Of a stretch of 64,000 nucleotides of DNA, positions 1 through 64,000 are shown piece after piece. Made by a program: the position numbers and the translations under genes. The DNA is taken from the NCBI GenBank assembly GCA_009783235.1, contig WRHN01000003.1, positions 62,001 to 126,000 of the forward strand, given 5' to 3'. Position 1 is the first letter of the stretch. Each line of letters begins with the position of its first letter. Source of the DNA: Candidatus Saccharimonadota bacterium (GTDB lineage Bacteria > Patescibacteriota > Saccharimonadia > Saccharimonadales > Saccharimonadaceae). The notes below the pieces were generated by a model. That model saw nothing but the letters and a program-made list of their open reading frames with translations, searched no databases and was not told the DNA's origin.

Positions 1-6
1 CTATGA

Positions 7-74
7 TACAATACACGGTATATTGTGGTCGGATACCACAAGAGACTTTAGAAATTCGGATGTGATAGGAGAAT
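7..74 (+). promoter_or_regulatory. Cassette copy 1: -10 box and structured 5' leader
   Basis: A -10-like TACAAT lies at 7-12; the -35 would fall off the window edge. A hairpin follows at 24-40, with stem TGTGGT/ACCACA and loop CGGAT. Then come the block ATTCGG (54-59) and TGTGATAG (61-68), and AGGAGA just before the ATG at 78. The same order of elements precedes the paralogs near 33.9 and 49.3 kb. There the stem sequence differs but pairing is kept, so this is probably a conserved RNA structure. Confidence 0.6.
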
Positions 75-77
75 ATT

Positions 78-926
78 ATGAGGAAATTGACTAGTGTTAA
101 GCTTGTAGTTGCAGGTGCGGCCCGAGACGGCAACTACAAAGAATTTGCACTGCCAAAAGGTCACCGGGTGCGCCTCGCTCTGAGAAAGCAGCTGGTCGTC
201 TCGGAACTCGAGGAAATAATAGATAGATTGACGGATTACGCATATTTTATCGCTAAGCACAGCGATAAGGAAAATGTAGTCTGGCCGAAAAAGCCCGCGC
301 TGAGAAAACAGATTCAGGAAAGCGTCTACGGTTTATACGTCAGGGGCTACGAGTTAGAGTGCTTTTTGCGCTTAGGCGCAGACGTAATATCAACCGAACG
401 TCTGACGGAACTAGCCAACCCTGAGTACATCTACGACAGGCTCTGGATACCCGGTCATGACCGGAAGGGTTTCACAGAGGACGATCTAGACGGCACGTTC
501 ACGGGCGTATCCGTTTGTGGCGTGTTTTTGCGCTACGATGAAAAACCACTCGACAGCATCGATAGAAAATTAATATTACTTAATATGCCTTTCGATAGTG
601 GGATGATGGGCAGTCTTCACGTAATGACCCAGGTCAAGGCCATCGAGGGGTTAGTTGGATTTGATTTTGACCCAGTGTTTGAAAAAGCTCCCGTGAGCTA
701 CCGCGACAGTTTGTCCATGTACTTAATGGCCAAAAACAGCAAGACTGGCGCCATGCCTTACACCGGGGAAGGCGTTCTGGCATTCCCAGAATTACGAAGG
801 CGTAAGATCTACGATATGTCCATGGTTGGCGCGTCCCAGGTGCAAGATGGTATTTTGCACCTGGGCGGGACTAAAGGTGACGCGAGATGGTGTCGTGGTG
901 TTTCGCTTCTGGTTGGATTAAGATAA
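78..926 (+). CDS. Orphan protein, three-copy cassette family, copy 1
   Basis: Soluble protein of 282 residues with no domain I recognise. Two paralogs lie in the window, at 34025 and 49427. Shared blocks are FIAKHSDK (residues 57-64), GYELECFLRLGADVIS (90-105), TGVSVCGVFLRYD (142-154) and YRDSLSMYLM (208-217). The C-terminal ~65 residues are not shared. No signal peptide or membrane segment is visible. The ATG is preceded by AGGAGA at short spacing. The gene stands alone between a structured leader and its own terminator. Function unknown; family membership is certain, the role is not. Confidence 0.85.
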   Translation: MRKLTSVKLVVAGAARDGNYKEFALPKGHRVRLALRKQLVVSELEEIIDRLTDYAYFIAKHSDKENVVWPKKPALRKQIQESVYGLYVRGYELECFLRLGADVISTERLTELANPEYIYDRLWIPGHDRKGFTEDDLDGTFTGVSVCGVFLRYDEKPLDSIDRKLILLNMPFDSGMMGSLHVMTQVKAIEGLVGFDFDPVFEKAPVSYRDSLSMYLMAKNSKTGAMPYTGEGVLAFPELRRRKIYDMSMVGASQVQDGILHLGGTKGDARWCRGVSLLVGLR

Positions 927-961
927 AATTAGGCTTTAAACTTTTTAACTTTTCCTCTCCG

Positions 962-1031
962 CAATCGCAACCGATAAGGGCGTAAACTGCTCGGGGTCTT
1001 ACCCTGAGACAAGTTTGCGCCTTTCTTCTTT
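962..1031 (+). terminator. Conserved cassette terminator, copy 1
   Basis: The stem GGGCGTAAACT pairs with AGTTTGCGCC around an inner stem formed by CTCGGGGT and ACCCTGAG, followed by TTTCTTCTT. It is preceded by AATCGCAACC, the counterpart of CTATCACAACC at the other two copies. The layout matches the terminators at 34972 and 50341. Confidence 0.8.
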
Positions 1032-1061
1032 ATTCAGAGGATTTATGTTAAGATAGGAATT

Positions 1062-2354
1062 ATGAAAAAGACATTGAAGAAACTAAGTGACAATCAAATT
1101 GAAATTAAAGTAACGCTAGAGGCACCGGAGCTGAAATTAGCTCAGGACACTGCTGAAAAAGAACTGATTAAAGACGTTAAAGTTAAGGGCTTTCGCGAAG
1201 GCAAGGTGCCTAAAGACGTGGCCAAAAAGAATATCAACCAGATGGAGCTGATGAATCGTACGGCGGAACTGGCGATTAATAATGCGTTAATTGTTATTAT
1301 CAACGACGAGGGGATTCGGCCGCTATTGCGCCCCGAAGTGCAGTTGGGTAATTTCACTCCAGGGGTGAAATTGGATTTCACGGCTAATTTTACGGTACTG
1401 CCAGAAATTAAGTTGCCTAATTATAAAAAACTGACGACTAAAAAAATGCCAGCTGAGATTCGCGACGAAGACATAGAGGGCGTAATTGGCAACCTGTTGG
1501 CGGGCCAAGCTAAAAAAACTGCCAAGAAAGGCAAGGCCGAGCTGGGCGATGAAGTAACCATTGATTTTGTTGGGCGTTTTGCTAAGGACGACAAGGAATT
1601 TCCTGGGGGCTCGGGCAAAGATTTTCCGCTCAAACTTGGCTCGAATCAGTTTATCCCAGGTTTTGAAGAAGCTTTGGTTGGCGCTAAAGTGGGGCAAAAA
1701 TTTGACATTCCGCTGACTTTTCCTAAAGATTATCACGCTAAAAACTTAGCGGGACAAAAAGTGCAGTTTAAAACTACTGTTTCGAAAATTCACAAACTGG
1801 AGCAGCCAGAACTCACGGACGATTTTGCGGCTTCGCTGGGCGCGCCAAACGTTAAAACGGTGCAGCAACTGCGAGACGACATTGAACGCGAGCTGACGAT
1901 GCGCGCTGAGTATAATATTAACGAGCGTTTTCGCAATGATTTGCTAGATGAATTGGTGGGTAAAACCAATTTGGAGGTGCCGAAGCCGTTGATTGATGAT
2001 CAGATCGCCGCCATGAAGGCTGAATTTAACCAAAATCTGACGGCACGCGGGCAAAAACTAGAGGATTTTTTGAAAGAGAATAAATTTAAAGACGAGGCCG
2101 CGTGGGTGGATAAGGATCTAATGCCGATGGCCGAGAAGCGCGTCAAGGCGGGTCTGGTGGTAACAAAGTTAGCGGAGCTTGAAAAAATTGAGATTTCTCC
2201 GCAAGAAATTGACGGTCGAGTGGCGGCCATGCAGACTCAGTTTAGTGATCCAAACCTTAAAGATATGTATTCTACGCCAGATATGCGGGCGAATATTGCC
2301 AACCAACTGGCGGCCGAAAAGACACTGGTGCGTTTGGCAGAGTTGAACGGGTAG
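1062..2354 (+). CDS. tig: Trigger factor
   Basis: Ribosome-associated chaperone and peptidyl-prolyl isomerase that meets nascent chains at the exit tunnel; 430 residues, the usual length. The N-terminal ribosome-binding domain carries GFREGKVP, the signature loop that docks at L23. An FKBP domain follows at about 160-245 (GDEVTIDFVGRF, FIPGFEEALVG), then a helical C-terminal domain. The -10-like TAAGAT at 1049-1054 ends only 7 bases before the ATG, so the mRNA is probably leaderless. It is not followed by clpP/clpX, its common partners elsewhere. Confidence 0.97.
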   Translation: MKKTLKKLSDNQIEIKVTLEAPELKLAQDTAEKELIKDVKVKGFREGKVPKDVAKKNINQMELMNRTAELAINNALIVIINDEGIRPLLRPEVQLGNFTPGVKLDFTANFTVLPEIKLPNYKKLTTKKMPAEIRDEDIEGVIGNLLAGQAKKTAKKGKAELGDEVTIDFVGRFAKDDKEFPGGSGKDFPLKLGSNQFIPGFEEALVGAKVGQKFDIPLTFPKDYHAKNLAGQKVQFKTTVSKIHKLEQPELTDDFAASLGAPNVKTVQQLRDDIERELTMRAEYNINERFRNDLLDELVGKTNLEVPKPLIDDQIAAMKAEFNQNLTARGQKLEDFLKENKFKDEAAWVDKDLMPMAEKRVKAGLVVTKLAELEKIEISPQEIDGRVAAMQTQFSDPNLKDMYSTPDMRANIANQLAAEKTLVRLAELNG

Positions 2355-2428
2355 AGAAAAAGAAGCGGAAGATGAGCGCAGGCAGTTTTTGCTTTTCTGC
2401 TGCGCATTAGGATTGACTTTTTAGTGTT

Positions 2429-2553
2429 GTTATGATAGAATATGGAGCTAGGGTAGGGCGTAGGCTTTTGTGGCTTTTGTTGAACACAAAAATTCATAAG
2501 TCTGCTCGGTACTTTTTATTAATGTTGGTTTGTGATAAGGAAGGTGGCGCAAG
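2429..2553 (+). promoter_or_regulatory. Promoter and leader of the small membrane protein gene
   Basis: A -10-like TATGATAGAAT near 2430-2440 is followed by a hairpin, TTTTGTG/CACAAAA, about 30 bases further on. A ribosome site, AAGGAAGGTG, stands 8-10 bases before the ATG at 2554. The leader is about 100 bases long. Confidence 0.45.
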
Positions 2554-2787
2554 ATGGATGCTTTAAAAAATACTCCCGAAATGCCTCGAGAAGGAACGGG
2601 CGCATTTGCCGGCATGGACTATTCGCAGTTTGAGGGTTTCGACGACGGCGAGTACTTTGACGATGATGAGGTCTATAATTATGGTGGTTGTCGAACCGTG
2701 ATGGTCTCCGTTGCCTTTTTTGGCGCGGCAGTCCTTTTGGGCCTAGCTGTTGGTGTATTCTTAGGTTTAAAGTTTTTTGTGAATTAA
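2554..2787 (+). CDS. Small single-pass membrane protein
   Basis: Orphan of 77 residues. The first 45 are acidic and rich in Asp, Glu, Tyr and Gly. One strongly hydrophobic helix (about residues 49-74, with a GVFLGL motif) ends at the C-terminus. The layout suggests a tail-anchored protein with an acidic N-terminal segment. It has its own promoter, leader and terminator directly upstream of rpoB. I do not recognise the family. Confidence 0.7.
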   Translation: MDALKNTPEMPREGTGAFAGMDYSQFEGFDDGEYFDDDEVYNYGGCRTVMVSVAFFGAAVLLGLAVGVFLGLKFFVN

Positions 2788-2829
2788 TTTTCTAAAAACA
2801 ATTCGTTTTCGCTCAGGCGAGCAAACCAC

Positions 2830-2890
2830 AGGCTCCTAGAAGATATTTGAGAATTTATTCTCACCTAAATCTTCAGGGGCCTTTTACTTA
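2830..2890 (+). terminator. Long hairpin terminator before rpoBC
   Basis: A long interrupted stem runs from AGGCTCCT to GGGGCCT, with inner AAGAT/ATCTT and GAGAAT/ATTCTC, and is followed by TTTTA. It closes the small membrane protein transcript and insulates the rpoBC promoter. Confidence 0.7.
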
Positions 2891-2916
2891 TCACAAAAAA
2901 ATATTGCCAAAAACTA

Positions 2917-3109
2917 TTGCATTTTGAAAAAAATTTGCTAAAATTACTAGTAATGAAGTAGTGCAACCCTTTTCTTGTGCATCGCCGTGGCGGGCGAGTT
3001 TTTTGTTATCTGACGCACTACAAGGTTAACAAAAGCAGGCGCAAAAGGGAAAGATCCTTCACCACAACAGCCGCGATATCAGAGTAAAATAGCGAGGAGA
3101 GAGCTTTTT
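2917..3109 (+). promoter_or_regulatory. rpoBC promoter and pseudoknot-like leader
   Basis: TTGCAT (2917-2922), a 16-base spacer and TAAAAT (2939-2944) form the promoter. The ~155-base leader has two crossing complementarities: GTAGTGC (2958-2964) with GCACTAC (3015-3021), and CCCTTTT (2967-2973) with AAAAGGG (3043-3049). This a-b-a'-b' order is that of an H-type pseudoknot or of two exclusive folds. CGCC/GGCG forms a small hairpin between them. The ribosome site is GAGGAGAG before the ATG. No rplJ/rplL lies upstream, so control of rpoBC may act on this leader. Confidence 0.6.
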
Positions 3110-6100
3110 ATGGCAAAAAATATCAACAAGATTCCTGGGGTTACCGAGCGCAAGTTTTTTGCGAAACACGACGCAGCCCTGGAAATTCCAGACTTAATTA
3201 ATCACCAAAAAGAGTCCTGGAGTTACTTCGTCGAGCAGGGTTTGGCAGAAGTTTTAAATGAAATTAATCCGATAGATGATTATACGGGCAAGAAATTATC
3301 GCTGGCGATTGAGGGTGCGCACTTTGGCGAACCAAAAAAGACTGAGTCTGAAGCCAGAGACAGAATGTTGACGTTTGAGGCGCCGCTGTACGCCAATGTG
3401 CTGTTGACTAATAAAGTGACTGGCGAGATTAAAGAGGCCAAAGATTTTTTCCTGGGTAATTATCCATGGATGACCACCCAAGGCACGTTTATTATCAACG
3501 GAGTTGAGCGAGTAATTGTTTCGCAGCTTATTCGTTCACCGGGCGTGTTTTTTACTTCTAACAAGAAAACGGGATTAATTGACGCTAAGATTATTCCGAC
3601 ACGCGGTAGTTGGTTGGAGTTTGATATCAACAAAGACGGTGTGATCTCAGTATCTATAGATAAGCATCGCAAAGTTACGGTAACGACTTTTTTGCGGGCA
3701 CTTGGCATTGGCACGAATGCAGCCATCAACGAAATTTTTAATAAGGTCGAGGGAGCCGAAAAATATATCAAGGCGACTATCGACAAAGATTCGTCGAAGA
3801 CTACCAACGAGGCTTTGGTGGAGATTTATCGACGTTTGCGTCCGGGCGACCAGTTTACTTTGGACAACGCCAAATCGATGATTGAGCGCACGTTTTTTGA
3901 TTTTAAACGTTTTGATGTTGGTCGGGTCGGTCGGTATAAAATTAACCAACGACTCAAGGTTAACACCGAAAATACTCCCGAGAATCGTATTTTGTTGATA
4001 GATGATTTAACGGCGATTATTGCAGAACTTATTCGTATGAACGAGAGCGACACAGTGCCTGATGATATCGACGCTTTGCAGAATCGTCGCGTGCGTATGG
4101 TGGGCGAACTGATTGCCAATCAATTTCGTATTGGTTTTGCGCGCATTGGTCGGAACATTCGCGACCGTATGGCGCAGACTGAACTTGAGAATGTTACACC
4201 AGCGCAGTTGCTGAATACGCGCCCAGTTGTGGCTACGGTGCGTGATTTCTTCTTGACCTCGCAGCTGTCGCAGTTCATGGAGCAGATTAATCCAGTGTCG
4301 GAATTAGCGCAGAAGCGTCATTTGACTTCGGCTGGCCCTGGCGGTATAGCCAGAGATCGTGCGGGTTATGAAACGCGCGACGTGCACCCGACTCACTATT
4401 CGCGTATTTGCGTGGTGGAAACGCCAGAAGGCCCAGCTATTGGCCTGTCTTTGAACTTGGCGGCTTATGCGCGGGTCAATGAGTACGGTTTTTTGGAAGC
4501 CCCATATTTGAAAGTTGTCAAAGACGCCAAAACTCACAAGAGTAAAGTAACAAATGAAGTGGTTTATTTGAACGCCGCGCAAGAAGCCGAAGAGGTGATT
4601 GCTGATAGCTCTAATGAAACTGATGACGACGGCAGCTTTGTCAATAAAATGGTGTCGGCGCGCGAATATTTGAATCCGAAATTGGTGGAAGCTAAGGCCG
4701 TAACTTATATAGACGCGGCAAACAACCAGACGATTGGCTCGACCGCTGGATTGATTCCGTTTGTCGAGCGTAGTGCTATTGGTCGTAACTTGATGGGCGC
4801 TAACATGCAACGTCAGGCTGTACCGCTGATTAAAACGGCGGCGCCAACAGTCGGCACTGGTCTTGAATATACTATTGCGAAAAATTCTGGGCAGCTGATT
4901 TGTGCCGAAGCTGACGGCGAGGTCGTCAAAGCAGACGCCGAAGAAGTGCAAGTGAAATATGGCGCTAAGGACACGCTCAACTACAAGTTAGAGCACTTTG
5001 TGCGCTCCAATGATTCTGGTTGTTATAACCAAAAAGCAGTGGTTAAGCGCGGCGACAAAGTTATTAAAGACCAACCGTTGATTGAGGGTCCATCAATCGA
5101 CAATGGTGAAATCGCTCTGGGTAAGGACGTGGTGGTGGCCTACATGCCTTGGGGCGGCTACAACATGGACGACTCGATTGTTATTTCAGAACGTTTGGTT
5201 AAAAATGACGAACTCACGAATGTGCATATTGATGTTGAAATGATTGATGTGCGCGAAACTAAGCTGGGTGACGAAATTATCACTCGAGATATTCCAAATG
5301 TTTCAGAAGAGGCTTTGGCGCATCTGGACGATCAGGGTATCGTGGTGGTTGGTTCGGAGGTCAAACCCGGAGATGTGTTGGTTGGCAAAATTACGCCAAA
5401 GGGCGAGCAAGAGCTCAGCTCGGAGGAGCGTCTGCTGCGCGCGATTTTTGGTGAGAAAGCCAAAGATGTGCGCGACACCTCAAAACGCGTTGGTTATTCA
5501 CAAGCTGGTCGCGTGATTGGCGTGAAGATTTTTGATCGTGATCATGGTGATGAAATGAAATCTGGCGTGCTGCAGCAGATTCAGATTTTTATTGCGCAAA
5601 CTCGCAAGATACAGGTTGGCGATAAGCTAGCTGGTCGTTACGGAAACAAGGGCGTGGTTGCTAAGGTGCTGCCAGTTGAAGACATGCCGTTTATGGCGGA
5701 CGGAACGCCAGTTGATATGGTGTTGAACCCGATCGGTGTGCCTTCGCGTTCAAACTTAGGGCAGTTGTTTGAGGTGCATATTGGTGCAGCGGCCATGCAG
5801 CTGGGCTATAAAGTTGCTTCCCCGTCATTTGGCGGCGTGAAAAATGAGCTGATTGTTGAAGAGCTGAAAAAAGCTGGTATACCAGAAGACGGCAAGGTTC
5901 AGCTGTACGACGGACGTAACGGCGAACCGTTCCAGGAAAGGGCAACAGTTGGCGTGATGCATATGTTGAAATTGCACCACATGGTGGCTGATAAAATCCA
6001 CGCGCGCTCGACTGGCCCGTATGCTATGGTCACTCAACAACCGCTGGGCGGTAAGGCGCAAAACGGCGGTCAGCGTTTTGGTGAAATGGAAGTTTGGGCG

Positions 6101-6514
6101 CTCGAGGCTTACGGCGCTGCGACGACTCTGCAAGAAATGTTGACGATAAAATCAGACGATGTGATTGGACGGGCGCAGGCTTACCAGTCGATTATTAAAG
6201 ATATGGAAATTCAGGGCCCTGCTATTCCAGAAGGCTTTAACGTTTTGGTTAAAGAGCTGCAAGGTTTGGGGCTGAAAGTCAACATGATTACTGATGATGA
6301 AGTAGTAAATGCTGAAGACGTTGTAACATCGAAAGACGTCACTAACCCGCATATCCAAATCGACGAGCAAGACGTTAGCGAAGACGAAGAAGATGACGAG
6401 GACGTGGTTTATGACGAAGCTGACGCGGAGATTTCTGATATTGATGAGAGTAAAGACGGAGTGTCTTTTGAGACAGCCGACGAATTTAATGACGACTTAG
6501 AGGAGGACGAATAA
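3110..6514 (+). CDS. rpoB: RNA polymerase beta subunit
   Basis: Catalytic beta subunit of RNA polymerase, 1134 residues. Recognisable blocks are the rifampicin-pocket region (SQLSQFMEQINPVSEL and RDVHPTHYSRICVVETPEGP), the active-site block GRYGNKGVVAKVLP and the C-terminal GGKAQNGGQRFGEMEVWALE. A strongly acidic tail of about 50 residues (runs such as SEDEEDDEDVV) extends beyond the usual end; this is uncommon and may be lineage-specific. The stop overlaps the rpoC ATG (TAATG), which points to translational coupling. Confidence 0.99.
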   Translation: MAKNINKIPGVTERKFFAKHDAALEIPDLINHQKESWSYFVEQGLAEVLNEINPIDDYTGKKLSLAIEGAHFGEPKKTESEARDRMLTFEAPLYANVLLTNKVTGEIKEAKDFFLGNYPWMTTQGTFIINGVERVIVSQLIRSPGVFFTSNKKTGLIDAKIIPTRGSWLEFDINKDGVISVSIDKHRKVTVTTFLRALGIGTNAAINEIFNKVEGAEKYIKATIDKDSSKTTNEALVEIYRRLRPGDQFTLDNAKSMIERTFFDFKRFDVGRVGRYKINQRLKVNTENTPENRILLIDDLTAIIAELIRMNESDTVPDDIDALQNRRVRMVGELIANQFRIGFARIGRNIRDRMAQTELENVTPAQLLNTRPVVATVRDFFLTSQLSQFMEQINPVSELAQKRHLTSAGPGGIARDRAGYETRDVHPTHYSRICVVETPEGPAIGLSLNLAAYARVNEYGFLEAPYLKVVKDAKTHKSKVTNEVVYLNAAQEAEEVIADSSNETDDDGSFVNKMVSAREYLNPKLVEAKAVTYIDAANNQTIGSTAGLIPFVERSAIGRNLMGANMQRQAVPLIKTAAPTVGTGLEYTIAKNSGQLICAEADGEVVKADAEEVQVKYGAKDTLNYKLEHFVRSNDSGCYNQKAVVKRGDKVIKDQPLIEGPSIDNGEIALGKDVVVAYMPWGGYNMDDSIVISERLVKNDELTNVHIDVEMIDVRETKLGDEIITRDIPNVSEEALAHLDDQGIVVVGSEVKPGDVLVGKITPKGEQELSSEERLLRAIFGEKAKDVRDTSKRVGYSQAGRVIGVKIFDRDHGDEMKSGVLQQIQIFIAQTRKIQVGDKLAGRYGNKGVVAKVLPVEDMPFMADGTPVDMVLNPIGVPSRSNLGQLFEVHIGAAAMQLGYKVASPSFGGVKNELIVEELKKAGIPEDGKVQLYDGRNGEPFQERATVGVMHMLKLHHMVADKIHARSTGPYAMVTQQPLGGKAQNGGQRFGEMEVWALEAYGAATTLQEMLTIKSDDVIGRAQAYQSIIKDMEIQGPAIPEGFNVLVKELQGLGLKVNMITDDEVVNAEDVVTSKDVTNPHIQIDEQDVSEDEEDDEDVVYDEADAEISDIDESKDGVSFETADEFNDDLEEDE

Positions 6515-9500
6515 TGGAACACACAGGAAAGAACATTGCCGACTTTGACGCTTTGCGCCTAAGTGTGGCGAGCTCTGATGATATTTTGAATTGGAGTTAT
6601 GGTGAGGTAACAAAACCAGAAACCATTAATTATCGTACCCAAAAACCAGAGCGCGACGGACTGTTTTGCGAGCGTATTTTTGGGCCAGTTAAGGATTTGA
6701 ATCCGCACGACGCTAAACTTAAAGGCGTACGAGCGCGCGATGCGGCCATTGATAAAAATGGCGACTTGGTGACAAAATCTATAGTGCGTCGTGAGCGCAT
6801 GGGGCATATTAAACTGGCTGTGCCAGTGGCGCATATTTGGTTTATGCGAGGCGTACCAAGTGCCATATCGCAACTTTTAGGCATCAGCGTTAAAAATTTG
6901 GAGCGCATTGCTTATTATGCTAGCTACGTTATTTTGTCGGTAGACGAAGAACGGCGTGATCAATTGTTGACTGACAACGAGAATGAATTTGAGGCTGGCA
7001 AAGTGGCCATTAAAATGCGTTATGAAAAGGCGGCTGGCGACAAAGATGCCAATGTCAAGGAACTAGCGACTGAGCAAACCCACGAACTGGACGAGTTGAC
7101 CGAAAAATATGAGGCCAAGCGGGATCGTTTAGGTGTGCTGGTCAAAGGAGCGTTGGTCTCAGAGGCTGATTATCGTAATTTAGAAGAAGACTACAGCGAT
7201 TTGATTGAAGTAGGCATGGGTGGCGAGGCCATCGATCAGTTGTTGAGCGAAGTTGATTTGGAAGCAGAAATTGCTGAGTTGACAGAGGACGTTGCTAAGC
7301 GTCGCGGTCAATCTCGAGTGAAGATCCAAAAACGCCTGAAGCTACTTGAGGGCATGAAAAATGCGGGCATTAAGCCTGAATCTCTGTGTTTGACGGTTCT
7401 GCCAGTGGTGCCACCAGGACTGCGCCCGATGGTGCAGCTGACGGGTGGTCGTTTTGCTACGTCTGATATGAACGACTTGTACCGTCGGGTGATTATTCGT
7501 AATAATCGCTTGAAGAAAATGATTGAGCTGAACGCGCCAGAGGTTATTCGGCGCAATGAAAAACGCATGTTGCAAGAAGCGGTTGACGCTTTGATCGACA
7601 ACTCTTCGGCGCACGGTAAACCAGTTACTTCCGTGGGCGGTCGACGCACGCTGAAATCTTTGTCAGATTTGCTCAAGGGCAAGAAGGGTCGTTTTCGCCA
7701 GAATCTTCTGGGCAAACGAGTTGATTATTCTGGACGTTCGGTTATTGTGGCCGGCCCAGAATTATCGTTGGACGAGTGTGGTCTGCCAAAACGAATGGCG
7801 TTGGAGTTATTCAAACCATTTATTATCAGCAAATTAATTGAATGGGACGAGGCTAGCAATATCCGTAATGCGACTAGGTTGATCGAATCTGGTGAGGCTG
7901 TAGTGTGGGATGCTTTGGACGAAGTTATCGAGAGCAAATACGTGCTGCTAAACCGCGCGCCGACTTTGCACCGTTTGGGCATTCAGGCTTTTAGGCCGCG
8001 ATTGGTCGAGGGCCAGGCTATTCAATTGAGCCCGCTGGTGGCTAACGGTTTTAACGCTGACTTTGACGGCGACCAAATGGCGGTTCACCTGCCGCTCTCA
8101 GAAATCGCTCAAGCAGAAGCTAGGGATTTGATGAGTGCGCGTAACAACCTGCTGAAGCCGGCCGACGGTCTGCCTACCTTGTCGATTTACCAAGACATTG
8201 TGTTGGGTTCGTATTATATGACTTACGCTAAGCCGTCTGAACAAGTCGAGAATCCGCGGGTTTTTGCTTCGGTAGATGAAGCGGTTTTGGCGCGCGATAA
8301 AGGTCTGATTAAACCACAGACCAATATCAAAATTCGCTACAAAGGCGAGCTGCGCGACACTACGTTAGGGCGCGTCAAGCTGAACGAGGCTTTGCCAGAA
8401 GATTTTCCGTTTGTGAACGAAGTGATGACCAGAAAAGCGCTGAACCGAGTGTTGGCCCGCATTTTTAATCGTTACGGTAGTGACGTAACTGCGGATACGG
8501 CGAATGCTATTAAAGACTTGACTTTGAAGAACGCCACGCGCTCAGCGGTGTCGACTGGTATGACTGACTACTTTGACATTGATGATCTCGAGATTGATTT
8601 GAAAGAGGCGGACGACAAAGTTACGGCCACCACGAATGCTTTCAAAGACGGTTTGATTACTGATAGGGAGCGCCACACCGCTATTCGTACCGCTTGGGTG
8701 AACGCGCGTAATAATATTAGCGATAAATTTACCCAAAAATTGGTCGATACCGACACGGGAATTTCGATTTCTGTGCAATCTGGCGCTCGCGGTTCGATTT
8801 CGAACGTGGTCGATGTATCGGGTATTGTCGGTGTGATTAACGCCACTTATAACGTGTCGGCCAAACGTAATCTTGACGAGCTGAAAATGGCCGCAGAAAT
8901 TGAACTGCCAGTGCGCTCAAATTACAAAAAAGGTCTGACTCCTTTGGAGCTGACGGTGGCGGCGCGTGGTTCTCGTAAAGGTTTGATTGACACGGCGCTG
9001 AACACTGCGAAATCTGGTTATTTGACCCGGCGCTTGGTGGATGCTGCGCAAGACGTTTTCACCGTTGATGGCAACGAAGATACGGTTGATCCTGGTTTTG
9101 CTATTTACCGTGAAGATAGTGAGTACACCAGAGTAACATTTGAAGATCGTTTAATTGGTCGTTACGCGGCCGAAGATGTTAAGGGACATATTAAGGCGGG
9201 CGAGCTGATTACGCAAGATGTCGCGGCGGCTATCCAAAATGATGAAGCAATTGCTAGCGTAAAAATCATGTCGCCGCTTTCTACTTTGGACGTTGACGGT
9301 ATTCCGCGCAAGGCTTACGGTATAGATTTGGCGACTGGTGTATTGGTGGAGGCGCACGAGCCAATTGGCGTGATTGCGGCGCAATCTGTTGGTGAGCCAG
9401 CTACCCAGCTGACTTTGAACAACAAGCACGGCGCGGGTGAGGAAGACGTGACCGAGGGTCTGCCGCGCCTGGAAGAGCTGCTGGAGCTTTATGGTGCTGA

Positions 9501-10254
9501 TGTTAAAGACGGCAAATTGAAAGTGTCGGCCAGTTTTTACGAGAATAAATACGCGCTGCTCTCGAGCATCGACGGCAAAGTCAAGGTAAAAGAAGACAAG
9601 AAAACTGGTAAGAAAACCGTAACGGTCGAGGGCATTCGTTCAGAGAACGGCGAAAATAAAGACGCTATCGAAACCTTTACGACTTCTAATCGCCTGGCCG
9701 TTAAAAACGGCGACAAAGTGGCGCGCGGCAGCCGTATTACTGAGGGTTCGATTTATCCGCCTTACTTAATGGAGATTATGGGTGAGCATGCTGCCAAGCG
9801 GTATATCCTCAACGATATTTTGCGACTTTATGCTGGTCAAGGCTACGCGCTGTCTTCAAAGCACATTGAGGTGATTATCTCACAAATGTTTAGTCGAGTA
9901 GAAGTAGTTGACCCAGGCGATAGTGATTTGTCAGAAGGGGCGCTAGTCAGTCGCTCGACCGCTAAAGATGCTAATGACAAATTGGCGGCAGAGGGCAAAA
10001 AATTGGCTGAGTTTAAGACCGTGGTTCAGGGCATTAAGCGAGTTTCGGCCACTTCGGACAGCTTCTTGTCAGCAGCTTCGTTCCAAGACACCACTCGAGT
10101 GTTGATTGCGGCGGCCACTAGTGGTAAGGTAGATCGTCTGAAAGGCTTGAAAGAGAACGTCATCATTGGGCGTAAAATCCCTGTTGGTACGGGTGCGATT
10201 GCAGGCATTGGCCTGTCGAACGCGCCAAGCGAAGACGAGTTTACGAATCTGTAA
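6514..10254 (+). CDS. rpoC: RNA polymerase beta' subunit lacking zinc-site cysteines
   Basis: Beta' subunit, 1246 residues. The catalytic magnesium loop NADFDGDQMAVH is intact, as are RRERMGHIKLA and IGVIAAQSVGEPATQLT. Both zinc sites known from typical bacterial beta' appear lost. The N-terminal ribbon between GLFCERIFGP and RRERMGH has no CxC or CxxC pair. The block before IGVIAAQS, normally with three cysteines, reads STLDVDGIPRKAYG. An insert rich in charged residues occupies about 150-260. A strong terminator follows. The function as RNA polymerase subunit is certain. Confidence 0.99.
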   Translation: MEHTGKNIADFDALRLSVASSDDILNWSYGEVTKPETINYRTQKPERDGLFCERIFGPVKDLNPHDAKLKGVRARDAAIDKNGDLVTKSIVRRERMGHIKLAVPVAHIWFMRGVPSAISQLLGISVKNLERIAYYASYVILSVDEERRDQLLTDNENEFEAGKVAIKMRYEKAAGDKDANVKELATEQTHELDELTEKYEAKRDRLGVLVKGALVSEADYRNLEEDYSDLIEVGMGGEAIDQLLSEVDLEAEIAELTEDVAKRRGQSRVKIQKRLKLLEGMKNAGIKPESLCLTVLPVVPPGLRPMVQLTGGRFATSDMNDLYRRVIIRNNRLKKMIELNAPEVIRRNEKRMLQEAVDALIDNSSAHGKPVTSVGGRRTLKSLSDLLKGKKGRFRQNLLGKRVDYSGRSVIVAGPELSLDECGLPKRMALELFKPFIISKLIEWDEASNIRNATRLIESGEAVVWDALDEVIESKYVLLNRAPTLHRLGIQAFRPRLVEGQAIQLSPLVANGFNADFDGDQMAVHLPLSEIAQAEARDLMSARNNLLKPADGLPTLSIYQDIVLGSYYMTYAKPSEQVENPRVFASVDEAVLARDKGLIKPQTNIKIRYKGELRDTTLGRVKLNEALPEDFPFVNEVMTRKALNRVLARIFNRYGSDVTADTANAIKDLTLKNATRSAVSTGMTDYFDIDDLEIDLKEADDKVTATTNAFKDGLITDRERHTAIRTAWVNARNNISDKFTQKLVDTDTGISISVQSGARGSISNVVDVSGIVGVINATYNVSAKRNLDELKMAAEIELPVRSNYKKGLTPLELTVAARGSRKGLIDTALNTAKSGYLTRRLVDAAQDVFTVDGNEDTVDPGFAIYREDSEYTRVTFEDRLIGRYAAEDVKGHIKAGELITQDVAAAIQNDEAIASVKIMSPLSTLDVDGIPRKAYGIDLATGVLVEAHEPIGVIAAQSVGEPATQLTLNNKHGAGEEDVTEGLPRLEELLELYGADVKDGKLKVSASFYENKYALLSSIDGKVKVKEDKKTGKKTVTVEGIRSENGENKDAIETFTTSNRLAVKNGDKVARGSRITEGSIYPPYLMEIMGEHAAKRYILNDILRLYAGQGYALSSKHIEVIISQMFSRVEVVDPGDSDLSEGALVSRSTAKDANDKLAAEGKKLAEFKTVVQGIKRVSATSDSFLSAASFQDTTRVLIAAATSGKVDRLKGLKENVIIGRKIPVGTGAIAGIGLSNAPSEDEFTNL

Positions 10255-10269
10255 CAGTTCTAGCTTTGT

Positions 10270-10314
10270 CTGAGAGTCAAGCTCCCGCGTGTTTTGCGGG
10301 AGCTTGCTTTTTAG
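10270..10314 (+). terminator. rpoBC terminator
   Basis: Stem AAGCTCCCGC/GCGGGAGCTT with a GTGTTTT loop, followed by GCTTTTT, just past the rpoC stop. Confidence 0.85.
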
Positions 10315-10394
10315 GCAGAATATGCTAGAATGAAGATATAAGTTAGTGGAAATAGTTTGCAAGTATCATTTTCGATTATCAGGAGGTGTTGAAG

Positions 10395-10742
10395 ATGGCG
10401 AGTTGTTTGAGTTGTGTTTTTTGCAAAAAAGTTTCTTCTGAGGAGAGAAGACCTTGGGATGAGTTAGTTTGCGAATATCTTAGTAGCGACTATTATGGTG
10501 ACTATGCAATATGCACTAAACTGCCTCAAAAGAAATCTCTTGGCAGTATGCATTATGTCAGGTGCAAATACTATTCTTATGGTGGGGCTGATGTGATTGA
10601 CAATGATTATTGTCCAAACCCTTCGGCTAAGCGCCTGGCACGTACTCATGCTATAGAGGCAGAATACGATTGTTGTTTCTATCCTGACTCAAAGAGAATA
10701 CATCAGCCCGGAACACATTGGTGCGGTCAATGGCGGCAATAA
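10395..10742 (+). CDS. Cysteine-rich orphan protein
   Basis: Orphan of 115 residues with about ten cysteines: an N-terminal CLSCVFC cluster, then single Cys residues, a CC pair (ECDCC-like region near residue 95) and a Cys four residues from the end. No signal peptide or membrane segment is visible. The pattern suggests a metal-binding or disulfide-rich fold, unproven. The start is set by AGGAGG 8 bases upstream of ATG 10395; an in-frame GTG at 10386 overlaps that site and is unlikely. It has its own -10 (TAGAAT near 10326) and its own terminator. Confidence 0.7.
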   Translation: MASCLSCVFCKKVSSEERRPWDELVCEYLSSDYYGDYAICTKLPQKKSLGSMHYVRCKYYSYGGADVIDNDYCPNPSAKRLARTHAIEAEYDCCFYPDSKRIHQPGTHWCGQWRQ

Positions 10743-10788
10743 CAATGATTTTATACGCAAAAAACGACTAATGCCCCACTAACTTTGC

Positions 10789-10823
10789 GCCTGTTTGGAC
10801 AAATATCCAAACAGGAGCTTTTC
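10789..10823 (+). terminator. Terminator of the Cys-rich orphan
   Basis: Stem CCTGTTTGGA/TCCAAACAGG followed by AGCTTTTCATTT. It directly abuts the str-operon -35 box. Confidence 0.85.
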
Positions 10824-10825
10824 AT

Positions 10826-10959
10826 TTGACAAAAACCGCTATTTTTGCTAAAATTAAGACGAGTTTCAGGATTTTACTTTTTGCTGAAGTTAAAATCCAT
10901 ATCTGTACGCTGTTAGTCCAGCGTGAAAAAACTTTTAAGATTATAAGGAGAATTTTAAT
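10826..10959 (+). promoter_or_regulatory. str operon promoter and leader
   Basis: TTGACA (10826-10831), 17-base spacer, TAAAAT (10849-10854): near consensus. The ~100-base leader holds a hairpin CGCTG/CAGCG (about 10908-10923). The site AAGGAG precedes the rpsL ATG. Confidence 0.75.
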
Positions 10960-11373
10960 ATGCCAACTATTAACCAGCTGGTTCGCAAACCTCGAAAAGT
11001 GGCGGCGAAGAAGTCAAAAGCGCCAGCTCTTGGCACGATTCAAAACACCCTAAAGGTTCGAACTTACAAGCAAGATGCGCCGCTGAAGCGCGGTGTTTGT
11101 GTGAAAGTTACTACTAAGACTCCCAAGAAGCCTAACTCAGCTCTGCGTAAAGTGGCTCGTGTTCGCTTGACTAATGGTCAGGAAGTTTGGGCCTACATTG
11201 GTGGTGAGGGTCATAACCTGCAAGAGCACGCTGTGGTGCTGGTGCGCGGTGGTCGTGTGCCAGATTTGCCCGGTGTGCGTTATCACATTGTGCGCGGTGC
11301 TTTAGATTTACAGGGAGTCGACAAACGTAAACAAGGCCGTAGCAAGTACGGCGCTAAGAAAGGAGACAAGTAA
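10960..11373 (+). CDS. rpsL: Ribosomal protein S12
   Basis: Decoding-centre protein of the 30S subunit, 137 residues. The universal blocks [17 protein letters not shown] and [16 protein letters not shown], which carry the classical streptomycin-resistance positions, are intact. It is the first gene of rpsL-rpsG-fusA. Its stop overlaps the rpsG ATG (TAATG). The ribosome site is ATAAGGAG. Confidence 0.99.
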
Positions 11374-11849
11374 TGCCTAGAAAAGTCACTAAGTCTCTAC
11401 GACGAAAAATCAATCCAGATCGCAAATATGACAGCGTGCTGGTGCAACGTTTGATTAACAAGTCCATGTTGGACGGTAAAAAACACGTGGCCGAAAAAGC
11501 AGTTTATAACGCTTTGGAGCAAGCCGCCAAGACTCTCAAGAGCGAAAATCCATTGGAAGTTTTTGAGCAAGCTTTTGAGAATATCAGCCCAGATTTTGAG
11601 GTGAAAAGTCGCCGCGTGGGTGGTGCTAACTACCAAATTCCGTTTCCGATCCAGGGCCATCGTCGCGAGCACTTCGCTTTGATGTGGTTGGTTGGTAGCG
11701 CGCGCGAAAAGAAGGGCATGCCGTACGAAAAGCGCCTAGCGACTGAGCTGGTCGACGCTTACAATGGCACTGGTGCCGCATTTAAGAAAAAGGAAGATAC
11801 GCATCGCATGGCTGAGGCTAACCGTGCTTTTGCGCACTTTGCCAGGTAA
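11373..11849 (+). CDS. rpsG: Ribosomal protein S7
   Basis: Assembly protein of the 30S head, 158 residues. Typical blocks include KSMLDGKKHVAEKAVYNAL, VGGANYQIPFP, MPYEKRLATELVDAYN and the terminal ANRAFAHFAR. Coupled to rpsL by a one-base overlap; fusA follows after 14 bases. In other bacteria S7 represses the str operon translationally. Whether it does so here is not visible. Confidence 0.99.
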   Translation: MPRKVTKSLRRKINPDRKYDSVLVQRLINKSMLDGKKHVAEKAVYNALEQAAKTLKSENPLEVFEQAFENISPDFEVKSRRVGGANYQIPFPIQGHRREHFALMWLVGSAREKKGMPYEKRLATELVDAYNGTGAAFKKKEDTHRMAEANRAFAHFAR

Positions 11850-11863
11850 ATTAGGGAGGGAAT

Positions 11864-13948
11864 ATGGCTGAAAAGAAAATAGCATTAGATAAAATTAGAA
11901 ACATTGGCATCATTGCTCATATTGACGCCGGTAAGACCACTACGACTGAAGGAATTTTGTATCGGACTGGTCTTTCGCACAAAATTGGTGAGGTGCACAA
12001 GGGTGAGACTACGACTGACTGGATGGAGCAGGAGCGTGAACGCGGAATTACCATTACCAGCGCGGCGGTAACTTGTTTTTGGAAGAATTATCGCATTAAC
12101 ATTATCGACACGCCCGGGCACATTGATTTTACGGCAGAAGTCGAACGTTCTTTGCGCGTGCTGGACGGTGCGGTGGTGGTTTTTGACGGTAAAATGGGCG
12201 TGGAGGCGCAAAGCGAGACGGTTTGGCGTCAAGCTAGCAAATATGGCGTGCCGCGTATCTGTTTTATCAACAAAATCAACCAAATTGGCGGCGATTTTTA
12301 TAAGTCTCTAGATTCTATCCACGGGCGATTGAGCAGAAGCGCTTTGCCTGTGCACCTGCCGATTGGTTTTGAAAAAGACATCAACGGGGTGGTCGATTTG
12401 ATTGAAATGAAATCTTACACCTACAAAGAATACCATGACCAAGAGTTGATTGTCGGCGAAGTGCCAGCAAATATGCTGGACAAGGCCAAGCATGCGCGTA
12501 ATTTGTTGGTTGAAAAAGCCGTGGAGTATGACGATGAGCTGTTTGAACGGTACCTGGACAAGGGCGAAGAATCGATTACGGTTGACGAATTGAAGGGCGC
12601 TTTGCGCAAGGCGGTGCTGAGTGGCGAGTTCTACTTGGTGACTGGTGGCGACGGTCGAGGTGTGATTGTTGAAAAAGTGCTAGATTTGGTTAATGATTAC
12701 CTGCCTAGCCCTATGGATATCAAGGAAGTTTGGGGCACTGACCCGAAGACTGGCGATGAAATTTCGCGTAAGTTGACTTCGGAAGAGCCGATGGCGACGC
12801 TGGCTTTCAAAATTGCCACGGATCCGTTTGTTGGTAAGCTGATTTTTGTGCGAGTTTACTCTGGTGTGTTGAAGACTGGTTCGACTATTCTCAACACGAT
12901 GACTGGCGACAAAGAGCGGATTGGTCGTATTGTGCGAATGCACGCAGACAAACGCGAGGAAATCACCGAGGTTGAGGCGGGCGATATTGCGGCGGTGGTT
13001 GGTTTGAAAAACACCACCACGGGCACGACTCTGTGTGATCCGAGCAATCCAATTACTCTGGAAGGCATTGAATTCGTCGAGCCGCCAGTGTCGATTGCGG
13101 TGGAACCCAAGACTAAGGCTGACCAAGAAAAAATGGGCATTGCTTTGAACAAATTAGCTGAAGAGGACCCGACTTTTCGGGTGCACACAGACGACGAAAC
13201 TGGCCAGACGATTATTTCGGGCATGGGCGAGTTGCACTTAGATATCATTGTCGATCGTATGAAGCGTGAATTCCAGGTAGAAGCCAATACGGGCGAACCG
13301 CAGGTGGCTTTTCGTGAGTCTATCAAGGGCAATTCAGACGTGCAGGGTAAATATATCAAGCAATCTGGTGGTCGCGGTCAGTACGGCGACGTGCATATTA
13401 AGTTTGAGCCAAATGAGCCAGGCAAGGGCTTTGAATTTGTGGACGCAATTAAGGGCGGCGTGGTGCCGCAGGAATATCGTCCAGCGGTCAAAAACGGCAT
13501 AGAAGAAACGTTGAATAACGGCGTGATTGCGGGCTATCCAGTAGTCGATGTTAAGGCGACGCTGCACTACGGTTCTTACCACGATGTCGACTCTTCGGAA
13601 TTGGCCTTTAAAATGGCGGCGGCTATTGCTACTAAAGATGGTATCAAACAGGCCACGCCAGTGTTGCTGGAGCCAGTAATGAAAATTGCAGTGGTGACGC
13701 CAGAAGAGTTCATGGGCGACGTGATTGGCGATTTAAACTCTCGTCGCGGTCGCATTGATAAAATGGAAGATTTGATGGGCGGAGCTAAGCAAATCACTGG
13801 TTTTGTGCCGTTGGCGGCTATGTTTGGTTACACCTCAGACTTGCGTTCGATGAGCCAAGGTCGAGCGGCGAGCTCGATGGAGCTAGCACAATACGAAGAA
13901 GTGCCACCGAATATTGCTCAGGAAATTATCGAAAAACGTTCGAAATAA
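11864..13948 (+). CDS. fusA: Elongation factor G
   Basis: Translocation GTPase, 694 residues, normal length. GTP-binding motifs: [12 protein letters not shown] (G1), DTPGHIDFT (G3) and INKINQ (G4, where NKxD is usual; here Asn follows NKI). Domains II to V follow, including [15 protein letters not shown] and [13 protein letters not shown]-type blocks. The ribosome site is AGGGAGGG. It ends the str operon with a strong terminator. Confidence 0.99.
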
Positions 13949-13965
13949 TTTCTGTGCTTAAAAAT

Positions 13966-14000
13966 AAAACCGCCCCGACAATGAGGGGGCGGTTTTGGTT
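13966..14000 (+). terminator. str operon terminator
   Basis: Stem AAAACCGCCCC/GGGGCGGTTTT between fusA and the convergent acyl-CoA synthetase gene. T-runs on both sides suggest it serves both strands. Confidence 0.85.
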
Positions 14001-14016
14001 GCTGGTTGAGTTTTGG

Positions 14017-15732
14017 TTATGACTCAGGTTTTTTCTCAGGATTTTCTTCGTCTTCCAGTTCGCGCACGTTAATTTTGCCTACTAGTGTGCGCGGCAGTGA
14101 TTTGCGAAAAACGAATTGCGCAGGTATTTCATATTTAGCAAGATTTTGTTTGCAATGTTCGCGCAGACCGCGTTTGAATTTTTCATTAGCGCTGACTTTT
14201 TCGTGAGTAACCACGAAAGCTTTGGCCACCATGCCTTTATAGGGGTGGGAAACGCCAATCACCGTGCTAATCAGCACGCCTTCGTAACCATTGATAATCC
14301 GTTCGATGTATTGCGGGTAAATGTTGTAGCCAGACGAGACAATCATGCGCTTGAGGCGCTGCTTAAAGTAAATAAAGCCGTCTTCGTCCATGGTGGCTAG
14401 GTCGCCAGAATGTAACCAAGTATGGCCGTCAGCGTGTTTTTGCAAGACTTTATGGGTCTCTTCCTCATCGTCGAGGTAGCCAAGCATCAACGTAGGGCCA
14501 GTTACGCAAATTTCACCGACTTCGCCATAAGGCAGTTCGTCTTGAGTAAAAGGTCGAACGATTTTGATGTAATTATCAGGGAAGGGCACACCTACTGAGT
14601 CGTCGCGATATTCACCAGCCGGCATAAATGCCACTGCGGTAACCGCTTCGGTCATGCCGTAACCTTCGCGCACTTGTTCGAAACAGCCGTGTTCATGCAA
14701 AAATTCATCGACTCGACGTTTGAGCTCAGAACTCAAGGCGTCGCCGCCAGAAATGATATAACGCAAATATGATAGGTCGATTTTTTTCATATGCTTATTC
14801 TTTAATAGAGCTTCGAACAGCGTAGGCACGCCAATCAACACAGTCGGTTGATATTTGTTGAGTAATTTGTGAAAACTATCAACGCTGAACTGAGGGATAA
14901 GAGTCGAGCAGGCGCCATATGACAAAACTAGATGAATGCAGATACACAGGCCGAAACCGTGAAAAATCGGCAAAATGGCCAGGAGCGAATCGTTCTCGTC
15001 GATGTCGCCCAAAAACTCAAAACCCTGCAGCGCCGCGGCGTTAATAGCGTTGTTGGTCAACAAAATTCCCTTGGGTTCGCCAGTAGTCCCGCCACTATAG
15101 AGAATCACCGCAACGTCTTTGCCGCCTACTTTGGCAGTGATTTTAATCGGCACGTCGATACCGTGCAAAATAAAGTTTTTCCAGGTAGTGAAGCGGTTAG
15201 ATTCGACGGGTTTTTTCTGTCCGCGCGCTACGATGTATTTATAGGTGTTCTTTTTGACCACAGGCATAGAGCTGCCAGCGCTAGCGACGATAACTTTTTT
15301 CACCCTAGTGTCAGAAATGATATTTTCAATTTTTTCCAGGGCCATATCAATAGTCAGCATCATTTTTGAGTTAGAAATTTCTAGGTATTGCCGAATTGCG
15401 TTTTCGGCCGACAGCGGGTGGATCATGCTGGCAATAGCGCCCACACGGTTGGCGGCGTAAAACATAGCAACGGCTTCTGGAGTATTGGGCATGCAAATGG
15501 TGATAGTGTCGCCTTCGCCGATTCCATAGGCCAGCAGCGCTCTAGTAACATCGTCAATGCGCTCCATCAGCTCGGCGTAAGAAATGTCTTTGCCGAAATA
15601 GTTTAGCGCCGGCCGATCGGGAAATTTTTTGGCGGCTTCGGCTACGCGCGCGTAGAGCGAACTGTTTGGGTAGCGCAAGTGTTTGCGAATGTCGTGATAG
15701 ACGTTATGCCAGGGGGCTTTCGGTTTAGCCAT
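14017..15732 (-). CDS. AMP-forming acyl-CoA synthetase
   Basis: Member of the ANL (adenylate-forming) superfamily, 571 residues, most like long-chain fatty acid-CoA ligases. Visible motifs are the phosphate loop YSGGTTGEPKGILLTN, the A5 motif REGYGMTEA, the A7/A8 region HSGDLATMDEDGFIYF with RLKRMIVSSGYNIYP, and the C-terminal lysine motif PRTLVGKINVREL. Likely reaction: fatty acid + ATP + CoA (or another acceptor). It overlaps the end of the lipid kinase gene upstream. With plsC and the kinase it forms an operon that would activate and re-esterify scavenged fatty acids. The exact substrate is not certain. Confidence 0.9.
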   Translation of the reverse strand: MAKPKAPWHNVYHDIRKHLRYPNSSLYARVAEAAKKFPDRPALNYFGKDISYAELMERIDDVTRALLAYGIGEGDTITICMPNTPEAVAMFYAANRVGAIASMIHPLSAENAIRQYLEISNSKMMLTIDMALEKIENIISDTRVKKVIVASAGSSMPVVKKNTYKYIVARGQKKPVESNRFTTWKNFILHGIDVPIKITAKVGGKDVAVILYSGGTTGEPKGILLTNNAINAAALQGFEFLGDIDENDSLLAILPIFHGFGLCICIHLVLSYGACSTLIPQFSVDSFHKLLNKYQPTVLIGVPTLFEALLKNKHMKKIDLSYLRYIISGGDALSSELKRRVDEFLHEHGCFEQVREGYGMTEAVTAVAFMPAGEYRDDSVGVPFPDNYIKIVRPFTQDELPYGEVGEICVTGPTLMLGYLDDEEETHKVLQKHADGHTWLHSGDLATMDEDGFIYFKQRLKRMIVSSGYNIYPQYIERIINGYEGVLISTVIGVSHPYKGMVAKAFVVTHEKVSANEKFKRGLREHCKQNLAKYEIPAQFVFRKSLPRTLVGKINVRELEDEENPEKKPES

Positions 15733-16615
15733 TGATGATTTCCTTGATCAGGCTGGTGTCGTTGTAGAATTGCTGGGCGCCTTTGAGGATTTTAACGTCA
15801 ATTTTCTGACCATCTAATAGCTCTCCGTCAACGTCAAAGCTGACTTTTTTGTCGCAGCTGATTTTAATGTGGTCGGTTTTTCGCATGTGCACATTAGGGT
15901 TTTTGACGTGCTCGCCAGTTTTTACGCTGCTGATTAACGGAACCAAGGTGCGGACATTCATGGCGTCAACGAAACAGATATCCATCTGTCCGTCTTGAAT
16001 ATCGGCTTCTGGCGCAATAAAGTATTCGCCGCCAAAACGCTGCCCGTTGGCCGCCACGATAACTGTTGAGTGTTCTTCCTTGGTTACGCCGTGGATATTA
16101 AATTTTATGCGCAGCGGTTTAAAAGTAGCTAGCGTGTTGATAATAGCTAGGGTAAAACGCATTTGCTTGGGAATCCATTTCTTGCGATATTTTTTGAATA
16201 CCGCGGCAGTTGTTTCAGTGGTGAAGCCCATGCCGACGTAGTTGAGGAAATAATGTTTGTGATTGAAGACACCGACGTCAACTTTGGGCAGTTTGTCCTT
16301 GAGCTTGGCCAGTGAAGCGTAGAAATCATTGCCGGTGCCGTTGGGGACAATGCCCATGAGGTTGTCGGTTTTGATAATTCCTTGGAGAACCTCGTTCATC
16401 GTGCCATCGCCGCCAACAGCAAAAATCACCAGGCCTTTTTTGGGCAAACTTTTGACAATTTTGGTGGCATGTTTAGGGTGCTCGGTTTTGATGATCCGAT
16501 AGGTAAACCCGCGCTTGCGACAAGCCTTGTGAATCCGCTCGACAACTTTGTCGGAGTCTTGCTTGCCCGCCATTGGATTAACGATAAAAATAAATTCTTC
16601 TTTTTTATTACTCAT
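15725..16615 (-). CDS. DAGK-family lipid kinase
   Basis: 296 residues, YegS/DgkB type. The N-terminal nucleotide-binding domain carries GGDGTMNEVLQGI and NGTGNDF, the family signatures. The C-terminal beta-rich domain contains NGQRFGGEYFIAPEA and ISCDKKVSFDVDGE. It probably phosphorylates diacylglycerol or a related lipid to phosphatidic acid. I chose the ATG at 16615, just after the plsC stop; an in-frame ATG at 16633 lies inside plsC. It is the middle gene of the three-gene lipid operon. Confidence 0.9.
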   Translation of the reverse strand: MSNKKEEFIFIVNPMAGKQDSDKVVERIHKACRKRGFTYRIIKTEHPKHATKIVKSLPKKGLVIFAVGGDGTMNEVLQGIIKTDNLMGIVPNGTGNDFYASLAKLKDKLPKVDVGVFNHKHYFLNYVGMGFTTETTAAVFKKYRKKWIPKQMRFTLAIINTLATFKPLRIKFNIHGVTKEEHSTVIVAANGQRFGGEYFIAPEADIQDGQMDICFVDAMNVRTLVPLISSVKTGEHVKNPNVHMRKTDHIKISCDKKVSFDVDGELLDGQKIDVKILKGAQQFYNDTSLIKEIING

Positions 16616-16616
16616 A

Positions 16617-17246
16617 TTAAACTTTCTCTCCATATTTAACTAATAATTTTTTTATTGCTTGGCGCAGTTTTTCGGTTCCTGCTTCAACGCTTAGCCCCGC
16701 TACATCAATTGGTTCGCCAACTACATAAATGACTCGTTTGCCAATTATGTTGGGGTCGCCGATAATAGCCGAAGGAATTAAGGGCGCGCCGGTGCGTTGA
16801 GCCATGACCACGGCGCCGCGTTTAAAGGGCAGTAGCAGCTGTTTGCGTTTTTCAGCGCGGTTGCGGGTGCCCTCTGGGTGAACTTGCACAGCACAGCCGC
16901 GCTCAAGATATTTAATGGCATATTGCAGGGCGGAGTTGCGCTCTTTGTTGAAGCGCTCCACTTGGACAACGCCAGCGTTGACCAGCAAAAATGTCAGCAG
17001 CTTGTTTTTCTTGAATAATTTCTCGGCCGCTAGATAGTGTAGGGTGCGATTAACGCGGGCGCTGATAATAAATTGGTCTAGCGATGTTTTGTGGTTGCTG
17101 GTCAAGATGAAAGCGCCTTTTCTAGGGATATTCTTCATGCCGATGTATTTGGGGTGGAACACCAATAAAAAGAGTGGTGCGAACAACACTCGGATAATGT
17201 AATAGACCCAGGGCCTCTCGACTATTTTCTGTCTCTGTTTGCTCAT
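16617..17246 (-). CDS. plsC: 1-acyl-glycerol-3-phosphate acyltransferase
   Basis: 209-residue PlsC-family enzyme that acylates lysophosphatidic acid to phosphatidic acid at the membrane. The catalytic HX4D motif is NHKTSLDQF and the substrate-binding block is HPEGTRNR. A short N-terminal hydrophobic stretch anchors it. It is first in the operon with the lipid kinase and acyl-CoA synthetase. A minus-strand -10-like TACAAT lies 12 bases before the ATG, so the leader is very short. Confidence 0.93.
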   Translation of the reverse strand: MSKQRQKIVERPWVYYIIRVLFAPLFLLVFHPKYIGMKNIPRKGAFILTSNHKTSLDQFIISARVNRTLHYLAAEKLFKKNKLLTFLLVNAGVVQVERFNKERNSALQYAIKYLERGCAVQVHPEGTRNRAEKRKQLLLPFKRGAVVMAQRTGAPLIPSAIIGDPNIIGKRVIYVVGEPIDVAGLSVEAGTEKLRQAIKKLLVKYGEKV

Positions 17247-17326
17247 AGTGTTCGCACTATTGTAGCATAAAAACAGGATTTTAGCTATTGTTTTTTGTCC
17301 CCTGGTGTTGTATAATTGACGGGTAT

Positions 17327-17401
17327 TCCGGAGTAGCGCAGTGGTAGCGCAGTTGGCTGTTAACCAATTGGTCGCCGGTTCGAATCCGGCCTCCGGAGCC
17401 A
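17327..17401 (+). tRNA. tRNA-Asn (GTT)
   Basis: Full cloverleaf with acceptor TCCGGAG/CTCCGGA, anticodon loop CTGTTAA, T-loop GGTTCGAATCC and encoded CCA. It is first of a three-tRNA cluster behind a TATAAT at 17311-17316. Confidence 0.97.
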
Positions 17402-17478
17402 GGTCCCGTAGCTCAGCTGGTTAGAGCACCTGCCTTTTAAGCAGGGTGTCCTGAGTTCGAGTCTCAGCGGGATCACCA
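17402..17478 (+). tRNA. tRNA-Lys (TTT)
   Basis: Acceptor GGTCCCG/CGGGATC, anticodon loop CTTTTAA, T-arm GAGTTCGAGTC and encoded CCA. It directly abuts tRNA-Asn with no spacer. Confidence 0.97.
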
Positions 17479-17483
17479 AATTC

Positions 17484-17560
17484 GGGCGATTAGCTCAGCT
17501 GGTTAGAGCGCGTCACTGATAATGACGAGGTCGGAGGTTCAAGTCCTCCATCGCCCACCA
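17484..17560 (+). tRNA. tRNA-Ile (GAT)
   Basis: Acceptor GGGCGAT/ATCGCCC, anticodon loop CTGATAA, T-loop GGTTCAAGTCC and encoded CCA. Five bases after tRNA-Lys. Confidence 0.97.
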
Positions 17561-17787
17561 AGTCCGGGATTTCTTCCGAAAAGTTGCTCGCAAGGGCGAT
17601 TTTTGATCCAAAATTTTGAATTCTTGTCAAAGGCAAATGCGGTTTTCTCGCTAAATCCGTTATTGCACTCTTTTCGAAAAGCCCAGCAGCGCTTGATAAC
17701 GTAGCTGGGGGATTTCCTTATTTTGCGTAGATCGCAAACATAAAGAGCTCGTATTTTGAAATATTCTAGCATGGTGTTAAAAGATTA

Positions 17788-18153
17788 ATGGACGACAAAA
17801 AGTCTGGTTGGTTCATCCAACATGACGACAACAATGCCAAAGTTAAGGTCAACACAGACAGTGGGGATACCGAGTATGTGGTTGTTGATAAATCCACAGG
17901 GTTACAATCTGAAAGGAGAAAAATGAAAAATTCTCAAATCAACGAGCAACTCAAGCATATCATTGACACTTGTGACAATATTGAAGCGTCGAACAGAATA
18001 GTTCCTTTTTTATGTTTAAACTTTGACGATGAGCCTAACGACTACGAAGAGATCCTGAATCTTGCCTTGAACGCCGAAAGCCCGGGGCGATATCCAGAAG
18101 AAGAACGATTAGAACACTACAAAAAGCTGAAAGAAAAGATTTTTGAGCTGTAA
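17788..18153 (+). CDS. Orphan acidic protein, start uncertain
   Basis: Up to 121 residues, hydrophilic and acidic, with no recognised domain. The only good ribosome site, AAAGGAG, lies 5 bases before an internal ATG at 17923 (reading MKNSQINEQLKH), which would give 76 residues. The upstream in-frame stretch still looks coding (YVVVDKSTG). The C-terminal half is probably helical (EERLEHYKKLKEKIFEL). The 227 bases between the tRNA cluster and this gene show nothing I can name. Confidence 0.55.
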   Translation: MDDKKSGWFIQHDDNNAKVKVNTDSGDTEYVVVDKSTGLQSERRKMKNSQINEQLKHIIDTCDNIEASNRIVPFLCLNFDDEPNDYEEILNLALNAESPGRYPEEERLEHYKKLKEKIFEL

Positions 18154-18204
18154 AGCCTAGCGTAAAATCATAAACCTATGACCAGGTATTATGTCTACTT
18201 CGGC

Positions 18205-18264
18205 TTGATTTAGCGGTGTTTTTGTAGTATAATCGCTCTGATATTATTAATAAGGAAAGGAAGT
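18205..18264 (+). promoter_or_regulatory. rpsI promoter
   Basis: TTGATT (18205-18210), 17-base spacer, TATAAT (18228-18233), and ribosome site AAGGAAAGGAAG before the ATG. Confidence 0.75.
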
Positions 18265-18663
18265 ATGGCTGGTAAAAGTTATTTCTATGGCCTGGGGCGA
18301 CGCAAGGAAGCGACAGTAACCGCGCGTCTGTATGCGGGCAAGGGGAATATTACAATTAACGGTAAACCGGCGCTGGAGTATTTGTCTGGTAACAAAACTC
18401 TAGAGGCGGCGATTACCGATCCGCTAGCGTTAGTGTCCAAGCAGAAAGATTTTGACATCACTCTGTTGGCTAAGGGCGGCGGAATCAGCGGTCAGGTTGA
18501 TGCGGCGAAGTTAGCTATTTCTAAGGCGCTAGCTTCAATCAACGACGACCTCAAGGTGCAGTTGTCAAAGGCGGGCTATCTTAAGCGCGACCCACGTATG
18601 GTCGAGCGCAAGAAGTATGGCCTCAAAGGCGCGCGCAAAGCTGAACAGTTCTCAAAACGTTAA
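18265..18663 (+). CDS. rpsI: Ribosomal protein S9
   Basis: 132 residues. GLGRRKEATVTARL at the N-terminus and the C-terminal KYGLKGARKAEQFSKR tail, which reaches the P-site tRNA, are typical. In most bacteria rpsI follows rplM in one operon. Here it stands alone, and rplM is 26 kb away behind rplQ. Confidence 0.99.
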   Translation: MAGKSYFYGLGRRKEATVTARLYAGKGNITINGKPALEYLSGNKTLEAAITDPLALVSKQKDFDITLLAKGGGISGQVDAAKLAISKALASINDDLKVQLSKAGYLKRDPRMVERKKYGLKGARKAEQFSKR

Positions 18664-18678
18664 TTGGATAATCCTAAA

Positions 18679-18707
18679 ACACCCTCCTTGGCGAGGGTGT
18701 TTTTTGT
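18679..18707 (+). terminator. rpsI terminator
   Basis: Stem ACACCCTC/GAGGGTGT followed by TTTTTT. It merges into the next promoter (TTGACA at 18707-18712). Confidence 0.85.
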
Positions 18708-18743
18708 TGACACAAGTGGTGGTTTTGTGTTAGAGTCCAGACC

Positions 18744-20129
18744 ATGAACAAGAGACAGAAGGTTGCCCGCAAGTATACCAGAGCGGGCAAACACCAAGCA
18801 TTAAGCAGGTCAAAACTAATCAAACGAGTTCGCATCGTGCTGTCTATCGCGCTGATCTTAGCGGTGTTTGGCGGCAGCATTTATGCTTATTTGGCTAGTA
18901 ATGAGGGCTATAAGCTCAGTCGAGCGATAATTGCTTTTGAGGGCGCAAAACAGCGACAGGTTAACAGGTATGAGCGTTTGCAGGAGAGCATTTCAGCAGC
19001 CGAGACAATTTTGGCCAACGAGAATGCCGAATCCATGAACAATGGCGAGCTGCTGACACAACTGCAAGAATCCGTGGACTCCGCCAAAGACCTAGAAGTG
19101 ATTTCTGATGTTTCTGAGGGTGCGCAAGACAAGAGCCGGCTGGTGAGTGAGGCAGCTGGTGAACTGCGAGAGCAAACGGGCAAGATTGAACAAGCCGACG
19201 AGCAGCTGCGAGAAGTCACTCGCCAAGTACGGGACGACTTGCTGGTCAAGGCCAAGAGCAATTTGTCAGAATCAGTTGAACAGGCCAAACAATCTTTGAA
19301 GGATGCCAGCGGTACAGCACGAAGTGGACTTGAGTCGTTAATTAAGGCAGCCGAACAGACTTTAGATAAATCTACGGATTTGACAGAGATTAGGGAGAAA
19401 AAAGCCCAGCTTGATGAGAGTGTCGCTAAAGTTAGGGCTAGCAAGCAGGCAGCCGCAGCCAGCGTGCTTAAACAGTACGCCGCCCAGCCAGTGCGACGCA
19501 ACGTAGTTGAAGCGCCTGTGGTAACGGTTAGCCCCTGCCCAACGCCAGCCATTGCGGGACTAGCTTGTTTTTCGCAAAAAGACACCGCCTGGGCCAATGT
19601 CAAGGTCGGACAGTGGAAATTTGGTTCAACGGGGTGTGTGCCAACTTCCATAGCCATGGTCATGCACAAGTACGGCAACGGTACTAGCCCGCTGGGGTGG
19701 GGTTGGCGGTTGTATGACGCGGGACTGTATAATTTTTATGTGACTGGCGGCACGTCGGACAGTGTGATTTGGGCGGCCAATTATATGGGGTTGTGGCATG
19801 ACAATATTAGCTCTTTGAACGCTTTAACCGAGCGCCTCCAACAGGGTTATCCAGTAATTGCTCTGGTTCGCCCACCCTACACCGTGCCGAACACCACTCA
19901 TGCTATTGTGCTGAACGGCTACAACAACGGTCAAACTCAGGTTTTAGACCCGCTGGCCAATAGGGTTTCGGGCTGGCATTCGGTAGCGGATATTTTTGCC
20001 CATCGTTCGGACGACAAAATTGATTATGGCACTACAGGGACTGTTTTTACGGCTATCGGTCGAGCACCAGTGATTACGCCGCCGGTGATTATACCACCAG
20101 TGATTGACGATGAGTCAGAAGAAGAGTGA
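18744..20129 (+). CDS. Membrane-anchored coiled-coil protein with C39-like peptidase domain
   Basis: 461 residues. A basic N-terminus and a membrane helix (about 30-52) are followed by a long coiled coil (about 65-245) and a C-terminal papain-like domain of the C39-like type. The presumed catalytic Cys is in STGCVPTSIAMVMHKYGNG and the His in TTHAIVLNGY. Asn or Asp candidates follow (VLDPLAN). A Pro/Ile-rich tail ends in acidic residues. It is probably extracellular and acts on peptide or cell-wall substrates. A near-consensus promoter ends 7 bases before the ATG, so it looks leaderless. Confidence 0.85.
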   Translation: MNKRQKVARKYTRAGKHQALSRSKLIKRVRIVLSIALILAVFGGSIYAYLASNEGYKLSRAIIAFEGAKQRQVNRYERLQESISAAETILANENAESMNNGELLTQLQESVDSAKDLEVISDVSEGAQDKSRLVSEAAGELREQTGKIEQADEQLREVTRQVRDDLLVKAKSNLSESVEQAKQSLKDASGTARSGLESLIKAAEQTLDKSTDLTEIREKKAQLDESVAKVRASKQAAAASVLKQYAAQPVRRNVVEAPVVTVSPCPTPAIAGLACFSQKDTAWANVKVGQWKFGSTGCVPTSIAMVMHKYGNGTSPLGWGWRLYDAGLYNFYVTGGTSDSVIWAANYMGLWHDNISSLNALTERLQQGYPVIALVRPPYTVPNTTHAIVLNGYNNGQTQVLDPLANRVSGWHSVADIFAHRSDDKIDYGTTGTVFTAIGRAPVITPPVIIPPVIDDESEEE

Positions 20130-20143
20130 TCAACGCTCTAGAC

Positions 20144-20244
20144 TTGACATTATAGTAAACTTATGCTACAATTGGAGAAGACCAGTCATTACTGGGAATG
20201 TTAGATGTCTTTACAGATTACAACCTAGATAGAAGGTGATTCAA
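20144..20244 (+). promoter_or_regulatory. Promoter and hairpin leader of the 120-residue orphan
   Basis: TTGACA (20144-20149), 17-base spacer, TACAAT (20167-20172), then a hairpin CCAGT/ACTGG with loop CATT. Ribosome site AGAAGGTG before ATG 20245. Confidence 0.65.
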
Positions 20245-20607
20245 ATGGGCATTGCACGTAACGTGTCTGAGATTAAGGAGGGCAAAATTAACTTTGCCTG
20301 CTATAAACTCAGCGAAACCCTGGTTCATGCGCGCTTTGAGCCGCGCTTGCTGACGGTGTCATGGGATGATAGTCAATCTGTGTCAGATTTGACTTACAAA
20401 TTGGCTGACATGATCAACCTAGCCTCTCATGGCTGCGCGCGTATGTACGGGCGCGACTCGTCTGAGCACGAATCTGCGGTCGCTAGACTAAAAGTTGGCG
20501 AGATTGATATATCAATCAACCCGCAGAGTAGCAACTTTCACCCCAAATACGTGGGCGACATGTGTGTGGCTGTGATGAGATTTTTGACTACCTACGCTCG
20601 TCGTTAA
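20245..20607 (+). CDS. Orphan protein, 120 residues
   Basis: No domain recognised. It reads as a compact soluble alpha/beta protein (for example YKLADMINLASHGCARMYG and VGEIDISINPQSSNF) with two or three Cys and no signal. The ATG at 20245 is preferred over the in-frame GTG at 20236 because AAGGTG lies just upstream. It is a stand-alone unit with a strong promoter, hairpin leader and terminator, so it is probably well expressed. Confidence 0.75.
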   Translation: MGIARNVSEIKEGKINFACYKLSETLVHARFEPRLLTVSWDDSQSVSDLTYKLADMINLASHGCARMYGRDSSEHESAVARLKVGEIDISINPQSSNFHPKYVGDMCVAVMRFLTTYARR

Positions 20608-20631
20608 TAAGCGTCTCGAACGCAGGGTCTA

Positions 20632-20680
20632 CCCCTGACAAATTTGTTTATTTAACTATTTGTCAGGGGCGTTTTCTTTT
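20632..20680 (+). terminator. Terminator after the 120-residue orphan
   Basis: Stem CCCCTGACAAAT/ATTTGTCAGGGG followed by CGTTTTCTTTT. Confidence 0.9.
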
Positions 20681-20737
20681 GTGTCTGAATCGTGTTAGAA
20701 TGTGAACAGACATTAGGCAAAACAAAGGAATACTAAA

Positions 20738-21709
20738 ATGGAAAAAGACAGAGAACATGGCGGCGCGCCAAAAATACAAGAGTCGGATTTTTATGATGTT
20801 TATAGTCAAGAGGAACTTGAAGATAACGTTGCGGAACTTGAAAAAGCTAAAAGCAGGTTTGCAGGGGACAAATTGCGCGCAGATGACGCGGCGGACGTGG
20901 AATGGGCGATTGCCCATGGTATGGCGGGCTACAGCGATTGGTTTCAAGATTTTGAGGAGGTTGTAGAAGAAGGAGAAGTAAGGTTGCCGTGTACTGACGT
21001 TGAGCGCGCGACGCCAATTATTACTTTGACGGCTAGCGAGTACGACGACGTGCTGGCGCGGACAGATGTTATATTGGTGCTGAATAATATTTATGTTGAG
21101 GGCGCTGTCTTGTCGTTGGACGCCACTTGTTCGCGCGACGGAGAAGTGATCTCTAAAAAATTCGCCAAATCCATCAGGAAGAATGGCAGATTGCCACATG
21201 GTTTTGAGGAATTGACTTATGTAGATGCCACGGTTGAGGCCGGTATCAAAGGCAGCGTGCCAGCGGCGCCACATTTTGTGGTGGGAATGAACGCCGACGA
21301 AATGTCGGACTTTCGAGATATGGGTTTTCGGCCCAGCGGGGAAAACGATGCCGCTAAAAACAAGTTAGAGCGAAAAGTGGCCTTAAAATTGGTCAATGAA
21401 ATGCAGGCTCAGGCTAAGTTAACAGAGTCCATGGCCAAGCAGAACGGCGATCAAGAATATTTGGAAATTATTAGCCCAGTGGCGAAGTATCTGACTGTGG
21501 CGCGGCAAAAAGCTGAAAGGGCTTACGAAGCAGCGGGTGGCAGGCTGGGAGATTTACAATTAGATGACACCTATAGGTTGATTATGAAACAAGTAGAGCA
21601 CATGGGACGAGCAGGACAGGCGGAGTCGCGAACATTGCGTGCGCCATCAAAAATCTCGCCAAAAATATACCTAGAGGCTTTGCCAGAGGAGCAACGCGAG
21701 GCTTCATGA
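20738..21709 (+). CDS. Orphan protein, 323 residues
   Basis: Soluble, acidic, no domain recognised. The N-terminal third is charged and helical, a central region (about 85-190) looks beta-rich, and a helical C-terminal region is rich in Ala and Lys/Glu (about 205-290). An extended -10 (TGTTAGAAT near 20692-20700) precedes it, with AAAGGAATACTAAA before the ATG. There are no informative neighbours. Confidence 0.75.
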   Translation: MEKDREHGGAPKIQESDFYDVYSQEELEDNVAELEKAKSRFAGDKLRADDAADVEWAIAHGMAGYSDWFQDFEEVVEEGEVRLPCTDVERATPIITLTASEYDDVLARTDVILVLNNIYVEGAVLSLDATCSRDGEVISKKFAKSIRKNGRLPHGFEELTYVDATVEAGIKGSVPAAPHFVVGMNADEMSDFRDMGFRPSGENDAAKNKLERKVALKLVNEMQAQAKLTESMAKQNGDQEYLEIISPVAKYLTVARQKAERAYEAAGGRLGDLQLDDTYRLIMKQVEHMGRAGQAESRTLRAPSKISPKIYLEALPEEQREAS

Positions 21710-21795
21710 TAAAGACTGGGCGCATAGGGCTGCTATTGCAACAAAAACGACAAAGTATAGTATAATTTCAAGTAGTAAGATTTGAGGAGGCAAAA

Positions 21796-22944
21796 ATGCG
21801 AAAAGATTTTGAATACTTGGATGAAAAAGACGTTTATCTTGACGGGTCGTGTCAATCTTTGCGGCCCGCGCCGGTAATTAACGCCATGCGTGAATATTAC
21901 GAGCAGTATAACTCTTGTAGCGAGCGGGTCAAATACAAATGGGGTCAGACTGTTGATGCGAAGGTTGAGGAAACCCGTCGTAGGGTGCTGAAATGGCTGG
22001 GCCTGTCGGGTCGCAAGTACTTTACATCGTTTACGCTCAACACTACTTACGGCATTAATCTAGTTTTAAGTCAAATTAAACCAGGAGTATTTTCTAAAAT
22101 CATTACTTCTGACATTGAACATAATTCGGTGTTTTTACCAAGTATTGCTTTTGCTAAGAAACATGGTATAAAAAGGGTGCTGCTGAGTAGAAATGATGAT
22201 GGTTCGTTGCCGTTGGACGTAGATTTTGCAGAGGCGCTGGTGGTGGTAAACACGGTGTCAAACATCGACGGGCGTGAGCTGAAAAACCTGAGGGAATTAG
22301 TCAAAAAAGTGCGCGGGAGCGGCGGGCGAATTATTCTTGATGCTGCTCAAACCATGGCGCATCACTCAGAGATTTTGAAGGGTGTGGAGGCTGATGCTAT
22401 CTGTTTTTCGGCGCATAAAATGTATGCGGCGAGCCTGGGCGTAGTGGTTTGCCGCCAAGATTTTTTGCAAACGCTAGAAGTTGGTTTTGTTGGCGGTGGC
22501 ATGGTGGACGACGCTAGAGAAGATGATTATGATTTGAGTTGTTACTCGTCTGACCACTGGCACACGATTTTCGAACCAGGTGTGCAGGCGTATGCGGAGA
22601 TCTTGGCTCTAGGCGAGGCTACCCGTTGGCTAGCGGGGCAAGACAAAAAAGCTCTGGAGCGCAGAACCCAGAAACTTTATCAATTTTTGGCAGACCACCC
22701 CAAGGTGCGGCTAATCAACCAGGAACCGAATGCGGTGATGAGCTTTTACGTGGAGGGCGTGGACAGCCATCTGTTGGCCGCCAGTTTGTCGCGGGCGGGC
22801 GTGATGGCGCGTAGCGGCTATTTTTGCTGTCATTACTACCTGAAGAATTTTAAAAATTACCCACCACTGTTGCGTTTTTCGCTGGGGCACCACAACACCG
22901 ATGCTGACATCGATAGAGTAATTCAGGCGCTATCTGGTCTTTAG
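21796..22944 (+). CDS. Class V aminotransferase, cysteine desulfurase-like
   Basis: 382 residues, PLP-dependent, fold type I. The PLP lysine is in CFSAHKMYAA and the aspartate region is IILDAAQTMAHHSE. A Cys pair in RSGYFCCHYYL sits where SufS-type desulfurases carry their catalytic Cys (RAGHHCAQPL in SufS). The family converts cysteine to alanine and persulfide, or acts as a related lyase. No suf/isc genes are nearby, so a role in tRNA thiolation or cofactor sulfur supply is a guess. Ribosome site GAGGAGG. Confidence 0.85.
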   Translation: MRKDFEYLDEKDVYLDGSCQSLRPAPVINAMREYYEQYNSCSERVKYKWGQTVDAKVEETRRRVLKWLGLSGRKYFTSFTLNTTYGINLVLSQIKPGVFSKIITSDIEHNSVFLPSIAFAKKHGIKRVLLSRNDDGSLPLDVDFAEALVVVNTVSNIDGRELKNLRELVKKVRGSGGRIILDAAQTMAHHSEILKGVEADAICFSAHKMYAASLGVVVCRQDFLQTLEVGFVGGGMVDDAREDDYDLSCYSSDHWHTIFEPGVQAYAEILALGEATRWLAGQDKKALERRTQKLYQFLADHPKVRLINQEPNAVMSFYVEGVDSHLLAASLSRAGVMARSGYFCCHYYLKNFKNYPPLLRFSLGHHNTDADIDRVIQALSGL

Positions 22945-23043
22945 AACTTTTCGCGGTGTAAGATGACGGGGAGAATGCTCGATATGATTTCTATTGTAGT
23001 AGAGAGTTTAAAAACCGTCTAAACGTGTTACAATATAATCTGT

Positions 23044-24258
23044 ATGAAATATGTTATTTTGGGGTATGGTTTAGAGGGGGTAGCGGCTGACGAATACTTT
23101 AAGAGCCTGCCAGATACCGAAGAGGTGAGGGTGATTGACAATGATCATGAGCGGACGTTTGCTGAGCAGTTAGAGGGTTTGGAAGATTATACGGTTGTGC
23201 GCTCGCCGGGCGTGGCCTTGAGTAAGATACCAGGGAAATTCAAAGTTAGCTCTACTACGAATGAGTTTTTTGCTAAATGCCCAGCGACTATTATTGGGGT
23301 AACTGGCAGCAAGGGTAAGGGCACGACATCGACCATGATAGCGCGGATTTTAGAGGCCAAGGGTTTGAGAGCGCATCTGGTGGGCAATATTGGCCAGCCA
23401 GCCATTAGAGAGTTGAGTAAAGTTAGCCCCGAGGACTACGTGATTTATGAGCTGTCGTCTTTTCAATTGTGGGATATTCAATTTTCGCCGCAAATTGCGG
23501 TGCTGACTATTTTGGAGCCCGATCACTTGGATGTACATACTGGCTTTGAGGAGTACGTGGCGGCCAAGGCCAATATAGTGAGATTTCAGGGCGAGGACGA
23601 CCTGGTGGTTTATAATCAGAATGATCAGTTGGTCAGCAAGATTGCTAAGAGCTCGCGGGCGCGTCAAGTGGCTTATCCGAATGAGTTGGTGAAAAATTTG
23701 CAAGATTTTTTGCGGGTGCCGGGCGAGCATAATTTGAACGATGCGCAGGCGGCAGTGTCAGCGGTGTGGGATATTATTGACGGCGATGTGGCGGTGGTCA
23801 AGCACGGTCTGGAGGGTTTTAAGGGCCTACCGCACCACATTGAATTTGTGCGAGAGTTGGACGGCGTGCAGTATTATGACGATAGTTTTTCGTCAAATCC
23901 TATCTCGACAATGGTGGCGGTCAAGGCTTTTACTAATCCGATAATTTTGATTTTGGGGGGTTTTGATAAGGGCACTGATATGACGCCGTTGAAACGATTT
24001 TTGAATAGTGCGAGTGGCGAGAATATTAAAAAAATATTACTAATAGGCCAGATAAAAGAGCAGTTGAAAAAGGGGCTACACCGCGATTTTGAGGTAGTGC
24101 ATACAGATAATTTTAAGAAGATTTTGCGTCGCGCGCGCGAAGTTGCGAGCCATGGCGATATTGTCTTGTTGAGCCCTGGCACGTCCAGTTTTGACATGTT
24201 TAGAAATTTTTATGAGCGAGGTGAGAAATTCCAAAAAATTGTGAAAGGATTTGAATAA
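23044..24258 (+). CDS. murD: UDP-MurNAc-L-Ala--glutamate ligase (MurD/MurD2)
   Basis: 404-residue Mur ligase of peptidoglycan precursor synthesis. The ATP loop is GVTGSKGKGTTSTMIARIL and the central Mur ligase block includes LTILEPDHLDVH. The C-terminal ADP-binding domain contains ILGGFDKGTDMTPL and LLSPGTSSFDMF. Because it overlaps the start of a MurL-like epimerase (TAATG), it probably acts as MurD2, adding L-Glu rather than D-Glu. The sequence alone does not prove the stereospecificity. TATAAT lies 4 bases and TACAAT 9 bases before the ATG, so it is leaderless or nearly so. Confidence 0.93.
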   Translation: MKYVILGYGLEGVAADEYFKSLPDTEEVRVIDNDHERTFAEQLEGLEDYTVVRSPGVALSKIPGKFKVSSTTNEFFAKCPATIIGVTGSKGKGTTSTMIARILEAKGLRAHLVGNIGQPAIRELSKVSPEDYVIYELSSFQLWDIQFSPQIAVLTILEPDHLDVHTGFEEYVAAKANIVRFQGEDDLVVYNQNDQLVSKIAKSSRARQVAYPNELVKNLQDFLRVPGEHNLNDAQAAVSAVWDIIDGDVAVVKHGLEGFKGLPHHIEFVRELDGVQYYDDSFSSNPISTMVAVKAFTNPIILILGGFDKGTDMTPLKRFLNSASGENIKKILLIGQIKEQLKKGLHRDFEVVHTDNFKKILRRAREVASHGDIVLLSPGTSSFDMFRNFYERGEKFQKIVKGFE

Positions 24259-25577
24259 TGAAATTTATTTTTGAGCGATATAGTTTTAACCCCAAGAAAA
24301 ATGAGGCGGTTTTTACTTATGCCCACGAGAACGGCCAGAAATTTACTGAGGTTGTGTCGTTCGCCTACGGTCTTGACGTCAATAAATTTACTCTGGAACA
24401 GTGGGATATTTTGGACAAGGCGTTGTTTTTGGCTTTTGTACTGAGCGGTACTTCGTATTGGAAGGCTTTTCCGACGCGCGACGTGGTATTACCAATTAAT
24501 ATTGATAATTGGCAAGCTAGTTTTTTCAACAAGGTTTATCAAGAAGGTATGAGCCAATTTGCGTTTGAAAATCAGTTGGGGCGAGATAGTCTGGCGCATT
24601 TTAGCGCTGGCAGCAAGGGTACTCAGCACGCGACTGCGCAACATGGTTTGCGGGGTGAGGGGATTCTGACGCTACAGAGCGGCGGCAAGGATTCGCTGCT
24701 GACGGCGTATTTGCTGGAAAAGGCTGGTCATGATCTATATTTGCCGTGGCATGTTAGTAGCGTGTACGGGCATTTTCCTGAGGTTTTGGATAAATTGAGC
24801 GAGACTATGAGCACGGCCACGCGGACGATTGACAGCGAAGCTTTGCTGGAAGCTTCCAGGCGCGGCGGGCTGAATGGGCATGTGCCAGTGACGTATATTG
24901 TAGAATCTTTGGCGATTATTCAGGCGATTTTGTCGGGTAAAAGTCATATTGTGGTTGGTATTGGCGATGAGGGCGAAGAGCCGCATACGCACATTGGCGA
25001 TTTAGCGGTCAATCATCAGTGGTCAAAAACTTGGGACGCGGAAGTTTTGTTGGCGCAATATGTGCATAGATATATTTCGCCAGATATTCAAATTGGCTCG
25101 CCCGTGCGGGCACTGTCAGAATTGCGCATCTCGGAGCTATTCGCCAACATGGCTTGGGAGCGTTTTGGCAACGGTTTTAGCTCTTGCAATCGTTCGAATT
25201 ATACCCAGGGCAACATGAACGAAGAGTTGCAATGGTGCGGTAAATGTCCGAAATGCGCGAATGCGTATATTTTGTTTGCGCCGTTTGTGGCGCCGTATAA
25301 TTTGCAAGAATTGTTTGGCGGTGATTTATTCCAAGATCCGGAGTTAGCTCAGGTTTTTAAAGGACTATTGGGCGTTGGCGGGGTGATGAAGCCGTTTGAA
25401 TGTGTCGCCAAAACTGAAGAGCTACGCAAGGCTTACGGCATGATTAATTTTGACGGAGAGGGTTACGCGCCGCTACCGTTTGAGGTGCCAAATTCTAACT
25501 TTAATTACAACACCATGCATGATTATCAGGTCTGGGCGTATGATCTGGTTAAAGACGCTTTACCAAAAAAAGCTTGA
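24258..25577 (+). CDS. murL: MurL-like UDP-MurNAc-L-Ala-L-Glu epimerase
   Basis: 439 residues. A PP-loop-like ATP site, TLQSGGKDSLLTAYLLEKAG (about 130-149), and a Cys cluster, LQWCGKCPKCANAY (about 327), fit the MurL family. MurL inverts the terminal L-Glu of UDP-MurNAc-L-Ala-L-Glu to D-Glu, using ATP. The overlap with the murD stop supports this, because MurD2 and MurL work in sequence in Xanthomonas. If correct, D-Glu would come without a free glutamate racemase. The alternative is an unassigned PP-loop ATPase. Confidence 0.78.
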   Translation: MKFIFERYSFNPKKNEAVFTYAHENGQKFTEVVSFAYGLDVNKFTLEQWDILDKALFLAFVLSGTSYWKAFPTRDVVLPINIDNWQASFFNKVYQEGMSQFAFENQLGRDSLAHFSAGSKGTQHATAQHGLRGEGILTLQSGGKDSLLTAYLLEKAGHDLYLPWHVSSVYGHFPEVLDKLSETMSTATRTIDSEALLEASRRGGLNGHVPVTYIVESLAIIQAILSGKSHIVVGIGDEGEEPHTHIGDLAVNHQWSKTWDAEVLLAQYVHRYISPDIQIGSPVRALSELRISELFANMAWERFGNGFSSCNRSNYTQGNMNEELQWCGKCPKCANAYILFAPFVAPYNLQELFGGDLFQDPELAQVFKGLLGVGGVMKPFECVAKTEELRKAYGMINFDGEGYAPLPFEVPNSNFNYNTMHDYQVWAYDLVKDALPKKA

Positions 25578-25629
25578 CGTGGGCTGTTGTATTTGCTACA
25601 ATACTGAGCGAGGTGGAATTTAATTCCCG

Positions 25630-25666
25630 AAACGAGCCCGATCTGCGAGAGGGCTTGTTTTTTTGT
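25630..25666 (+). terminator. murD-murL terminator
   Basis: Stem GAGCCC/GGGCTT with the loop GATCTGCGAGA, followed by GTTTTTTTG. It sits directly against the -10 box of the next gene. Confidence 0.75.
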
Positions 25667-25681
25667 GGTATAATGGCGAAC

Positions 25682-26959
25682 ATGAAGAAAACATTTACTA
25701 AAACCGTGCTGGATAATGGTCTGCGAATCATTACCGTGCCAATGACCAACAATCAAACTACTACTGTGATGGTGCTTGTCGAAGCTGGGTCGAATTATGA
25801 AAACGCGCAAAACAACGGAGTATCGCATTTTCTAGAACACATGTGTTTTAAGGGGACTGCTAGTAGGCCCTCGTCAGCCATAATTAATTACGAACTCGAC
25901 GCTTTGGGCTCAGCGAGCAACGCTTTTACTGGTTCAGAATTGACGGGCTACTGGGCCAAAGCTCATCACGCCAAAACAGACGAGTTGATTGACGTGATAT
26001 CAGATATTTTTCTTAACTCGACTTTGCCGCCTAAGGAAATGGAAAAGGAAAAAGGCGTTATTATTGAGGAAATTAATATGTATGAAGATGACCCGAGGAG
26101 TAAAGCAGCGGAGATGATTGATCAGGTGATGTATCCGGGCCAAGCGGCGGGCCGGCCTATCGCGGGGCCGCGTGAGAATATTGTCAAAATGGTCAGGCAA
26201 GATTTTGTTGACTATAAACAAAAACATTACACCGCTGGGGCAACTACTGTAATGGTCGCGGGAAAAATTGACGAGCAAAAAGTGATTGATAAAGTTAGTC
26301 AATTATTTAAAGATGCGCCGAGCGGCGATCCAGCTAAAATGCCAGAGACCAAGGTGGATCAAACTACGCCCGGGGTCAAAGTGCTGGAAAAAGACACCGA
26401 CCAGACGCATTTAGTACTTGGTTTTCACGCGTATAATCGGTATGATGCGAAAGTCGCGCCGCTGAAGGTACTGTCGACAATTTTGGGTGTTGGCATGAGC
26501 TCGCGATTATTCCAGAAAATGCGAGAAGAGTTAGGGATTTGTTACTACGCTAGATCTGCGCTTGATTTGTCGCGAGGTTACGGTAGCATCGCACTGGCTG
26601 CGGGCGTAACAAACGACAGGCTAGAAGAAGCAATCGAGGGTATAGTGTCGGAGCTTAAGAAATTGGCTAGCGAACTAGTCAGCGAAAAAGAGCTGCAAAA
26701 AGCCAAAGATCACAGAGTGGGCAATATGTTCATGCACTTGGAATCCTCCAATAATTTAGGTGAGTTTTATGCGGCCCAGGAGCTGTACCATGATGAGAAG
26801 ATTAAGACCCCAGATGAAAGGGCGCGCGAAATACAAGCAGTAACTGCTGAGCAGGTCAGAAGTGTGGCGCGCGAGATATTTAAAACAAATAATATGAACC
26901 TGGCCGTTGTTGGACCTAAGCAAGATGAAGCGACCTTGTTGAAGCTGTTGAGTTTGTAA
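25682..26959 (+). CDS. M16-family zinc peptidase
   Basis: 425-residue M16B-type metallopeptidase. The inverted zinc motif is HFLEHMCFKG (HxxEH), with the downstream Glu ligand in EEINMYEDDPRS. Two homologous halves are visible; the second has LGVGMSSRLFQKMREELG. I chose ATG 25682 because TATAAT at 25669-25674 ends 7 bases before it, giving a leaderless mRNA. An ATG at 25673 lies inside the -10 box, and the longer frame runs through a terminator. It is probably cytoplasmic. Confidence 0.93.
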   Translation: MKKTFTKTVLDNGLRIITVPMTNNQTTTVMVLVEAGSNYENAQNNGVSHFLEHMCFKGTASRPSSAIINYELDALGSASNAFTGSELTGYWAKAHHAKTDELIDVISDIFLNSTLPPKEMEKEKGVIIEEINMYEDDPRSKAAEMIDQVMYPGQAAGRPIAGPRENIVKMVRQDFVDYKQKHYTAGATTVMVAGKIDEQKVIDKVSQLFKDAPSGDPAKMPETKVDQTTPGVKVLEKDTDQTHLVLGFHAYNRYDAKVAPLKVLSTILGVGMSSRLFQKMREELGICYYARSALDLSRGYGSIALAAGVTNDRLEEAIEGIVSELKKLASELVSEKELQKAKDHRVGNMFMHLESSNNLGEFYAAQELYHDEKIKTPDERAREIQAVTAEQVRSVAREIFKTNNMNLAVVGPKQDEATLLKLLSL

Positions 26960-27062
26960 CTTGACTTGTTAACATTAATATGTTAAAATGGGTTTGTCGA
27001 TGAGCGACGCTGGAGTTTTTTAACAATTTATTTACAATCAATCACGAATTGGAGGTGGTAGT

Positions 27063-27446
27063 ATGTTGTTGCGCTATTGGTGCATTGAATCTACGAAACA
27101 TGCCGATAAACGCCTTCGAGAGCGTTTTGGCAAGAAAATCAACTCTCAAAGAGCGATGCAACTAGCTTGGGATAGAGGGCTGCATACCTGGGAGTTAAAA
27201 GGCGGCAGTTTGCGTAGGTGGGTCAACGGGCACCTTGTCGAGAATGACGACACCTACATGATAATATTCAGTAACTTGTTGTTCTTGTTTGCGGTAGACG
27301 TGCATAAACTGAAAATGGTGTTAGTCACCGTCATACCTGTGCCGTCTGAGCATCATAAGATGGTGGCAGTTTCGTTTGAACAGCAAAGAGCCAAGAGAAA
27401 AAACTACCGAGAAAATAAAACTCGCTCACGAGTGCCACAGCAGTAA
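27063..27446 (+). CDS. Orphan basic protein, 127 residues
   Basis: No domain recognised. The N-terminal part is helical and basic (KHADKRLRERFGKK). A central hydrophobic beta-rich stretch (YMIIFSNLLFLFAVDVH) is followed by a very basic tail (QQRAKRKNYRENKTRSR). The layout is reminiscent of small toxin-like or RNA-interacting proteins, but no partner gene is adjacent and I do not assign one. The ribosome site is GGAGGTGG, and the stop lies at the edge of a terminator. Confidence 0.7.
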   Translation: MLLRYWCIESTKHADKRLRERFGKKINSQRAMQLAWDRGLHTWELKGGSLRRWVNGHLVENDDTYMIIFSNLLFLFAVDVHKLKMVLVTVIPVPSEHHKMVAVSFEQQRAKRKNYRENKTRSRVPQQ

Positions 27447-27476
27447 AAAAACAAATGCTGCTGTGGCTTTTCAATT
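27436..27476 (+). terminator. Terminator overlapping the end of the 127-residue orphan
   Basis: Stem GCCACAGCAG/CTGCTGTGGC followed by TTTTC. The left arm includes the last codons of the gene. Confidence 0.85.
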
Positions 27477-27522
27477 GGGCGAAAGGTCTGGTTGGGTATT
27501 GTTGAAGATTGGCGAAAACCGC

Positions 27523-27618
27523 TTGCTTTTTTGGGAAAAATTTGTTAAGCTAATAGGGATATTAAATGAATCGCTTCTTTTTTAGTGGAGTGATTAGTGT
27601 AAATAACAAGGAGATTGG
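27523..27618 (+). promoter_or_regulatory. rplF operon promoter
   Basis: TTGCTT (27523-27528), 17-base spacer, TAAGCT (27546-27551), then a ~60-base leader with AAGGAG before the ATG. Confidence 0.6.
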
Positions 27619-28152
27619 ATGAGTCGAATCGGAAAACTACCAGTGGTGATTCCCGCTGGTGTGACAATCACGGTCGATCCCAATGACGTAACCGTCACGG
27701 GACCGAAAGGAACGTTGAAGCAATTTATTGTGCCGAACGTAACAGTGAAGGTCGAGGGTGATGAATTTGTGGTTACGCGCAATGATGAGAGCAAAGCGGC
27801 CAAGAGTTGTCACGGGCTGATGAGAGCTTTGGTGGCGAATATGGTCAAAGGCGTGAGCGAGGGCTTTAAAAAGGAGCTGGAAGTTAACGGAGTTGGCTTT
27901 CGGGTTGCTGGCGGCGGTCGCGCGCTAGAGTTGGCGTTGGGCTATAGCCACCCAGTAAAATTTGAAGCCCCAGAGGGCGTTAACTTGACGGTTGATAAAA
28001 TGCATATCACGGTTGAAGGAATTAACAAGCAATTAGTCGGCCAGGTAGCGGCAGATATTCGAGCCCTGCGCAAACCAGAGCCGTACAAAGGTAAGGGCAT
28101 CAAATATGTCGATGAACAAATTCGCCGCAAGGCAGGAAAGGCAGGTAACTAA
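27619..28152 (+). CDS. rplF: Ribosomal protein L6
   Basis: 177 residues, two tandem L6 folds. It starts MSRIGKLPVVIPAGV and ends with PEPYKGKGIKYVDEQIRRK, the family signature. It is the first gene of rplF-rplR-rpsE-rpsP-rpsO and is coupled to rplR (TAATG). Confidence 0.99.
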   Translation: MSRIGKLPVVIPAGVTITVDPNDVTVTGPKGTLKQFIVPNVTVKVEGDEFVVTRNDESKAAKSCHGLMRALVANMVKGVSEGFKKELEVNGVGFRVAGGGRALELALGYSHPVKFEAPEGVNLTVDKMHITVEGINKQLVGQVAADIRALRKPEPYKGKGIKYVDEQIRRKAGKAGN

Positions 28153-28499
28153 TGGCAAAGGCTAGTAATTTAAGTTTGCGCAAAGCTCGTGTTCGCGCCA
28201 AGGTTTGCGGTAGTGGCGACCGACCGCGTCTTTCGGTTGTAGTGTCGAATATCCATGTTTCAGCACAAATTATTGATGACGAAAAAGGCAAAACTTTGGT
28301 GGCGGCTACTACTGTCGGTATGAAAGAAGCCAAGGGCAAAACTTTGAGTGAAAAGGCGGCTATAATTGGTGCTACTATTGGCAAAGCGGCCAAAAAAGCA
28401 AAGATTAGTAAAGTGGTGTTTGACCGCAACGGTCGAGCTTATGCTGGACGTCTGTCGGCGTTGGCTGATGCTGCCCGCAAAGAAGGATTGGAGTTCTAA
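28152..28499 (+). CDS. rplR: Ribosomal protein L18
   Basis: 115 residues, 5S rRNA-binding. Typical RLSVVVSNIHVSAQIIDD and FDRNGRAYAGRLSALADAAR blocks. One base separates its stop from the rpsE ATG. Confidence 0.99.
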   Translation: MAKASNLSLRKARVRAKVCGSGDRPRLSVVVSNIHVSAQIIDDEKGKTLVAATTVGMKEAKGKTLSEKAAIIGATIGKAAKKAKISKVVFDRNGRAYAGRLSALADAARKEGLEF

Positions 28500-28500
28500 A

Positions 28501-29154
28501 ATGACTGATGAAGTAAAAAAGAACGTCGAAGGCGTTGAGGTGAAAACCGAGAATAAATTTGAAAAAGCTGTGCGCGAAGGTCGTCGAGACGCTCGCGCCA
28601 GAGGCGATCGTCGTGGTGGTCGTCGCGACAGACGTGATGAGGGGCCAAAAGAGTTCGAAGAAGTAACCATTTCGGTTAATCGAGTGGCGCGCGTAGTTAA
28701 GGGCGGCCGACGTTTCCGTTTTCAGGCTTTGGTGGTGGTTGGCAATCGCAAAGATAAAGTGGGCGTAGGTTTGGCCAAGGGCGCTGATGTGCAAGTGGCC
28801 GTCACTAAAGCCACTAATATTGCCAAGAAGAGTCTGATAACTTTTCCGCTGCAGGGTACTACTATTCCGCACGAAGCAGAGATCAAGCTGACAGGGGCGC
28901 ATGTGCTAATGAAGCCAGCGGCGCCAGGCACTGGTATCATCGCTGGCGGCGTAGTGCGACAGATTATCGGCACGACTGGTATTTCTAATTTGATATCTAA
29001 ATCTTTGGGCTCGAGTAATAAAATTAATATTGCCTACGCGACGGTCAAGGCGCTATCAGAACTGGTGCCAAGGTCTGAATGGATAGGCAACGAAAAGAAA
29101 GTCAAGGCAAAAGAGTCCGCTAAGGCAGAAGCTAAACAGAAAGGGGACAAGTAA
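28501..29154 (+). CDS. rpsE: Ribosomal protein S5
   Basis: 217 residues. The N-terminal ~45 residues are a charged Arg/Asp/Gly extension (GDRRGGRRDRRDEG), longer than usual. The double-stranded RNA-binding domain (VVKGGRRFRFQALVVVGN) and the GTTIPHEAEIKLTGAHVLMK region are standard. The ATG at 28501 follows the rplR stop; a longer in-frame opening overlaps rplR and is rejected. In most bacteria rpmD (L30) would come next. Here rpsP follows by TAATG overlap. Confidence 0.98.
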   Translation: MTDEVKKNVEGVEVKTENKFEKAVREGRRDARARGDRRGGRRDRRDEGPKEFEEVTISVNRVARVVKGGRRFRFQALVVVGNRKDKVGVGLAKGADVQVAVTKATNIAKKSLITFPLQGTTIPHEAEIKLTGAHVLMKPAAPGTGIIAGGVVRQIIGTTGISNLISKSLGSSNKINIAYATVKALSELVPRSEWIGNEKKVKAKESAKAEAKQKGDK

Positions 29155-29618
29155 TGTTAGCGATTCGATTACAGCGCGTAGGTCGCAAAGCCTACCCGAC
29201 ATATAAGATTATTGTACAGGACGCGCATCGTCACCCATCTTCTGGCCGAGTAGTGGCTTACGTGGGCTCGTTTAATCCACACACTAAAGAGGTAACTTTG
29301 GACAAAGATTCCATTGAGAGATATATGGACAACGGCGCGCAACCGACTTCTCGGGTGATTCGTTTGTTGCAAGACGCCAAAGTCAAGTTGCCAAAATGGG
29401 TCGACTTACCCAAGACAGACGCCAAGAAGGCTACGCGAAATCCTGAGAAATTGCGCAAAAATCGGCCAGAAGAGGAAGCAGTAGAGGTTGCGGAAGCACC
29501 GGCTGAAGAAGTAGCCGAGAACGCGGAAGCTGAAGTTGCGCCAGAAGCTGTTGCGCAAGAGCAGGAACAGGCAGAGCCAGAAGCGCCAGCTGAGGTGGAA
29601 GAAAAGGAGGCAGAATAA
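29154..29618 (+). CDS. rpsP: Ribosomal protein S16 with acidic tail
   Basis: 154 residues. The first ~90 are standard S16 (MLAIRLQRVGRKAYPTYKI, DSIERYMDNGAQPTSRV). A ~55-residue Ala/Glu-rich tail (from about residue 100) is added. S16 is normally with rimM/trmD; linkage to S5 and S15 is unusual. Coupled to rpsO by TAATG. Confidence 0.97.
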   Translation: MLAIRLQRVGRKAYPTYKIIVQDAHRHPSSGRVVAYVGSFNPHTKEVTLDKDSIERYMDNGAQPTSRVIRLLQDAKVKLPKWVDLPKTDAKKATRNPEKLRKNRPEEEAVEVAEAPAEEVAENAEAEVAPEAVAQEQEQAEPEAPAEVEEKEAE

Positions 29619-29884
29619 TGATTAGTAAAGAGAACAAAGCGGCCGCCATTGCGAAGACGCAGACGCACAAGCAAGACGTCGGCTCGGCTCACGCGCAAGT
29701 AGCTATTTTGACGGCACGGATTAACGAAATCACTGCGCACTTGAAAGAAAACAAGCACGATAACGGCGCGCGCCGAGGATTGGTTCAGATGGTCGGTCGT
29801 CGTAAGCGGTTGCTAAAATATATCGAGTCGAAAGATTTTAATGAGTACAAAAAAGTCATTGAGGCTCTAGGTTTGCGAAAATAA
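29618..29884 (+). CDS. rpsO: Ribosomal protein S15
   Basis: 88 residues with the typical DVGSAHAQVAILTARINEIT and RRGLVQMVGRRKRLLKYI blocks that bind 16S rRNA helices 20 and 22. Last gene of its operon, followed by a strong terminator. In E. coli it sits with pnp, which is not the case here. Confidence 0.99.
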   Translation: MISKENKAAAIAKTQTHKQDVGSAHAQVAILTARINEITAHLKENKHDNGARRGLVQMVGRRKRLLKYIESKDFNEYKKVIEALGLRK

Positions 29885-29900
29885 TCGAACAAGCACCGTA

Positions 29901-29928
29901 AAAACCTCCCAGTCGGGAGGTTTTTTGT
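29901..29928 (+). terminator. rpsO terminator
   Basis: Stem AAAACCTCCC/GGGAGGTTTT with TTTG following. Confidence 0.9.
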
Positions 29929-29945
29929 CGTCACGCAGACTGTGT

Positions 29946-30078
29946 TATAATGAAAGTGCAAAACTACATTTACATTATTGGTTTACACCGGTAAGGGAAG
30001 AAAAATGCGGCTATTTGCGCAGTTTTCCTTTATCGGGTAAATTGTAGTTTTGCGACTAAGCAGATAGTCGCATTTTTG
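29946..30078 (+). ncRNA. Long-hairpin small RNA or leader attenuator
   Basis: TATAAT at 29946-29951. From about 29958 a stacked hairpin forms. GCAAAACTACATTTAC (29958-29973) pairs with 30037-30053 with one bulge. Directly enclosed is CCGGTAAGGGAA (29988-29999) with TTCCTTTATCGG (30025-30036), 12 pairs. At the tip TGCG (30006-30009) pairs with CGCA (30018-30021). A terminator-like hairpin GCGACTA/TAGTCGC (30052-30071) with ATTTTTG follows. This is either a ~120-nt sRNA or an attenuator controlling the membrane protein gene at 30102. No known riboswitch class is recognised. Confidence 0.6.
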
Positions 30079-30101
30079 TTGCGGCAGAAAGGAGAGAGTT
30101 C

Positions 30102-30284
30102 GTGGGAATTTTAATGTTCTTACTGTGGTGGGCATTTTGTTACTTGTGCATGGTTGTTCTCTGGTCAATTGTTTACGGAATAGCTAAAAGAGAAATTATG
30201 TCACAAAAAGCAGCTGAAGCCATCGGCACGCTGTCTTTGGTGGTCAGTATTGTATTGTACGCACTGGGTTGGAATCTATTTTAA
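30102..30284 (+). CDS. Small two-helix membrane protein
   Basis: 60 residues with two hydrophobic helices (about 2-25 and 40-58) separated by a short charged loop (KREIMSQKAAEA). GTG start with GGAGAG 5 bases upstream; an ATG four codons later (30114) is an alternative. It sits just after the hairpin RNA and just before the split G5-domain gene, perhaps in one transcript. Function unknown. Confidence 0.6.
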   Translation: MGILMFLLWWAFCYLCMVVLWSIVYGIAKREIMSQKAAEAIGTLSLVVSIVLYALGWNLF

Positions 30285-30301
30285 TGAGAGGAGAATAATC
30301 G

Positions 30302-30502
30302 ATGGACAACATATTAGAAAAGTTTTTGCTGTTTACGGTTTTTATCGTAATTGGAATTGGTGTATCTTTCATAGCGCGAAAATATGACAAAGGCGGTGAA
30401 AAAACCAAGAAAACCATTATGAGCGAGCGAAAATCAGCAAAAGTCTCAAAGGGTAGCAAAAAAAGAAGCTCTCGCAAAAGAAGCAAAACAAGATTCTTAT
30501 AG
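30302..30502 (+). CDS. G5-domain membrane protein, N-terminal part (before frameshift)
   Basis: 66 residues as read. A short N-terminus and a membrane helix (LLFTVFIVIGIGVSFIA, about 8-25) are followed by a Lys/Ser-rich segment. The ribosome site is GAGAGGAGAA. At the run of seven A (30457-30463) a -1 shift would join this frame to the next. The joined reading goes SKGSKKKKLSQKKQNK, then a second membrane helix and the G5-like domain. In zero frame it ends 14 bases before the next coding piece. Probably one gene split by a frameshift. Confidence 0.6.
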   Translation: MDNILEKFLLFTVFIVIGIGVSFIARKYDKGGEKTKKTIMSERKSAKVSKGSKKRSSRKRSKTRFL

Positions 30503-30516
30503 GTTTCATAGCCGTC

Positions 30517-31035
30517 TTGGCGGGCGTGTATTTTTTATTTCCGTTTTCTAAAATTGTGACAGAAGAAGAGGTAGTGCCATATAAAAACGACGGATGGGAA
30601 GATCCAGATATGGAATTGGGCCAAGTGGAAGTAGTTAGAAAGGGAAGAACTGGCATCGTCGAAAAAGGCTACAGGGTAACTTACACGCTTAGCGGGCGGA
30701 TACTTTCAAATCCAGACGAACCCGAATACTCAACAATTATTCAACATCCATCAGATCAAATAGAACACAGGGGCACTAAAAGATGGCAGTATATGTTGTG
30801 TTCGGACGGTAGTTATATGTACTATACCAACGAGCAGTTCCAAGATAAAAATGTTGGATACACCCATCAGCGTCCCGATTCGTGCGCGGAAAATGGACAT
30901 GGACAAATGACAGAACTAACTAATACGCCACCGCCAAATTATACGTATGTTAATAATTATTACGTCAACCCGAATGTTAGAATGAATTGTGTCGAGATTA
31001 TCAAAGGGAGCAGTTTGACTTGTTATTCGTATTAG
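30517..31035 (+). CDS. G5-domain membrane protein, C-terminal part (after frameshift)
   Basis: 172 residues are read from a TTG, but the frame is open back to 30457 with no normal start. The missing N-terminus supplies a membrane helix (ILIGFIAVLAGVYFLFPF). Then comes a region resembling a G5 domain: TEEEVVPYKNDGWED, VVRKGRTGIVEKGYRVTYT. The G5 family is found in adhesins and wall-associated proteins. The C-terminal part has Cys residues and an Asn/Tyr-rich stretch. Probably extracytoplasmic. See the finding on the A7 tract. Confidence 0.6.
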   Translation: MAGVYFLFPFSKIVTEEEVVPYKNDGWEDPDMELGQVEVVRKGRTGIVEKGYRVTYTLSGRILSNPDEPEYSTIIQHPSDQIEHRGTKRWQYMLCSDGSYMYYTNEQFQDKNVGYTHQRPDSCAENGHGQMTELTNTPPPNYTYVNNYYVNPNVRMNCVEIIKGSSLTCYSY

Positions 31036-31071
31036 ATATCTAGAAATCACCCTTCTCCTACGCACTAGCGC

Positions 31072-31133
31072 TTGATTTGTCTATTATTATGTGTTAGAAT
31101 GTACAGGTTAATATAATTTTTAAGAGGAGAGAT
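31072..31133 (+). promoter_or_regulatory. rplO operon promoter
   Basis: TTGATT (31072-31077), 17-base spacer, TAGAAT (31095-31100) with a TG extension, and ribosome site AAGAGGAGAG. Confidence 0.7.
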
Positions 31134-31658
31134 ATGACCAAATATCACGAGTTGAGCGCAACAGCGAACAAAGGGAAAAAGCGCGTTGGTCGGGGTATCG
31201 CAGCTGGTGGCGGCAAAACTGCCGGGCGTGGTACCAAGGGTCAAAAGGCCCGCACTGGCAAAAAGATCCGAGCCACTTTTATGGGTGGTCAAGGTCCGTT
31301 GGTGCAACGTGTCCCGAAATTGCGCGGGTTTAAGAGTCTGCGCGTACCAGCCCAGGTGGTTTATGCCAATGAACTGACTGGAGCTAAGCAAGATCACTTC
31401 TCGCTTTATCAAGCGGGACTAATTACGACGCCTTATCACGCCGTTAAGGTGATTATGGGCAAGAGCGAAGTGAGCTTTCAGGGCAAGCTAGAAGTTTCTG
31501 GTGCATCAAAATCTGTCATAGAGGCTATAGCCAAAAACGGCGGCAGTTTTACGAAGGTGGAAGTGCCAGAGTTGCCGGCTTCTAAGCAGAAGGCAGAGAA
31601 ACTAGAGGCCAAGGCGAAAACTAAAGCCAAACGAGCTGCTAAAAAGGAGGACAAATAA
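31134..31658 (+). CDS. rplO: Ribosomal protein L15
   Basis: 174 residues. Typical [21 protein letters not shown]-terminal block and [19 protein letters not shown] Lys/Ala-rich tail ends it. First of rplO-rplS-rplK-rpmG; normally it lies between rpmD and secY. Coupled to rplS by TAATG. Confidence 0.98.
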
Positions 31659-32200
31659 TGAGTTACGAATTGATTAAAAAAGTCTCTGATAGCAGTAAGA
31701 AACATCAAGTTGTTGACGTGCGTTCTGGCGACACAGTTAAGGTTTATCAGAAAATTAAGGAAGGCAGCAAAACTCGTACCCAGATGTTCGAGGGTGTGGT
31801 AATTCGCGTGGATCGCAAAAATTCGGTCACGGCGCGCATCACAGTCCGCAAGATTACTTCCGGCGTGGGTGTTGAAAAGAGTTATTTACTGCACAGCCCG
31901 CTGGTTGAGAAGATTATCATTACTAAGCGCGGTAAAGTGCGTCGAAATTACTTGACGTATTTGCGAGGTCGCACTGGTAAGTCGGCGCGCTTGGTGGGTA
32001 AAGATTTTGACAAGTCGATTAATGATATCGAGGAGGCGCCAGCGCCAACGGAAGAAAAGCCAGAAGTCGAAAATCAAGCCGAGGCTGGGCAGGTCGAAGT
32101 GGCGGAAAAATCAGAAGAAGTCGTTGCGGCAGAAGAAAAAACTGCTGAGACAAAAGTCGAAGAAACAGAAAATGTAACAACGAAAAGCGAGGAGGCATAA
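31658..32200 (+). CDS. rplS: Ribosomal protein L19 with acidic tail
   Basis: 180 residues. The L19 core (VRSGDTVKVYQKIKEGSKTR, MFEGVVIRVDRKN, GVGVEKSYLLHSPLVEKI) occupies the first ~115. A ~60-residue Glu/Ala-rich tail follows, like that of S16 in this genome. It ends one base before the rplK ATG. Confidence 0.97.
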   Translation: MSYELIKKVSDSSKKHQVVDVRSGDTVKVYQKIKEGSKTRTQMFEGVVIRVDRKNSVTARITVRKITSGVGVEKSYLLHSPLVEKIIITKRGKVRRNYLTYLRGRTGKSARLVGKDFDKSINDIEEAPAPTEEKPEVENQAEAGQVEVAEKSEEVVAAEEKTAETKVEETENVTTKSEEA

Positions 32201-32201
32201 T

Positions 32202-32627
32202 ATGGCAAAGCAAATTATCGGCAATCTGAAACTCCGCATTCCAGCGGGGCGGGCTACTGCTGGGCCTCCAGTTGGTTCAACTTTGGGCCAGTGGGGCTTG
32301 AACATGATGGACTTTATCAACCCATTTAACGAGCAGACCAAAGACTTAAACGGCAAGGACGTGATTGTGCACATGAAGATTTATGATGATCGTACTTTTG
32401 ATTGGATTTGCCTGGGGCAGCCAGTAGATGATTTGATCCGCGAGAAGATTAAAATCGACAAAGGTTCGGGTCGTCCACACGAAACAAAAGTTGGCAAAAT
32501 TACCAAGGCGCAGCTGAGAGAAATTGCCGAGGTTAAGAAAGATCATTTAAACGCTATTGACGAAGAGGGTGCGATTAAAGTTATTGCTGGCACCGCTCGT
32601 TCGATGGGCGTGGAAGTGGAGGATTAA
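32202..32627 (+). CDS. rplK: Ribosomal protein L11
   Basis: 141 residues. N-terminal LRIPAGRATAGPPVGSTLGQ and the C-terminal rRNA-binding domain ending VIAGTARSMGVEVE are typical. This GTPase-centre protein is usually next to rplA and nusG; neither is here. rpmG follows after one base. Confidence 0.99.
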   Translation: MAKQIIGNLKLRIPAGRATAGPPVGSTLGQWGLNMMDFINPFNEQTKDLNGKDVIVHMKIYDDRTFDWICLGQPVDDLIREKIKIDKGSGRPHETKVGKITKAQLREIAEVKKDHLNAIDEEGAIKVIAGTARSMGVEVED

Positions 32628-32628
32628 A

Positions 32629-32847
32629 ATGGCAGGCAAAAAATCAGGATCAAAATCGAAGCGCAAATTGGTTGGATTGGTCTCGGAAGCGTCGGGTCAC
32701 CGCACTTATTATGTGAAGAAAAATACGATGAACACCCCGGATCTTTTGGAGCTGAAAAAATACGATCCATTGACCCGCAAACACGAGGTTTACAAAGAAA
32801 CCAAGAAGAATCTAGGCCGCAACGTGGTCAAAGCGAAGAAACGCTAA
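32629..32847 (+). CDS. rpmG: Ribosomal protein L33, cysteine-free
   Basis: 72 residues. HRTYYVKKNTMNTPDLLELK and KYDPLTRKHEVYKETK match L33. It has no cysteine, so it is the zinc-independent form. The in-frame opening upstream overlaps rplK; ATG 32629 right after the rplK stop is the start. A strong terminator follows. Confidence 0.95.
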   Translation: MAGKKSGSKSKRKLVGLVSEASGHRTYYVKKNTMNTPDLLELKKYDPLTRKHEVYKETKKNLGRNVVKAKKR

Positions 32848-32852
32848 AACAC

Positions 32853-32889
32853 AAAAACCGCTCAGGAAATGCACAGGGCGGTTTTTTCT
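32853..32889 (+). terminator. rplO operon terminator
   Basis: AAAACCGC and GGGCGGTT arms followed by TTTTC. Confidence 0.85.
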
Positions 32890-32972
32890 TGACGAATTGT
32901 CAAGATGCTTGTGCTTGCATTATTTAGGGCTTAACTTATAATTAGTTTATTACTAAATAGAAGGAGGAAAGA

Positions 32973-33869
32973 GTGAGTGATGCTTCTAAAAAGGTGGTGA
33001 CAAGAGATCGGATTTTAATGATTGTGTTGACGGTTATTTTGTTGATTTTTGGTGGTGTGATGTGGTGTGTGCATAATGCGTGCATTAAAAACGCCATGGC
33101 GGCGAGCAAATCGGAGGTGATTGATTCGACTGAGCAAGCCAAAAATGAATTAAGGAAAAAAATTAAGAAATTGTCGGGGGAGCTGACTGAGGACACTGAG
33201 ACGCTGGCGACGATGATTAGTAACACCAAACAGAGTATCAGCAATAATTTGGTCAGTGTTGTTAACCAGAATTTGGATAACGCCAAGGCCCTGGCGGAGT
33301 TGACGAATAATCTGAACCAGGCTGAGAAGAATTTGGCGCAATATAGTCAAGAGCTGAGAGTTTTGGTTAATTGCGAATGTGGCGAGGTGGCTGAGCTGGC
33401 GGAACTGGCTGAGATTTACGAGCTGCTGCTGGGTGTTGAGCCGCGGCTGAATGATATTGAGAGTCATATTATTCGCGTGATGGTTGAAACTGACGGAAAA
33501 GTGGCGGACAATATGGACTTTTTGCAACAGGCGCGGGCGGATTTTGAAGCGCTGTATGCGAATGATCGTAAGTATATTTTGGATTTGGAAACTGAGGCCA
33601 GGAATGCTTTTAGTGGAACGCAAGCTTATCTGGACGATAAATTTGGCGGTTTGACGACCAAGCAGGACGCTATTTTGCTGGGCGTGAGCGACGTGCGTTT
33701 GCTGATTATGAATTGGCAACAGACGGGCGCGCGTCAGGTCGCTAACGATGCCGTAACGAATGTGGACGCTAAGCTGCAGCAGTTGCAGGCGGATATGACT
33801 AATTATATTGACGCTAAGTTCGCTAAATTGTGCTTTGCCTTGGCTGGCGATGCTAGTTGTGCGGATTAG
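32973..33869 (+). CDS. Membrane-anchored coiled-coil protein
   Basis: 298 residues. A membrane helix (about 13-36, LMIVLTVILLIFGGVMW) is followed by long helical coiled coil (about 45-270) rich in Glu, Leu, Asn and Ala, and a Cys-containing end. Type II topology suggests the coil is outside. GTG start with AAGGAGG 6 bases upstream. No domain recognised. Its own terminator is not obvious; cassette copy 2 follows. Confidence 0.75.
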   Translation: MSDASKKVVTRDRILMIVLTVILLIFGGVMWCVHNACIKNAMAASKSEVIDSTEQAKNELRKKIKKLSGELTEDTETLATMISNTKQSISNNLVSVVNQNLDNAKALAELTNNLNQAEKNLAQYSQELRVLVNCECGEVAELAELAEIYELLLGVEPRLNDIESHIIRVMVETDGKVADNMDFLQQARADFEALYANDRKYILDLETEARNAFSGTQAYLDDKFGGLTTKQDAILLGVSDVRLLIMNWQQTGARQVANDAVTNVDAKLQQLQADMTNYIDAKFAKLCFALAGDASCAD

Positions 33870-33890
33870 CGGTATTGAGTTTTTAAACCA

Positions 33891-34024
33891 TTGACTTTTA
33901 ATAATTAGTGTGCTATAATATGGGACATTGTTTTGGCGCGATGCCAAACAAAGACCCTTAAGAATTCGGTGTGATAGGGTATGTCTATCTGCCCAGTTTT
34001 TACCATAACGAAAGTAAGAAAATA
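33891..34024 (+). promoter_or_regulatory. Cassette copy 2: promoter and structured leader
   Basis: TTGACT (33891-33896), 17-base spacer, TATAAT (33914-33919). Hairpin TTTGGC/GCCAAA (33932-33948) with loop GCGAT. Then AATTCGG and TGTGATAG (33970-33977). The stretch after it (GGTATGTCTATCTGCCCAG) resembles copy 3 (GCATATGCTTATCCAGCC). Confidence 0.7.
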
Positions 34025-34951
34025 ATGATCGTTCCAACTAATAGCGGCGATGCGCAGATTACATTGCTAGACGGAAGAAGATTTTGCTTTTACCGATGGA
34101 AGTTAGGCAAGAAAGAGGTCAAGGGCGTGGTCGACAAGCTAGTTCGTTTTGCATTTTTTATTGCTAAAAACAGCGATAAAAGTGTGAACTTGCCAACGCG
34201 TGCTGAGCTGCGACAGCAGATTCGCAAACAGGTTAAGGCCTTAAACAGAAAAGGATATGCATTGAAATATTTCTTGCGTTTGGGCGCCGATATTATTTCG
34301 GAAAAACGACTAAGGCAATTGATTCACTCACAATACGCCGCCCCGGGCACAATACGAACGCCTGCTGCGCACAAGGATAGTTATGTGGATTTAGAGTTAG
34401 GAAGAGCGCTTACCGGTATTACGGTTTGTGGGATGTTTTTACATATGCACTCATGTGGTAGAGGCGGCTGCCGTGCGGTTACTCACGACATAGATTGTCG
34501 TAATCGCGGCGGAATGCCTATATCTGAAAGCAGCCGCTGTTCAGAATGTGATGCTTATTATAGAGACGAGACATCGGTATTGATGGGAATGAGTTATGAG
34601 CATACTCCTGATAGCGTAGCGGTGGCTATACTCGAGACGATGGATCAATTAATCAACATGGATTTTGGTTCAAGCTTCAATAAGGATTTTCTCAAGTATC
34701 GTGATTATCTGTCTTTGCATTTGATGAAGACACGTAAGCCGGGTTTTGATCCATGGAGAGTAAAACTAGCAGAAGTTCCAGGATACGATATAGACCACCT
34801 GTTTTACGCCGACTTTATACGTCGGCTGATGATTTACGGTTGCTACGCAAGTGGCGGCGCTCCATGGGTCGAGTTGCGGCCGGATCGTGGTTATGCCGTT
34901 GGTTGCTATTCTACCAGTATGTCCATCATAGCCGTGGGCTCTAAATTGTGA
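34025..34951 (+). CDS. Orphan protein, cassette family, copy 2
   Basis: 308 residues from ATG 34025; an in-frame start at 33971 would lie within the conserved leader and is unlikely. It shares FFIAKNSDK, GYALKYFLRLGADIIS, TGITVCGMFL and YRDYLSLHLM with copies 1 and 3. Unlike them it carries a ~60-residue insert after the TGITVCGMFL block. The insert has five cysteines in CGRGGC, DIDC and CSEC groups, suggestive of a metal site. No signal or membrane segment is visible. Function unknown. Confidence 0.82.
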   Translation: MIVPTNSGDAQITLLDGRRFCFYRWKLGKKEVKGVVDKLVRFAFFIAKNSDKSVNLPTRAELRQQIRKQVKALNRKGYALKYFLRLGADIISEKRLRQLIHSQYAAPGTIRTPAAHKDSYVDLELGRALTGITVCGMFLHMHSCGRGGCRAVTHDIDCRNRGGMPISESSRCSECDAYYRDETSVLMGMSYEHTPDSVAVAILETMDQLINMDFGSSFNKDFLKYRDYLSLHLMKTRKPGFDPWRVKLAEVPGYDIDHLFYADFIRRLMIYGCYASGGAPWVELRPDRGYAVGCYSTSMSIIAVGSKL

Positions 34952-34958
34952 CTATTTA

Positions 34959-35028
34959 CTATCACAACCAAAAGGGCGTAAGCTGATTGGGGTCTCCCCC
35001 AAGATAGTTTACGCCCTTTTCTTTTATG
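34959..35028 (+). terminator. Conserved cassette terminator, copy 2
   Basis: CTATCACAACC (34959-34969), then stem GGGCGTAAGCT/AGTTTACGCCC around TTGGGG/CCCCAA, ending TTTTCTTTT. Confidence 0.88.
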
Positions 35029-35124
35029 GTGCACATCGAAGAGCGAAGCTAGCGAATATTCCAGACACAATGGGCATCGAGCAATATTACCAAGAGTGGT
35101 TCGGCGATGACAAAAATTAGAAGC

Positions 35125-35154
35125 GGCCTCTTTACACGGAGGCTCTTTTTGTGT
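35125..35154 (+). terminator. Terminator upstream of secY
   Basis: Stem GCCTC/GAGGC with TTTACACG loop and TCTTTTTG. The ~90 bases before it hold an open frame without a good start, reading toward KLANIPDTMGIEQYYQEWF, possibly the tail of a decayed gene. Confidence 0.65.
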
Positions 35155-35189
35155 ACAATGGTTTAGGTAACTAAAAATACCGAGGTAAG

Positions 35190-36608
35190 ATGAATTTTAA
35201 ACTAATTTTTAAATCACTGAAATTTAAAGACATGCGCAACCGCGTTTTGGGAGTTCTGGGGATTTTCCTGATTTTTCGATTTTTGGCGCACGTGCCGGTG
35301 CCGCTGGCTGACCCTACGGCGCTAAAAGACGTTTTAGGGCAAGCTGTCAACAGCAGCCAGTTGGGCGGTTTTCTTAACCTGCTGACTGGTGGAGCGCTAG
35401 CTAACTTTTCTATTGTCTTGGTGGGTATGAGTCCGTACATTACCGCTAGTATTGTGGTGCAGCTGTTGACGAAGGCGGTGCCGAAACTGGAGGAAATTCA
35501 TCGCGATGGTGAGTCTGGACGGCGCAAAATTCAGCAATGGACTCGCCGCATTACTTTGCCGCTGGCCATTTTTCAATCCGTTGCTTACATTTTCATCTTG
35601 CGCTCAACAGTTCTCTCGGGCGCTACTGCCTTGGGCGACATGGACTTGATGCAGTGGGTCATCGCGGTAACGGCTATGACGGCGGGCGCGATGTTGTTGA
35701 TGTGGATGGGCGAAATTATCACCGAAAAAGGTATCGGCAACGGTATGTCGCTGTTGATTTTTGCTGGTATTATCGCGCAGATTCCGCAAACTTTTGGTAG
35801 TATGATTTCGGCGCTGACAACTGACGTTACCGAAGAATCAGCACTGCATATTTTTAACTGGTTCACAATTTATATTGACGCGTTGACGTTTTGGATTTTA
35901 CTGGTCATCGGCATAATCAGCTTGGGCGTGATATATTTCTTGGTCAAGATTAACGAAGGCCAGCGCATAGTGACAATTAATTATGCTAAGCGTGTGCACG
36001 GCAATAGCCAATATGGCGGCATTAAATCTATTTTGCCAATTAAATTGATTACTGCCGGGGTTATTCCGGTTATTTTCGCGGTGGCTTTTCTGGCGCTACC
36101 AGCGTTTATCGGGCAGCTACTTGTGGCATCTGGTAGTGAATCTTTGCGTAGTATGGGCGAAAACCTGACTTTGTGGTTTCAGACGCCCAGTACCACCACT
36201 TTTGCCCTGGGCGTGGACTGGACGATGTTTATTTACCCGGCTGCTTATTTCTTCTTGGTGGTTGGCTTTACGTATTTTTACACTTCGATTGTATTTAACA
36301 GCGATGAAATTGCGGAAAATCTGCAAAAGCAAGGCGGATTTATCGCCGGTATGCGTCCTGGCAGCGACACCGCAAAATATCTCAAGCGCATTGTTACTCG
36401 CTTGACTTTGTTTGGCTCGATTGCGCTGGGTATCATCTCGATTCTGCCGTTTGTTGCGGAGTATATTTTTGCAATAACTGGTAGCAGTATAACCAACTTG
36501 GCGGTTGGCGGTACGGGGCTTTTGATTGTGGTGTCGGTGGCTTTAGAGTCGCTGCGACAACTTAATTCTCGGGCGTTAATGGTGGCGTATGACGAGTACG
36601 AGGCTTAA
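35190..36608 (+). CDS. secY: Protein translocase subunit SecY
   Basis: 472 residues, ten membrane helices, the channel of the Sec translocon. The plug region near GGFLNLLTGGALANFSIVLV and the cytoplasmic loop QGGFIAGMRPGSDTAKYL are typical. It overlaps the sortase gene by 20 bases. It is not followed by adk/map and not preceded by rplO, unlike the usual spc operon. Confidence 0.99.
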   Translation: MNFKLIFKSLKFKDMRNRVLGVLGIFLIFRFLAHVPVPLADPTALKDVLGQAVNSSQLGGFLNLLTGGALANFSIVLVGMSPYITASIVVQLLTKAVPKLEEIHRDGESGRRKIQQWTRRITLPLAIFQSVAYIFILRSTVLSGATALGDMDLMQWVIAVTAMTAGAMLLMWMGEIITEKGIGNGMSLLIFAGIIAQIPQTFGSMISALTTDVTEESALHIFNWFTIYIDALTFWILLVIGIISLGVIYFLVKINEGQRIVTINYAKRVHGNSQYGGIKSILPIKLITAGVIPVIFAVAFLALPAFIGQLLVASGSESLRSMGENLTLWFQTPSTTTFALGVDWTMFIYPAAYFFLVVGFTYFYTSIVFNSDEIAENLQKQGGFIAGMRPGSDTAKYLKRIVTRLTLFGSIALGIISILPFVAEYIFAITGSSITNLAVGGTGLLIVVSVALESLRQLNSRALMVAYDEYEA

Positions 36609-37284
36609 CCGATTACGCTCTAACAGAACTGTCTTAGCTTATTTAGTCTTGGCTTTGCTGGTGGTTGCGTTCTTGGTGGTGTCGGGATATTTAGCGCTTC
36701 GTCTGGCGGGCGTTCAGGAAGAAGGAATAGTTCTGGAGCAAGTTTCTGTCGATACTACAATTGATCTTCATACGCCAAGACCAACTAAAGACGAGATACT
36801 GAACTGGCAGGTGCCGGCTGAGTATCCGCGATTTTTGTCAATTGAGGTTATTGGCCTAGGCAGAACTCGCGTGGAGTCGGTCGGGCGAACTTCCACAAAT
36901 AAAATTGACATTCCAGTTAATATTTGGAATGCGGCTTGGTATAATAGATCGGCTTTACCTGGCACGGCGGGTGCGGGAGTATATGATTGCCACACCTTTT
37001 TCGGCTCAGGAGTCAAGGGCGTATGTGATGATCTGAAAAATCTTAAAAACGGTGATGAGATTGTCATTGAGCGCGGCGATGGCGTGAAGTATGTTTATAA
37101 GACAGTCGAGATTAAAAACATGGCGGTGGAAGAGGCTAATTCTTATATGCATTCTCTGTTGAGCGTGCCTGAAGGTTATGGCGCTACCCAGTCAATCACG
37201 TTGATTACTTGTGCGGGAAACTTTAGTATGGAGACCATGACTTCTGATAGGCGGGTGACCATAAGAGCGATTCTGGCGCGATAA
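36589..37284 (+). CDS. Sortase family transpeptidase
   Basis: 231 residues with an N-terminal membrane anchor (about 15-40). The sortase core contains the catalytic His in VYDCHTFFG, the Cys in TLITCAGNF and the Arg in [11 protein letters not shown]. The family joins sorting-signal proteins to the wall or to pili. The start overlaps the end of secY, giving a secretion/anchoring pair. The SrtE/F-like layout is my impression only. No LPxTG substrate is visible in the window. Confidence 0.9.
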
Positions 37285-37327
37285 CTTGCGCGGTTTGGAT
37301 AAATGTGGTAGAGTAAACAGGCATAAT

Positions 37328-37549
37328 ATGAACGGTAAAGAAGTTATCAAAATGATTGGCACGGTGCGCGAGGCATTACCTAGCGCGCAGTTTCGTGTGG
37401 AGCTGGAAAACGGCCACATGATTATTGCGCACGTGTCTGGCAAAATGCGCAAACACTACATCAAGTTGGTCAACGGCGACAAGGTTGAAGTGGAAATGAC
37501 GCCATATGATTTGACTAAGGGGCGCATTTCATTTCGTCTCAAAGACTAA
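37328..37549 (+). CDS. infA: Translation initiation factor IF-1
   Basis: 73 residues. [20 protein letters not shown] and [18 protein letters not shown] are diagnostic. TTGCGC, 17-base spacer and TAGAGT (37309-37314) put the start of the RNA only about 7 bases before ATG 37328. An in-frame opening from 37286 lies upstream of that promoter and is rejected. It stands apart from rpmJ/rpsM, its usual partners. Confidence 0.97.
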
Positions 37550-37596
37550 ATGTGCTATGATGATAACTAGCTAATAGATTCAAGAAAGAGGAGAGA

Positions 37597-38277
37597 ATGG
37601 CAAACGAGAAGATTACTTTAAGTGTTACAAAGCGCGAAGTTACTGGCAAAAAGGTCAAAGAACTGAGAGTCAAGGGCCTAGTGCCGGGCGTGATTTATGG
37701 TGCTAAAATTGAGCCAGTGCTGGTTCAGACCGAACTTTTGCCGTTGATTAAGGTTATTAAAGCAGCTGGCACGCACACGCCAATTGAAATCAACGTCGAG
37801 GGCGGCGACAAGCACACGGCTATTATTAAAGAAGTGGTGCGGGCAGTAACCAAAACCACGCCAATTCACATAGAGTTTCAGGCGGTGTCGGCTGACCAAA
37901 TTGTGCGTACAGAGGTGCCTATCCGTGTGATCGATGAAGAAGAATCGCAGGCGAAGAAATTGGGCTTGTTGTTCATGCAGAGTCTAGAAGAGATCGAAGT
38001 GAAGGCAAAACCAGCAGATCTGCCGGAATTTTTGGCAGTATCGGCTAAGGAGTTAGCAAAACACGATGATAAATTGCTGGTTTCTAATATTGCAGTGCCA
38101 GAAGGGGTTGAAATCTTGATTGAGGACATTGACACGCCAGTGTTGACGGTGGCTGACCCGAGTGTTTTGGCGGCTAAGAGCGAGGCGGAAGATCAAAAAG
38201 ACGAAGCGGAAACGGCTGAAGTCGCTGCTAATGACGCTGAGGCGACTGCGCCCGCAGAGACCGAAAAAACCGAATAA
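37597..38277 (+). CDS. rplY: Ribosomal protein L25 (Ctc form)
   Basis: 226 residues, the long TL5/CTC type. An N-terminal 5S rRNA-binding domain (VTGKKVKELRVKGLVPGVIYG) is followed by the C-terminal beta domain (EIEVKAKPADLPEFLAVS) and an acidic Ala/Glu tail. Ribosome site AGAGGAGAG. Own terminator. Confidence 0.97.
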   Translation: MANEKITLSVTKREVTGKKVKELRVKGLVPGVIYGAKIEPVLVQTELLPLIKVIKAAGTHTPIEINVEGGDKHTAIIKEVVRAVTKTTPIHIEFQAVSADQIVRTEVPIRVIDEEESQAKKLGLLFMQSLEEIEVKAKPADLPEFLAVSAKELAKHDDKLLVSNIAVPEGVEILIEDIDTPVLTVADPSVLAAKSEAEDQKDEAETAEVAANDAEATAPAETEKTE

Positions 38278-38295
38278 TACTAGTTAAGGTTCATG

Positions 38296-38328
38296 GAAAT
38301 CTCCCTAAAGTTGGGAGATTTTTATTTT
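38296..38328 (+). terminator. rplY terminator
   Basis: Stem AAATCTCCC/GGGAGATTT followed by TTATTTT. Confidence 0.85.
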
Positions 38329-38388
38329 AACTAACAGAGGTAAGAAAAACATAAGCTTGCTAAATATAAAAAAACTTTGCAAAAAGTA

Positions 38389-38417
38389 TTGACCCGCAGA
38401 ATCTAGTATGATATACT
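38389..38417 (+). promoter_or_regulatory. Promoter of the large structured RNA
   Basis: TTGACC (38389-38394), 17-base spacer, TATACT (38412-38417): one of the closest matches to consensus in the window. Confidence 0.8.
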
Positions 38418-38424
38418 AGCCAAA

Positions 38425-39118
38425 GTCGGGAAGGGAAAATTCCTATGCGCGTGAAAATATTCCAGGGTGTCTGAGAAGAACAGAGAGCTGGTTGCGCAAA
38501 AACTCTAAAGCTGTAGGGAGCGAGAGAACCTAGGCATTCACTGCCGCGTGGTCTGGTGGGCCATTAGTCGTCAAGACGTTAAAGTGAATGACCGAAATTG
38601 AGAGTCATAAGTACTCATGGATCGTGTGGAGATTACTCAGAGGAAAATAAGAGTATTCGGAACCGTCCACTTGAGCCGGGCAAAGGACTCTCAGACGTGC
38701 TATGGTCGTCTTAGATAACGATGAAGTTGTCAAGACAACAATGACCAGAGCGCGAGCGATTTAGTCGAGGAGGAAGACGCGAGACGACTGACAAAGACGT
38801 CCGCAAATTCGACACCCCGCTAGTGCTAATTGTGCTTGTAAGTGACACAATTGCAGAGTGGCCAACCCGTCAATTGACGAGAGACGCCCCTAAATCTAGC
38901 AAAATAGTTTTCCAAGATGGTAAAAGAAAATCGCGCCTAAAGTTACTGTTTTAAACAATAACTGACTTCGCTGAGCGAAATCCTCTTCGCGAGAAGTCCC
39001 CAGAAAACTATTCCTCCACACTTACCTGAGCTCCCGTGAGGGAACTCATCACCCCTATGCGGGTCCGATAAACGCCAACCGGCGCAACATCAGACCAGCA
39101 TAGGGGCCTTTTCTTTTT
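38425..39118 (+). ncRNA. Large highly structured noncoding RNA, unidentified
   Basis: About 690 bases between a strong promoter and a terminator, with no plausible ORF. Many perfect helices can be read: CATTCACT 38535 with 38583; TGAGAGTC 38599 with 38686, enclosing GTGGA 38626/38666 and TACTC 38634/38651; TGGTC 38703/38743, enclosing GTTGT/ACAAC; AGTCG 38763/38785; AATTGTG 38828/38846; CGTC-AATT-GACG 38868. AATAGTTTTC 38903 pairs with 39003 over ~90 bases, enclosing CTTC-GCGA-GAAG. TCCC-GTGA-GGGA follows. The last two are GNRA tetraloops. RNase P, tmRNA, SRP and 6S signatures are absent. Confidence 0.75.
39052..39118 (+). terminator. Terminator of the large RNA
   Basis: CCCCTATGC (39052-39060) pairs with GCATAGGGG (39098-39106); inner hairpin CGCC/GGCG; then CCTTTTCTTTTT. 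Confidence 0.88.
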
Positions 39119-39172
39119 ATAATGATTAATTCTTGTAAAAATGACAAAATAGAATTACAATATGGTGTAAAT

Positions 39173-39985
39173 ATGAGTAAAAAAGTAAAAATTGTAACAA
39201 TTATATTAGCGGTGCTGACAGTACCAGTTAACTTATTCTTCATGCTCTTAGGTGGGAGTGGAGCGTTTATTTGGTTTATTATCGCTCTTGCAGCAGTAAT
39301 CTTATTAAAAATATATGCCCCGAAAATGATATGGATTGCTTTAATAGCGATTACAGCTATAACACTTATAGGGACTTTCCCTAGAATGCTTATGCCGGGT
39401 GAGACAAAACAAATAAAAGAGTATCTAATTAGCACGTACAGCAAAGACACGTTTGAGATTAAACGCAGCTCTCTTTCGGTTGAGGGTACAAAAAAATTTT
39501 GCAGTAGTGGCGCTACCTGGCTATCATTTTGCTTTGGTTTTACTATGTTTCATTGGACATACTTAGACGCTATTATAATTGATGAAAACGGCGACGAATT
39601 TCGACTACATGCTGAAAAAGTCGGCAATAGACTTGGGGAATTTAGCGATGATTATTCAAACAGGCAGGACATAAAAGCGCGGAAAAAAGAATTTATAGAA
39701 AATATGCTTATTCCTACTTTGAAAGAATACAGCATAACAGACGTTAATTATAGTTATAGTGAGTATCATGTTGACGCAAGTATCGTAGTAAAAGAATATT
39801 TAGATAAAAACAAAGAAGAACAAATGTGGGAAGAAATAAGGCTAAAAGCAGGAGATAAGTGGTCTATTACTGGGGTGGTTGTTAATGTTAAGTATTATCG
39901 AGAATCGCCACCGGGTCAATATAATGAAATTGACACGTACCATTTAACAGACAGTAATCATAACCGGTGGGATAGTAATATTTAA
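39173..39985 (+). CDS. Orphan membrane protein, AT-rich gene
   Basis: 270 residues. Two or three hydrophobic helices (about 5-70) are followed by a charged C-terminal domain with Tyr- and Lys-rich stretches. TTGTAA, 17-base spacer and TACAAT (39157-39162) set a start 10 bases before ATG 39173, so an in-frame ATG at 39122 is unlikely. Codons are visibly richer in A and T (AAA, ATA, TTA) than in neighbours, a hint of recent transfer or weak expression. No domain recognised. Confidence 0.75.
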   Translation: MSKKVKIVTIILAVLTVPVNLFFMLLGGSGAFIWFIIALAAVILLKIYAPKMIWIALIAITAITLIGTFPRMLMPGETKQIKEYLISTYSKDTFEIKRSSLSVEGTKKFCSSGATWLSFCFGFTMFHWTYLDAIIIDENGDEFRLHAEKVGNRLGEFSDDYSNRQDIKARKKEFIENMLIPTLKEYSITDVNYSYSEYHVDASIVVKEYLDKNKEEQMWEEIRLKAGDKWSITGVVVNVKYYRESPPGQYNEIDTYHLTDSNHNRWDSNI

Positions 39986-40015
39986 AACATTGTCATAATA
40001 GTAGACAGAGGAAGA

Positions 40016-40870
40016 TTATTTTTTGGCAGGTTTTTTCTTAGGGGTACTTTGGTTAGCGTAAGCGTAGGCTAGGCCGACGAAGACTACGCCGCCCATAATG
40101 TTGCCGATGGTGACTGGTATTAAATTAGAGACGAAAAAGCCGAATGGGTTGAGCGTGGCAAACGAGGCGCTGCTTAGGCCGATGTCGGTGGCGGCTGCGA
40201 CGTAAGCAGGGTCAGTAGCGGCGAACATGCCGGCCGAAATGTAGTACATGTTAGCCACGGAGTGTTCAAAGCCCGAAGCGACGAAGAGCATGATGGGGAA
40301 GAAAATTGCTAAAATCTTGCCGGGGAAGGTTTTGGCAGTCCAGGCCAGCCACACTGCCAGACAAACCAGCCAGTTACAAAGTACGCCCAAAATTAGCGCC
40401 GGCATGAAATCAAGAGCGGTTTTGCCAGCGGCTATTTTGACGGTCAGCCCGCCGAGCAGGTCGCCGCTCGCGTGGAACAGACCGCTGAAATACATTAACG
40501 CGGCAATGAACACGGCACCAGCCATATTGGCGAGATAGACCAAAATCCAATTGCGCAGCAGCGCTGACCAGCGGATTTTTTTCTTGATGGCGGCTCCAGT
40601 CATCAGAACGTTGCCAGTAAAAAGTTCGCTACCAGTTAACACGACCAACATCAATCCGACAGCGAAAACTGCACCAGCCACCAGTCGACCCAGGCCGTAC
40701 ATTTCGGGGGACGACAACAGATTCATCGCTACCATATTAGAAGCTTCGGCGGCAAAAGCGATAAAGGCCCCTGCCAAAAATCCTAAAATCAGCAGTTTTT
40801 TAACCGATGCGCCAGCTTTAGCCTGGGCTACGGCAAAACTGTTTTCTACTACCTCACTTGGTGTTTGCAT
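40016..40870 (-). CDS. Formate/nitrite transporter (FNT) family channel
   Basis: 284 residues, six membrane helices. LTGSELFTGNVLMTG and the second half ILGVLCNWLVCLAVWLAW are FNT signatures; the central His of the channel is in ASGFEHSVANMYY. FNT pentamers conduct formate, nitrite, hydrosulfide or lactate. In a fermenting cell, export of formate or lactate is the simplest guess. A minus-strand TATAAT 8 bases before the ATG suggests a leaderless mRNA. Confidence 0.93.
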   Translation of the reverse strand: MQTPSEVVENSFAVAQAKAGASVKKLLILGFLAGAFIAFAAEASNMVAMNLLSSPEMYGLGRLVAGAVFAVGLMLVVLTGSELFTGNVLMTGAAIKKKIRWSALLRNWILVYLANMAGAVFIAALMYFSGLFHASGDLLGGLTVKIAAGKTALDFMPALILGVLCNWLVCLAVWLAWTAKTFPGKILAIFFPIMLFVASGFEHSVANMYYISAGMFAATDPAYVAAATDIGLSSASFATLNPFGFFVSNLIPVTIGNIMGGVVFVGLAYAYANQSTPKKKPAKK

Positions 40871-40922
40871 AGACCACCATTATATCACAAATAAAATTGT
40901 CTTGAAAAGTTTTATTTATCTC

Positions 40923-41135
40923 TTGCATTACCTCAGAAAATATGCTAAAATCAACCCCAGTAGTTAAGTTAAGCAAAGGATAGCCCCTGTTTTAGGCTGA
41001 ACTAAGCTTTAACTGCGAGAGAGCGTGTCGTTAATCATCGGCGCGTGCGGGCCAGAACAGGCTGGGCCCAGCATCAATATTAACTAATGGTTTAGAGTGT
41101 TCATAATCTGAGCGCTCATAAGAAAGGATGGACTC
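40923..41135 (+). promoter_or_regulatory. Alpha operon promoter and long leader
   Basis: TTGCAT (40923-40928), 17-base spacer, TAAAAT (40946-40951). The ~175-base leader before rpmJ can fold: GTTAAT pairs with ATTAAC across GGGCC/GGGCCC hairpins. In E. coli the alpha operon leader binds S4; rpsD is in this operon, so feedback at this leader is plausible but unproven. Confidence 0.6.
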
Positions 41136-41252
41136 ATGAAAGTCCGCGCAAGCGTGAAAAAAATTAGTCCTGATGATAAATTGGTTCGCCGCAAAGGCAG
41201 ACTGCGCGTCATCAATAAGAAAAAACCAAAAAATAAGCAGAGGCAAGGTTAA
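41136..41252 (+). CDS. rpmJ: Ribosomal protein L36, cysteine-free
   Basis: 38 residues beginning [10 protein letters not shown] and ending KNKQRQG. The zinc-ligand Cys positions of classical L36 are replaced (SPDDK, INKKKP), so it is the zinc-independent form. The ribosome site is AAAGGA. rpsM follows after one base. Confidence 0.95.
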
Positions 41253-41253
41253 G

Positions 41254-41640
41254 ATGGCTCGGTTTGCGAACGTAGAAGTACCAAGCAGCAAAAGAGTCAT
41301 GGTGAGCTTGACTTATGTTTATGGTATTGGGCCGAAGTTGGCTAAGGATATTTTGGCAAAGGCTAAAATAGACGAGGACAAGCGAGTCAAAGATTTGACA
41401 GAGGCTGAAGAAAAGAAAATTCGTGATATATTGGACACGGATTACACTGTTGAGGGCGATCTACATCGCGTTGTCGGTGGTAATATTAAACGTCTAAAAG
41501 ACATTAAAAGCTATCGCGGGGTTCGCCATGCGGTGAATTTGCCAGTGCGGGGCCAGAGGACTCGTACTAATAGCCGAACCAAGCGAGGTCGTAGGATTGC
41601 TGTGGGCGGCTCTCAGCCGAAAGCAGCGAGTAAGACTTAA
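41254..41640 (+). CDS. rpsM: Ribosomal protein S13
   Basis: 128 residues. MARFANVEVPSSKRVMVSL, YGIGPKLAKDIL and the C-terminal NLPVRGQRTRTNSRTKRG tail are typical. The ATG follows the rpmJ stop by one base; the longer opening overlaps rpmJ. Second gene of the alpha-like operon. Confidence 0.98.
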   Translation: MARFANVEVPSSKRVMVSLTYVYGIGPKLAKDILAKAKIDEDKRVKDLTEAEEKKIRDILDTDYTVEGDLHRVVGGNIKRLKDIKSYRGVRHAVNLPVRGQRTRTNSRTKRGRRIAVGGSQPKAASKT

Positions 41641-41649
41641 GGAGTAATT

Positions 41650-42051
41650 ATGGCTGAAGAAGTTAAGAAAACTACGAAAAGTAAGAAGAAAGTTAAGAAG
41701 AATATTCCTGCTGGTCAGATGCATATTCAGGCGACTTTCAATAACACAATTGTAACTTTTGCCGACCCTAAGGGCAACGTGGTGGCGGCATCGTCGGCTG
41801 GCGCGTGCGGTTTTAGGGGTAGCAAAAAAGGCACGGCTTTTGCGGCGCAAGTGGCCACTGAAAAAGCGGCTGAGATCGCTAAAAATCAGTACGGCATGAC
41901 GCGGATTGATGTTTTTGTTAAAGGAGTTGGTTTGGGCCGAGAGGCGGCGATTCGCGCTATCTCGAGCTTTGATATGGTGATTGAGAGCATTAAAGACGTA
42001 ACTGGCGTGCCGCATGGCGGTTGTCGACCAAAGAAACAGAGGAGAGCATAA
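41650..42051 (+). CDS. rpsK: Ribosomal protein S11
   Basis: 133 residues. A Lys-rich N-terminus precedes the standard core (HIQATFNNTIVTFADPKGN, GCGGRPPKK-like end). The stop overlaps the rpsD ATG. Ribosome site AAGGAG. Confidence 0.99.
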   Translation: MAEEVKKTTKSKKKVKKNIPAGQMHIQATFNNTIVTFADPKGNVVAASSAGACGFRGSKKGTAFAAQVATEKAAEIAKNQYGMTRIDVFVKGVGLGREAAIRAISSFDMVIESIKDVTGVPHGGCRPKKQRRA

Positions 42052-42668
42052 TGGCTAGAGATACTTCCCCTATAGTTAAACAAAGTCGTCGCGAGGGCTT
42101 TGCCCTGCACCCCAAGGCCGCCAAGGTCATGGTGCGCAAGAGCGGCATTCCTGGACAGCACGCTGGTATGCGAACTGGTAAACCGAGTTTGTATTTGCAG
42201 CAGTTGCGTGAAAAGCAAAAAGTGCGCCGGGCTTATGGTTTGCTAGAGAAGCAATTCGCTAAACTGATGAAAGAAGCTACGCGAGCGCAAGGTCTAACAG
42301 GCGAAAATCTGTTGAGATTTTTGGAGCTGCGTTTGGACAACACGGTTTACCGCGCGGGGTTTGCAACTTCGCGTCGTCAGGCACGACAATTAGTCGGGCA
42401 CGGACATTTTATGCTAAATGGTCGGCGAGTAGATATTCCATCAATCCGCGTTAAAGTTGGTGATGAAATTGAAGTGCGACCGCGCAGTTTAAAGGGTGGC
42501 TTCTTTTCCGCCCTGGCAGATATTGCGAGCACCAGTTCGCAAAAACCGCTAGGCTGGCTGAAGGCTGACATCAAGAAAGCCAAGATCACGATTATTGGTT
42601 TGCCAACTCGTGAAGAGGCTGAAGAAGGTATCAATGAACAATTAATAGTTGAGTACTACTCACGTTAA
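42051..42668 (+). CDS. rpsD: Ribosomal protein S4, cysteine-free form
   Basis: 205 residues. The N-terminal domain has no zinc Cys cluster. The S4 RNA-binding domain (LELRLDNTVYRAGFATSRRQ, ARQLVGHGHFMLNGRRV) is intact. ATG 42051 overlaps the rpsK stop; the longer opening lies inside rpsK. S4 is a candidate regulator of its own operon. Confidence 0.98.
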   Translation: MARDTSPIVKQSRREGFALHPKAAKVMVRKSGIPGQHAGMRTGKPSLYLQQLREKQKVRRAYGLLEKQFAKLMKEATRAQGLTGENLLRFLELRLDNTVYRAGFATSRRQARQLVGHGHFMLNGRRVDIPSIRVKVGDEIEVRPRSLKGGFFSALADIASTSSQKPLGWLKADIKKAKITIIGLPTREEAEEGINEQLIVEYYSR

Positions 42669-42688
42669 TATAAGAAGAAGGAGAAAAA

Positions 42689-43606
42689 ATGAAAGAAATT
42701 CACAATCCAGCACTAAAAGAAGTCAAAGCCAATGGCGATAATGGCGCGACATTTGTGATTGAGCCAGTTGAGAGCGGTTACGGCACTACTCTGGGCAATT
42801 CTTTGCGCCGAGTACTTTTGAGCTCAATCAAGGGTGCTGCTATCACGGCCTTTCGTATAGAGGGCGCGACTCACGAGTATACCACTGTCCCGGGCATCAA
42901 AGAAGATGTGCTAGATATTGGTTTAAACTTGAAGAGCATCACCTTGCGTTCGTTTAACGACAAGCCAGTAGATTTGACTATCGAGAAAAAAGGCGGCGTG
43001 ATTACGGCTGGTGATATTAAAACTACGGCTGACGTTGAGGTGGTCGATCCGTCGCAAATAATCGCTACTATTGATGATCCGAAAAAGACGGTCAGAATTG
43101 ATATTGTGGTTGAGAGCGGTCGGGGCTATCGCCCAATCGAAGAGTCCGCCGAAGATCGCGTGCATAGCGATATGATTGCGCTTGACTCTGTTTTTACCCC
43201 AGTAACGCGCGTGCGTTATAATGTCGAAGGTACTCGTGTGGGCCAGATTATGAACCTGGATAAATTGTCTTTGACGATTGATACAGATGGTTCGTTGGCT
43301 CCAGAAGAGGCTTTCGAAGAAGCTGCGGCTATTTTGGTCAATCAATACCAAGCTTTGGCGGGTGCGACAGTGGTAGCTTCGGCACCAGCTTATGGTAGCA
43401 ACGAAGAATTGAATGAAGCAAAATTGGCGCAAGGTGTTGAGGTTTTGAACTTTTCGGCACGCACGTTTAATGCTTTGGTTAATAACGACATCACAACCGT
43501 GCGTAAGCTAGTGAGCTTGAGCGAAGCAGATTTAGCAGCGTTGAAGGGCTTTGGCGCTAAGGCGCAAGAAGAAGTGACCGCTAAGCTTGAAGAACTGGAG
43601 GTTTAA
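42689..43606 (+). CDS. rpoA: RNA polymerase alpha subunit
   Basis: 305 residues. N-terminal dimerisation and beta-binding domain: VESGYGTTLGNSLRRVLLSS, EGATHEYTTVPGIKEDV. The C-terminal domain (about 245-305) has FSARTFNALVNNDITTVRKL and the ALKGFGAKAQEEV helix-hairpin-helix. Ribosome site AAGAAGGAG. rplQ begins at the next base. Confidence 0.99.
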   Translation: MKEIHNPALKEVKANGDNGATFVIEPVESGYGTTLGNSLRRVLLSSIKGAAITAFRIEGATHEYTTVPGIKEDVLDIGLNLKSITLRSFNDKPVDLTIEKKGGVITAGDIKTTADVEVVDPSQIIATIDDPKKTVRIDIVVESGRGYRPIEESAEDRVHSDMIALDSVFTPVTRVRYNVEGTRVGQIMNLDKLSLTIDTDGSLAPEEAFEEAAAILVNQYQALAGATVVASAPAYGSNEELNEAKLAQGVEVLNFSARTFNALVNNDITTVRKLVSLSEADLAALKGFGAKAQEEVTAKLEELEV

Positions 43607-44101
43607 ATGCATAGACACGGATATAAAGGAAGAAAGTTTGGCCGCGAACGCGACCAGCGCCAGGCGTTGATGAAGGGATTAGCGTGTGCTTTGATTGAAC
43701 ATCAGAGTATTAAAACTACTCTGCCAAAAGCCAAGGAATTGCGACCGTTTGCCGAAAAACTTATCACGCGCGCCAAGAAGGGCGGATTGTTTGACCGTCG
43801 TTTGGTGATTGCCAGAACTGGCAGCATTGAGCTGGGCAATTTGTTGGTTGATGTGATCGTGCCGCAAATCAAGCGCGAAAGCGGATACCTGCGGATCACT
43901 AAATTAGACGCGCGCCGCGGCGACAACGCGCCAATGGCTCAAATCAGCTTTGTCGATGAGATTAAGCTTGATCAACCTAAGCCTGCTGAACCGGCTAAAA
44001 AGAAACCAGCTGTTTCCACGACGCCAGCTAAAAAACCAGCAGCAAAAGCCAAAACTGCTCCTCAGAAGAAAGCCGATACGGCCAAGAAAGGAGACAAGTA
44101 A
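43607..44101 (+). CDS. rplQ: Ribosomal protein L17
   Basis: 164 residues. MHRHGYKGRKFGRERDQRQA and the LITRAKKGGLFDRR core are standard. A ~45-residue Lys/Ala/Pro tail is added. Immediately follows rpoA and overlaps rplM by TAATG. Confidence 0.98.
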   Translation: MHRHGYKGRKFGRERDQRQALMKGLACALIEHQSIKTTLPKAKELRPFAEKLITRAKKGGLFDRRLVIARTGSIELGNLLVDVIVPQIKRESGYLRITKLDARRGDNAPMAQISFVDEIKLDQPKPAEPAKKKPAVSTTPAKKPAAKAKTAPQKKADTAKKGDK

Positions 44102-44526
44102 TGTTTAAAACTTACAGCAAGAAAGTTTCGGAAATTGAGCATAAGTGGGTTTTGATTGACGCGACTGGCGTGCCAGTAGGGCGAGTGGCTACGTTGGTAG
44201 CGACGCGTTTGACTGGTAAATATCAGCCTAGTTTTACGCCAAATATGGACTCGGGCGACCACGTGGTGGTTATTAACGCTGGTCAAGCGATTTTAACTGG
44301 CAATAAGAGCGAAACTAAAAAGTACTATAGATACTCTGGTTTTCCGGGGGGCTTGAAGGAAAAGACGGCCGAACAGCAAGCGCCGGAAATTGTCATGGAG
44401 TTGGCAGTTAAGGGCATGTTGCCGAAAAACAAACTGCACGCACAGCGCATGAAGCGTCTACATGTTTTTGCGGACGCCAATCACGCTCACGCGGCGCAAA
44501 AACCAGAACCAATAGCGACTAAATAA
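44101..44526 (+). CDS. rplM: Ribosomal protein L13
   Basis: 141 residues. WVLIDATGVPVGRVATLVA, GDHVVVINAGQAILTGNK and MLPKNKLHAQRMKRLHVF are typical. Its usual partner rpsI is not adjacent. Ends the operon before a strong terminator. Confidence 0.99.
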   Translation: MFKTYSKKVSEIEHKWVLIDATGVPVGRVATLVATRLTGKYQPSFTPNMDSGDHVVVINAGQAILTGNKSETKKYYRYSGFPGGLKEKTAEQQAPEIVMELAVKGMLPKNKLHAQRMKRLHVFADANHAHAAQKPEPIATK

Positions 44527-44544
44527 TCGATTCAGATTCTGCTA

Positions 44545-44573
44545 AACGCCCCTCGCTCAGGAGGGGTGTTTTC
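44545..44573 (+). terminator. Alpha operon terminator
   Basis: Stem ACGCCCCTC/GAGGGGTGT with TTTTC. Confidence 0.85.
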
Positions 44574-44616
44574 GTGGCTGGTATTTGCTGGGTTTTTTGC
44601 TATAATTATATGGTTA

Positions 44617-45828
44617 ATGATTAGTTTGTTCAGTCGACTGCGACATTCGCACAACCATTTTTGGCGACATCTCAAAATGAGCGAGATGGCGCGAGTTTAT
44701 GTTAGCATGATGCTGCGCAATTTGGCCATTGCACTGACGGGTATTTTTGTGCCGATTTATATGATGCAGATAGGCTATTCTTTTATAGATATTTGCTGGT
44801 TAATCATTGTCTACTTTGGCGTGCGCATAGTTTACTCTGATTTGCTGGTTGGCAAAATCACCGCTTATTTGGGGCCTAAACGCACTATGTTCATTGGTTA
44901 TTTGGCGACTTCTATTAGCATGCTGCTGTTTGCTACGCAAGAAATCTTCTGGTGGCCGATTTGGTTTTTGGGTTGTTTTTGGAGCATGATGCATGGCATG
45001 GTGGCGATCCCTTTTAATGTCGAGTTTTCGAAAATTCACAACCGTAGCACCGAGGGCAGCCAGCTGGGCTATCTGCACGCGCTTGAAAAAATTGGCCACG
45101 TTATAGGGCCGTTGGCCGGTGGTATTATAGCCACGATTTTTGGCGGCCAGTATATTTTTGCGGTGGGCTTGGTGTTGTTGATTGTGGCGGGTATACCGAT
45201 TATCCGCACTGCCGAATCGGTCAAAACTCGTCAGAAAATGAATTTGTCGAAACTGAATTTCAAGAAATACCGTCGGAACATTTTGACGCGGGCTTTGGCT
45301 GGAGTCGAGATTACTATGACTAGCCCGATGTGGCAGATTTTTATAGCGATGACCATTCTAACTCCGGGCGCTGTTTACCTAGGGATTAGTATGCTAGAGT
45401 CGATCTCGGTGGCGGTGGCGATTATCGCTTCTATTGTAATCGGCCACATTGTTGATAAGCGCCACGGGCGAACGTTGCTGAGGATTGGCGCGGTGATAAT
45501 CAGTTTCTTCAACGTTTTTCGAATGTTCATTGGGCAGTACATACCGGCTTTGTTGGTCAATATCGGTCATGAAGTGGGGCGGGCGGCCAATTCGATCCCG
45601 CGTCAGAAAGGCTTCTTTGACGAGGCGGACTCTGCCGATGAGACTCGGATTGCTTACGTGGTGGTGGCGGAATATATCGACAGCGCGTTCAAGTTCGTGG
45701 CTTGGCTGGTTATTTTGGCTATCGCGGTTTACTTTGGCGACTTAACAGCGTTGATGGCGGGGTTTGCCATTGCGTCCGTGATGGGTCTGGCGACAATGGG
45801 CGAAAGGTATAAGGCCTTAAACAAGTAG
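44617..45828 (+). CDS. Major facilitator superfamily transporter
   Basis: 403 residues with about eleven or twelve membrane helices and a central cytoplasmic loop (KTRQKMNLSKLNFKKYRR). No substrate motif is recognised. An in-frame GTG at 44566 lies inside the preceding terminator. TATAAT at 44601-44606 puts the RNA start about 4 bases before ATG 44617. It may export a metabolite or drug; nothing specific can be said. Confidence 0.82.
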   Translation: MISLFSRLRHSHNHFWRHLKMSEMARVYVSMMLRNLAIALTGIFVPIYMMQIGYSFIDICWLIIVYFGVRIVYSDLLVGKITAYLGPKRTMFIGYLATSISMLLFATQEIFWWPIWFLGCFWSMMHGMVAIPFNVEFSKIHNRSTEGSQLGYLHALEKIGHVIGPLAGGIIATIFGGQYIFAVGLVLLIVAGIPIIRTAESVKTRQKMNLSKLNFKKYRRNILTRALAGVEITMTSPMWQIFIAMTILTPGAVYLGISMLESISVAVAIIASIVIGHIVDKRHGRTLLRIGAVIISFFNVFRMFIGQYIPALLVNIGHEVGRAANSIPRQKGFFDEADSADETRIAYVVVAEYIDSAFKFVAWLVILAIAVYFGDLTALMAGFAIASVMGLATMGERYKALNK

Positions 45829-45871
45829 AGTTTTTGTGGTAAAATAAAGGTAAATTAAATAGGGAGTTTGA

Positions 45872-46489
45872 ATGGCGAAAAAATATTATGAATCAAAAAC
45901 GCCGCGCTGGCAGCGCTGGATAATCTGGATTATTGCGATTGCGATGGCCGGCGGTACTATTTTGACCTATGTGGTTATTTTGATAGCCAACGACAACACG
46001 GACGCTAATCCGACGCAGATTGCCTATAATAAATATTTAGAGAATTATTATAAAGAGCAGGAGGAAGAGGCCGCCCAGGCCGAGGCGATTCGAGCGGCCT
46101 ACGTGGCTTTTGATGATGCTTACGCGGATAAAATTGGCGAATTTGACGCTGAGAATGTGCGTGAGCTCAAAGTAGAAGCGTTGAGGCAAGGTGATGGCGC
46201 AGCAGTCAAAGAAACCGACACGATTTTGATCAACTACACTGGCTGGACTGCTGATGGCAAGATTTTTGACACTAGTCGCAAGACTGCCGATTCAGAAGCC
46301 ACAGCGATATCTCTTTCCTTAGAGGAAGTAATACCCGGTTGGACTGAGGGGTTAGCTGGCCAAAAAGTAGGCGGGGTTTATTTGTTGTCAATCCCATCAG
46401 AGAAGGCTTACTACGACGAAGTCATGCAGTCCCATCCACTGTACAGATTGCCTTTGAAATTTATTGTCGAAATCAAAGAAATTCAATAA
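45872..46489 (+). CDS. Membrane-anchored FKBP-type prolyl isomerase
   Basis: 205 residues. A membrane helix (about 13-38) is followed by a Glu/Ala-rich helix and a C-terminal FKBP domain (about 95-205: ILINYTGWTADGKIFDTS, VIPGWTEGLAGQKVGG, YYDEVMQSHPLYRLPLKF). Likely folds exported proteins outside the membrane. Ribosome site AGGGAG. Confidence 0.92.
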   Translation: MAKKYYESKTPRWQRWIIWIIAIAMAGGTILTYVVILIANDNTDANPTQIAYNKYLENYYKEQEEEAAQAEAIRAAYVAFDDAYADKIGEFDAENVRELKVEALRQGDGAAVKETDTILINYTGWTADGKIFDTSRKTADSEATAISLSLEEVIPGWTEGLAGQKVGGVYLLSIPSEKAYYDEVMQSHPLYRLPLKFIVEIKEIQ

Positions 46490-46506
46490 AATTCGTATTG
46501 TTAAAA

Positions 46507-46537
46507 ATAACCCGCCGGCCAAAAGGCGGGTTTTATT
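46507..46537 (+). terminator. FKBP gene terminator
   Basis: Stem AACCCGCC/GGCGGGTT with TTATT. Confidence 0.8.
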
Positions 46538-46639
46538 GACACATTTGCTAAGTCGTGGTATAATTGGCGACAGAGAATTGCAGCAGCAATTCACGCACCT
46601 GAGGTAGGGAGTTCTTTTAAAAGAGAGGAAGGTTTCGCT
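46536..46639 (+). promoter_or_regulatory. Promoter and hairpin leader of the 121-residue orphan
   Basis: TTGACA (46536-46541), 17-base spacer, TATAAT (46559-46564), then a perfect hairpin GAATTGC-AGCA-GCAATTC and the ribosome site GAGGAAGG. Confidence 0.75.
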
Positions 46640-47005
46640 ATGACTAAGTTAAAGGATTATTTCTTTGTTGACGAAGACGGGATGGACGCAATCAGGTACA
46701 TATTTATTGTGCCAGGTTTCGTGCCCGACCGCGCTGATCCCCTTGATGAGGCGGCAAAATATGCCTTGAGAGATTATGAGTTGACTGCTGGAGATGTTGA
46801 TCCGAAGGCTGCCAAGGTTTTTCTGGTCGGCAGGACTTACGACGACAATCGACAGCCTAAACGTTTTGAAGATGGCAAAGCCATTTTCACCAGTTATGTC
46901 AAAAGCGTGAGCGAGGATCTGAAAACTGTGCAAACCAAAAACAGCGAATACACGCTCGAAGAGCCGTACAAACACCCTCCACTAGACGCGACGAACGCGG
47001 ATTAA
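46640..47005 (+). CDS. Orphan acidic protein, 121 residues
   Basis: Soluble and acidic, no domain recognised. It includes IRYIFIVPGFVPDRADPLDE and a Thr/Glu/Pro-rich end. It is a stand-alone unit with a consensus promoter, hairpin leader and terminator, like other orphans in this window. Confidence 0.75.
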   Translation: MTKLKDYFFVDEDGMDAIRYIFIVPGFVPDRADPLDEAAKYALRDYELTAGDVDPKAAKVFLVGRTYDDNRQPKRFEDGKAIFTSYVKSVSEDLKTVQTKNSEYTLEEPYKHPPLDATNAD

Positions 47006-47054
47006 ATCCTAGCCCGCCGTTAATCGCCCTTCCTGTTAAAATTTAGCAGGCAAC

Positions 47055-47097
47055 CAAAAGACCGACTGCCATCTAGCAATCGGTCTTTTTCTTTTGT
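47055..47097 (+). terminator. Terminator between the orphan and hppA
   Basis: Stem AAAGACCGA/TCGGTCTTT with loop CTGCCATCTAGCAA and TTCTTTT. Convergent genes; may serve both. Confidence 0.8.
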
Positions 47098-47107
47098 CCA
47101 AGTGAGT

Positions 47108-49147
47108 TTACAGCCCCAGAACGCCACCAACGGTGAAGAGAGAAATGAACAGAATCGCTACCATGTTGACTACTTTTATCAGGGCGTTGAGGCCCGGACC
47201 AGCGGTATCTTTGGTGGGGTCGCCGACGGTGTCGCCGACTACAGCGGCCTTGTGGGCTTCTGAACCCTTGCCGCCATAGAGACCGTCGGATTCAATCAGT
47301 TTTTTAGCATTATCCCACGCGCCACCAGAGTTGTTAAGGGTCATGGCCAACATTAAACCAACTACAATGATGCCAATTAAAAGACCCGCTAGGGCGGCCG
47401 AACCTAGTAGCCAGCCAACCAAAATTGGCACGACAATGGCCATAGCGCCAGGAACAATCATCTCTTTGAGCGCAGCGCCTGTTACGATATCGACGCACTT
47501 GGCGTAATCTGGTCGGGCTTTGCCTTTGAGAATGCCAGGGATTTCTTTGAATTGACGGCGAACTTCAGTTACTACGCTCATAGCAGCTTTAGAAACTGCG
47601 TGCATGGTCACCGAAGTAAATGCAAACGGTAGCAAACCACCAATCAACAAACCCACCAGAATAAGCGGGTTATTAATGGCCAAATCTATAGCGACGCCCT
47701 CTGCGTGTTCTTGCATTTTGGCGTAGTAGTCGGCAAATAAGGCCAGAGCGCCCAGGGCAGCTGAGCCAATGGCATAGCCCTTGGTGATGGCTTTCGTAGT
47801 GTTGCCAACGGCATCAAGTTCATCAGTGATTTCACGCACTTTGGCTGGCTGGTTACTCATTTCGGCAATACCGCCAGCGTTATCGGTAATGGGGCCGTAA
47901 GAGTCTAATGCCACAATCATGCCAGTAGTCGACAACATGGCAATAGCAGCTACGGCAATGCCGTATAGGCCGCTCCAGCCGTCGGTTCCACCAGCCAAGA
48001 AAAAGGCCAGTAAAATGCCCACTACAATGGTGATAACTGGCAAAATAGTTGATTCCATGCCGAAACTCAGGCCCGAAATGACGTTGGTGCCGGCTCCGGT
48101 GTTAGAGGCTTCGGCAATGGCTTTGACTGGACGATGAGCGGTGGACGTATAATATTCGGTGAACACGAACATTAAAAGGGTAATTCCTACGCCAACTAGC
48201 GCCACCCAGAAGTAAGTCAGGCTGCCGTCAAACATCCACATGACTATGCCGAAAAAGGCCAGCGTTGATAAAATAGCAGAGACGATAACTCCTTTATAGA
48301 GGGCGTTCATGATTTTTTTGTTTCTGCCTAGGCGGACAAAGAAAACGGCAATGATGGACGCTAAAATAGCCACAGAACCGATAGCGAGTGGAAAAATCAC
48401 TTCTTTGCTATCAAAGCCGCCGTTGATGTTCGAACCAATCAACATCGCGGCTAGTAAAGTAACTGCGTAGGTTTCAAACAAATCTGCGCCCATACCAGCG
48501 CAGTCGCCCACGTTGTCGCCCACGTTGTCGGCGATAGTGGCGGGGTTGCGCGGATCGTCTTCTGGAATACCCGCTTCAACTTTACCGACAATATCAGCCC
48601 CAACATCCGCCGCCTTAGTATAAATACCGCCGCCGACACGAGCGAACAGCGAAATCAAACTAGCGCCAAAACCGAAACCAATCACCAAATCAATATCACC
48701 GAAGATAATATACATAGTACTGACGCCGAGCATCGACAGGCCAACCACGGCCAGACCCGTAACAGCGCCACCGCGAAAAGCCACCTCGAGCGCGTTTTTC
48801 AGTGATTTTTTGGCGGCTGCGGCAGTACGAACGTTAGCGCGCACTGATACGTTCATGCCAATAAAACCAGCAATACCAGAAGCAATAGCGCCAACCGCAA
48901 AACTGATAGCTAAGTCCCAGCTGAGCGCCAGGCCAATGACCACGGCCAAAATTATCGCTACTACGGCGATGGTTAAATATTGTCGCTTGAGATAGGCCAT
49001 AGCACCTTCTTGAATGGCCCGGGCGATATCTTGCATTTTTTTGTCGCCAGCATTTTTACGCAAAACTCTGGACGCCAGCAACCCCGCTGAGAATAAACTG
49101 ATGAGGCCAGCAACTGGCGCTAGATAAATAAAGAACGAAAAGTCCAT
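47108..49147 (-). CDS. hppA: Membrane pyrophosphatase, K+-independent type
   Basis: 679 residues, about sixteen membrane helices. It hydrolyses pyrophosphate and pumps protons or sodium. Catalytic acidic motifs are DNVGDNVGDCAGMGADLFE, DNSGGAWDNAKK and DTVGDPTKDTAGPG. The cation-dependence motif reads GNTTKAITKG. The Lys at this place marks K+-independent enzymes, which are generally proton pumps. It would recover energy from biosynthetic PPi. Ribosome site TAGGAGGAAG. Single-gene unit. Confidence 0.97.
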   Translation of the reverse strand: MDFSFFIYLAPVAGLISLFSAGLLASRVLRKNAGDKKMQDIARAIQEGAMAYLKRQYLTIAVVAIILAVVIGLALSWDLAISFAVGAIASGIAGFIGMNVSVRANVRTAAAAKKSLKNALEVAFRGGAVTGLAVVGLSMLGVSTMYIIFGDIDLVIGFGFGASLISLFARVGGGIYTKAADVGADIVGKVEAGIPEDDPRNPATIADNVGDNVGDCAGMGADLFETYAVTLLAAMLIGSNINGGFDSKEVIFPLAIGSVAILASIIAVFFVRLGRNKKIMNALYKGVIVSAILSTLAFFGIVMWMFDGSLTYFWVALVGVGITLLMFVFTEYYTSTAHRPVKAIAEASNTGAGTNVISGLSFGMESTILPVITIVVGILLAFFLAGGTDGWSGLYGIAVAAIAMLSTTGMIVALDSYGPITDNAGGIAEMSNQPAKVREITDELDAVGNTTKAITKGYAIGSAALGALALFADYYAKMQEHAEGVAIDLAINNPLILVGLLIGGLLPFAFTSVTMHAVSKAAMSVVTEVRRQFKEIPGILKGKARPDYAKCVDIVTGAALKEMIVPGAMAIVVPILVGWLLGSAALAGLLIGIIVVGLMLAMTLNNSGGAWDNAKKLIESDGLYGGKGSEAHKAAVVGDTVGDPTKDTAGPGLNALIKVVNMVAILFISLFTVGGVLGL

Positions 49148-49234
49148 AAACTCTTTCTTCCTCCTATGTTAGCTTAATATATGAAAGCCATGATAACACA
49201 AGCACCAAGATTTTACAAGCAGGGATTCCCTCTA

Positions 49235-49426
49235 TTGACATCTTAGCGTAAGTATGATAGAATATAGGCACTGTGTTCAGATAACACAGAGAACTTTGAA
49301 AATTCGGTAGTGATAGCATATGCTTATCCAGCCTAGTTTCTCAATTTTTAATTTGCCCAATTCTTCAGTGGCACACTGGCCGCTGAATACGTCTCTGGCC
49401 CTTTTGGGCCTAGATAGGAATATATT
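49235..49426 (+). promoter_or_regulatory. Cassette copy 3: promoter and structured leader
   Basis: TTGACA (49235-49240), 17-base spacer, TAGAAT (49258-49263). Hairpin CTGTGTT/AACACAG (49271-49289) with loop CAGAT. Then AATTCGG (49301-49307) and GTGATAGCA (49310-49318). The leader is longer than in the other copies and has further hairpins, CAGTG/CACTG and GGCCC/GGGCC. Confidence 0.72.
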
Positions 49427-50308
49427 ATGAAAAAATTGACTCACGTTATGACGGAAACCGCACGTCGCAGAGAATTTACGCTGTCAAACAACAGCACAGT
49501 TCGCTTGCAACTGGGGAACCTGAGTGACCAAGAAGCCCGTGAGACAGTCTGGAGACTGCGTGATTTCGCCCTTTTTATTTTTGAGCACAGCGATAAAGAT
49601 GTCCAGTTGACAGGAAATAATATTAAACTGGAATCAGAGCTTTACGACAACGTCTGGGCTCTGAACCGCGCGGGATATAAGATGGAATATTTTCTGCGCT
49701 TAGGCAGCGATGTTATTTCAGAAAAGCGTCTGAGAGAGCTGGTTGACCCAGAATTCGTCTCTGGCGAACTGTGGGATGGCTATACTGTGGAAGAACTTGA
49801 AGGTCAGTTCACTGGTATAGCAGTCTGCGGTGTGTTCCTGCGCTACGATGACCCTGCCGACCCAGTCGTTGCTGATCAAAAACTTATTCTAATGAATATG
49901 CATTTTGATAATCAGTATGCTGAAGATTGGCAAGTGAATAAACTCGCAGCTCATCAAAAGATTATTCTTGATAGTCAGCGCCCTAGGCCCCATGAAATGA
50001 CGCAAGTCAGGGCTGTTAAAGATCTAGTTGGCTCTGACTTTGGCCCAGAACTCGAACAAGATTCAGTTACTTATCGTGACGTTCTATCTATGTATTTAAT
50101 GAGCAAGCACGCTGGAATAGGAACCGCTCCATATGGAACGGGAAGCTTAGCATTAGTCAGCTTGCCACGAGGTGGCGTTGTTGGGGAGACAGAGGTCCCA
50201 GAGCTTTCCTCGCCCCATGGCCGTTTGGGACTGTACGCATCCAGGGGTCTCGTTCCGAGCGAAGGCACTGGCGTGTCCCTCCTGGCGGGGTTGAAAAATC
50301 AAGCCTGA
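49427..50308 (+). CDS. Orphan protein, cassette family, copy 3
   Basis: 293 residues. Shares SDK (LFIFEHSDKDV), GYKMEYFLRLGSDVIS, TGIAVCGVFLRYD, KLILMNMHFD and YRDVLSMYLM with copy 1; these two are closer to each other than to copy 2. A ~20-residue segment around NKLAAHQKIILDSQRP is absent from copy 1. The C-terminal third is Gly/Ser-rich and unshared. No signal or membrane segment. Function unknown. Confidence 0.85.
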   Translation: MKKLTHVMTETARRREFTLSNNSTVRLQLGNLSDQEARETVWRLRDFALFIFEHSDKDVQLTGNNIKLESELYDNVWALNRAGYKMEYFLRLGSDVISEKRLRELVDPEFVSGELWDGYTVEELEGQFTGIAVCGVFLRYDDPADPVVADQKLILMNMHFDNQYAEDWQVNKLAAHQKIILDSQRPRPHEMTQVRAVKDLVGSDFGPELEQDSVTYRDVLSMYLMSKHAGIGTAPYGTGSLALVSLPRGGVVGETEVPELSSPHGRLGLYASRGLVPSEGTGVSLLAGLKNQA

Positions 50309-50323
50309 ATTCTTGTAACGCTT

Positions 50324-50397
50324 TGCTATCACAACCGAAAAAGGCGCAAATTGCTCGGGGTTTTATATCCTTAGGCGGTTTGCGCCCTTTTCTTTTG
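50324..50397 (+). terminator. Conserved cassette terminator, copy 3
   Basis: TGCTATCAC (50324-50332), then stem GGCGCAAA/TTTGCGCC with inner CTCGGG, ending TTTTCTTTT. It is convergent with the rel gene. Confidence 0.85.
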
Positions 50398-50403
50398 AAG
50401 CTT

Positions 50404-51951
50404 TTATTTTTTATTGCCCGGCTCGGTGCGACGCGGTTTTTGAGGATTGTCTTCGGTTTTAACCTCAATACCAGATTCGCGCAGCGAAGCGCGAATTTTC
50501 GTCTTGGCCTTCGGCGTGACAACTTTTTTAATCCAATCAAGACGCGGAAAAATACCTTTGCGCGTGATGACTTCGACCACATCGCCAGTTTTCAAAGGTT
50601 CATCAAAGCCGACAATTTCGCCGTTGACTTTGACGGCATGGGTGGTTTTGCCAATATCCGAATGTACGCGAAAAGCAAAATCCAAAGGCAGGGCGCCATC
50701 TGGTAAATCAAAAATGTCGCCGTCGGGAGTATGCACAAAAATACGATCAGAAAACAGGTTCATTTGCAGTTTACTGATGTCGATTGCTTCGCCGGCTTGG
50801 AGTTTTTCGGCGGCGTGGTGAAGATCGGCTACCCAGTTCATGCCCTCAGGCAAACCTTGAATTTGGCCACCCTGCTTATAAACATCAGTCAGCTTTTGCT
50901 CGTTGTAGTGGAAGCCCGCCGCTAGACCGCGCTCGGCAAATTCGTGCATTTCGTGGGTGCGGATTTGAAATTCAACAAAAAACTCTTCGTCGTTTCCATC
51001 GTAAGTCATAATGGTGGTATGGAGCGAACGATAGCCGTTGGCCTTGGGACGAGCGATGTAGTCCTTGACGCGCCCTTCGACTGGTATAAAAAGTTTGTGC
51101 AACACGCCCAGGACGTTATAGCAATCAGTGGTGTTGTTGACCACGATACGCAAGGCAATCAGATCGTATATGCGGTCAAAACTTTGGTCATATTTGTCGA
51201 GCTTCTTATGTAAGCTGTAGATGGATTTGATGCGGCCGTCCATTTGGTAAGGTATTTTAGCAGTTTTAAGCGCGGTGGACAGCTCGTTTTTCACTACGTC
51301 TAGTTTACTAGCGGCACTACCGATGGATTTCTTGAGTTGCTTTTTGAGAAAGTCAAAGCGTTGCGGATCGAGATATTGAAAACTGATTTCTTCTAATTTG
51401 ACGCGCACTTGGCCCATGTTGAGTCGGTCGGCTAATGGCGCAAAAACCTGCAATGATTCCAGCGCGACTTTAGTTTGGCGCTCTCTGGGCAGGTGGCGCA
51501 AGGTTTCTAAATTATGCAAACGATCGGCGATTTTGATAATTAAAACCCGAATATCCTCACCAGTAGCTATCAGCAGTTTAGTCAAATTATCTTTAGTGGT
51601 GGGTAGATAGGTGTCGATGTCGCGCATGCCGCGGCGCACCCTGGTCAGTTTAGTAACGCCATCAACCAGCGTGGCAATATTGCTGCCAAATTGCTCCTCG
51701 ATGTCGTTTAGATCAAGATCGCTGTCCTCTACGGTGTCGTGCAGCACGCCCGCGATTATCGAATCGATGTCCATTTCCCAATCAATCAAATAGTTGGCGA
51801 CCGCTAGAGGGTGCACAATGTAGGATTCTCCAGAAACTCGTTTTTGCCCGCGGTGCGCAGTCTCGGCCACATCTAAAGCCCGCGCGAGCGTTTTGAGCTG
51901 CGAGCCTTTGAAAGTCTTTTTAGCTTTGGCCTCGAAATCTTTTCTTTTCAT
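50404..51951 (-). CDS. RelA/SpoT-type (p)ppGpp synthetase/hydrolase
   Basis: 515 residues. The HD hydrolase domain has YIVHPLAVANYL and GVLHDTVEDSDLDL. The synthetase domain has DRIYDLIALRIVVNN and KANGYRSLHTT. A TGS domain (about 395-460: FVHTPDGDIFDLPDGALPLD) follows. It ends soon after TGS, without the usual helical, zinc and ACT domains, so sensing of the ribosome must differ. A minus-strand TATACT 9 bases before the ATG suggests a leaderless mRNA. Confidence 0.95.
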   Translation of the reverse strand: MKRKDFEAKAKKTFKGSQLKTLARALDVAETAHRGQKRVSGESYIVHPLAVANYLIDWEMDIDSIIAGVLHDTVEDSDLDLNDIEEQFGSNIATLVDGVTKLTRVRRGMRDIDTYLPTTKDNLTKLLIATGEDIRVLIIKIADRLHNLETLRHLPRERQTKVALESLQVFAPLADRLNMGQVRVKLEEISFQYLDPQRFDFLKKQLKKSIGSAASKLDVVKNELSTALKTAKIPYQMDGRIKSIYSLHKKLDKYDQSFDRIYDLIALRIVVNNTTDCYNVLGVLHKLFIPVEGRVKDYIARPKANGYRSLHTTIMTYDGNDEEFFVEFQIRTHEMHEFAERGLAAGFHYNEQKLTDVYKQGGQIQGLPEGMNWVADLHHAAEKLQAGEAIDISKLQMNLFSDRIFVHTPDGDIFDLPDGALPLDFAFRVHSDIGKTTHAVKVNGEIVGFDEPLKTGDVVEVITRKGIFPRLDWIKKVVTPKAKTKIRASLRESGIEVKTEDNPQKPRRTEPGNKK

Positions 51952-52022
51952 GTTCGTCCCAGTATACCATTTTTATAAGTATTATGCTAAACTGGAGCCA
52001 AGATAAATTAAGGGAGGGAGTT

Positions 52023-53030
52023 ATGAAGAAAATTGCAATTAACGGTTTCGGTCGCATCGGGCGTCAGGCTTTTAAAATTGCTTTTGAGCGAAAAGATATG
52101 AAAGTGGTGGCGATTAATGATTTGTCGCCTAATTCGCAATTGGCACATCTGTTGCGACATGATTCAACGTACGGCACTTACGATAAGAAAGTTGAATTTA
52201 CAGATGACGAGCTGGTAGTTGACGGTGTGCATATTCGCACTTACGCGGAGACTGACGCGGGCAAGTTGCCTTGGCACGAACTGGGAGTTGACGTGGTGGT
52301 TGAATGCACGGGGTTTTATGTCGAGCCTGCCAAAGCCAAGGCGCATATCGCGGCGGGAGCTAGAAAAGTCATAATTTCGGCGCCAGCCAAGGGCGAGGGC
52401 GCGACGACTATTGTGCTGGGAGTTAACGAGGGCGAGATTCAAACTGCTGAAGAAATTATTTCCTGCGCCTCTTGTACGACCAATTGCATCGCACCTGTGA
52501 TGTCGATTATTGAAAATCAGCTTGGCGTCGAAAAAGCTTTTATGACTACCGCGCACTCGTACACTTCCGATCAGCGATTATTGGACAACGCTCACGCTGA
52601 TCCGCGCCGTTCACGTAGCGCTGCTATGAGTATTATTCCTACTTCGACAGGGGCGTCTATTGCGGCCACCGAGACTATTCCGAGCCTGAAGGGCAAATTT
52701 GGCGGACTGAGCTTGCGTGTGCCTACGCCGACGGTGTCGATTGCCGATATTACTATGCTGCTGAAAAAGCCGACCACCGGCGAAGATGTTAAGGACATTT
52801 TCCGCAAGGCGGCCAAAGATCCATATTATCAGGGTATTATAGCGGTCGAAGAAGAAGAGTTGGTATCGATTGATTTTTCGGGCAATCCGCACAGTGCTAT
52901 TGTCGATTTGTCGCTGGTCGATATGGTAGGCGAAGATTTTCTCAAGGTGGTGGCTTGGTATGATAATGAATGGGCATATTCTAACCGTTTGGTGGAATTG
53001 ACGGCGGACGTGGCTGCCGCCATGGACTAG
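52023..53030 (+). CDS. gapA: Glyceraldehyde-3-phosphate dehydrogenase
   Basis: 335 residues, NAD-dependent glycolytic enzyme. NAD loop INGFGRIGRQAFKI; catalytic Cys in SCASCTTNCIAPV; C-terminal VAWYDNEWAYSNRLVEL. ATG 52023 is set by GGGAGGGAG just upstream. Divergent from rel. No other glycolytic gene is nearby. Confidence 0.99.
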   Translation: MKKIAINGFGRIGRQAFKIAFERKDMKVVAINDLSPNSQLAHLLRHDSTYGTYDKKVEFTDDELVVDGVHIRTYAETDAGKLPWHELGVDVVVECTGFYVEPAKAKAHIAAGARKVIISAPAKGEGATTIVLGVNEGEIQTAEEIISCASCTTNCIAPVMSIIENQLGVEKAFMTTAHSYTSDQRLLDNAHADPRRSRSAAMSIIPTSTGASIAATETIPSLKGKFGGLSLRVPTPTVSIADITMLLKKPTTGEDVKDIFRKAAKDPYYQGIIAVEEEELVSIDFSGNPHSAIVDLSLVDMVGEDFLKVVAWYDNEWAYSNRLVELTADVAAAMD

Positions 53031-53049
53031 ATCTCCCGACCAAAGAAAA

Positions 53050-53085
53050 AAGGGCATCACTGATTGAAACTTGTTGTGATGCCCC
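53050..53085 (-). terminator. Minus-strand terminator of the broken small gene
   Basis: Stem GGGCATCAC/GTGATGCCC; the T-run (TTTTTTCTTT) is on the minus-strand side. Confidence 0.85.
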
Positions 53086-53105
53086 GCGGTCAGGGTTGGC
53101 TGATG

Positions 53106-53398
53106 TTAGCCAGCTTGTTCTTCTTTTTCTAATCTGTGCATTAAATCTGCTGTGATTAGATAGAACTTTGTACCACTAATGTTGCCGCCGCCTTTTGTCA
53201 GAACTTCTGCCAAATACTCGTCAACAGGCACCGCAATTAGCGTGCCACGACCGCTGCTGAAGCACATGCTAACGTTACGGCAACCAAGTTGTAAGTCCCC
53301 AAGTAGGCTCCTAGAGCCATTTCTTGACTCACTTCGCTGCCATGCTCTTGAATCTCTGCAATAGTATTTTCGTTCATCGACAAAATTCTTCCAGACAT
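53106..53398 (-). pseudogene. Small gene interrupted by a frameshift
   Basis: A minus-strand TTGCAA (53476-53481), 17-base spacer and TATAAT (53453-53458), then GGAGG before the ATG at 53398, give a full expression unit. The zero frame reads MSGRILSMNENTIAEI and stops at 53237 after 53 codons. A -1 frame continues without stops to 53106, reading CFSSGRGTLIAVPVDEYLAE and ending RLEKEEQAG just before the terminator. Together they would make a ~96-residue protein. A mutation, a recoding event or an assembly error are all possible. No family recognised. Confidence 0.6.
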
Positions 53399-53540
53399 TT
53401 TTTACCTCCTATAGGCAGCATATAACAGACCACTTCCTAACAGCTTTCGTGATTATATCACAAAATATTAAATTTTGCAAGGGGAATAGAAATTGCGCCA
53501 AATGTGTTATACTAAGAACGTCAAAGTAAAGGAGGAGCAA

Positions 53541-53930
53541 ATGGCAACAATTGACGAACAATTTGTAATGTACATCGTACAGGGGATAGTAGAAAATCCA
53601 GACGATGTTAAAATCGAAAGGACGGAAGACGACAAAGGTACGTTGTTGTCGTTGACGGTTAACCCTGACGATCTGGGCCGGGTTATCGGTAAGAAAGGTC
53701 AGACAGCGCAGGCGCTGCGCAATCTGTTGAGGGCGCTGGGCATGAAGAACGACGCGCATTATCACCTGAAGATTGTCGACACCGACAAAGAAGATGGTGT
53801 TGTAGAAACTACAACAGACAAAAAGTCCGAAGATGTGGAAACTACAACAGAAGAGACTGTGGAAAAAAGCTCGAAATTAGCCGACAAAACCCGCGCGGAA
53901 CTTGCAGATCTCGACGACCTTGATATATAA
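53541..53930 (+). CDS. khpA: KH-domain RNA-binding protein (KhpA-like)
   Basis: 129 residues. A KH domain with the GxxG loop in VIGKKGQTAQALRNLLRALG lies in the first ~80 residues. The rest is an acidic, Thr-rich tail not found in typical KhpA. The ATG at 53541 follows AAGGAGGAGC; the in-frame opening upstream is rejected. A -10-like TTATACT with TG extension lies at about 53508. It is a stand-alone gene instead of sitting between rpsP and rimM. Confidence 0.88.
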   Translation: MATIDEQFVMYIVQGIVENPDDVKIERTEDDKGTLLSLTVNPDDLGRVIGKKGQTAQALRNLLRALGMKNDAHYHLKIVDTDKEDGVVETTTDKKSEDVETTTEETVEKSSKLADKTRAELADLDDLDI

Positions 53931-53996
53931 TAGCCAACAGTTCAACTGGAAAGAGAACTAGACGTTTTTTAAGAAGTGAGAGTCTTATATGTCTAA

Positions 53997-54025
53997 AAAA
54001 TCTCCTGTCAAAGGGAGATTTTTTG
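53997..54025 (+). terminator. Terminator after the KH-domain gene
   Basis: Stem AAAATCTCC/GGAGATTTT with TTGG. Confidence 0.75.
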
Positions 54026-54034
54026 GTGGAATCA

Positions 54035-54121
54035 TTGACATTATTAGCTTATTGTGTTAGAATTACAAGCATGAAACCCCCGAGGGTCGGCGGGTTTTAG
54101 TTCATATGAATGGAGAATCCA
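54035..54121 (+). promoter_or_regulatory. Promoter and hairpin leader of the 123-residue orphan
   Basis: TTGACA (54035-54040), 17-base spacer, TAGAAT (54058-54063), then a hairpin AAACCCCCG/CGGCGGGTTT and the site TGGAG before ATG 54122. Confidence 0.7.
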
Positions 54122-54493
54122 ATGGAAATGTATGCAAAGGGAGCCGTTGAAGCTTGGCTAGAATATCTCGACATAGAAGAGGGCGAATTTGCAACAACTG
54201 AATGCTGTTCCGAAGAGTCTTGTCTTTGCGTGCTAAAAAAGGTCGCTCAGGACGAAACGTTGTCGCGAGAAAAAATATTTGAAGCTGGATTTTTGGTTAT
54301 GGCAGAGATGGCAATGGAAACGCAAATTATGGCTAAAAATGAAGAGCGTCTATTGGCTCTCTTGGTAGAGATAATGAAGCGTCCATGCCAGCGTTGCGCT
54401 ACGCGCATGGCTGTGCCCAGAAGACGGGCAAGATTTGCAGGGATTCGTTTCGGCAAAGCAAAAGCTAAAAGGTCGTCTGATCTCGATAGTTAG
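54122..54493 (+). CDS. Orphan protein, 123 residues
   Basis: No domain recognised. The N-terminal part is acidic with a Cys cluster (TTECCSEESCLCVLKK). A helical middle (MAEMAMETQIMAKNEERLL) is followed by a very basic end (PCQRCATRMAVPRRRARF, CxxC). The GGAG site fits ATG 54122 better than the in-frame ATG 54110. Stand-alone unit. Confidence 0.7.
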   Translation: MEMYAKGAVEAWLEYLDIEEGEFATTECCSEESCLCVLKKVAQDETLSREKIFEAGFLVMAEMAMETQIMAKNEERLLALLVEIMKRPCQRCATRMAVPRRRARFAGIRFGKAKAKRSSDLDS

Positions 54494-54523
54494 CTTCTCT
54501 GACCTGAGATCCAGGGCAGAGAG

Positions 54524-54579
54524 CCGGGCGGTAAACACTATGTTTAAACAAAACATACGCGTTTACCGCCCTTTTTCTT
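54524..54579 (+). terminator. Terminator before nusA
   Basis: Stem GGGCGGTAAAC/GTTTACCGCCC with inner ATGTTT/AAACAT and TTTTTC, merging into the nusA -35 box. Confidence 0.9.
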
Positions 54580-54673
54580 GCATTTTGGCAAAATAGTTGC
54601 TACAATTGGTTTATTCACACGCGGCCCCAGGGTCGCGAATTTGATTATAAAAGTCTAAACAGAGAGGACGAAA
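54578..54673 (+). promoter_or_regulatory. nusA promoter
   Basis: TTGCAT (54578-54583), 17-base spacer, TACAAT (54601-54606). The leader has a GC-rich hairpin (CGGCCC/GGGTCG) and AGAGAGGA before the ATG. Confidence 0.7.
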
Positions 54674-55789
54674 ATGGAAGGACTGGACTTAAAAGTATTA
54701 ATTCAAAATATTGGCTTGATTGCCGAAGAAAAAAATCTACCAGAAGACAAGGTAGTCAGCGTCATTGAAGAGGCGGTGGCCGCAGCGTGGCGGCGTGATC
54801 ATGGTGATAAAGACTGGAAGGTGCGCTCTGAGTTGAATATCAACAATGGGCAGGCTAAGGTTTTTCGAGTTTTTGAGGTGGTGGCTGAGGTTGAAGACGC
54901 CAATACGCAAATCACTTTAGAGGAAGCAAAGAAACTGAAAAAGACGGCCAAAGAAGGCGAGACGCTGGAGGAAGAGTTTGATGTTGATAAATTTAGTCGC
55001 GTGGCAGCGCAAACGGCTAAGCAAGTGGTGATTCAGAAACTGCGCGAGGCTGAGCGCGAAGTGGTGTTAGAGGAGTATAAAGACAAAGTTGGCGAAATTT
55101 TGGCTGGTAATGTGGCGCGAGTAACGGCGCGAGTGGTGGTGATTGAAATTGGCAAAGCCGTGGCCATTATGCCAAAAGACGAGCAGGTGTCGAGCGAGCG
55201 TTATGGTGTGGGTATGCGCATCAAGGCTTTATTTAAAGAAATTCAAACTGACGAGCGGGGCTCGCAGATGATTATGAGTCGAGCAGACGCTGGTTTTGTG
55301 CGCGAATTGTTTGAGCAGGAAGTGCCGGAACTCGAAACTGGCGCGGTGGAAATTAAAAATATCGTGCGAGAAGCTAGTTTTCGTACTAAGGTCGCAGTGG
55401 CCAGCCCAATTGCGCACGTTGATCCGGTCGGCACTTTCGTCGGTGGTCATGGCGTGCGAGTGGGCGCGGTGATGAAAGAAATCGGCGACGAAAAAATCGA
55501 TATTGTGGTGTGGGACAAAGATGTTAAAAATTATATCGCGAATGCGTTGTCTCCAGCAGAAATCAGCAAAATTGAGTTGGATGAAAAGGAGAAGACCGCT
55601 ACGGTGTTTGTCTCAGAAGATCAGCAATCAATCGCGATTGGTCGTTCTGGTCAAAATGTCCGATTGGCTTCGCAGCTGACTGGGTACAAGCTGGACATTG
55701 AAACGGCTGAGCCGAAGAAAGCAGTTAAGAAAACAGTTAGCTCGAAAGATTTAGAAAAAGCTTTAATTAACGCGGCTGACGAAGAATAG
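54674..55789 (+). CDS. nusA: Transcription factor NusA
   Basis: 371 residues. The N-terminal RNA polymerase-binding domain is followed by an S1 domain (ILAGNVARVTARVVVIEIG) and two KH domains (VASPIAHVDPVGTFVGGHG, AIGRSGQNVRLASQLTGYKL). Length is typical of the form without C-terminal acidic repeats. rimP and infB, its common neighbours, are absent. Confidence 0.98.
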   Translation: MEGLDLKVLIQNIGLIAEEKNLPEDKVVSVIEEAVAAAWRRDHGDKDWKVRSELNINNGQAKVFRVFEVVAEVEDANTQITLEEAKKLKKTAKEGETLEEEFDVDKFSRVAAQTAKQVVIQKLREAEREVVLEEYKDKVGEILAGNVARVTARVVVIEIGKAVAIMPKDEQVSSERYGVGMRIKALFKEIQTDERGSQMIMSRADAGFVRELFEQEVPELETGAVEIKNIVREASFRTKVAVASPIAHVDPVGTFVGGHGVRVGAVMKEIGDEKIDIVVWDKDVKNYIANALSPAEISKIELDEKEKTATVFVSEDQQSIAIGRSGQNVRLASQLTGYKLDIETAEPKKAVKKTVSSKDLEKALINAADEE

Positions 55790-55802
55790 GAAGGGGGATC
55801 GT

Positions 55803-56873
55803 ATGCGCAGGCAATCCAAGATTCAAGAAGCGGAGATTGTCTCGGCACCAAAAACTAGCGGGCGGGCCAAGCCTGGCGCTAATGATGGCATGGAGCCTGG
55901 GCGCAAGCGTAAATTGACCCGCAAAGCCATTATCATCAGTGTTCTACTGGTGATTGGTTATGGCGTTTGGGATAACTGGCAGTTTTTGTGGGATCAATAT
56001 GTAATCTGGCAAAATCCACCGTCGTCTGAGGTGATGGCGATGGCTGAGAGAACCACTATGAATGACTACGCTCAGCGAATTTTTTATGCTAGCGTACCGC
56101 AGCTAAATGATGCAGCGACGTTTAATGAAAATTGCACAAATAACGGTAGTGAGTTGGTGCTTCTTGGTTGTTTTTACAGGGGTAAAATTTATATTTTCAA
56201 TATTACCGACGAAGAAATTGCTGGCGCGATGTACGTTACGGCGGCGCATGAAATGTTGCACGCGGCTTATGTCAGGTTGGATCCGCTTGAGAAAATTCAA
56301 ATCGATGCGCAGCTTGAGATGATGTACGAGCAGCTGAATAATACCGAACTGAATGAGTTGGTGGCTAATTACGAAGAGAGCGAGCCAGGGCAAAAACATA
56401 ACGAACTGCATTCGATTATCGGCACGGAGTACGCTGAGTTGACGCCGGCGCTGGAGAGTTATTACGCCAGATATTTCGACGATCAGGACGCGGTGGTGGC
56501 GCTGTCGAATCAATACAAACAAGTTTTTAAAGATTTAGAGAACGCGCAAAAAGAGCTGGAGGTTAAGATGGCTGGGTTGAAAGCCAAAATTGACGAAGAC
56601 ATGACGAGTTATGATATGGAGTTGATTAAATTGAATGTGGATATTGATAGTTTTAACAAGAAAAATTCTAGCGGCGGATTTGTTACCGATGCGCAGTTTA
56701 ATAGCGCGCGAAACGCTCTGCTGGCGCGCAAACAAGCTTTAGATGATTTAGCTGGGCAAATTCGCGTGGACGTTGACCAGTATAACGAGTGGGCCGAAGA
56801 ATACAATAAAATTGGCGGGCGCGGCCAAGAACTGAACAGGAGCTTCAACAGCCAAGCGGCGGAGATAGAATAG
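55803..56873 (+). CDS. Membrane-anchored HExxH metalloprotease-like protein
   Basis: 356 residues. A basic cytoplasmic N-terminus and one membrane helix (about 37-60) precede an extracytoplasmic domain. Its zinc motif is TAAHEMLHAAYVRLD (HEMLH, about residues 144-148), with a possible third ligand in HSIIGTEYAEL. A long coiled coil (about 240-350) ends it. The motif suggests an active metallopeptidase, but I cannot name the family. Ribosome site GAAGGGGG. radA follows closely. Confidence 0.82.
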   Translation: MRRQSKIQEAEIVSAPKTSGRAKPGANDGMEPGRKRKLTRKAIIISVLLVIGYGVWDNWQFLWDQYVIWQNPPSSEVMAMAERTTMNDYAQRIFYASVPQLNDAATFNENCTNNGSELVLLGCFYRGKIYIFNITDEEIAGAMYVTAAHEMLHAAYVRLDPLEKIQIDAQLEMMYEQLNNTELNELVANYEESEPGQKHNELHSIIGTEYAELTPALESYYARYFDDQDAVVALSNQYKQVFKDLENAQKELEVKMAGLKAKIDEDMTSYDMELIKLNVDIDSFNKKNSSGGFVTDAQFNSARNALLARKQALDDLAGQIRVDVDQYNEWAEEYNKIGGRGQELNRSFNSQAAEIE

Positions 56874-56876
56874 GCT

Positions 56877-58220
56877 ATGGCGAAGGCGCGGGCGAAATTT
56901 GTTTGCCAGCAATGCGGTGAAGGTTTTGCTAAATGGGCGGGCAAGTGCGAGAATTGCGGAGCTTGGAATTCGCTGGTTGAGCAGTTGTTGGTGGCTGAAG
57001 GAAAGTCAGTAGTGGCGCGCAGCCAGGGCCAGAAATTAGCAACTGAGAAAATCAAAGACGTTAAAATCGACTCTGTCGCAGATCGGATTTCTTCAGGATT
57101 TGATGAGCTGGACGCGGTGTTGGGCGGCGGTTTGATGCCAGGCGGTGTGGTGTTGTTGGCGGGGCAGCCCGGAATTGGTAAATCGACTTTGTTGATGCAG
57201 GTATCGGCCAAGGTTGCCGCATACGAAGCGGTGCTATATGTTTCTGGTGAGGAGTCGGCATCGCAAGTCAAACTGAGGGCCGAGCGGCTGGGCGCTAAAG
57301 ATAGTGAAAAATTGCACCTGGCGAGTTCAGTGTCGGCTGATGATGTGGCGACGACGATTCTGGACGGCAAATATAAATTGGTGATAGTCGATTCGATGCA
57401 GACCATGCAGATGGCAGAAGTGGCTTCGGCACCTGGGACGGTATCGCAAATCACGAATTCGGCTAATATTATTATCCGGGCAGCCAAAGCTACTAACACA
57501 GCGGTGATTCTGGTCGGGCATGTAACTAAAGAGGGCTCAATTGCTGGGCCAAAGGTTTTGGAGCACATAGTAGACGTGGTTTTGGAGTTTCAGGGTGATA
57601 AATATGGGGGTTTTAAGTTGGTGCGAGCGCAGAAAAACCGCTACGGTTCGACCACAGACGTGGCGATTTTCGACATGAAAGATACAGGGCTAGAGTTGGT
57701 CAAAAACCCTTCTGAGGCATTGTTAGCAGAGCGACGCGACACCGACGGCTCGGTCATTTTGGCCACTTTAGAGGGCAATCGTCCCCTGTTGGTTGAAATC
57801 CAAGCCTTGGTCAACCCGACCAGTTTCGGCTATCCGAATCGTACGGCTTCTGGTTTTGATCTTAATAGATTGAAGCTTTTGATTGCGGTGTTGGAGCGGC
57901 GGACTAAGTTGAAATTGGCCGACAAAGATATTTATATCAACGTGGTGGGCGGCCTGAGGCTGGATGATCCAGCGGCAGATTTGGCTATTTGTATGGCCAT
58001 TGCTAGCGCCACAGCTGAGCGTAAGTTGCGCCGGGGGGCGGTGGCGTTCGGCGAGGTTGGCCTGGGCGGCGAGGTGCGTTCGGCCAGAATGGCGGATAAA
58101 CGCATTGCTGAAGCGAAAAAACTTGGCTTTAAGTATGCTATTGCGCCGAAAACCGCCAAAAGCGCCTTCGTAACGGCCGCGACCGACCTGCGCGACGCTT
58201 TGAATCAGCATTTAAAATAA
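56877..58220 (+). CDS. radA: DNA repair protein RadA
   Basis: 447 residues. N-terminal C4 zinc finger CQQCGEGFAKWAGKCENCG, RecA-like ATPase (AGQPGIGKSTLLMQ), the RadA-specific KNRYG motif and a C-terminal Lon-like domain (VVGGLRLDDPAADLAICMAI). It promotes branch migration in recombination. The zinc finger is kept although several zinc sites elsewhere are lost. Confidence 0.98.
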   Translation: MAKARAKFVCQQCGEGFAKWAGKCENCGAWNSLVEQLLVAEGKSVVARSQGQKLATEKIKDVKIDSVADRISSGFDELDAVLGGGLMPGGVVLLAGQPGIGKSTLLMQVSAKVAAYEAVLYVSGEESASQVKLRAERLGAKDSEKLHLASSVSADDVATTILDGKYKLVIVDSMQTMQMAEVASAPGTVSQITNSANIIIRAAKATNTAVILVGHVTKEGSIAGPKVLEHIVDVVLEFQGDKYGGFKLVRAQKNRYGSTTDVAIFDMKDTGLELVKNPSEALLAERRDTDGSVILATLEGNRPLLVEIQALVNPTSFGYPNRTASGFDLNRLKLLIAVLERRTKLKLADKDIYINVVGGLRLDDPAADLAICMAIASATAERKLRRGAVAFGEVGLGGEVRSARMADKRIAEAKKLGFKYAIAPKTAKSAFVTAATDLRDALNQHLK

Positions 58221-58231
58221 AGTAGAAGCCA

Positions 58232-59347
58232 CTAGTTACTTTGCGCGACGCCAACTTTGCCGTCTTGGTCTATGTGAATAATTATGAACCTATTTATTTC
58301 GATGCCGGGCCTAACAACACCTGGCGTGTTTACAAATTCCGCATAGACAATTCTCGAGTCGCCCTCGACGGACACGGTGATGTGCGGCTCTATCCCTTTA
58401 TAATCAGGGAAATCTTCGTCGATAATCTTTTTGCTAGCCTCAGTTATTCTCTCGATGTCTTCTTGGGTTGGTTGTACTTTAGTCGAACTATCTCCGTATT
58501 TGAGCACTTCGCCATCGTATGATTCTAGCAGTTCATCTAAAGTTAGCGCATCCAGAGTAGCTTTGTCTATACGCTTAACTTGCTTGATGATCAGCTCATC
58601 AGAATCTGGAATCGTACGTTTAAATGTATTATTTCTACCATCATAACCGGTGATGTAGCTAGCCTCAGAAACAATAACCTCAACGGGTAGTTTAATCCCA
58701 GTGTCAGTATCTCCTAGGAAAATTGGTCGGGCAAAATAACTGCCGTTGTTGATATACAGCAGCCAGGTAATCTCGTTGTCCGGAGGGGTATAAAAAGCGG
58801 TGTATGATGGATATCTATCGTCAGAATCTTTTTCGATGTCCACGCTAGAGAGATATTCGCCATTAATGTCAAAATCAACACTTAGCCAAGTGTCTACTCT
58901 GGCATAATCCACCATGCCGACCAGGTTGAAACCGCGCTCAGCCAGGCAACTTCTGACTTCTCTTACCGTAGGAATATTAGGCGAAGTTTTGGCGTCAAAA
59001 GGTTCGTCCATGGCTGGTTGCTCTGTTTGATTATTTTGACCGCACGGTTGAATCTGGGTGTTACTATAAGGCGGCCGATGGTCGTTAGTCGTTAAATCAA
59101 CGAAGAGCCACACTGAGCCAACGACAAAGGGAAGCATGGCAACAAAGAGCACTATTTTTAGCTGGCGTTGGGACAGTGGCTTGGTGTCGTCCGTGAGCCA
59201 CTCTGTCTGATTTGGCTGGTCTGGCTTTGGTTGGGGTGGCGCTAGTGGTGTCTGATATGGATCACTGTTCGACGCAGTAATCGGCGGCGGCGCTTGATAA
59301 GGCGACTCGGGCTGGAGAGGTTGTTTGGGCTGGTCTTGATCGTCCAT
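58232..59347 (-). CDS. Orphan single-pass membrane protein
   Basis: 371 residues. A Pro/Gln-rich cytoplasmic N-terminus (about 1-60) and one membrane helix (about 64-88, IVLFVAMLPFVVGSVWLFV) are followed by a ~280-residue acidic domain that should be outside. Two Cys flank the start of that domain. No catalytic motif seen. Convergent with radA. Ribosome site AGGAAAAA. Confidence 0.78.
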   Translation of the reverse strand: MDDQDQPKQPLQPESPYQAPPPITASNSDPYQTPLAPPQPKPDQPNQTEWLTDDTKPLSQRQLKIVLFVAMLPFVVGSVWLFVDLTTNDHRPPYSNTQIQPCGQNNQTEQPAMDEPFDAKTSPNIPTVREVRSCLAERGFNLVGMVDYARVDTWLSVDFDINGEYLSSVDIEKDSDDRYPSYTAFYTPPDNEITWLLYINNGSYFARPIFLGDTDTGIKLPVEVIVSEASYITGYDGRNNTFKRTIPDSDELIIKQVKRIDKATLDALTLDELLESYDGEVLKYGDSSTKVQPTQEDIERITEASKKIIDEDFPDYKGIEPHITVSVEGDSRIVYAEFVNTPGVVRPGIEINRFIIIHIDQDGKVGVAQSN

Positions 59348-59420
59348 AAGTTTTTCCTGTTTAATTTGTTTTTCTAAAGATTAACATTATAACATAAATC
59401 AGGATTTGCAGGGCTCGACA

Positions 59421-59449
59421 TTGACATTTTTAAAAAAGCGTGGTAACAT
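59421..59449 (+). promoter_or_regulatory. Promoter of the 59.4-kb structured RNA
   Basis: TTGACA (59421-59426), 17-base spacer, TAACAT (59444-59449). Confidence 0.75.
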
Positions 59450-59455
59450 GTACAT

Positions 59456-59828
59456 TACCGCAGTTCGTAGAGAGAAGCTTACGAAACTGTCGGCTTTGCA
59501 ACCAGCGTCCGGAGGGCCAGCGCAGGATGCAAAATGGTCAAAGTGTTACATGTATGGGTGGTCGGTTTGGCAAAACAAGGTGCGATTTCTCACCTGAGCA
59601 TACTTTCAGTCATGAAACGTGCTCGAAGAGGATTCATCCGAATATCAGGGGCAAAGGACGCATGCGGCGCGAACTTGAACTAATTGGCCCTCAACCTCTC
59701 TCTTGAGTAGGTGCGAATGTGGTAAACCCTCCAGTTGTTAGAACATTCCAAGGCCCGCATGCGTCCGACTAATTTCACGAGGTGAGTTCACCTGAGCCCT
59801 AAAGGGCACAAACGAATTCACCTCTTTT
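59456..59828 (+). ncRNA. Structured noncoding RNA, about 370 nt, unidentified
   Basis: It lies between a consensus promoter and a terminator in a 580-base intergenic region. Helices seen: CAGT-TCGTA (59461-59469) with TACGA-ACTG (59480-59489); TTTGCA (59495) with TGCAAA (59528); and a 12-pair helix GGACGCATGCGG (59656-59667) with CCGCATGCGTCC (59755-59766). The last closes a multi-branch loop holding CTCAA/TTGAG (59690/59703) and GAATGT/ACATTC (59715/59743). An 88-codon open frame across it has no ribosome site. It does not show RNase P, tmRNA or SRP signatures. Confidence 0.68.
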
Positions 59829-59830
59829 AA
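59779..59830 (+). terminator. Terminator of the 59.4-kb RNA
   Basis: GAGGTGAGTTC (59779-59789) pairs with GAATTCACCTC (59814-59824), with an inner GCCC-TAAA-AGGGC hairpin, then TTTTAA. Confidence 0.82.
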
Positions 59831-59889
59831 ATTGGCAAAATGCTGGCAAGTTTGCGGCAAGAATAATAAACAACGGTTAGAAACAATTA

Positions 59890-59930
59890 AACAACCGCCC
59901 CCCCGTGCAAGGGCGGTTGGTTTTTTGTTA
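59890..59930. terminator. Terminator of uppS, bidirectional
   Basis: Stem AACCGCCC/GGGCGGTT with T-runs on both sides (TTTTTT on plus; TTGTTTAATT on minus). Confidence 0.7.
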
Positions 59931-60626
59931 ATTACCACCAAAACGACGCTGGCGACGCGAAAATTCGCCCAGACAATAGTCGATGTCGGCCTCGGTCATG
60001 TCGGGCCAAGTTTTTTCGACAAACAGTAGCTCAGAATACGCCGCGCGCCACAGCATGAAGTTAGAAATGCGCATTTCGCCAGAGGTGCGAACTAATAAAT
60101 CAATAGGCGGAATTTCAGGAAAATATAAGTAATCGGCAAAGCTCGCGACTGTTAGTTGGTCCGCGTCAAGACCCTGATCGATAATTTTCTGACAGGCCTC
60201 AACAATTTCGAGTTGGCCGCCGTAATTGAAGCAAACGCTAAGCGTACCGCCGGTGTTGTCCTTGGTCAGCTCTTCCGCTCGGGCGATGAGTTCGAGCAGT
60301 TTTTTCTTGACGTTTTGCGTGCGATTGCCCAAAAAAACCACGCGAATATTTTTTTTGTGCAACCGTTTAGTCAGACTGCCGCACAGAGTGCCAAAAAGAC
60401 CCATCAAAAAATCTACTTCGTCTTTGGCGCGCTTCCAATTTTCGGTCGAGAAAAGATATAGCGTAACAAAATCGACACCTTTAGCAATAGTAGCTTCGGT
60501 AATGTCTATGGCCACGTCAAGACCTCTGCGGTGGCCCTCAAAAGTCGGCAGTTTTTGCGCTTTGGCCCAGCGCCGGTTGCCATCAACTATATAGCCGACG
60601 TGTTTCGGTATTGATTTTTCGCTCAT
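59928..60626 (-). CDS. uppS: Undecaprenyl diphosphate synthase
   Basis: 232-residue cis-prenyltransferase that makes the C55 carrier for wall synthesis. Conserved blocks: HVGYIVDGNRRWAK (catalytic Asp), GHRRGLDVAIDITE, TLYLFSTENWKR and LLVRTSGEMRISNFMLWRAA. ATG 60626 is preferred: a minus-strand TAAAAT ends 8 bases before it, so the mRNA is leaderless. cdsA and dxr, common neighbours, are absent. Confidence 0.96.
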   Translation of the reverse strand: MSEKSIPKHVGYIVDGNRRWAKAQKLPTFEGHRRGLDVAIDITEATIAKGVDFVTLYLFSTENWKRAKDEVDFLMGLFGTLCGSLTKRLHKKNIRVVFLGNRTQNVKKKLLELIARAEELTKDNTGGTLSVCFNYGGQLEIVEACQKIIDQGLDADQLTVASFADYLYFPEIPPIDLLVRTSGEMRISNFMLWRAAYSELLFVEKTWPDMTEADIDYCLGEFSRRQRRFGGN

Positions 60627-60722
60627 ACGCGTACATTTTAACACAAAATATGCTAGAATAAAAACGTTGCCGGGTGAGCAACAGGTATTATTTATAACAA
60701 ATTATAACAAAAAAGGAGACAA

Positions 60723-61553
60723 ATGAACGAGATTATTCACTATGTTCTGTTTGGGTTGGTGTTGTTTTTGCTGAGCTTGGTTTTGCTGCGTCAACCAGGG
60801 CAAAAAAGAATCGCCAGGGGCTCAATATTACTTGACACTAGTTCGATTATGGACGGGCGAATTATCGACGTGGCAGCTACTGGCGTGTTGACGGCGGAGC
60901 TGATTATTCCGCGCTCGGTAATTCGCGAAATGCAGCTACTGGCCGACAAAGCCGATCACGAAAAACGAGCGCGCGCTCGGGCCGGTCTAGAAAATGTCAA
61001 AAAATTACAAAAACTCGAGACTGTGGCGGTGTCGATTGTCAATGACGGTTTTGCTGAAAAAGGCGTTGATGAAAGGCTGCTGGAGCTGGCTGCTAAATAT
61101 GACGCGTCGATTGCCACTATTGACTTTAATTTAAATAAAGTCGCTAAAACTATGGACATTACGGTGATTAACGTTAATGAGTTAGCGCAGGTGTTGAGAA
61201 TGCAGTATTTGCCGGGCGAAAGGCTGGAAGTACAAGTGAGCAGCACAGGGCAAAACCGCGACCAGGGCGTGGGTTATTTGGACGACGGTACGATGATTGT
61301 GATAGAAGGTGGTAAATCGCTAGTTGGGCAAAAAGTGCGCATAGAAGTGGTGCGCAGTCTGCAGACCGAGGCAGGGCGAATGATGTTCGCGAATGTGTTG
61401 AAGGCTCAGCCGCCACGTCGTCAAAACGGCGCACATAAAAAACCTCAGCAACAGCCGCGCAAAACTTATCGCTCTGGCAAACCGCGACGACGTACGCCTG
61501 AAGATTCGTTAATCGAAGCGGCAAATGGACAGACTAGAGAAAACAGGAGGTGA
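60723..61553 (+). CDS. PIN-TRAM domain protein
   Basis: 276 residues. One N-terminal membrane helix is followed by a PIN domain (SILLDTSSIMDGRIID, FNLNKVAKTMDITVINVNEL) with the acidic residues of the nuclease fold and a TRAM domain (ERLEVQVSSTGQNRDQGVGY). A basic Pro/Arg tail follows. It resembles YacL of Gram-positive bacteria. Ribosome site AAAGGAG. The next gene starts one base after the stop. Confidence 0.9.
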   Translation: MNEIIHYVLFGLVLFLLSLVLLRQPGQKRIARGSILLDTSSIMDGRIIDVAATGVLTAELIIPRSVIREMQLLADKADHEKRARARAGLENVKKLQKLETVAVSIVNDGFAEKGVDERLLELAAKYDASIATIDFNLNKVAKTMDITVINVNELAQVLRMQYLPGERLEVQVSSTGQNRDQGVGYLDDGTMIVIEGGKSLVGQKVRIEVVRSLQTEAGRMMFANVLKAQPPRRQNGAHKKPQQQPRKTYRSGKPRRRTPEDSLIEAANGQTRENRR

Positions 61554-61554
61554 G

Positions 61555-62266
61555 ATGTACGTATATGTAATGATGGGCGAGACTGACGAGCATCATGCGG
61601 CCCTGGCAGAGGGTTTAGAAGAGAAAATCGAACAGAGTATCGGCGAGCCCTGCTTGATTATTCCATACTCCAGGCTGACTGCGGAGTTGGTCAATAAAAT
61701 CAGCCCCAAGGCGCTGATATTTAGCGGTTTTAACCCAGATATACAGACTTACGACAAAGAGCAGTTCAGACAGATAGACGACATTGTCAAAAATGCTGAC
61801 CTGCCGATATTGTGCATTTGTGGTTCTCACCAATTGTTGTCAGAACTGTACAGCAAAAATATCGATGAAGTTGACAAATTTTATAATTATCCGATAAGGA
61901 GATTGGCCGATGGCGAAGATGGGCCGCGTCTGGCTGGCGAGAGGGCGGAGTATTTTACCGCCGACGGATTTTTTAAGATTACTAAGGTACAGGACGACCC
62001 GATTTTTGAGGGCTTGAACGAAGATATGTATATGCGGTGCATGCATTATTGCGAAGTCAAAGAACTGCCTGAAGATTTTGTGCTGCTCGCGAGCAGTGGG
62101 CACGCGAGAGTAGAGGCGATGAAGCACGGGGGGGCGCATCTTATATGGACTGCAATTTCACCCCGAATGTTACAAGGAGCCTTATTTGGACGGCTCTGCG
62201 GTGCTGGCTAATTTTGCTAAAATCGTTGATGATTTTTGGCAGAAAAAACATGCTGAAGCTTATTAG
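61555..62266 (+). CDS. Class I glutamine amidotransferase-like protein, frameshifted
   Basis: The zero frame runs 61555-62211. The nucleophile is in LCICGSHQLLSELY. At a run of seven G (62128-62134) the frame breaks. With six G it would read KHGGRILYGLQFHPE, the classical GATase His-Glu pair, and continue ANFAKIVDDFWQKK to a stop at 62264-62266, about 236 residues in all. In zero frame the end (HLIWTAISPRMLQG) lacks the catalytic pair. ATG 61555 follows CAGGAGGTGAG. Substrate unknown; it resembles GuaA-type amidotransferase domains without a synthetase. Phase variation, mutation or a sequencing error are possible. Confidence 0.75.
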
Positions 62267-62287
62267 CAGTGGGAGTGACGATTTTAG

Positions 62288-62411
62288 TTGCACTTTTACG
62301 CTAAATGTGTTAAAATGACGTCATATAATATTTAATTTTGGATAATTCGACTCTGAGTGAGCCTAAAATTTGGGCCACGATAGGATAGAAGTTACCAGAA
62401 AGGAAAACATC
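62288..62411 (+). promoter_or_regulatory. rpsJ promoter and leader
   Basis: TTGCAC (62288-62293), 17-base spacer, TAAAAT (62311-62316), ~90-base leader, AGAAAGGA before the ATG. Confidence 0.7.
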
Positions 62412-62729
62412 ATGGCAGAAACAGCATTGCCACGAATTCGTATCCGCCTCAAGGCCTACGATCACAAAATTATCGACCAAAGTGTCAAGCAAATTATTGA
62501 CACTGCTCTGCGTACTGGCGCAAAAGTCATAGGCCCAGTGCCGCTACCGGTGAAGCGAACGACATACACGGTCGTTAAGAGCCCGCACGTTTTTAAAAAA
62601 GGTGGCGAGGCCTACGAAATGCGCGTGCACAAGCGCTTGATCGACATCGTCGAGGCTAAGCCCAAGACTATTGATTCTCTGCAAAACCTCAGCTTACCAG
62701 CGGGGGTCGACGCAGAAATTAAGATGTAA
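62412..62729 (+). CDS. rpsJ: Ribosomal protein S10
   Basis: 105 residues. [39 protein letters not shown] and [19 protein letters not shown] are diagnostic. ATG 62412 is fixed by the AAAGGA site. It is a single-gene unit, whereas it usually heads the S10 operon (rplC and others), which is not here. Confidence 0.99.
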
Positions 62730-62746
62730 TTAATCGTTTAGCATTT

Positions 62747-62777
62747 TAGAGCCTGCCGCTAAGACAGGCTTTTATGT
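62747..62777 (+). terminator. rpsJ terminator
   Basis: Stem AGCCTG/CAGGCT with CCGCTAAGA loop and TTTTATGTT. Confidence 0.7.
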
Positions 62778-62789
62778 TACAATAAACTC

Positions 62790-63890
62790 ATGGTTTGTAT
62801 TGCCGCGTTTATTGTTTTACTAATGATTTCAGTACCAGTGTTGGTGCTGTCGATTGTTGGCAAGTTTAACGCTCGCGTCCATAGTGCGGTGACGCCTTTT
62901 TGGAAAATGTTTAAAAAGGCCTGGCATTGCGTGGGCCGCCGAGTAACTTTTCGGGCTTGCGACTCCAGTTTCAAAGATGACATCAAAAATTCGGTGCTGA
63001 GCCGGCTGATTTTGAAACATAAAAAATGGGTCAAGCCAGTGTCGGCCGCCATAGAAGTGGCGTCGGTGTTGATTGTGGTGGTGGCCATATGGAGTCTGGT
63101 TGAAGTGGGCAAGGCGGGTTTGAGCATTTATGTTTATGGGACTTGCAATGTTGTGCGGCCAGAAGCTTGTTTGTTGGGCGATGGCGAAGTTTGCTCGACA
63201 GAAGAAACCACAAAGCGCAATTTCGTTGTCGGATGGTTTACCGGTTGGGGCGAATTGTTTGCGGCCCTGCCGGCGCGCGTTAAAGCTTGGGATGCTGCGG
63301 AATTTTTGCCGGATAACGCCAATTTCCTGAGCTATAATCAAAATAATTCAGTGGCGCTGGACATTCTCGACCCAGGCTGTGTTAATTGTCTAAAATCTTT
63401 TAATAATCAATTGAGGGCTGGTTTTTTTGAGCAATATAACGTGGCGGTGGTGATTTATCCAATTCGCGACAGCGAAAGTGATGATGGCTATAAATTTGCC
63501 AATTCATATCTGATTTCTAGCTATCTCGAAGCGGTGCGCAGTTTTAAGACGAGCGACATTCCAGCGCCTGAATGGCTGATTATCAAGAAATTATTCACCG
63601 AGAAAGACGAAGAAATTGGCATTGATTATCAGAGCGCTTTTAATGGTCTAAAAGGGTTGACTGGCACGCCGTACGAGGTTGAAAAAGCTGAGACGATGAT
63701 AAAGGATTGGCTCAAGGGTTTTGGCTTTAACGACCACGAGATAGAACAAATCGCCGCGCGTGCGCATAGCGATGAAACCAGGGTGATAATTGAGAATAGC
63801 CATAATTTAGTGGACAACATAATAAAAACTAAAGGCATACCGACCACGATTTACGACGGCAAGCGGCACATTGGCGTTTGGCGGGAATAG
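62790..63890 (+). CDS. Membrane protein with DsbA-like thioredoxin domain
   Basis: 366 residues. Membrane helices are at about 1-24 and 80-115. The domain outside carries a CxxC site (ILDPGCVNCLKSF, CVNC) and ends with GIPTTIYDGKRHIGVW, the cis-Pro loop of the DsbA/thioredoxin fold. A helical insert lies between. Two extra cysteines pair around CNVVRPEAC. Likely forms or shuffles disulfides in exported proteins. TACAAT (62778-62783) ends 6 bases before the ATG, so it is leaderless. Confidence 0.85.
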   Translation: MVCIAAFIVLLMISVPVLVLSIVGKFNARVHSAVTPFWKMFKKAWHCVGRRVTFRACDSSFKDDIKNSVLSRLILKHKKWVKPVSAAIEVASVLIVVVAIWSLVEVGKAGLSIYVYGTCNVVRPEACLLGDGEVCSTEETTKRNFVVGWFTGWGELFAALPARVKAWDAAEFLPDNANFLSYNQNNSVALDILDPGCVNCLKSFNNQLRAGFFEQYNVAVVIYPIRDSESDDGYKFANSYLISSYLEAVRSFKTSDIPAPEWLIIKKLFTEKDEEIGIDYQSAFNGLKGLTGTPYEVEKAETMIKDWLKGFGFNDHEIEQIAARAHSDETRVIIENSHNLVDNIIKTKGIPTTIYDGKRHIGVWRE

Positions 63891-63909
63891 CTAAAAAGTC
63901 ATAAAACGC

Positions 63910-64000
63910 TTGCACTGACGGATGATTTATGCTACAATCACCACTAATATCAGACCCTGATGGTTTTCTGGTGGTGTTATGATGACACCACTTTGACTGT
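63910..64000 (+). promoter_or_regulatory. Promoter and leader hairpins of a gene beyond the window
   Basis: TTGCAC (63910-63915), 17-base spacer, TACAAT (63933-63938). The leader holds ATCAG/CTGAT (63949-63961) and GTGGTG/CACCAC (63971-63991). The first gene would lie past the window edge. Confidence 0.65.

Follow-up and report, generated by a model that had tools for sequence, protein, structure and literature searches.

A putative ~690-nt noncoding RNA gene with its own promoter and terminator in a lineage-specific block of a Saccharimonadaceae genome

Introduction

Downstream of a bL25 ribosomal protein gene, a genome of Candidatus Saccharimonadota (family Saccharimonadaceae) contains a long stretch into which no protein-coding gene fits. 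What does this stretch encode? It lies in a window of 64,000 nt (contig WRHN01000003.1, positions 62,001 to 126,000), which is the whole piece of DNA under study, and positions are given in window numbering unless another contig or locus is named. The original prediction had proposed a large structured RNA that may be either the representative of a new class like OLE, ROOL or GOLLD, or a very divergent member of one of these. As described in the following, the stretch probably represents a genuine noncoding RNA gene that is specific to its lineage, whereas its status as a new class is unproven.

Results

With a cut-off of at least 95 aa for ORFs, positions 38275-39057 form an ORF-free stretch of 783 nt, which is indeed the longest of the window, if only narrowly, as the next two reach 758 nt each. 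The claim that no ORF fits is borne out by a largest ORF of 45 aa and by six-frame translations that gave no Pfam match at E<=1, and for the latter reason a pseudogene of a recognisable protein was rejected. The GC content by codon phase varies between 0.43 and 0.52, as compared to 0.34-0.60 in the L25 gene, and the overall GC content of 0.48-0.49 compares to 0.40-0.45 in the other gaps of the window.

The unit begins with a promoter that had rightly been called near-consensus, with a TG ahead of the -10 element and thus of the extended -10 type, and a terminator-like hairpin of the L25 gene lies between that gene and the unit (Table 1). The pattern TTGAC-N13-15-TGnTA[TC]A[AC]T, which was drawn up after inspection of this promoter and that of a second RNA (RNA-A, see below), occurs 31 times on the six contigs of the genome, but on average only 0.25 times in 20 dinucleotide-preserving shuffles of it. 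Most of the other genomic copies sit ahead of genes, and one is found ahead of RNA-A. Even with a pattern that was defined post hoc, an enrichment of about 120-fold is the reason to regard the promoter as almost certainly genuine. The predicted RNA start at 38425 is placed some 7 nt past the -10 element. At the other end, the terminator is as strong as had been claimed: its two arms (39052-39069 and 39089-39106) have 18 nt each, are 89% complementary, and are followed by the T-tract TTTTCTTTTT. Positions 38389-39118 thus combine what characterizes an independent noncoding RNA gene, namely an own promoter, an own terminator, and no ORF.

Table 1. Features of the locus and positions of RNA-A loci
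Feature	Position	Strand	Evidence
bL25 (rplY/ctc) ribosomal protein gene, upstream neighbour	37597..38277	+	Pfam PF01386 1e-16, PF14693 2e-15
Hairpin resembling a terminator, L25 gene, ATCTCCC..GGGAGAT and T-run	38299..38328	+	sequence
Promoter TTGACC-N17-TATACT, TG ahead of -10 (extended -10)	38389..38417	+	pattern count
Candidate noncoding RNA, ~690 nt	38425..39118	+	no ORF, no Pfam (six frames), no Rfam, MFE/z
Hairpin domain, 8-bp closing helix CATTCACT/AGTGAATG (38535/38590)	38533..38592	+	z -1.5, alone not significant
Domain of ~96 nt, 8-bp closing helix TGAGAGTC/GACTCTCA (38599/38693)	38598..38694	+	z -2.3
Hairpin domain, strongest internal	38695..38755	+	z -5.4; 0/200 shuffles equally stable
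Domain with closing pair GCTAG/CTAGC	38818..38901	+	z -2.6
Domain, ~90 nt inside perfect 10-bp helix AATAGTTTTC/GAAAACTATT	38903..39012	+	z -3.7
Hairpin, GUGA (GNRA) tetraloop at 39036-39039	39027..39048	+	z -2.9
Intrinsic terminator, 55-nt hairpin, then T-tract	39052..39118	+	z -7.3
Orphan gene, putative membrane protein (hydrophobic N-terminus), 35% GC, directly 3' of RNA	39173..39985	+	no Pfam
Formate/nitrite transporter gene, far end of inserted block	40016..40870	-	PF01226 1.5e-77
RNA-A, own genome (contig C3, outside the window), L234	~19015-19292	-	
RNA-A, L155	5143-5523		
RNA-A, L150	11807-11963	-	
RNA-A, L189-L218			

Is it a known RNA? The Rfam search that had been recommended was carried out with cmscan, 4227 families and both strands, and no family reached the threshold; at E<=10, there were only short chance matches. 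The Rfam models therefore lend no support to a very divergent OLE, ROOL or GOLLD member, and the predicted lack of RNase P or tmRNA signatures agrees with this search. Large structured RNAs of the housekeeping type are present elsewhere in the same genome (G000): RNase P RNA is encoded at G000:C1:113652-113996 and tmRNA at G000:C1:118259-118668, both on another contig. A tmRNA is recognised by its tRNA-like ends and its tag ORF, and ARAGORN detected none in the stretch. Both identities were therefore rejected. The ~690-nt unit is thus supported as an independent noncoding transcription unit outside all curated families.

The fold of this RNA needs to be judged against the background of the region. 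Including the terminator, the minimum free energy is -227 kcal/mol (z -4.4 to -4.6), and the body without terminator has z values from -2.7 to -3.9, depending on the shuffle set, while random windows of the same region average at z -1.3 (sd 1.5), with 5 of 36 being as low as the -2.9 of the body. The named helices, i.e. the 10-bp helix that closes ~90 nt and the two 8-bp helices, are all present, and so are both GNRA tetraloops, although the hairpin of the GCGA loop at 38989-38992 competes with an alternative pairing in the minimum-energy fold. The assertion of a helix density far above chance, in contrast, did not hold: at minimum energy, 38425-39050 folds with 16 helices that are 5 bp or longer and 9 that are 6 bp or longer, and the shuffles have 16.1 and 9.3, respectively. 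Perfect inverted repeats of at least 8 nt within 160 nt occur three times where 0.97 are expected (p = 0.07), a number that is equalled in 9% of random windows. When folded separately, the parts 38425-38815 and 38816-39050 have z values of -4.4 and -4.1. As known RNAs of the same genome span a wide range (16S piece +0.2, RNase P -1.4, tmRNA -5.8, 23S piece -6.5), these values fit an RNA gene, without proving one.

A search for homologs in other Saccharibacteria had been recommended, and none emerged: blastn searches of 295 genomes of the family and 393 of the order found nothing credible apart from the own genome. The best match outside the own genome (genome G180, E 7e-4) lies inside a coding stretch and was rejected as chance. 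Two single-sequence covariance models (38598-38762 and 38816-39014) had the window as their only credible match among the 295 family genomes, and gave no credible match in the fetched sequence of genome G003 or in the remainder of the own genome. A paralog in the own genome was rejected, as the weak match at L250 is inside a coding gene that resembles DNA polymerase I. Phage and plasmid records, as well as six exact patterns in IMG/VR, gave chance matches only, among them 45 nt of a Microviridae record (E 0.02) and 23 identical bases at L088, the latter within a phage ORF. Moreover, the L25 synteny of relatives has no long gap downstream of L25. The identical blastn search with RNA-A served as positive control and found 163 of the 174 genomes of genus g2, mostly at 70-90% identity, and a conserved RNA of ~690 nt would probably have been detected likewise. 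As RNA-A was found in this way and the window RNA was not, the latter is either lineage-confined or evolves much faster.

In the own genome, infA and rpmJ flank L25, the RNA, the orphan membrane-protein gene and the formate/nitrite transporter gene. Judged by L25 (54% identity), the nearest relative is genome G003 of a sister genus, which has the order secY-sortase-infA-unrelated gene-rpmJ-rpsM at this site. As the block is absent there, and as neither the orphan membrane protein nor the transporter has a match in the fetched G003 sequence, the RNA is part of a lineage-specific block. The orphan membrane protein gave nothing convincing in PHROGs, PADLOC and NCBIfam, and no relative of it was found in IMG/VR or in 85 further genomes of the family. 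A possible structured leader at ~40940-41140 precedes rpmJ/rpsM, and G003 has a similar stretch in the corresponding position (L124 ~9700-9880). That genome also carries a fragment of a group II intron (L102:194-282, Rfam group-II-D1D4-1, 50 bits).

RNA-A surfaced when relatives were scanned for comparable RNAs. This conserved structured RNA has ~310-380 nt and matches no Rfam family, and it comes with a strong promoter and a terminator of its own. Apart from the genomes of genus g2, its profile reaches G003 and the own genome, which belong to two other genera, and compensatory changes were found in 32 of 66 predicted pairs (26 sequences, with the 5' parts of G000 and G003 being poorly aligned). 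RNA-A is probably a new RNA family, and it is a stronger case for one than the window RNA. The two are not the same RNA, as the own genome carries its own RNA-A copy elsewhere. The RNA-A promoter (C3:19324, minus strand) is identical over 29 bases to the promoter at 33891-33919 of the hypothetical gene 33971. That gene (33971-34951) belongs to three apparently paralogous uncharacterised proteins, together with 78-926 and 49427-50308, that have common motifs such as YFLRLGADIISEKRL; its protein has no Pfam match, and it shares with 78-926 the same strong promoter class just upstream and a similar leader sequence. In G003, another orphan and highly structured RNA candidate with promoter and terminator is located at L096:1985-2535 (z -8.4 without terminator), and a search of the 294 other genomes of the family did not detect it.

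Discussion

How does the window RNA compare to known large RNAs? OLE RNA is a stand-alone structured RNA of ~600 nt (PMC12265935, PMC12286853). The window RNA is likewise stand-alone, has a similar size, and adjoins a putative membrane-protein gene, but unlike OLE it has no Rfam match beyond chance (E<=10) and no demonstrable conserved core. The partner of OLE is a membrane protein of the OapA type, and the putative membrane protein beside the window RNA matches no named family, as Pfam, PHROGs and NCBIfam gave nothing noteworthy for it. ROOL and GOLLD are RNAs of phages and prophages that often neighbour tRNA islands (PMC12286853). The window RNA resembles them in being large, noncoding and without an assigned role, but it is located in a ribosomal-protein cluster, ~21 kb from the nearest tRNAs, which are at 17.3-17.6 kb of the window, and has no Rfam match. 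No phage, prophage or tRNA-island context was found, with no homolog in phage records or among the IMG/VR patterns. With RNA-A, it has the genome, the promoter class, the intrinsic terminator and the lack of an Rfam family in common, but RNA-A is conserved in three genera and covaries, and the RNA-A profile does not match the window RNA.

We favour, with moderate confidence, the reading of 38425-39118 as an autonomous gene for a noncoding RNA whose fold acts in trans. RNA polymerase would start just past the extended -10 promoter, probably with strong transcription, and halt at the intrinsic terminator. The ~690-nt RNA, if it is stable, would fold as a string of hairpin domains, and this fold would most likely act in trans as a protein-binding or scaffold RNA. 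The promoter enrichment, the terminator, the lack of an ORF or protein family, the GC content, the folding of the two parts and the different gene order of the sister genome argue for an RNA gene. Against it stand the lack of homologs, and hence of any indication that sequence or structure are under selection, helix counts equal to those of shuffles, z values that are also reached by random windows, and a terminator that ends 4-55 nt ahead of a downstream start codon, which resembles the arrangement of an attenuated leader.

This last point leads to an alternative, which we consider unlikely: the unit could be a long, attenuator-bearing 5' leader of the orphan membrane-protein gene, in which a signal selects between termination and read-through. 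The terminator is directly 5' of that gene on the same strand, and a 5' segment copies the terminator 5' arm at 10 of 11 positions, so that UUCCUAUGC (38440-38448) could pair with the 3' arm GCAUAGGGG and serve as antiterminator. However, by our own estimate a sequence of 694 nt should contain about two such 10/11 matches by chance, a leader of 690 nt would be very long, and a separate promoter-like site (9/12) at 39133-39161 is positioned just ahead of the ORF. It is rather improbable that the stretch is non-functional, i.e. decayed gene or filler DNA of an acquired block with a leftover real promoter and terminator and with structure at chance level. The missing homologs, the shuffle-like helix numbers and the odd composition of the adjoining orphan gene would agree with this, but the GC content is unlike that of decayed intergenic DNA, the six frames contain no protein trace, the sub-regions fold at z values of about -4, and reduced genomes tend to shed such non-functional DNA.

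The window RNA could also belong to a new class of large ornate RNAs that evolve rapidly in this family, with the L096 RNA of the sister genus as its counterpart, but this appears very improbable. The L096 RNA is built alike, as a unit of ~550 nt without ORF or Rfam match (z -7 to -8) between an extended -10 promoter and a terminator. It is likewise an orphan across 295 genomes, and shares ACTCATCACC ahead of the terminator, but word sharing is near chance (10-mer p = 0.19), the neighbours differ, and the window-RNA models, even with filters off, gave no credible match on L096. Homology of the two RNAs is therefore unsupported. The proposal of a new large class like OLE, ROOL or GOLLD did not gain ground, as no homolog was found and the helix density is not above chance. 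It is rather unlikely that the window RNA is the first example of a new class of large ornate RNAs that evolves rapidly, is restricted to a lineage of Saccharibacteria-like bacteria, and may include the L096 RNA as well.

In methodological terms, helix counts by eye fail to tell RNA genes from ordinary sequence, whereas a promoter grammar that is calibrated on the genome can do so. If the autonomous RNA gene is transcribed and functional, the 690-nt orphan RNA would be a costly, recently gained gene in a genome of 0.68 Mb. Should the lineage-restricted class exist, very small episymbiont genomes would keep gaining or remaking large RNAs.

Follow-up and report, generated by a model that had tools for sequence, protein, structure and literature searches.

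Does the DNA between radA and uppS in this Candidatus Saccharimonadota genome encode an RNA of its own? The source genome comprises 677,568 bases in six contigs and is 97% complete, and the window, the whole 64,000-nt stretch of DNA that was analysed, is part of its contig C3. The original prediction placed in this radA-uppS slot a structured RNA with its own promoter and terminator, either a very divergent housekeeping RNA or an unknown one. The segment at 59456-59828 is present in a single copy in the genome. Its convergent neighbor (59928-60644, minus strand) is a gene that we take, from its sequence and general knowledge, to be an uppS-like isoprenyl transferase, and its divergent neighbor (58232-59347, minus strand) encodes a 371-aa predicted membrane protein that belongs to no Pfam family and has no homologue among 120 family genomes. 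On balance, and with modest confidence, we favor the view that the locus is a noncoding RNA gene, specific to its lineage and transcribed independently.

We found an extended -10 sigma70-type promoter on the plus strand at 59421-59449, composed of TTGACA, 17 nt and the -10 element TGGTAACAT (TAACAT), exactly as originally described and with a TG one base ahead of the -10 in addition, which at motif level gives the locus the promoter of its own that marks a standalone small RNA. The pattern TTGACA-N14-TGnTAnnnT is found at only 24 sites in the 678 kb of the genome, 19 of them intergenic, compared to the 9% of the sequence that is intergenic DNA. Downstream of nearly all other TTGACA-type non-genic sites, no more than about 260 nt away, lies a protein gene on the same strand, ribosomal-protein and chaperone genes among them, and no coding frame lies downstream of the promoter at 59421. 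As read from its sequence, this promoter is credible and is the best evidence for transcription of the locus, which probably makes a species-specific RNA. We infer that RNA polymerase starts near 59456 from this near-consensus element, generating a candidate noncoding transcript on the plus strand (59456-59828, or about 370 nt with an end at the first hairpin). The 371-aa gene has its own putative extended -10, TGTTATAAT, at 59386-59394 on the minus strand, read from the sequence and with no clear -35, and this lies about 30 bp from the candidate RNA promoter in a divergent arrangement; the RNA and the membrane-protein gene may be co-controlled.

The clear terminator of the original prediction proved strong in its hairpin and less convincing in its tail. 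A terminator-like structure on the plus strand at 59779-59828 (-25.1 kcal/mol, z -7.3) has an 11-bp stem with an inner hairpin, the hairpin proper spanning 59779-59824, but its U-tract is short, with four T (TTTT), and a more canonical terminator lies downstream. The latter, a bidirectional intrinsic terminator with an 11-bp stem at 59892-59926, is shared with uppS on the minus strand; the terminator scan lists it in the minus-strand orientation only, and the plus-strand reading shows TTTTTT after the stem. At motif level, the locus thus has the intrinsic terminator of a standalone small RNA in two candidate forms. Transcription would stop either at the hairpin ending at 59828 or at the terminator ending at 59926, for a transcript length of about 370 or about 470 nt.

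We then considered whether the locus encodes protein. Codon log-odds in its six frames range from -0.05 to -0.23, compared to +0.25 (sd 0.10) for genes, and an 88-aa ORF scores -0.28 and has no Pfam match, so that, as for a standalone small RNA, no protein-coding signal is present. The transcript might instead be the mRNA of a small, type I toxin-like peptide with a structured leader, given that a 49-aa ORF (59534-59680) begins with an ATG at 59534 at workable spacing past an AGGA that is held, and would be covered, in the hairpin at 59495-59533. We consider this quite improbable: the 49-aa ORF scores -0.13 against the +0.25 of genes, ORFs of its size are common by chance, the peptide has no PHROG match, the longer 88-aa frame is equally without a Pfam match, and no plasmid homologue was found. 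The toxin-like peptide is therefore unsupported by codon score, PHROG or plasmid searches.

The size of the candidate RNA fits a housekeeping RNA, and we searched 59350-59950 against Rfam. Nothing reached a gathering cut-off, and the Infernal check proposed with the original prediction gave no RNase P, tmRNA, SRP or 6S match at E values up to 10, where only chance-level matches to unrelated families appeared, far below their cut-offs. The genome's bacterial class A RNase P RNA (RF00010) lies on another contig, C1, at 113652-113996 (255 bits), as does its tmRNA (RF00023; C1:118259-118668, 59 bits), and the locus matches neither model and yields no ARAGORN prediction for tmRNA; it resembles these two RNAs in length and multi-helix fold only. 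No match to SRP RNA (RF00169, RF01854; domain IV hairpin) or 6S RNA (RF00013) was found in the locus at E values up to 10. SRP RNA itself went undetected above the Rfam cut-off in the source genome and 25 same-order relatives (26 genomes), with one weak match in G027, in a search that may be insensitive, as Bacillus subtilis gave no match even with the large-SRP model; in these genomes, SRP RNA is divergent or lost, or the search insensitive. This gap would leave room for a divergent SRP RNA at the locus, but a housekeeping RNA is expected to be conserved in relatives and this one is not. With RNase P RNA and tmRNA both located elsewhere in the genome, we reject these two identities for the candidate; divergent SRP or 6S RNA is unsupported, and we regard a very divergent housekeeping RNA of any of the four kinds as extremely improbable. 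The unknown-RNA half of the original prediction fares better, with a real-looking promoter, noncoding composition and no Rfam match.

Folding the segment produced several local structures on the plus strand. A 5' hairpin at 59458-59493 (fold of 59456-59493: -13.2 kcal/mol, z -3.5) is followed by a second one at 59495-59533, interrupted by A/A mismatches and a bulged CCA (fold of 59494-59534: z -1.9), by two adjacent hairpins at 59578-59624 (fold of 59578-59626: z -3.0) and, at 59656-59766, by a domain (fold of 59655-59771: z -3.6) in which a perfect closing helix of 12 bp surrounds two smaller helices. In this helix, GGACGCATGCGG at 59656-59667 pairs with CCGCATGCGTCC at 59755-59766 with no mismatch. 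When the 375-nt segment was dinucleotide-shuffled 300 times, just 2 of the shuffled sequences contained a perfect stem of at least 12 bp. Both the 12-pair helix and the several smaller helices of the original prediction are thus recovered by folding, and the transcript would fold locally into these hairpins and the 12-bp-closed domain. The whole segment (59456-59830) has a fold z of -3.3, a value carried by the terminator hairpin and the 12-bp domain; locus tiles without the terminator hairpin have z values of -0.5 and -0.7.

We set these values against those of 180 tiles of 300 nt (each strand) cut from the 59 long intergenic regions of the same genome, which include some rRNA, tRNA, tmRNA and leader regions. 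The background tiles have a mean z of -1.8 (sd 1.9), and 21% of them reach -3.25, making the fold of the locus ordinary against intergenic DNA of its own genome. Because a fifth of the background folds as well and the terminator-less tiles are weak, single-sequence folding cannot carry the claim of an RNA, and it is a poor guide here since the long intergenic regions of this genome on average out-fold shuffled sequence; a review likewise stresses the limits of single-sequence folding (PMC8250186).

Relatives offered little to compare. A blastn search of the locus against 394 family genomes, none of the same genus, returned no convincing homologue, and a covariance model (R1) built on the 12-bp domain matched its own copy alone across the 394 family genomes, the rest of the source genome and 644 kb of its nearest relative (G003; UppS 77% and RadA 80% identical), leaving no structural paralogue within the source genome. 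The comparative search suggested with the original prediction therefore turned up no homologue, and the conserved structure or sequence in relatives that would mark a standalone small RNA was not found among the 394 family genomes. The predicted fold is supported by one sequence, with no comparative support for any helix. Weak blastn matches in other genomes had E values above 1e-4, and the translated ones fall in unrelated sequence; phage and plasmid searches with blastn gave no match, and an exact 18-mer search of viral contigs gave two, about the chance expectation. A search for closer relatives by way of UppS found distant matches only, the best at 50% identity in a Candidatus Saccharibacteria genome. 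Against 746 kb of G003, blastn queries from the source genome recovered RNase P RNA (81% over 175 nt), tmRNA (81-88%) and another conserved RNA (73% over 143 nt) as positive controls, and nothing for the candidate locus.

These comparisons bear on the main rival explanation, in which the locus is non-functional spacer, a variable slot produced by gene turnover in which a promoter and the uppS terminator were kept and which may be transcribed but is unselected. The radA-uppS slot of G003 holds three unrelated ORFs, marking it as a variable slot, and 25 of the 59 long intergenic regions of the source genome are likewise without a match in G003; the locus is conserved nowhere searched and its fold is ordinary. 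Just past the first terminator hairpin, a 37-nt stretch at 59829-59865 (plus strand) is 86% identical to the 3' end of a membrane-protein gene in another family genome, G006, whose product is PsbP_2-like with a PsbP_2 match below the Pfam cut-off. The stretch codes for IGKMLASLRQE-stop, the match to the C-terminus of the G006 gene reading KMLASLRQ, then one residue and the stop, and it has an E value of 8.9e-6 within one genome, or about 0.004 over 394 genomes, which suggests that a gene may once have ended here. Against the spacer explanation, no promoter class of the genome is stronger than the one seen here, whose persistence without use would be unexpected, and neither the 12-bp stem nor the hairpin at 59779 is at chance level. 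We judge unselected spacer a serious possibility, at about one chance in three.

The reading as a noncoding RNA gene is supported by the intergenic-type promoter without a coding frame, the two terminator-type hairpins, the rare 12-bp stem, the fold z and the lack of an Rfam match. It is weakened by the lack of a homologue, the absence of the locus from G003, helices that comparison does not support, an ordinary fold and the possible gene remnant. If the RNA acts at all, it would most likely do so as a standalone small regulatory RNA, by base-pairing or by binding protein. With lineage-specific bacterial intergenic sRNAs it has in common a near-consensus promoter of its own, an intrinsic terminator, noncoding sequence, an intergenic position and fast turnover, although this candidate is larger than a typical bacterial sRNA. 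In a bolder version, which appears unlikely, the locus would encode a genus-specific structured RNA of about 370-470 nt that belongs to a new class and whose architecture around the 12-bp-closed domain is under selection; it would lack an Rfam counterpart and serve a role particular to this parasitic or epibiotic lineage. If transcribed and conserved among strains, the locus would be an example of a reduced genome gaining private noncoding RNAs in variable slots.

The weak match in G006 adjoins a structured intergenic RNA of about 450 nt (L002:870-1325, minus strand; fold z -5.2) that has its own promoter, TTGACA-17-TATATT, and no match in Rfam 15. By blastn, several genera share this RNA (homologues in L166-L173, L176 and L205-L234), and its 3' domain clearly covaries, with pairing in 98.6% of cells and 20 two-sided changes compared to 6.2 in shuffles, partner-sliding controls being far lower. 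A covariance model of the family (R2) found it under strict filters in 44 of 394 family genomes and 24 of 61 genera, and with filters off in several more genomes, G003 included, near the tmRNA gene. The source genome has one copy, at C1:119419-119552 (L150:19419-19552; 59 bits). Members of the family usually have tmRNA nearby and, downstream of them, an operon that encodes small membrane proteins together with a type IV secretion coupling-type ATPase; they possibly form a new class of leader or standalone RNA. The candidate RNA of the window is not a divergent copy of it by this model, as R2 finds nothing there even at E values up to 10.

Other loci of the source genome also drew attention. 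Many of its long intergenic segments are well folded, several being long 5' leaders that end in AAAGGAG-type ribosome-binding sites, and one strongly structured segment within the window (29838-30137, plus strand; z -5.5) precedes a small gene and combines a terminator with long inverted-repeat hairpins. A CRISPR-like array at L153:797-1558 (C1:160797-161558) contains 11 repeat units evenly spaced 66 nt apart, and a 187-nt segment similar to its flank occurs about 8 kb away, at C1:169822-170121, with 86% identity. The 23S rRNA gene (L150:7327-11487; C1:107327-111487) is 4161 nt long compared to a 2925-position model, indicating insertions of more than 1 kb in the form of an intron or intervening sequence.
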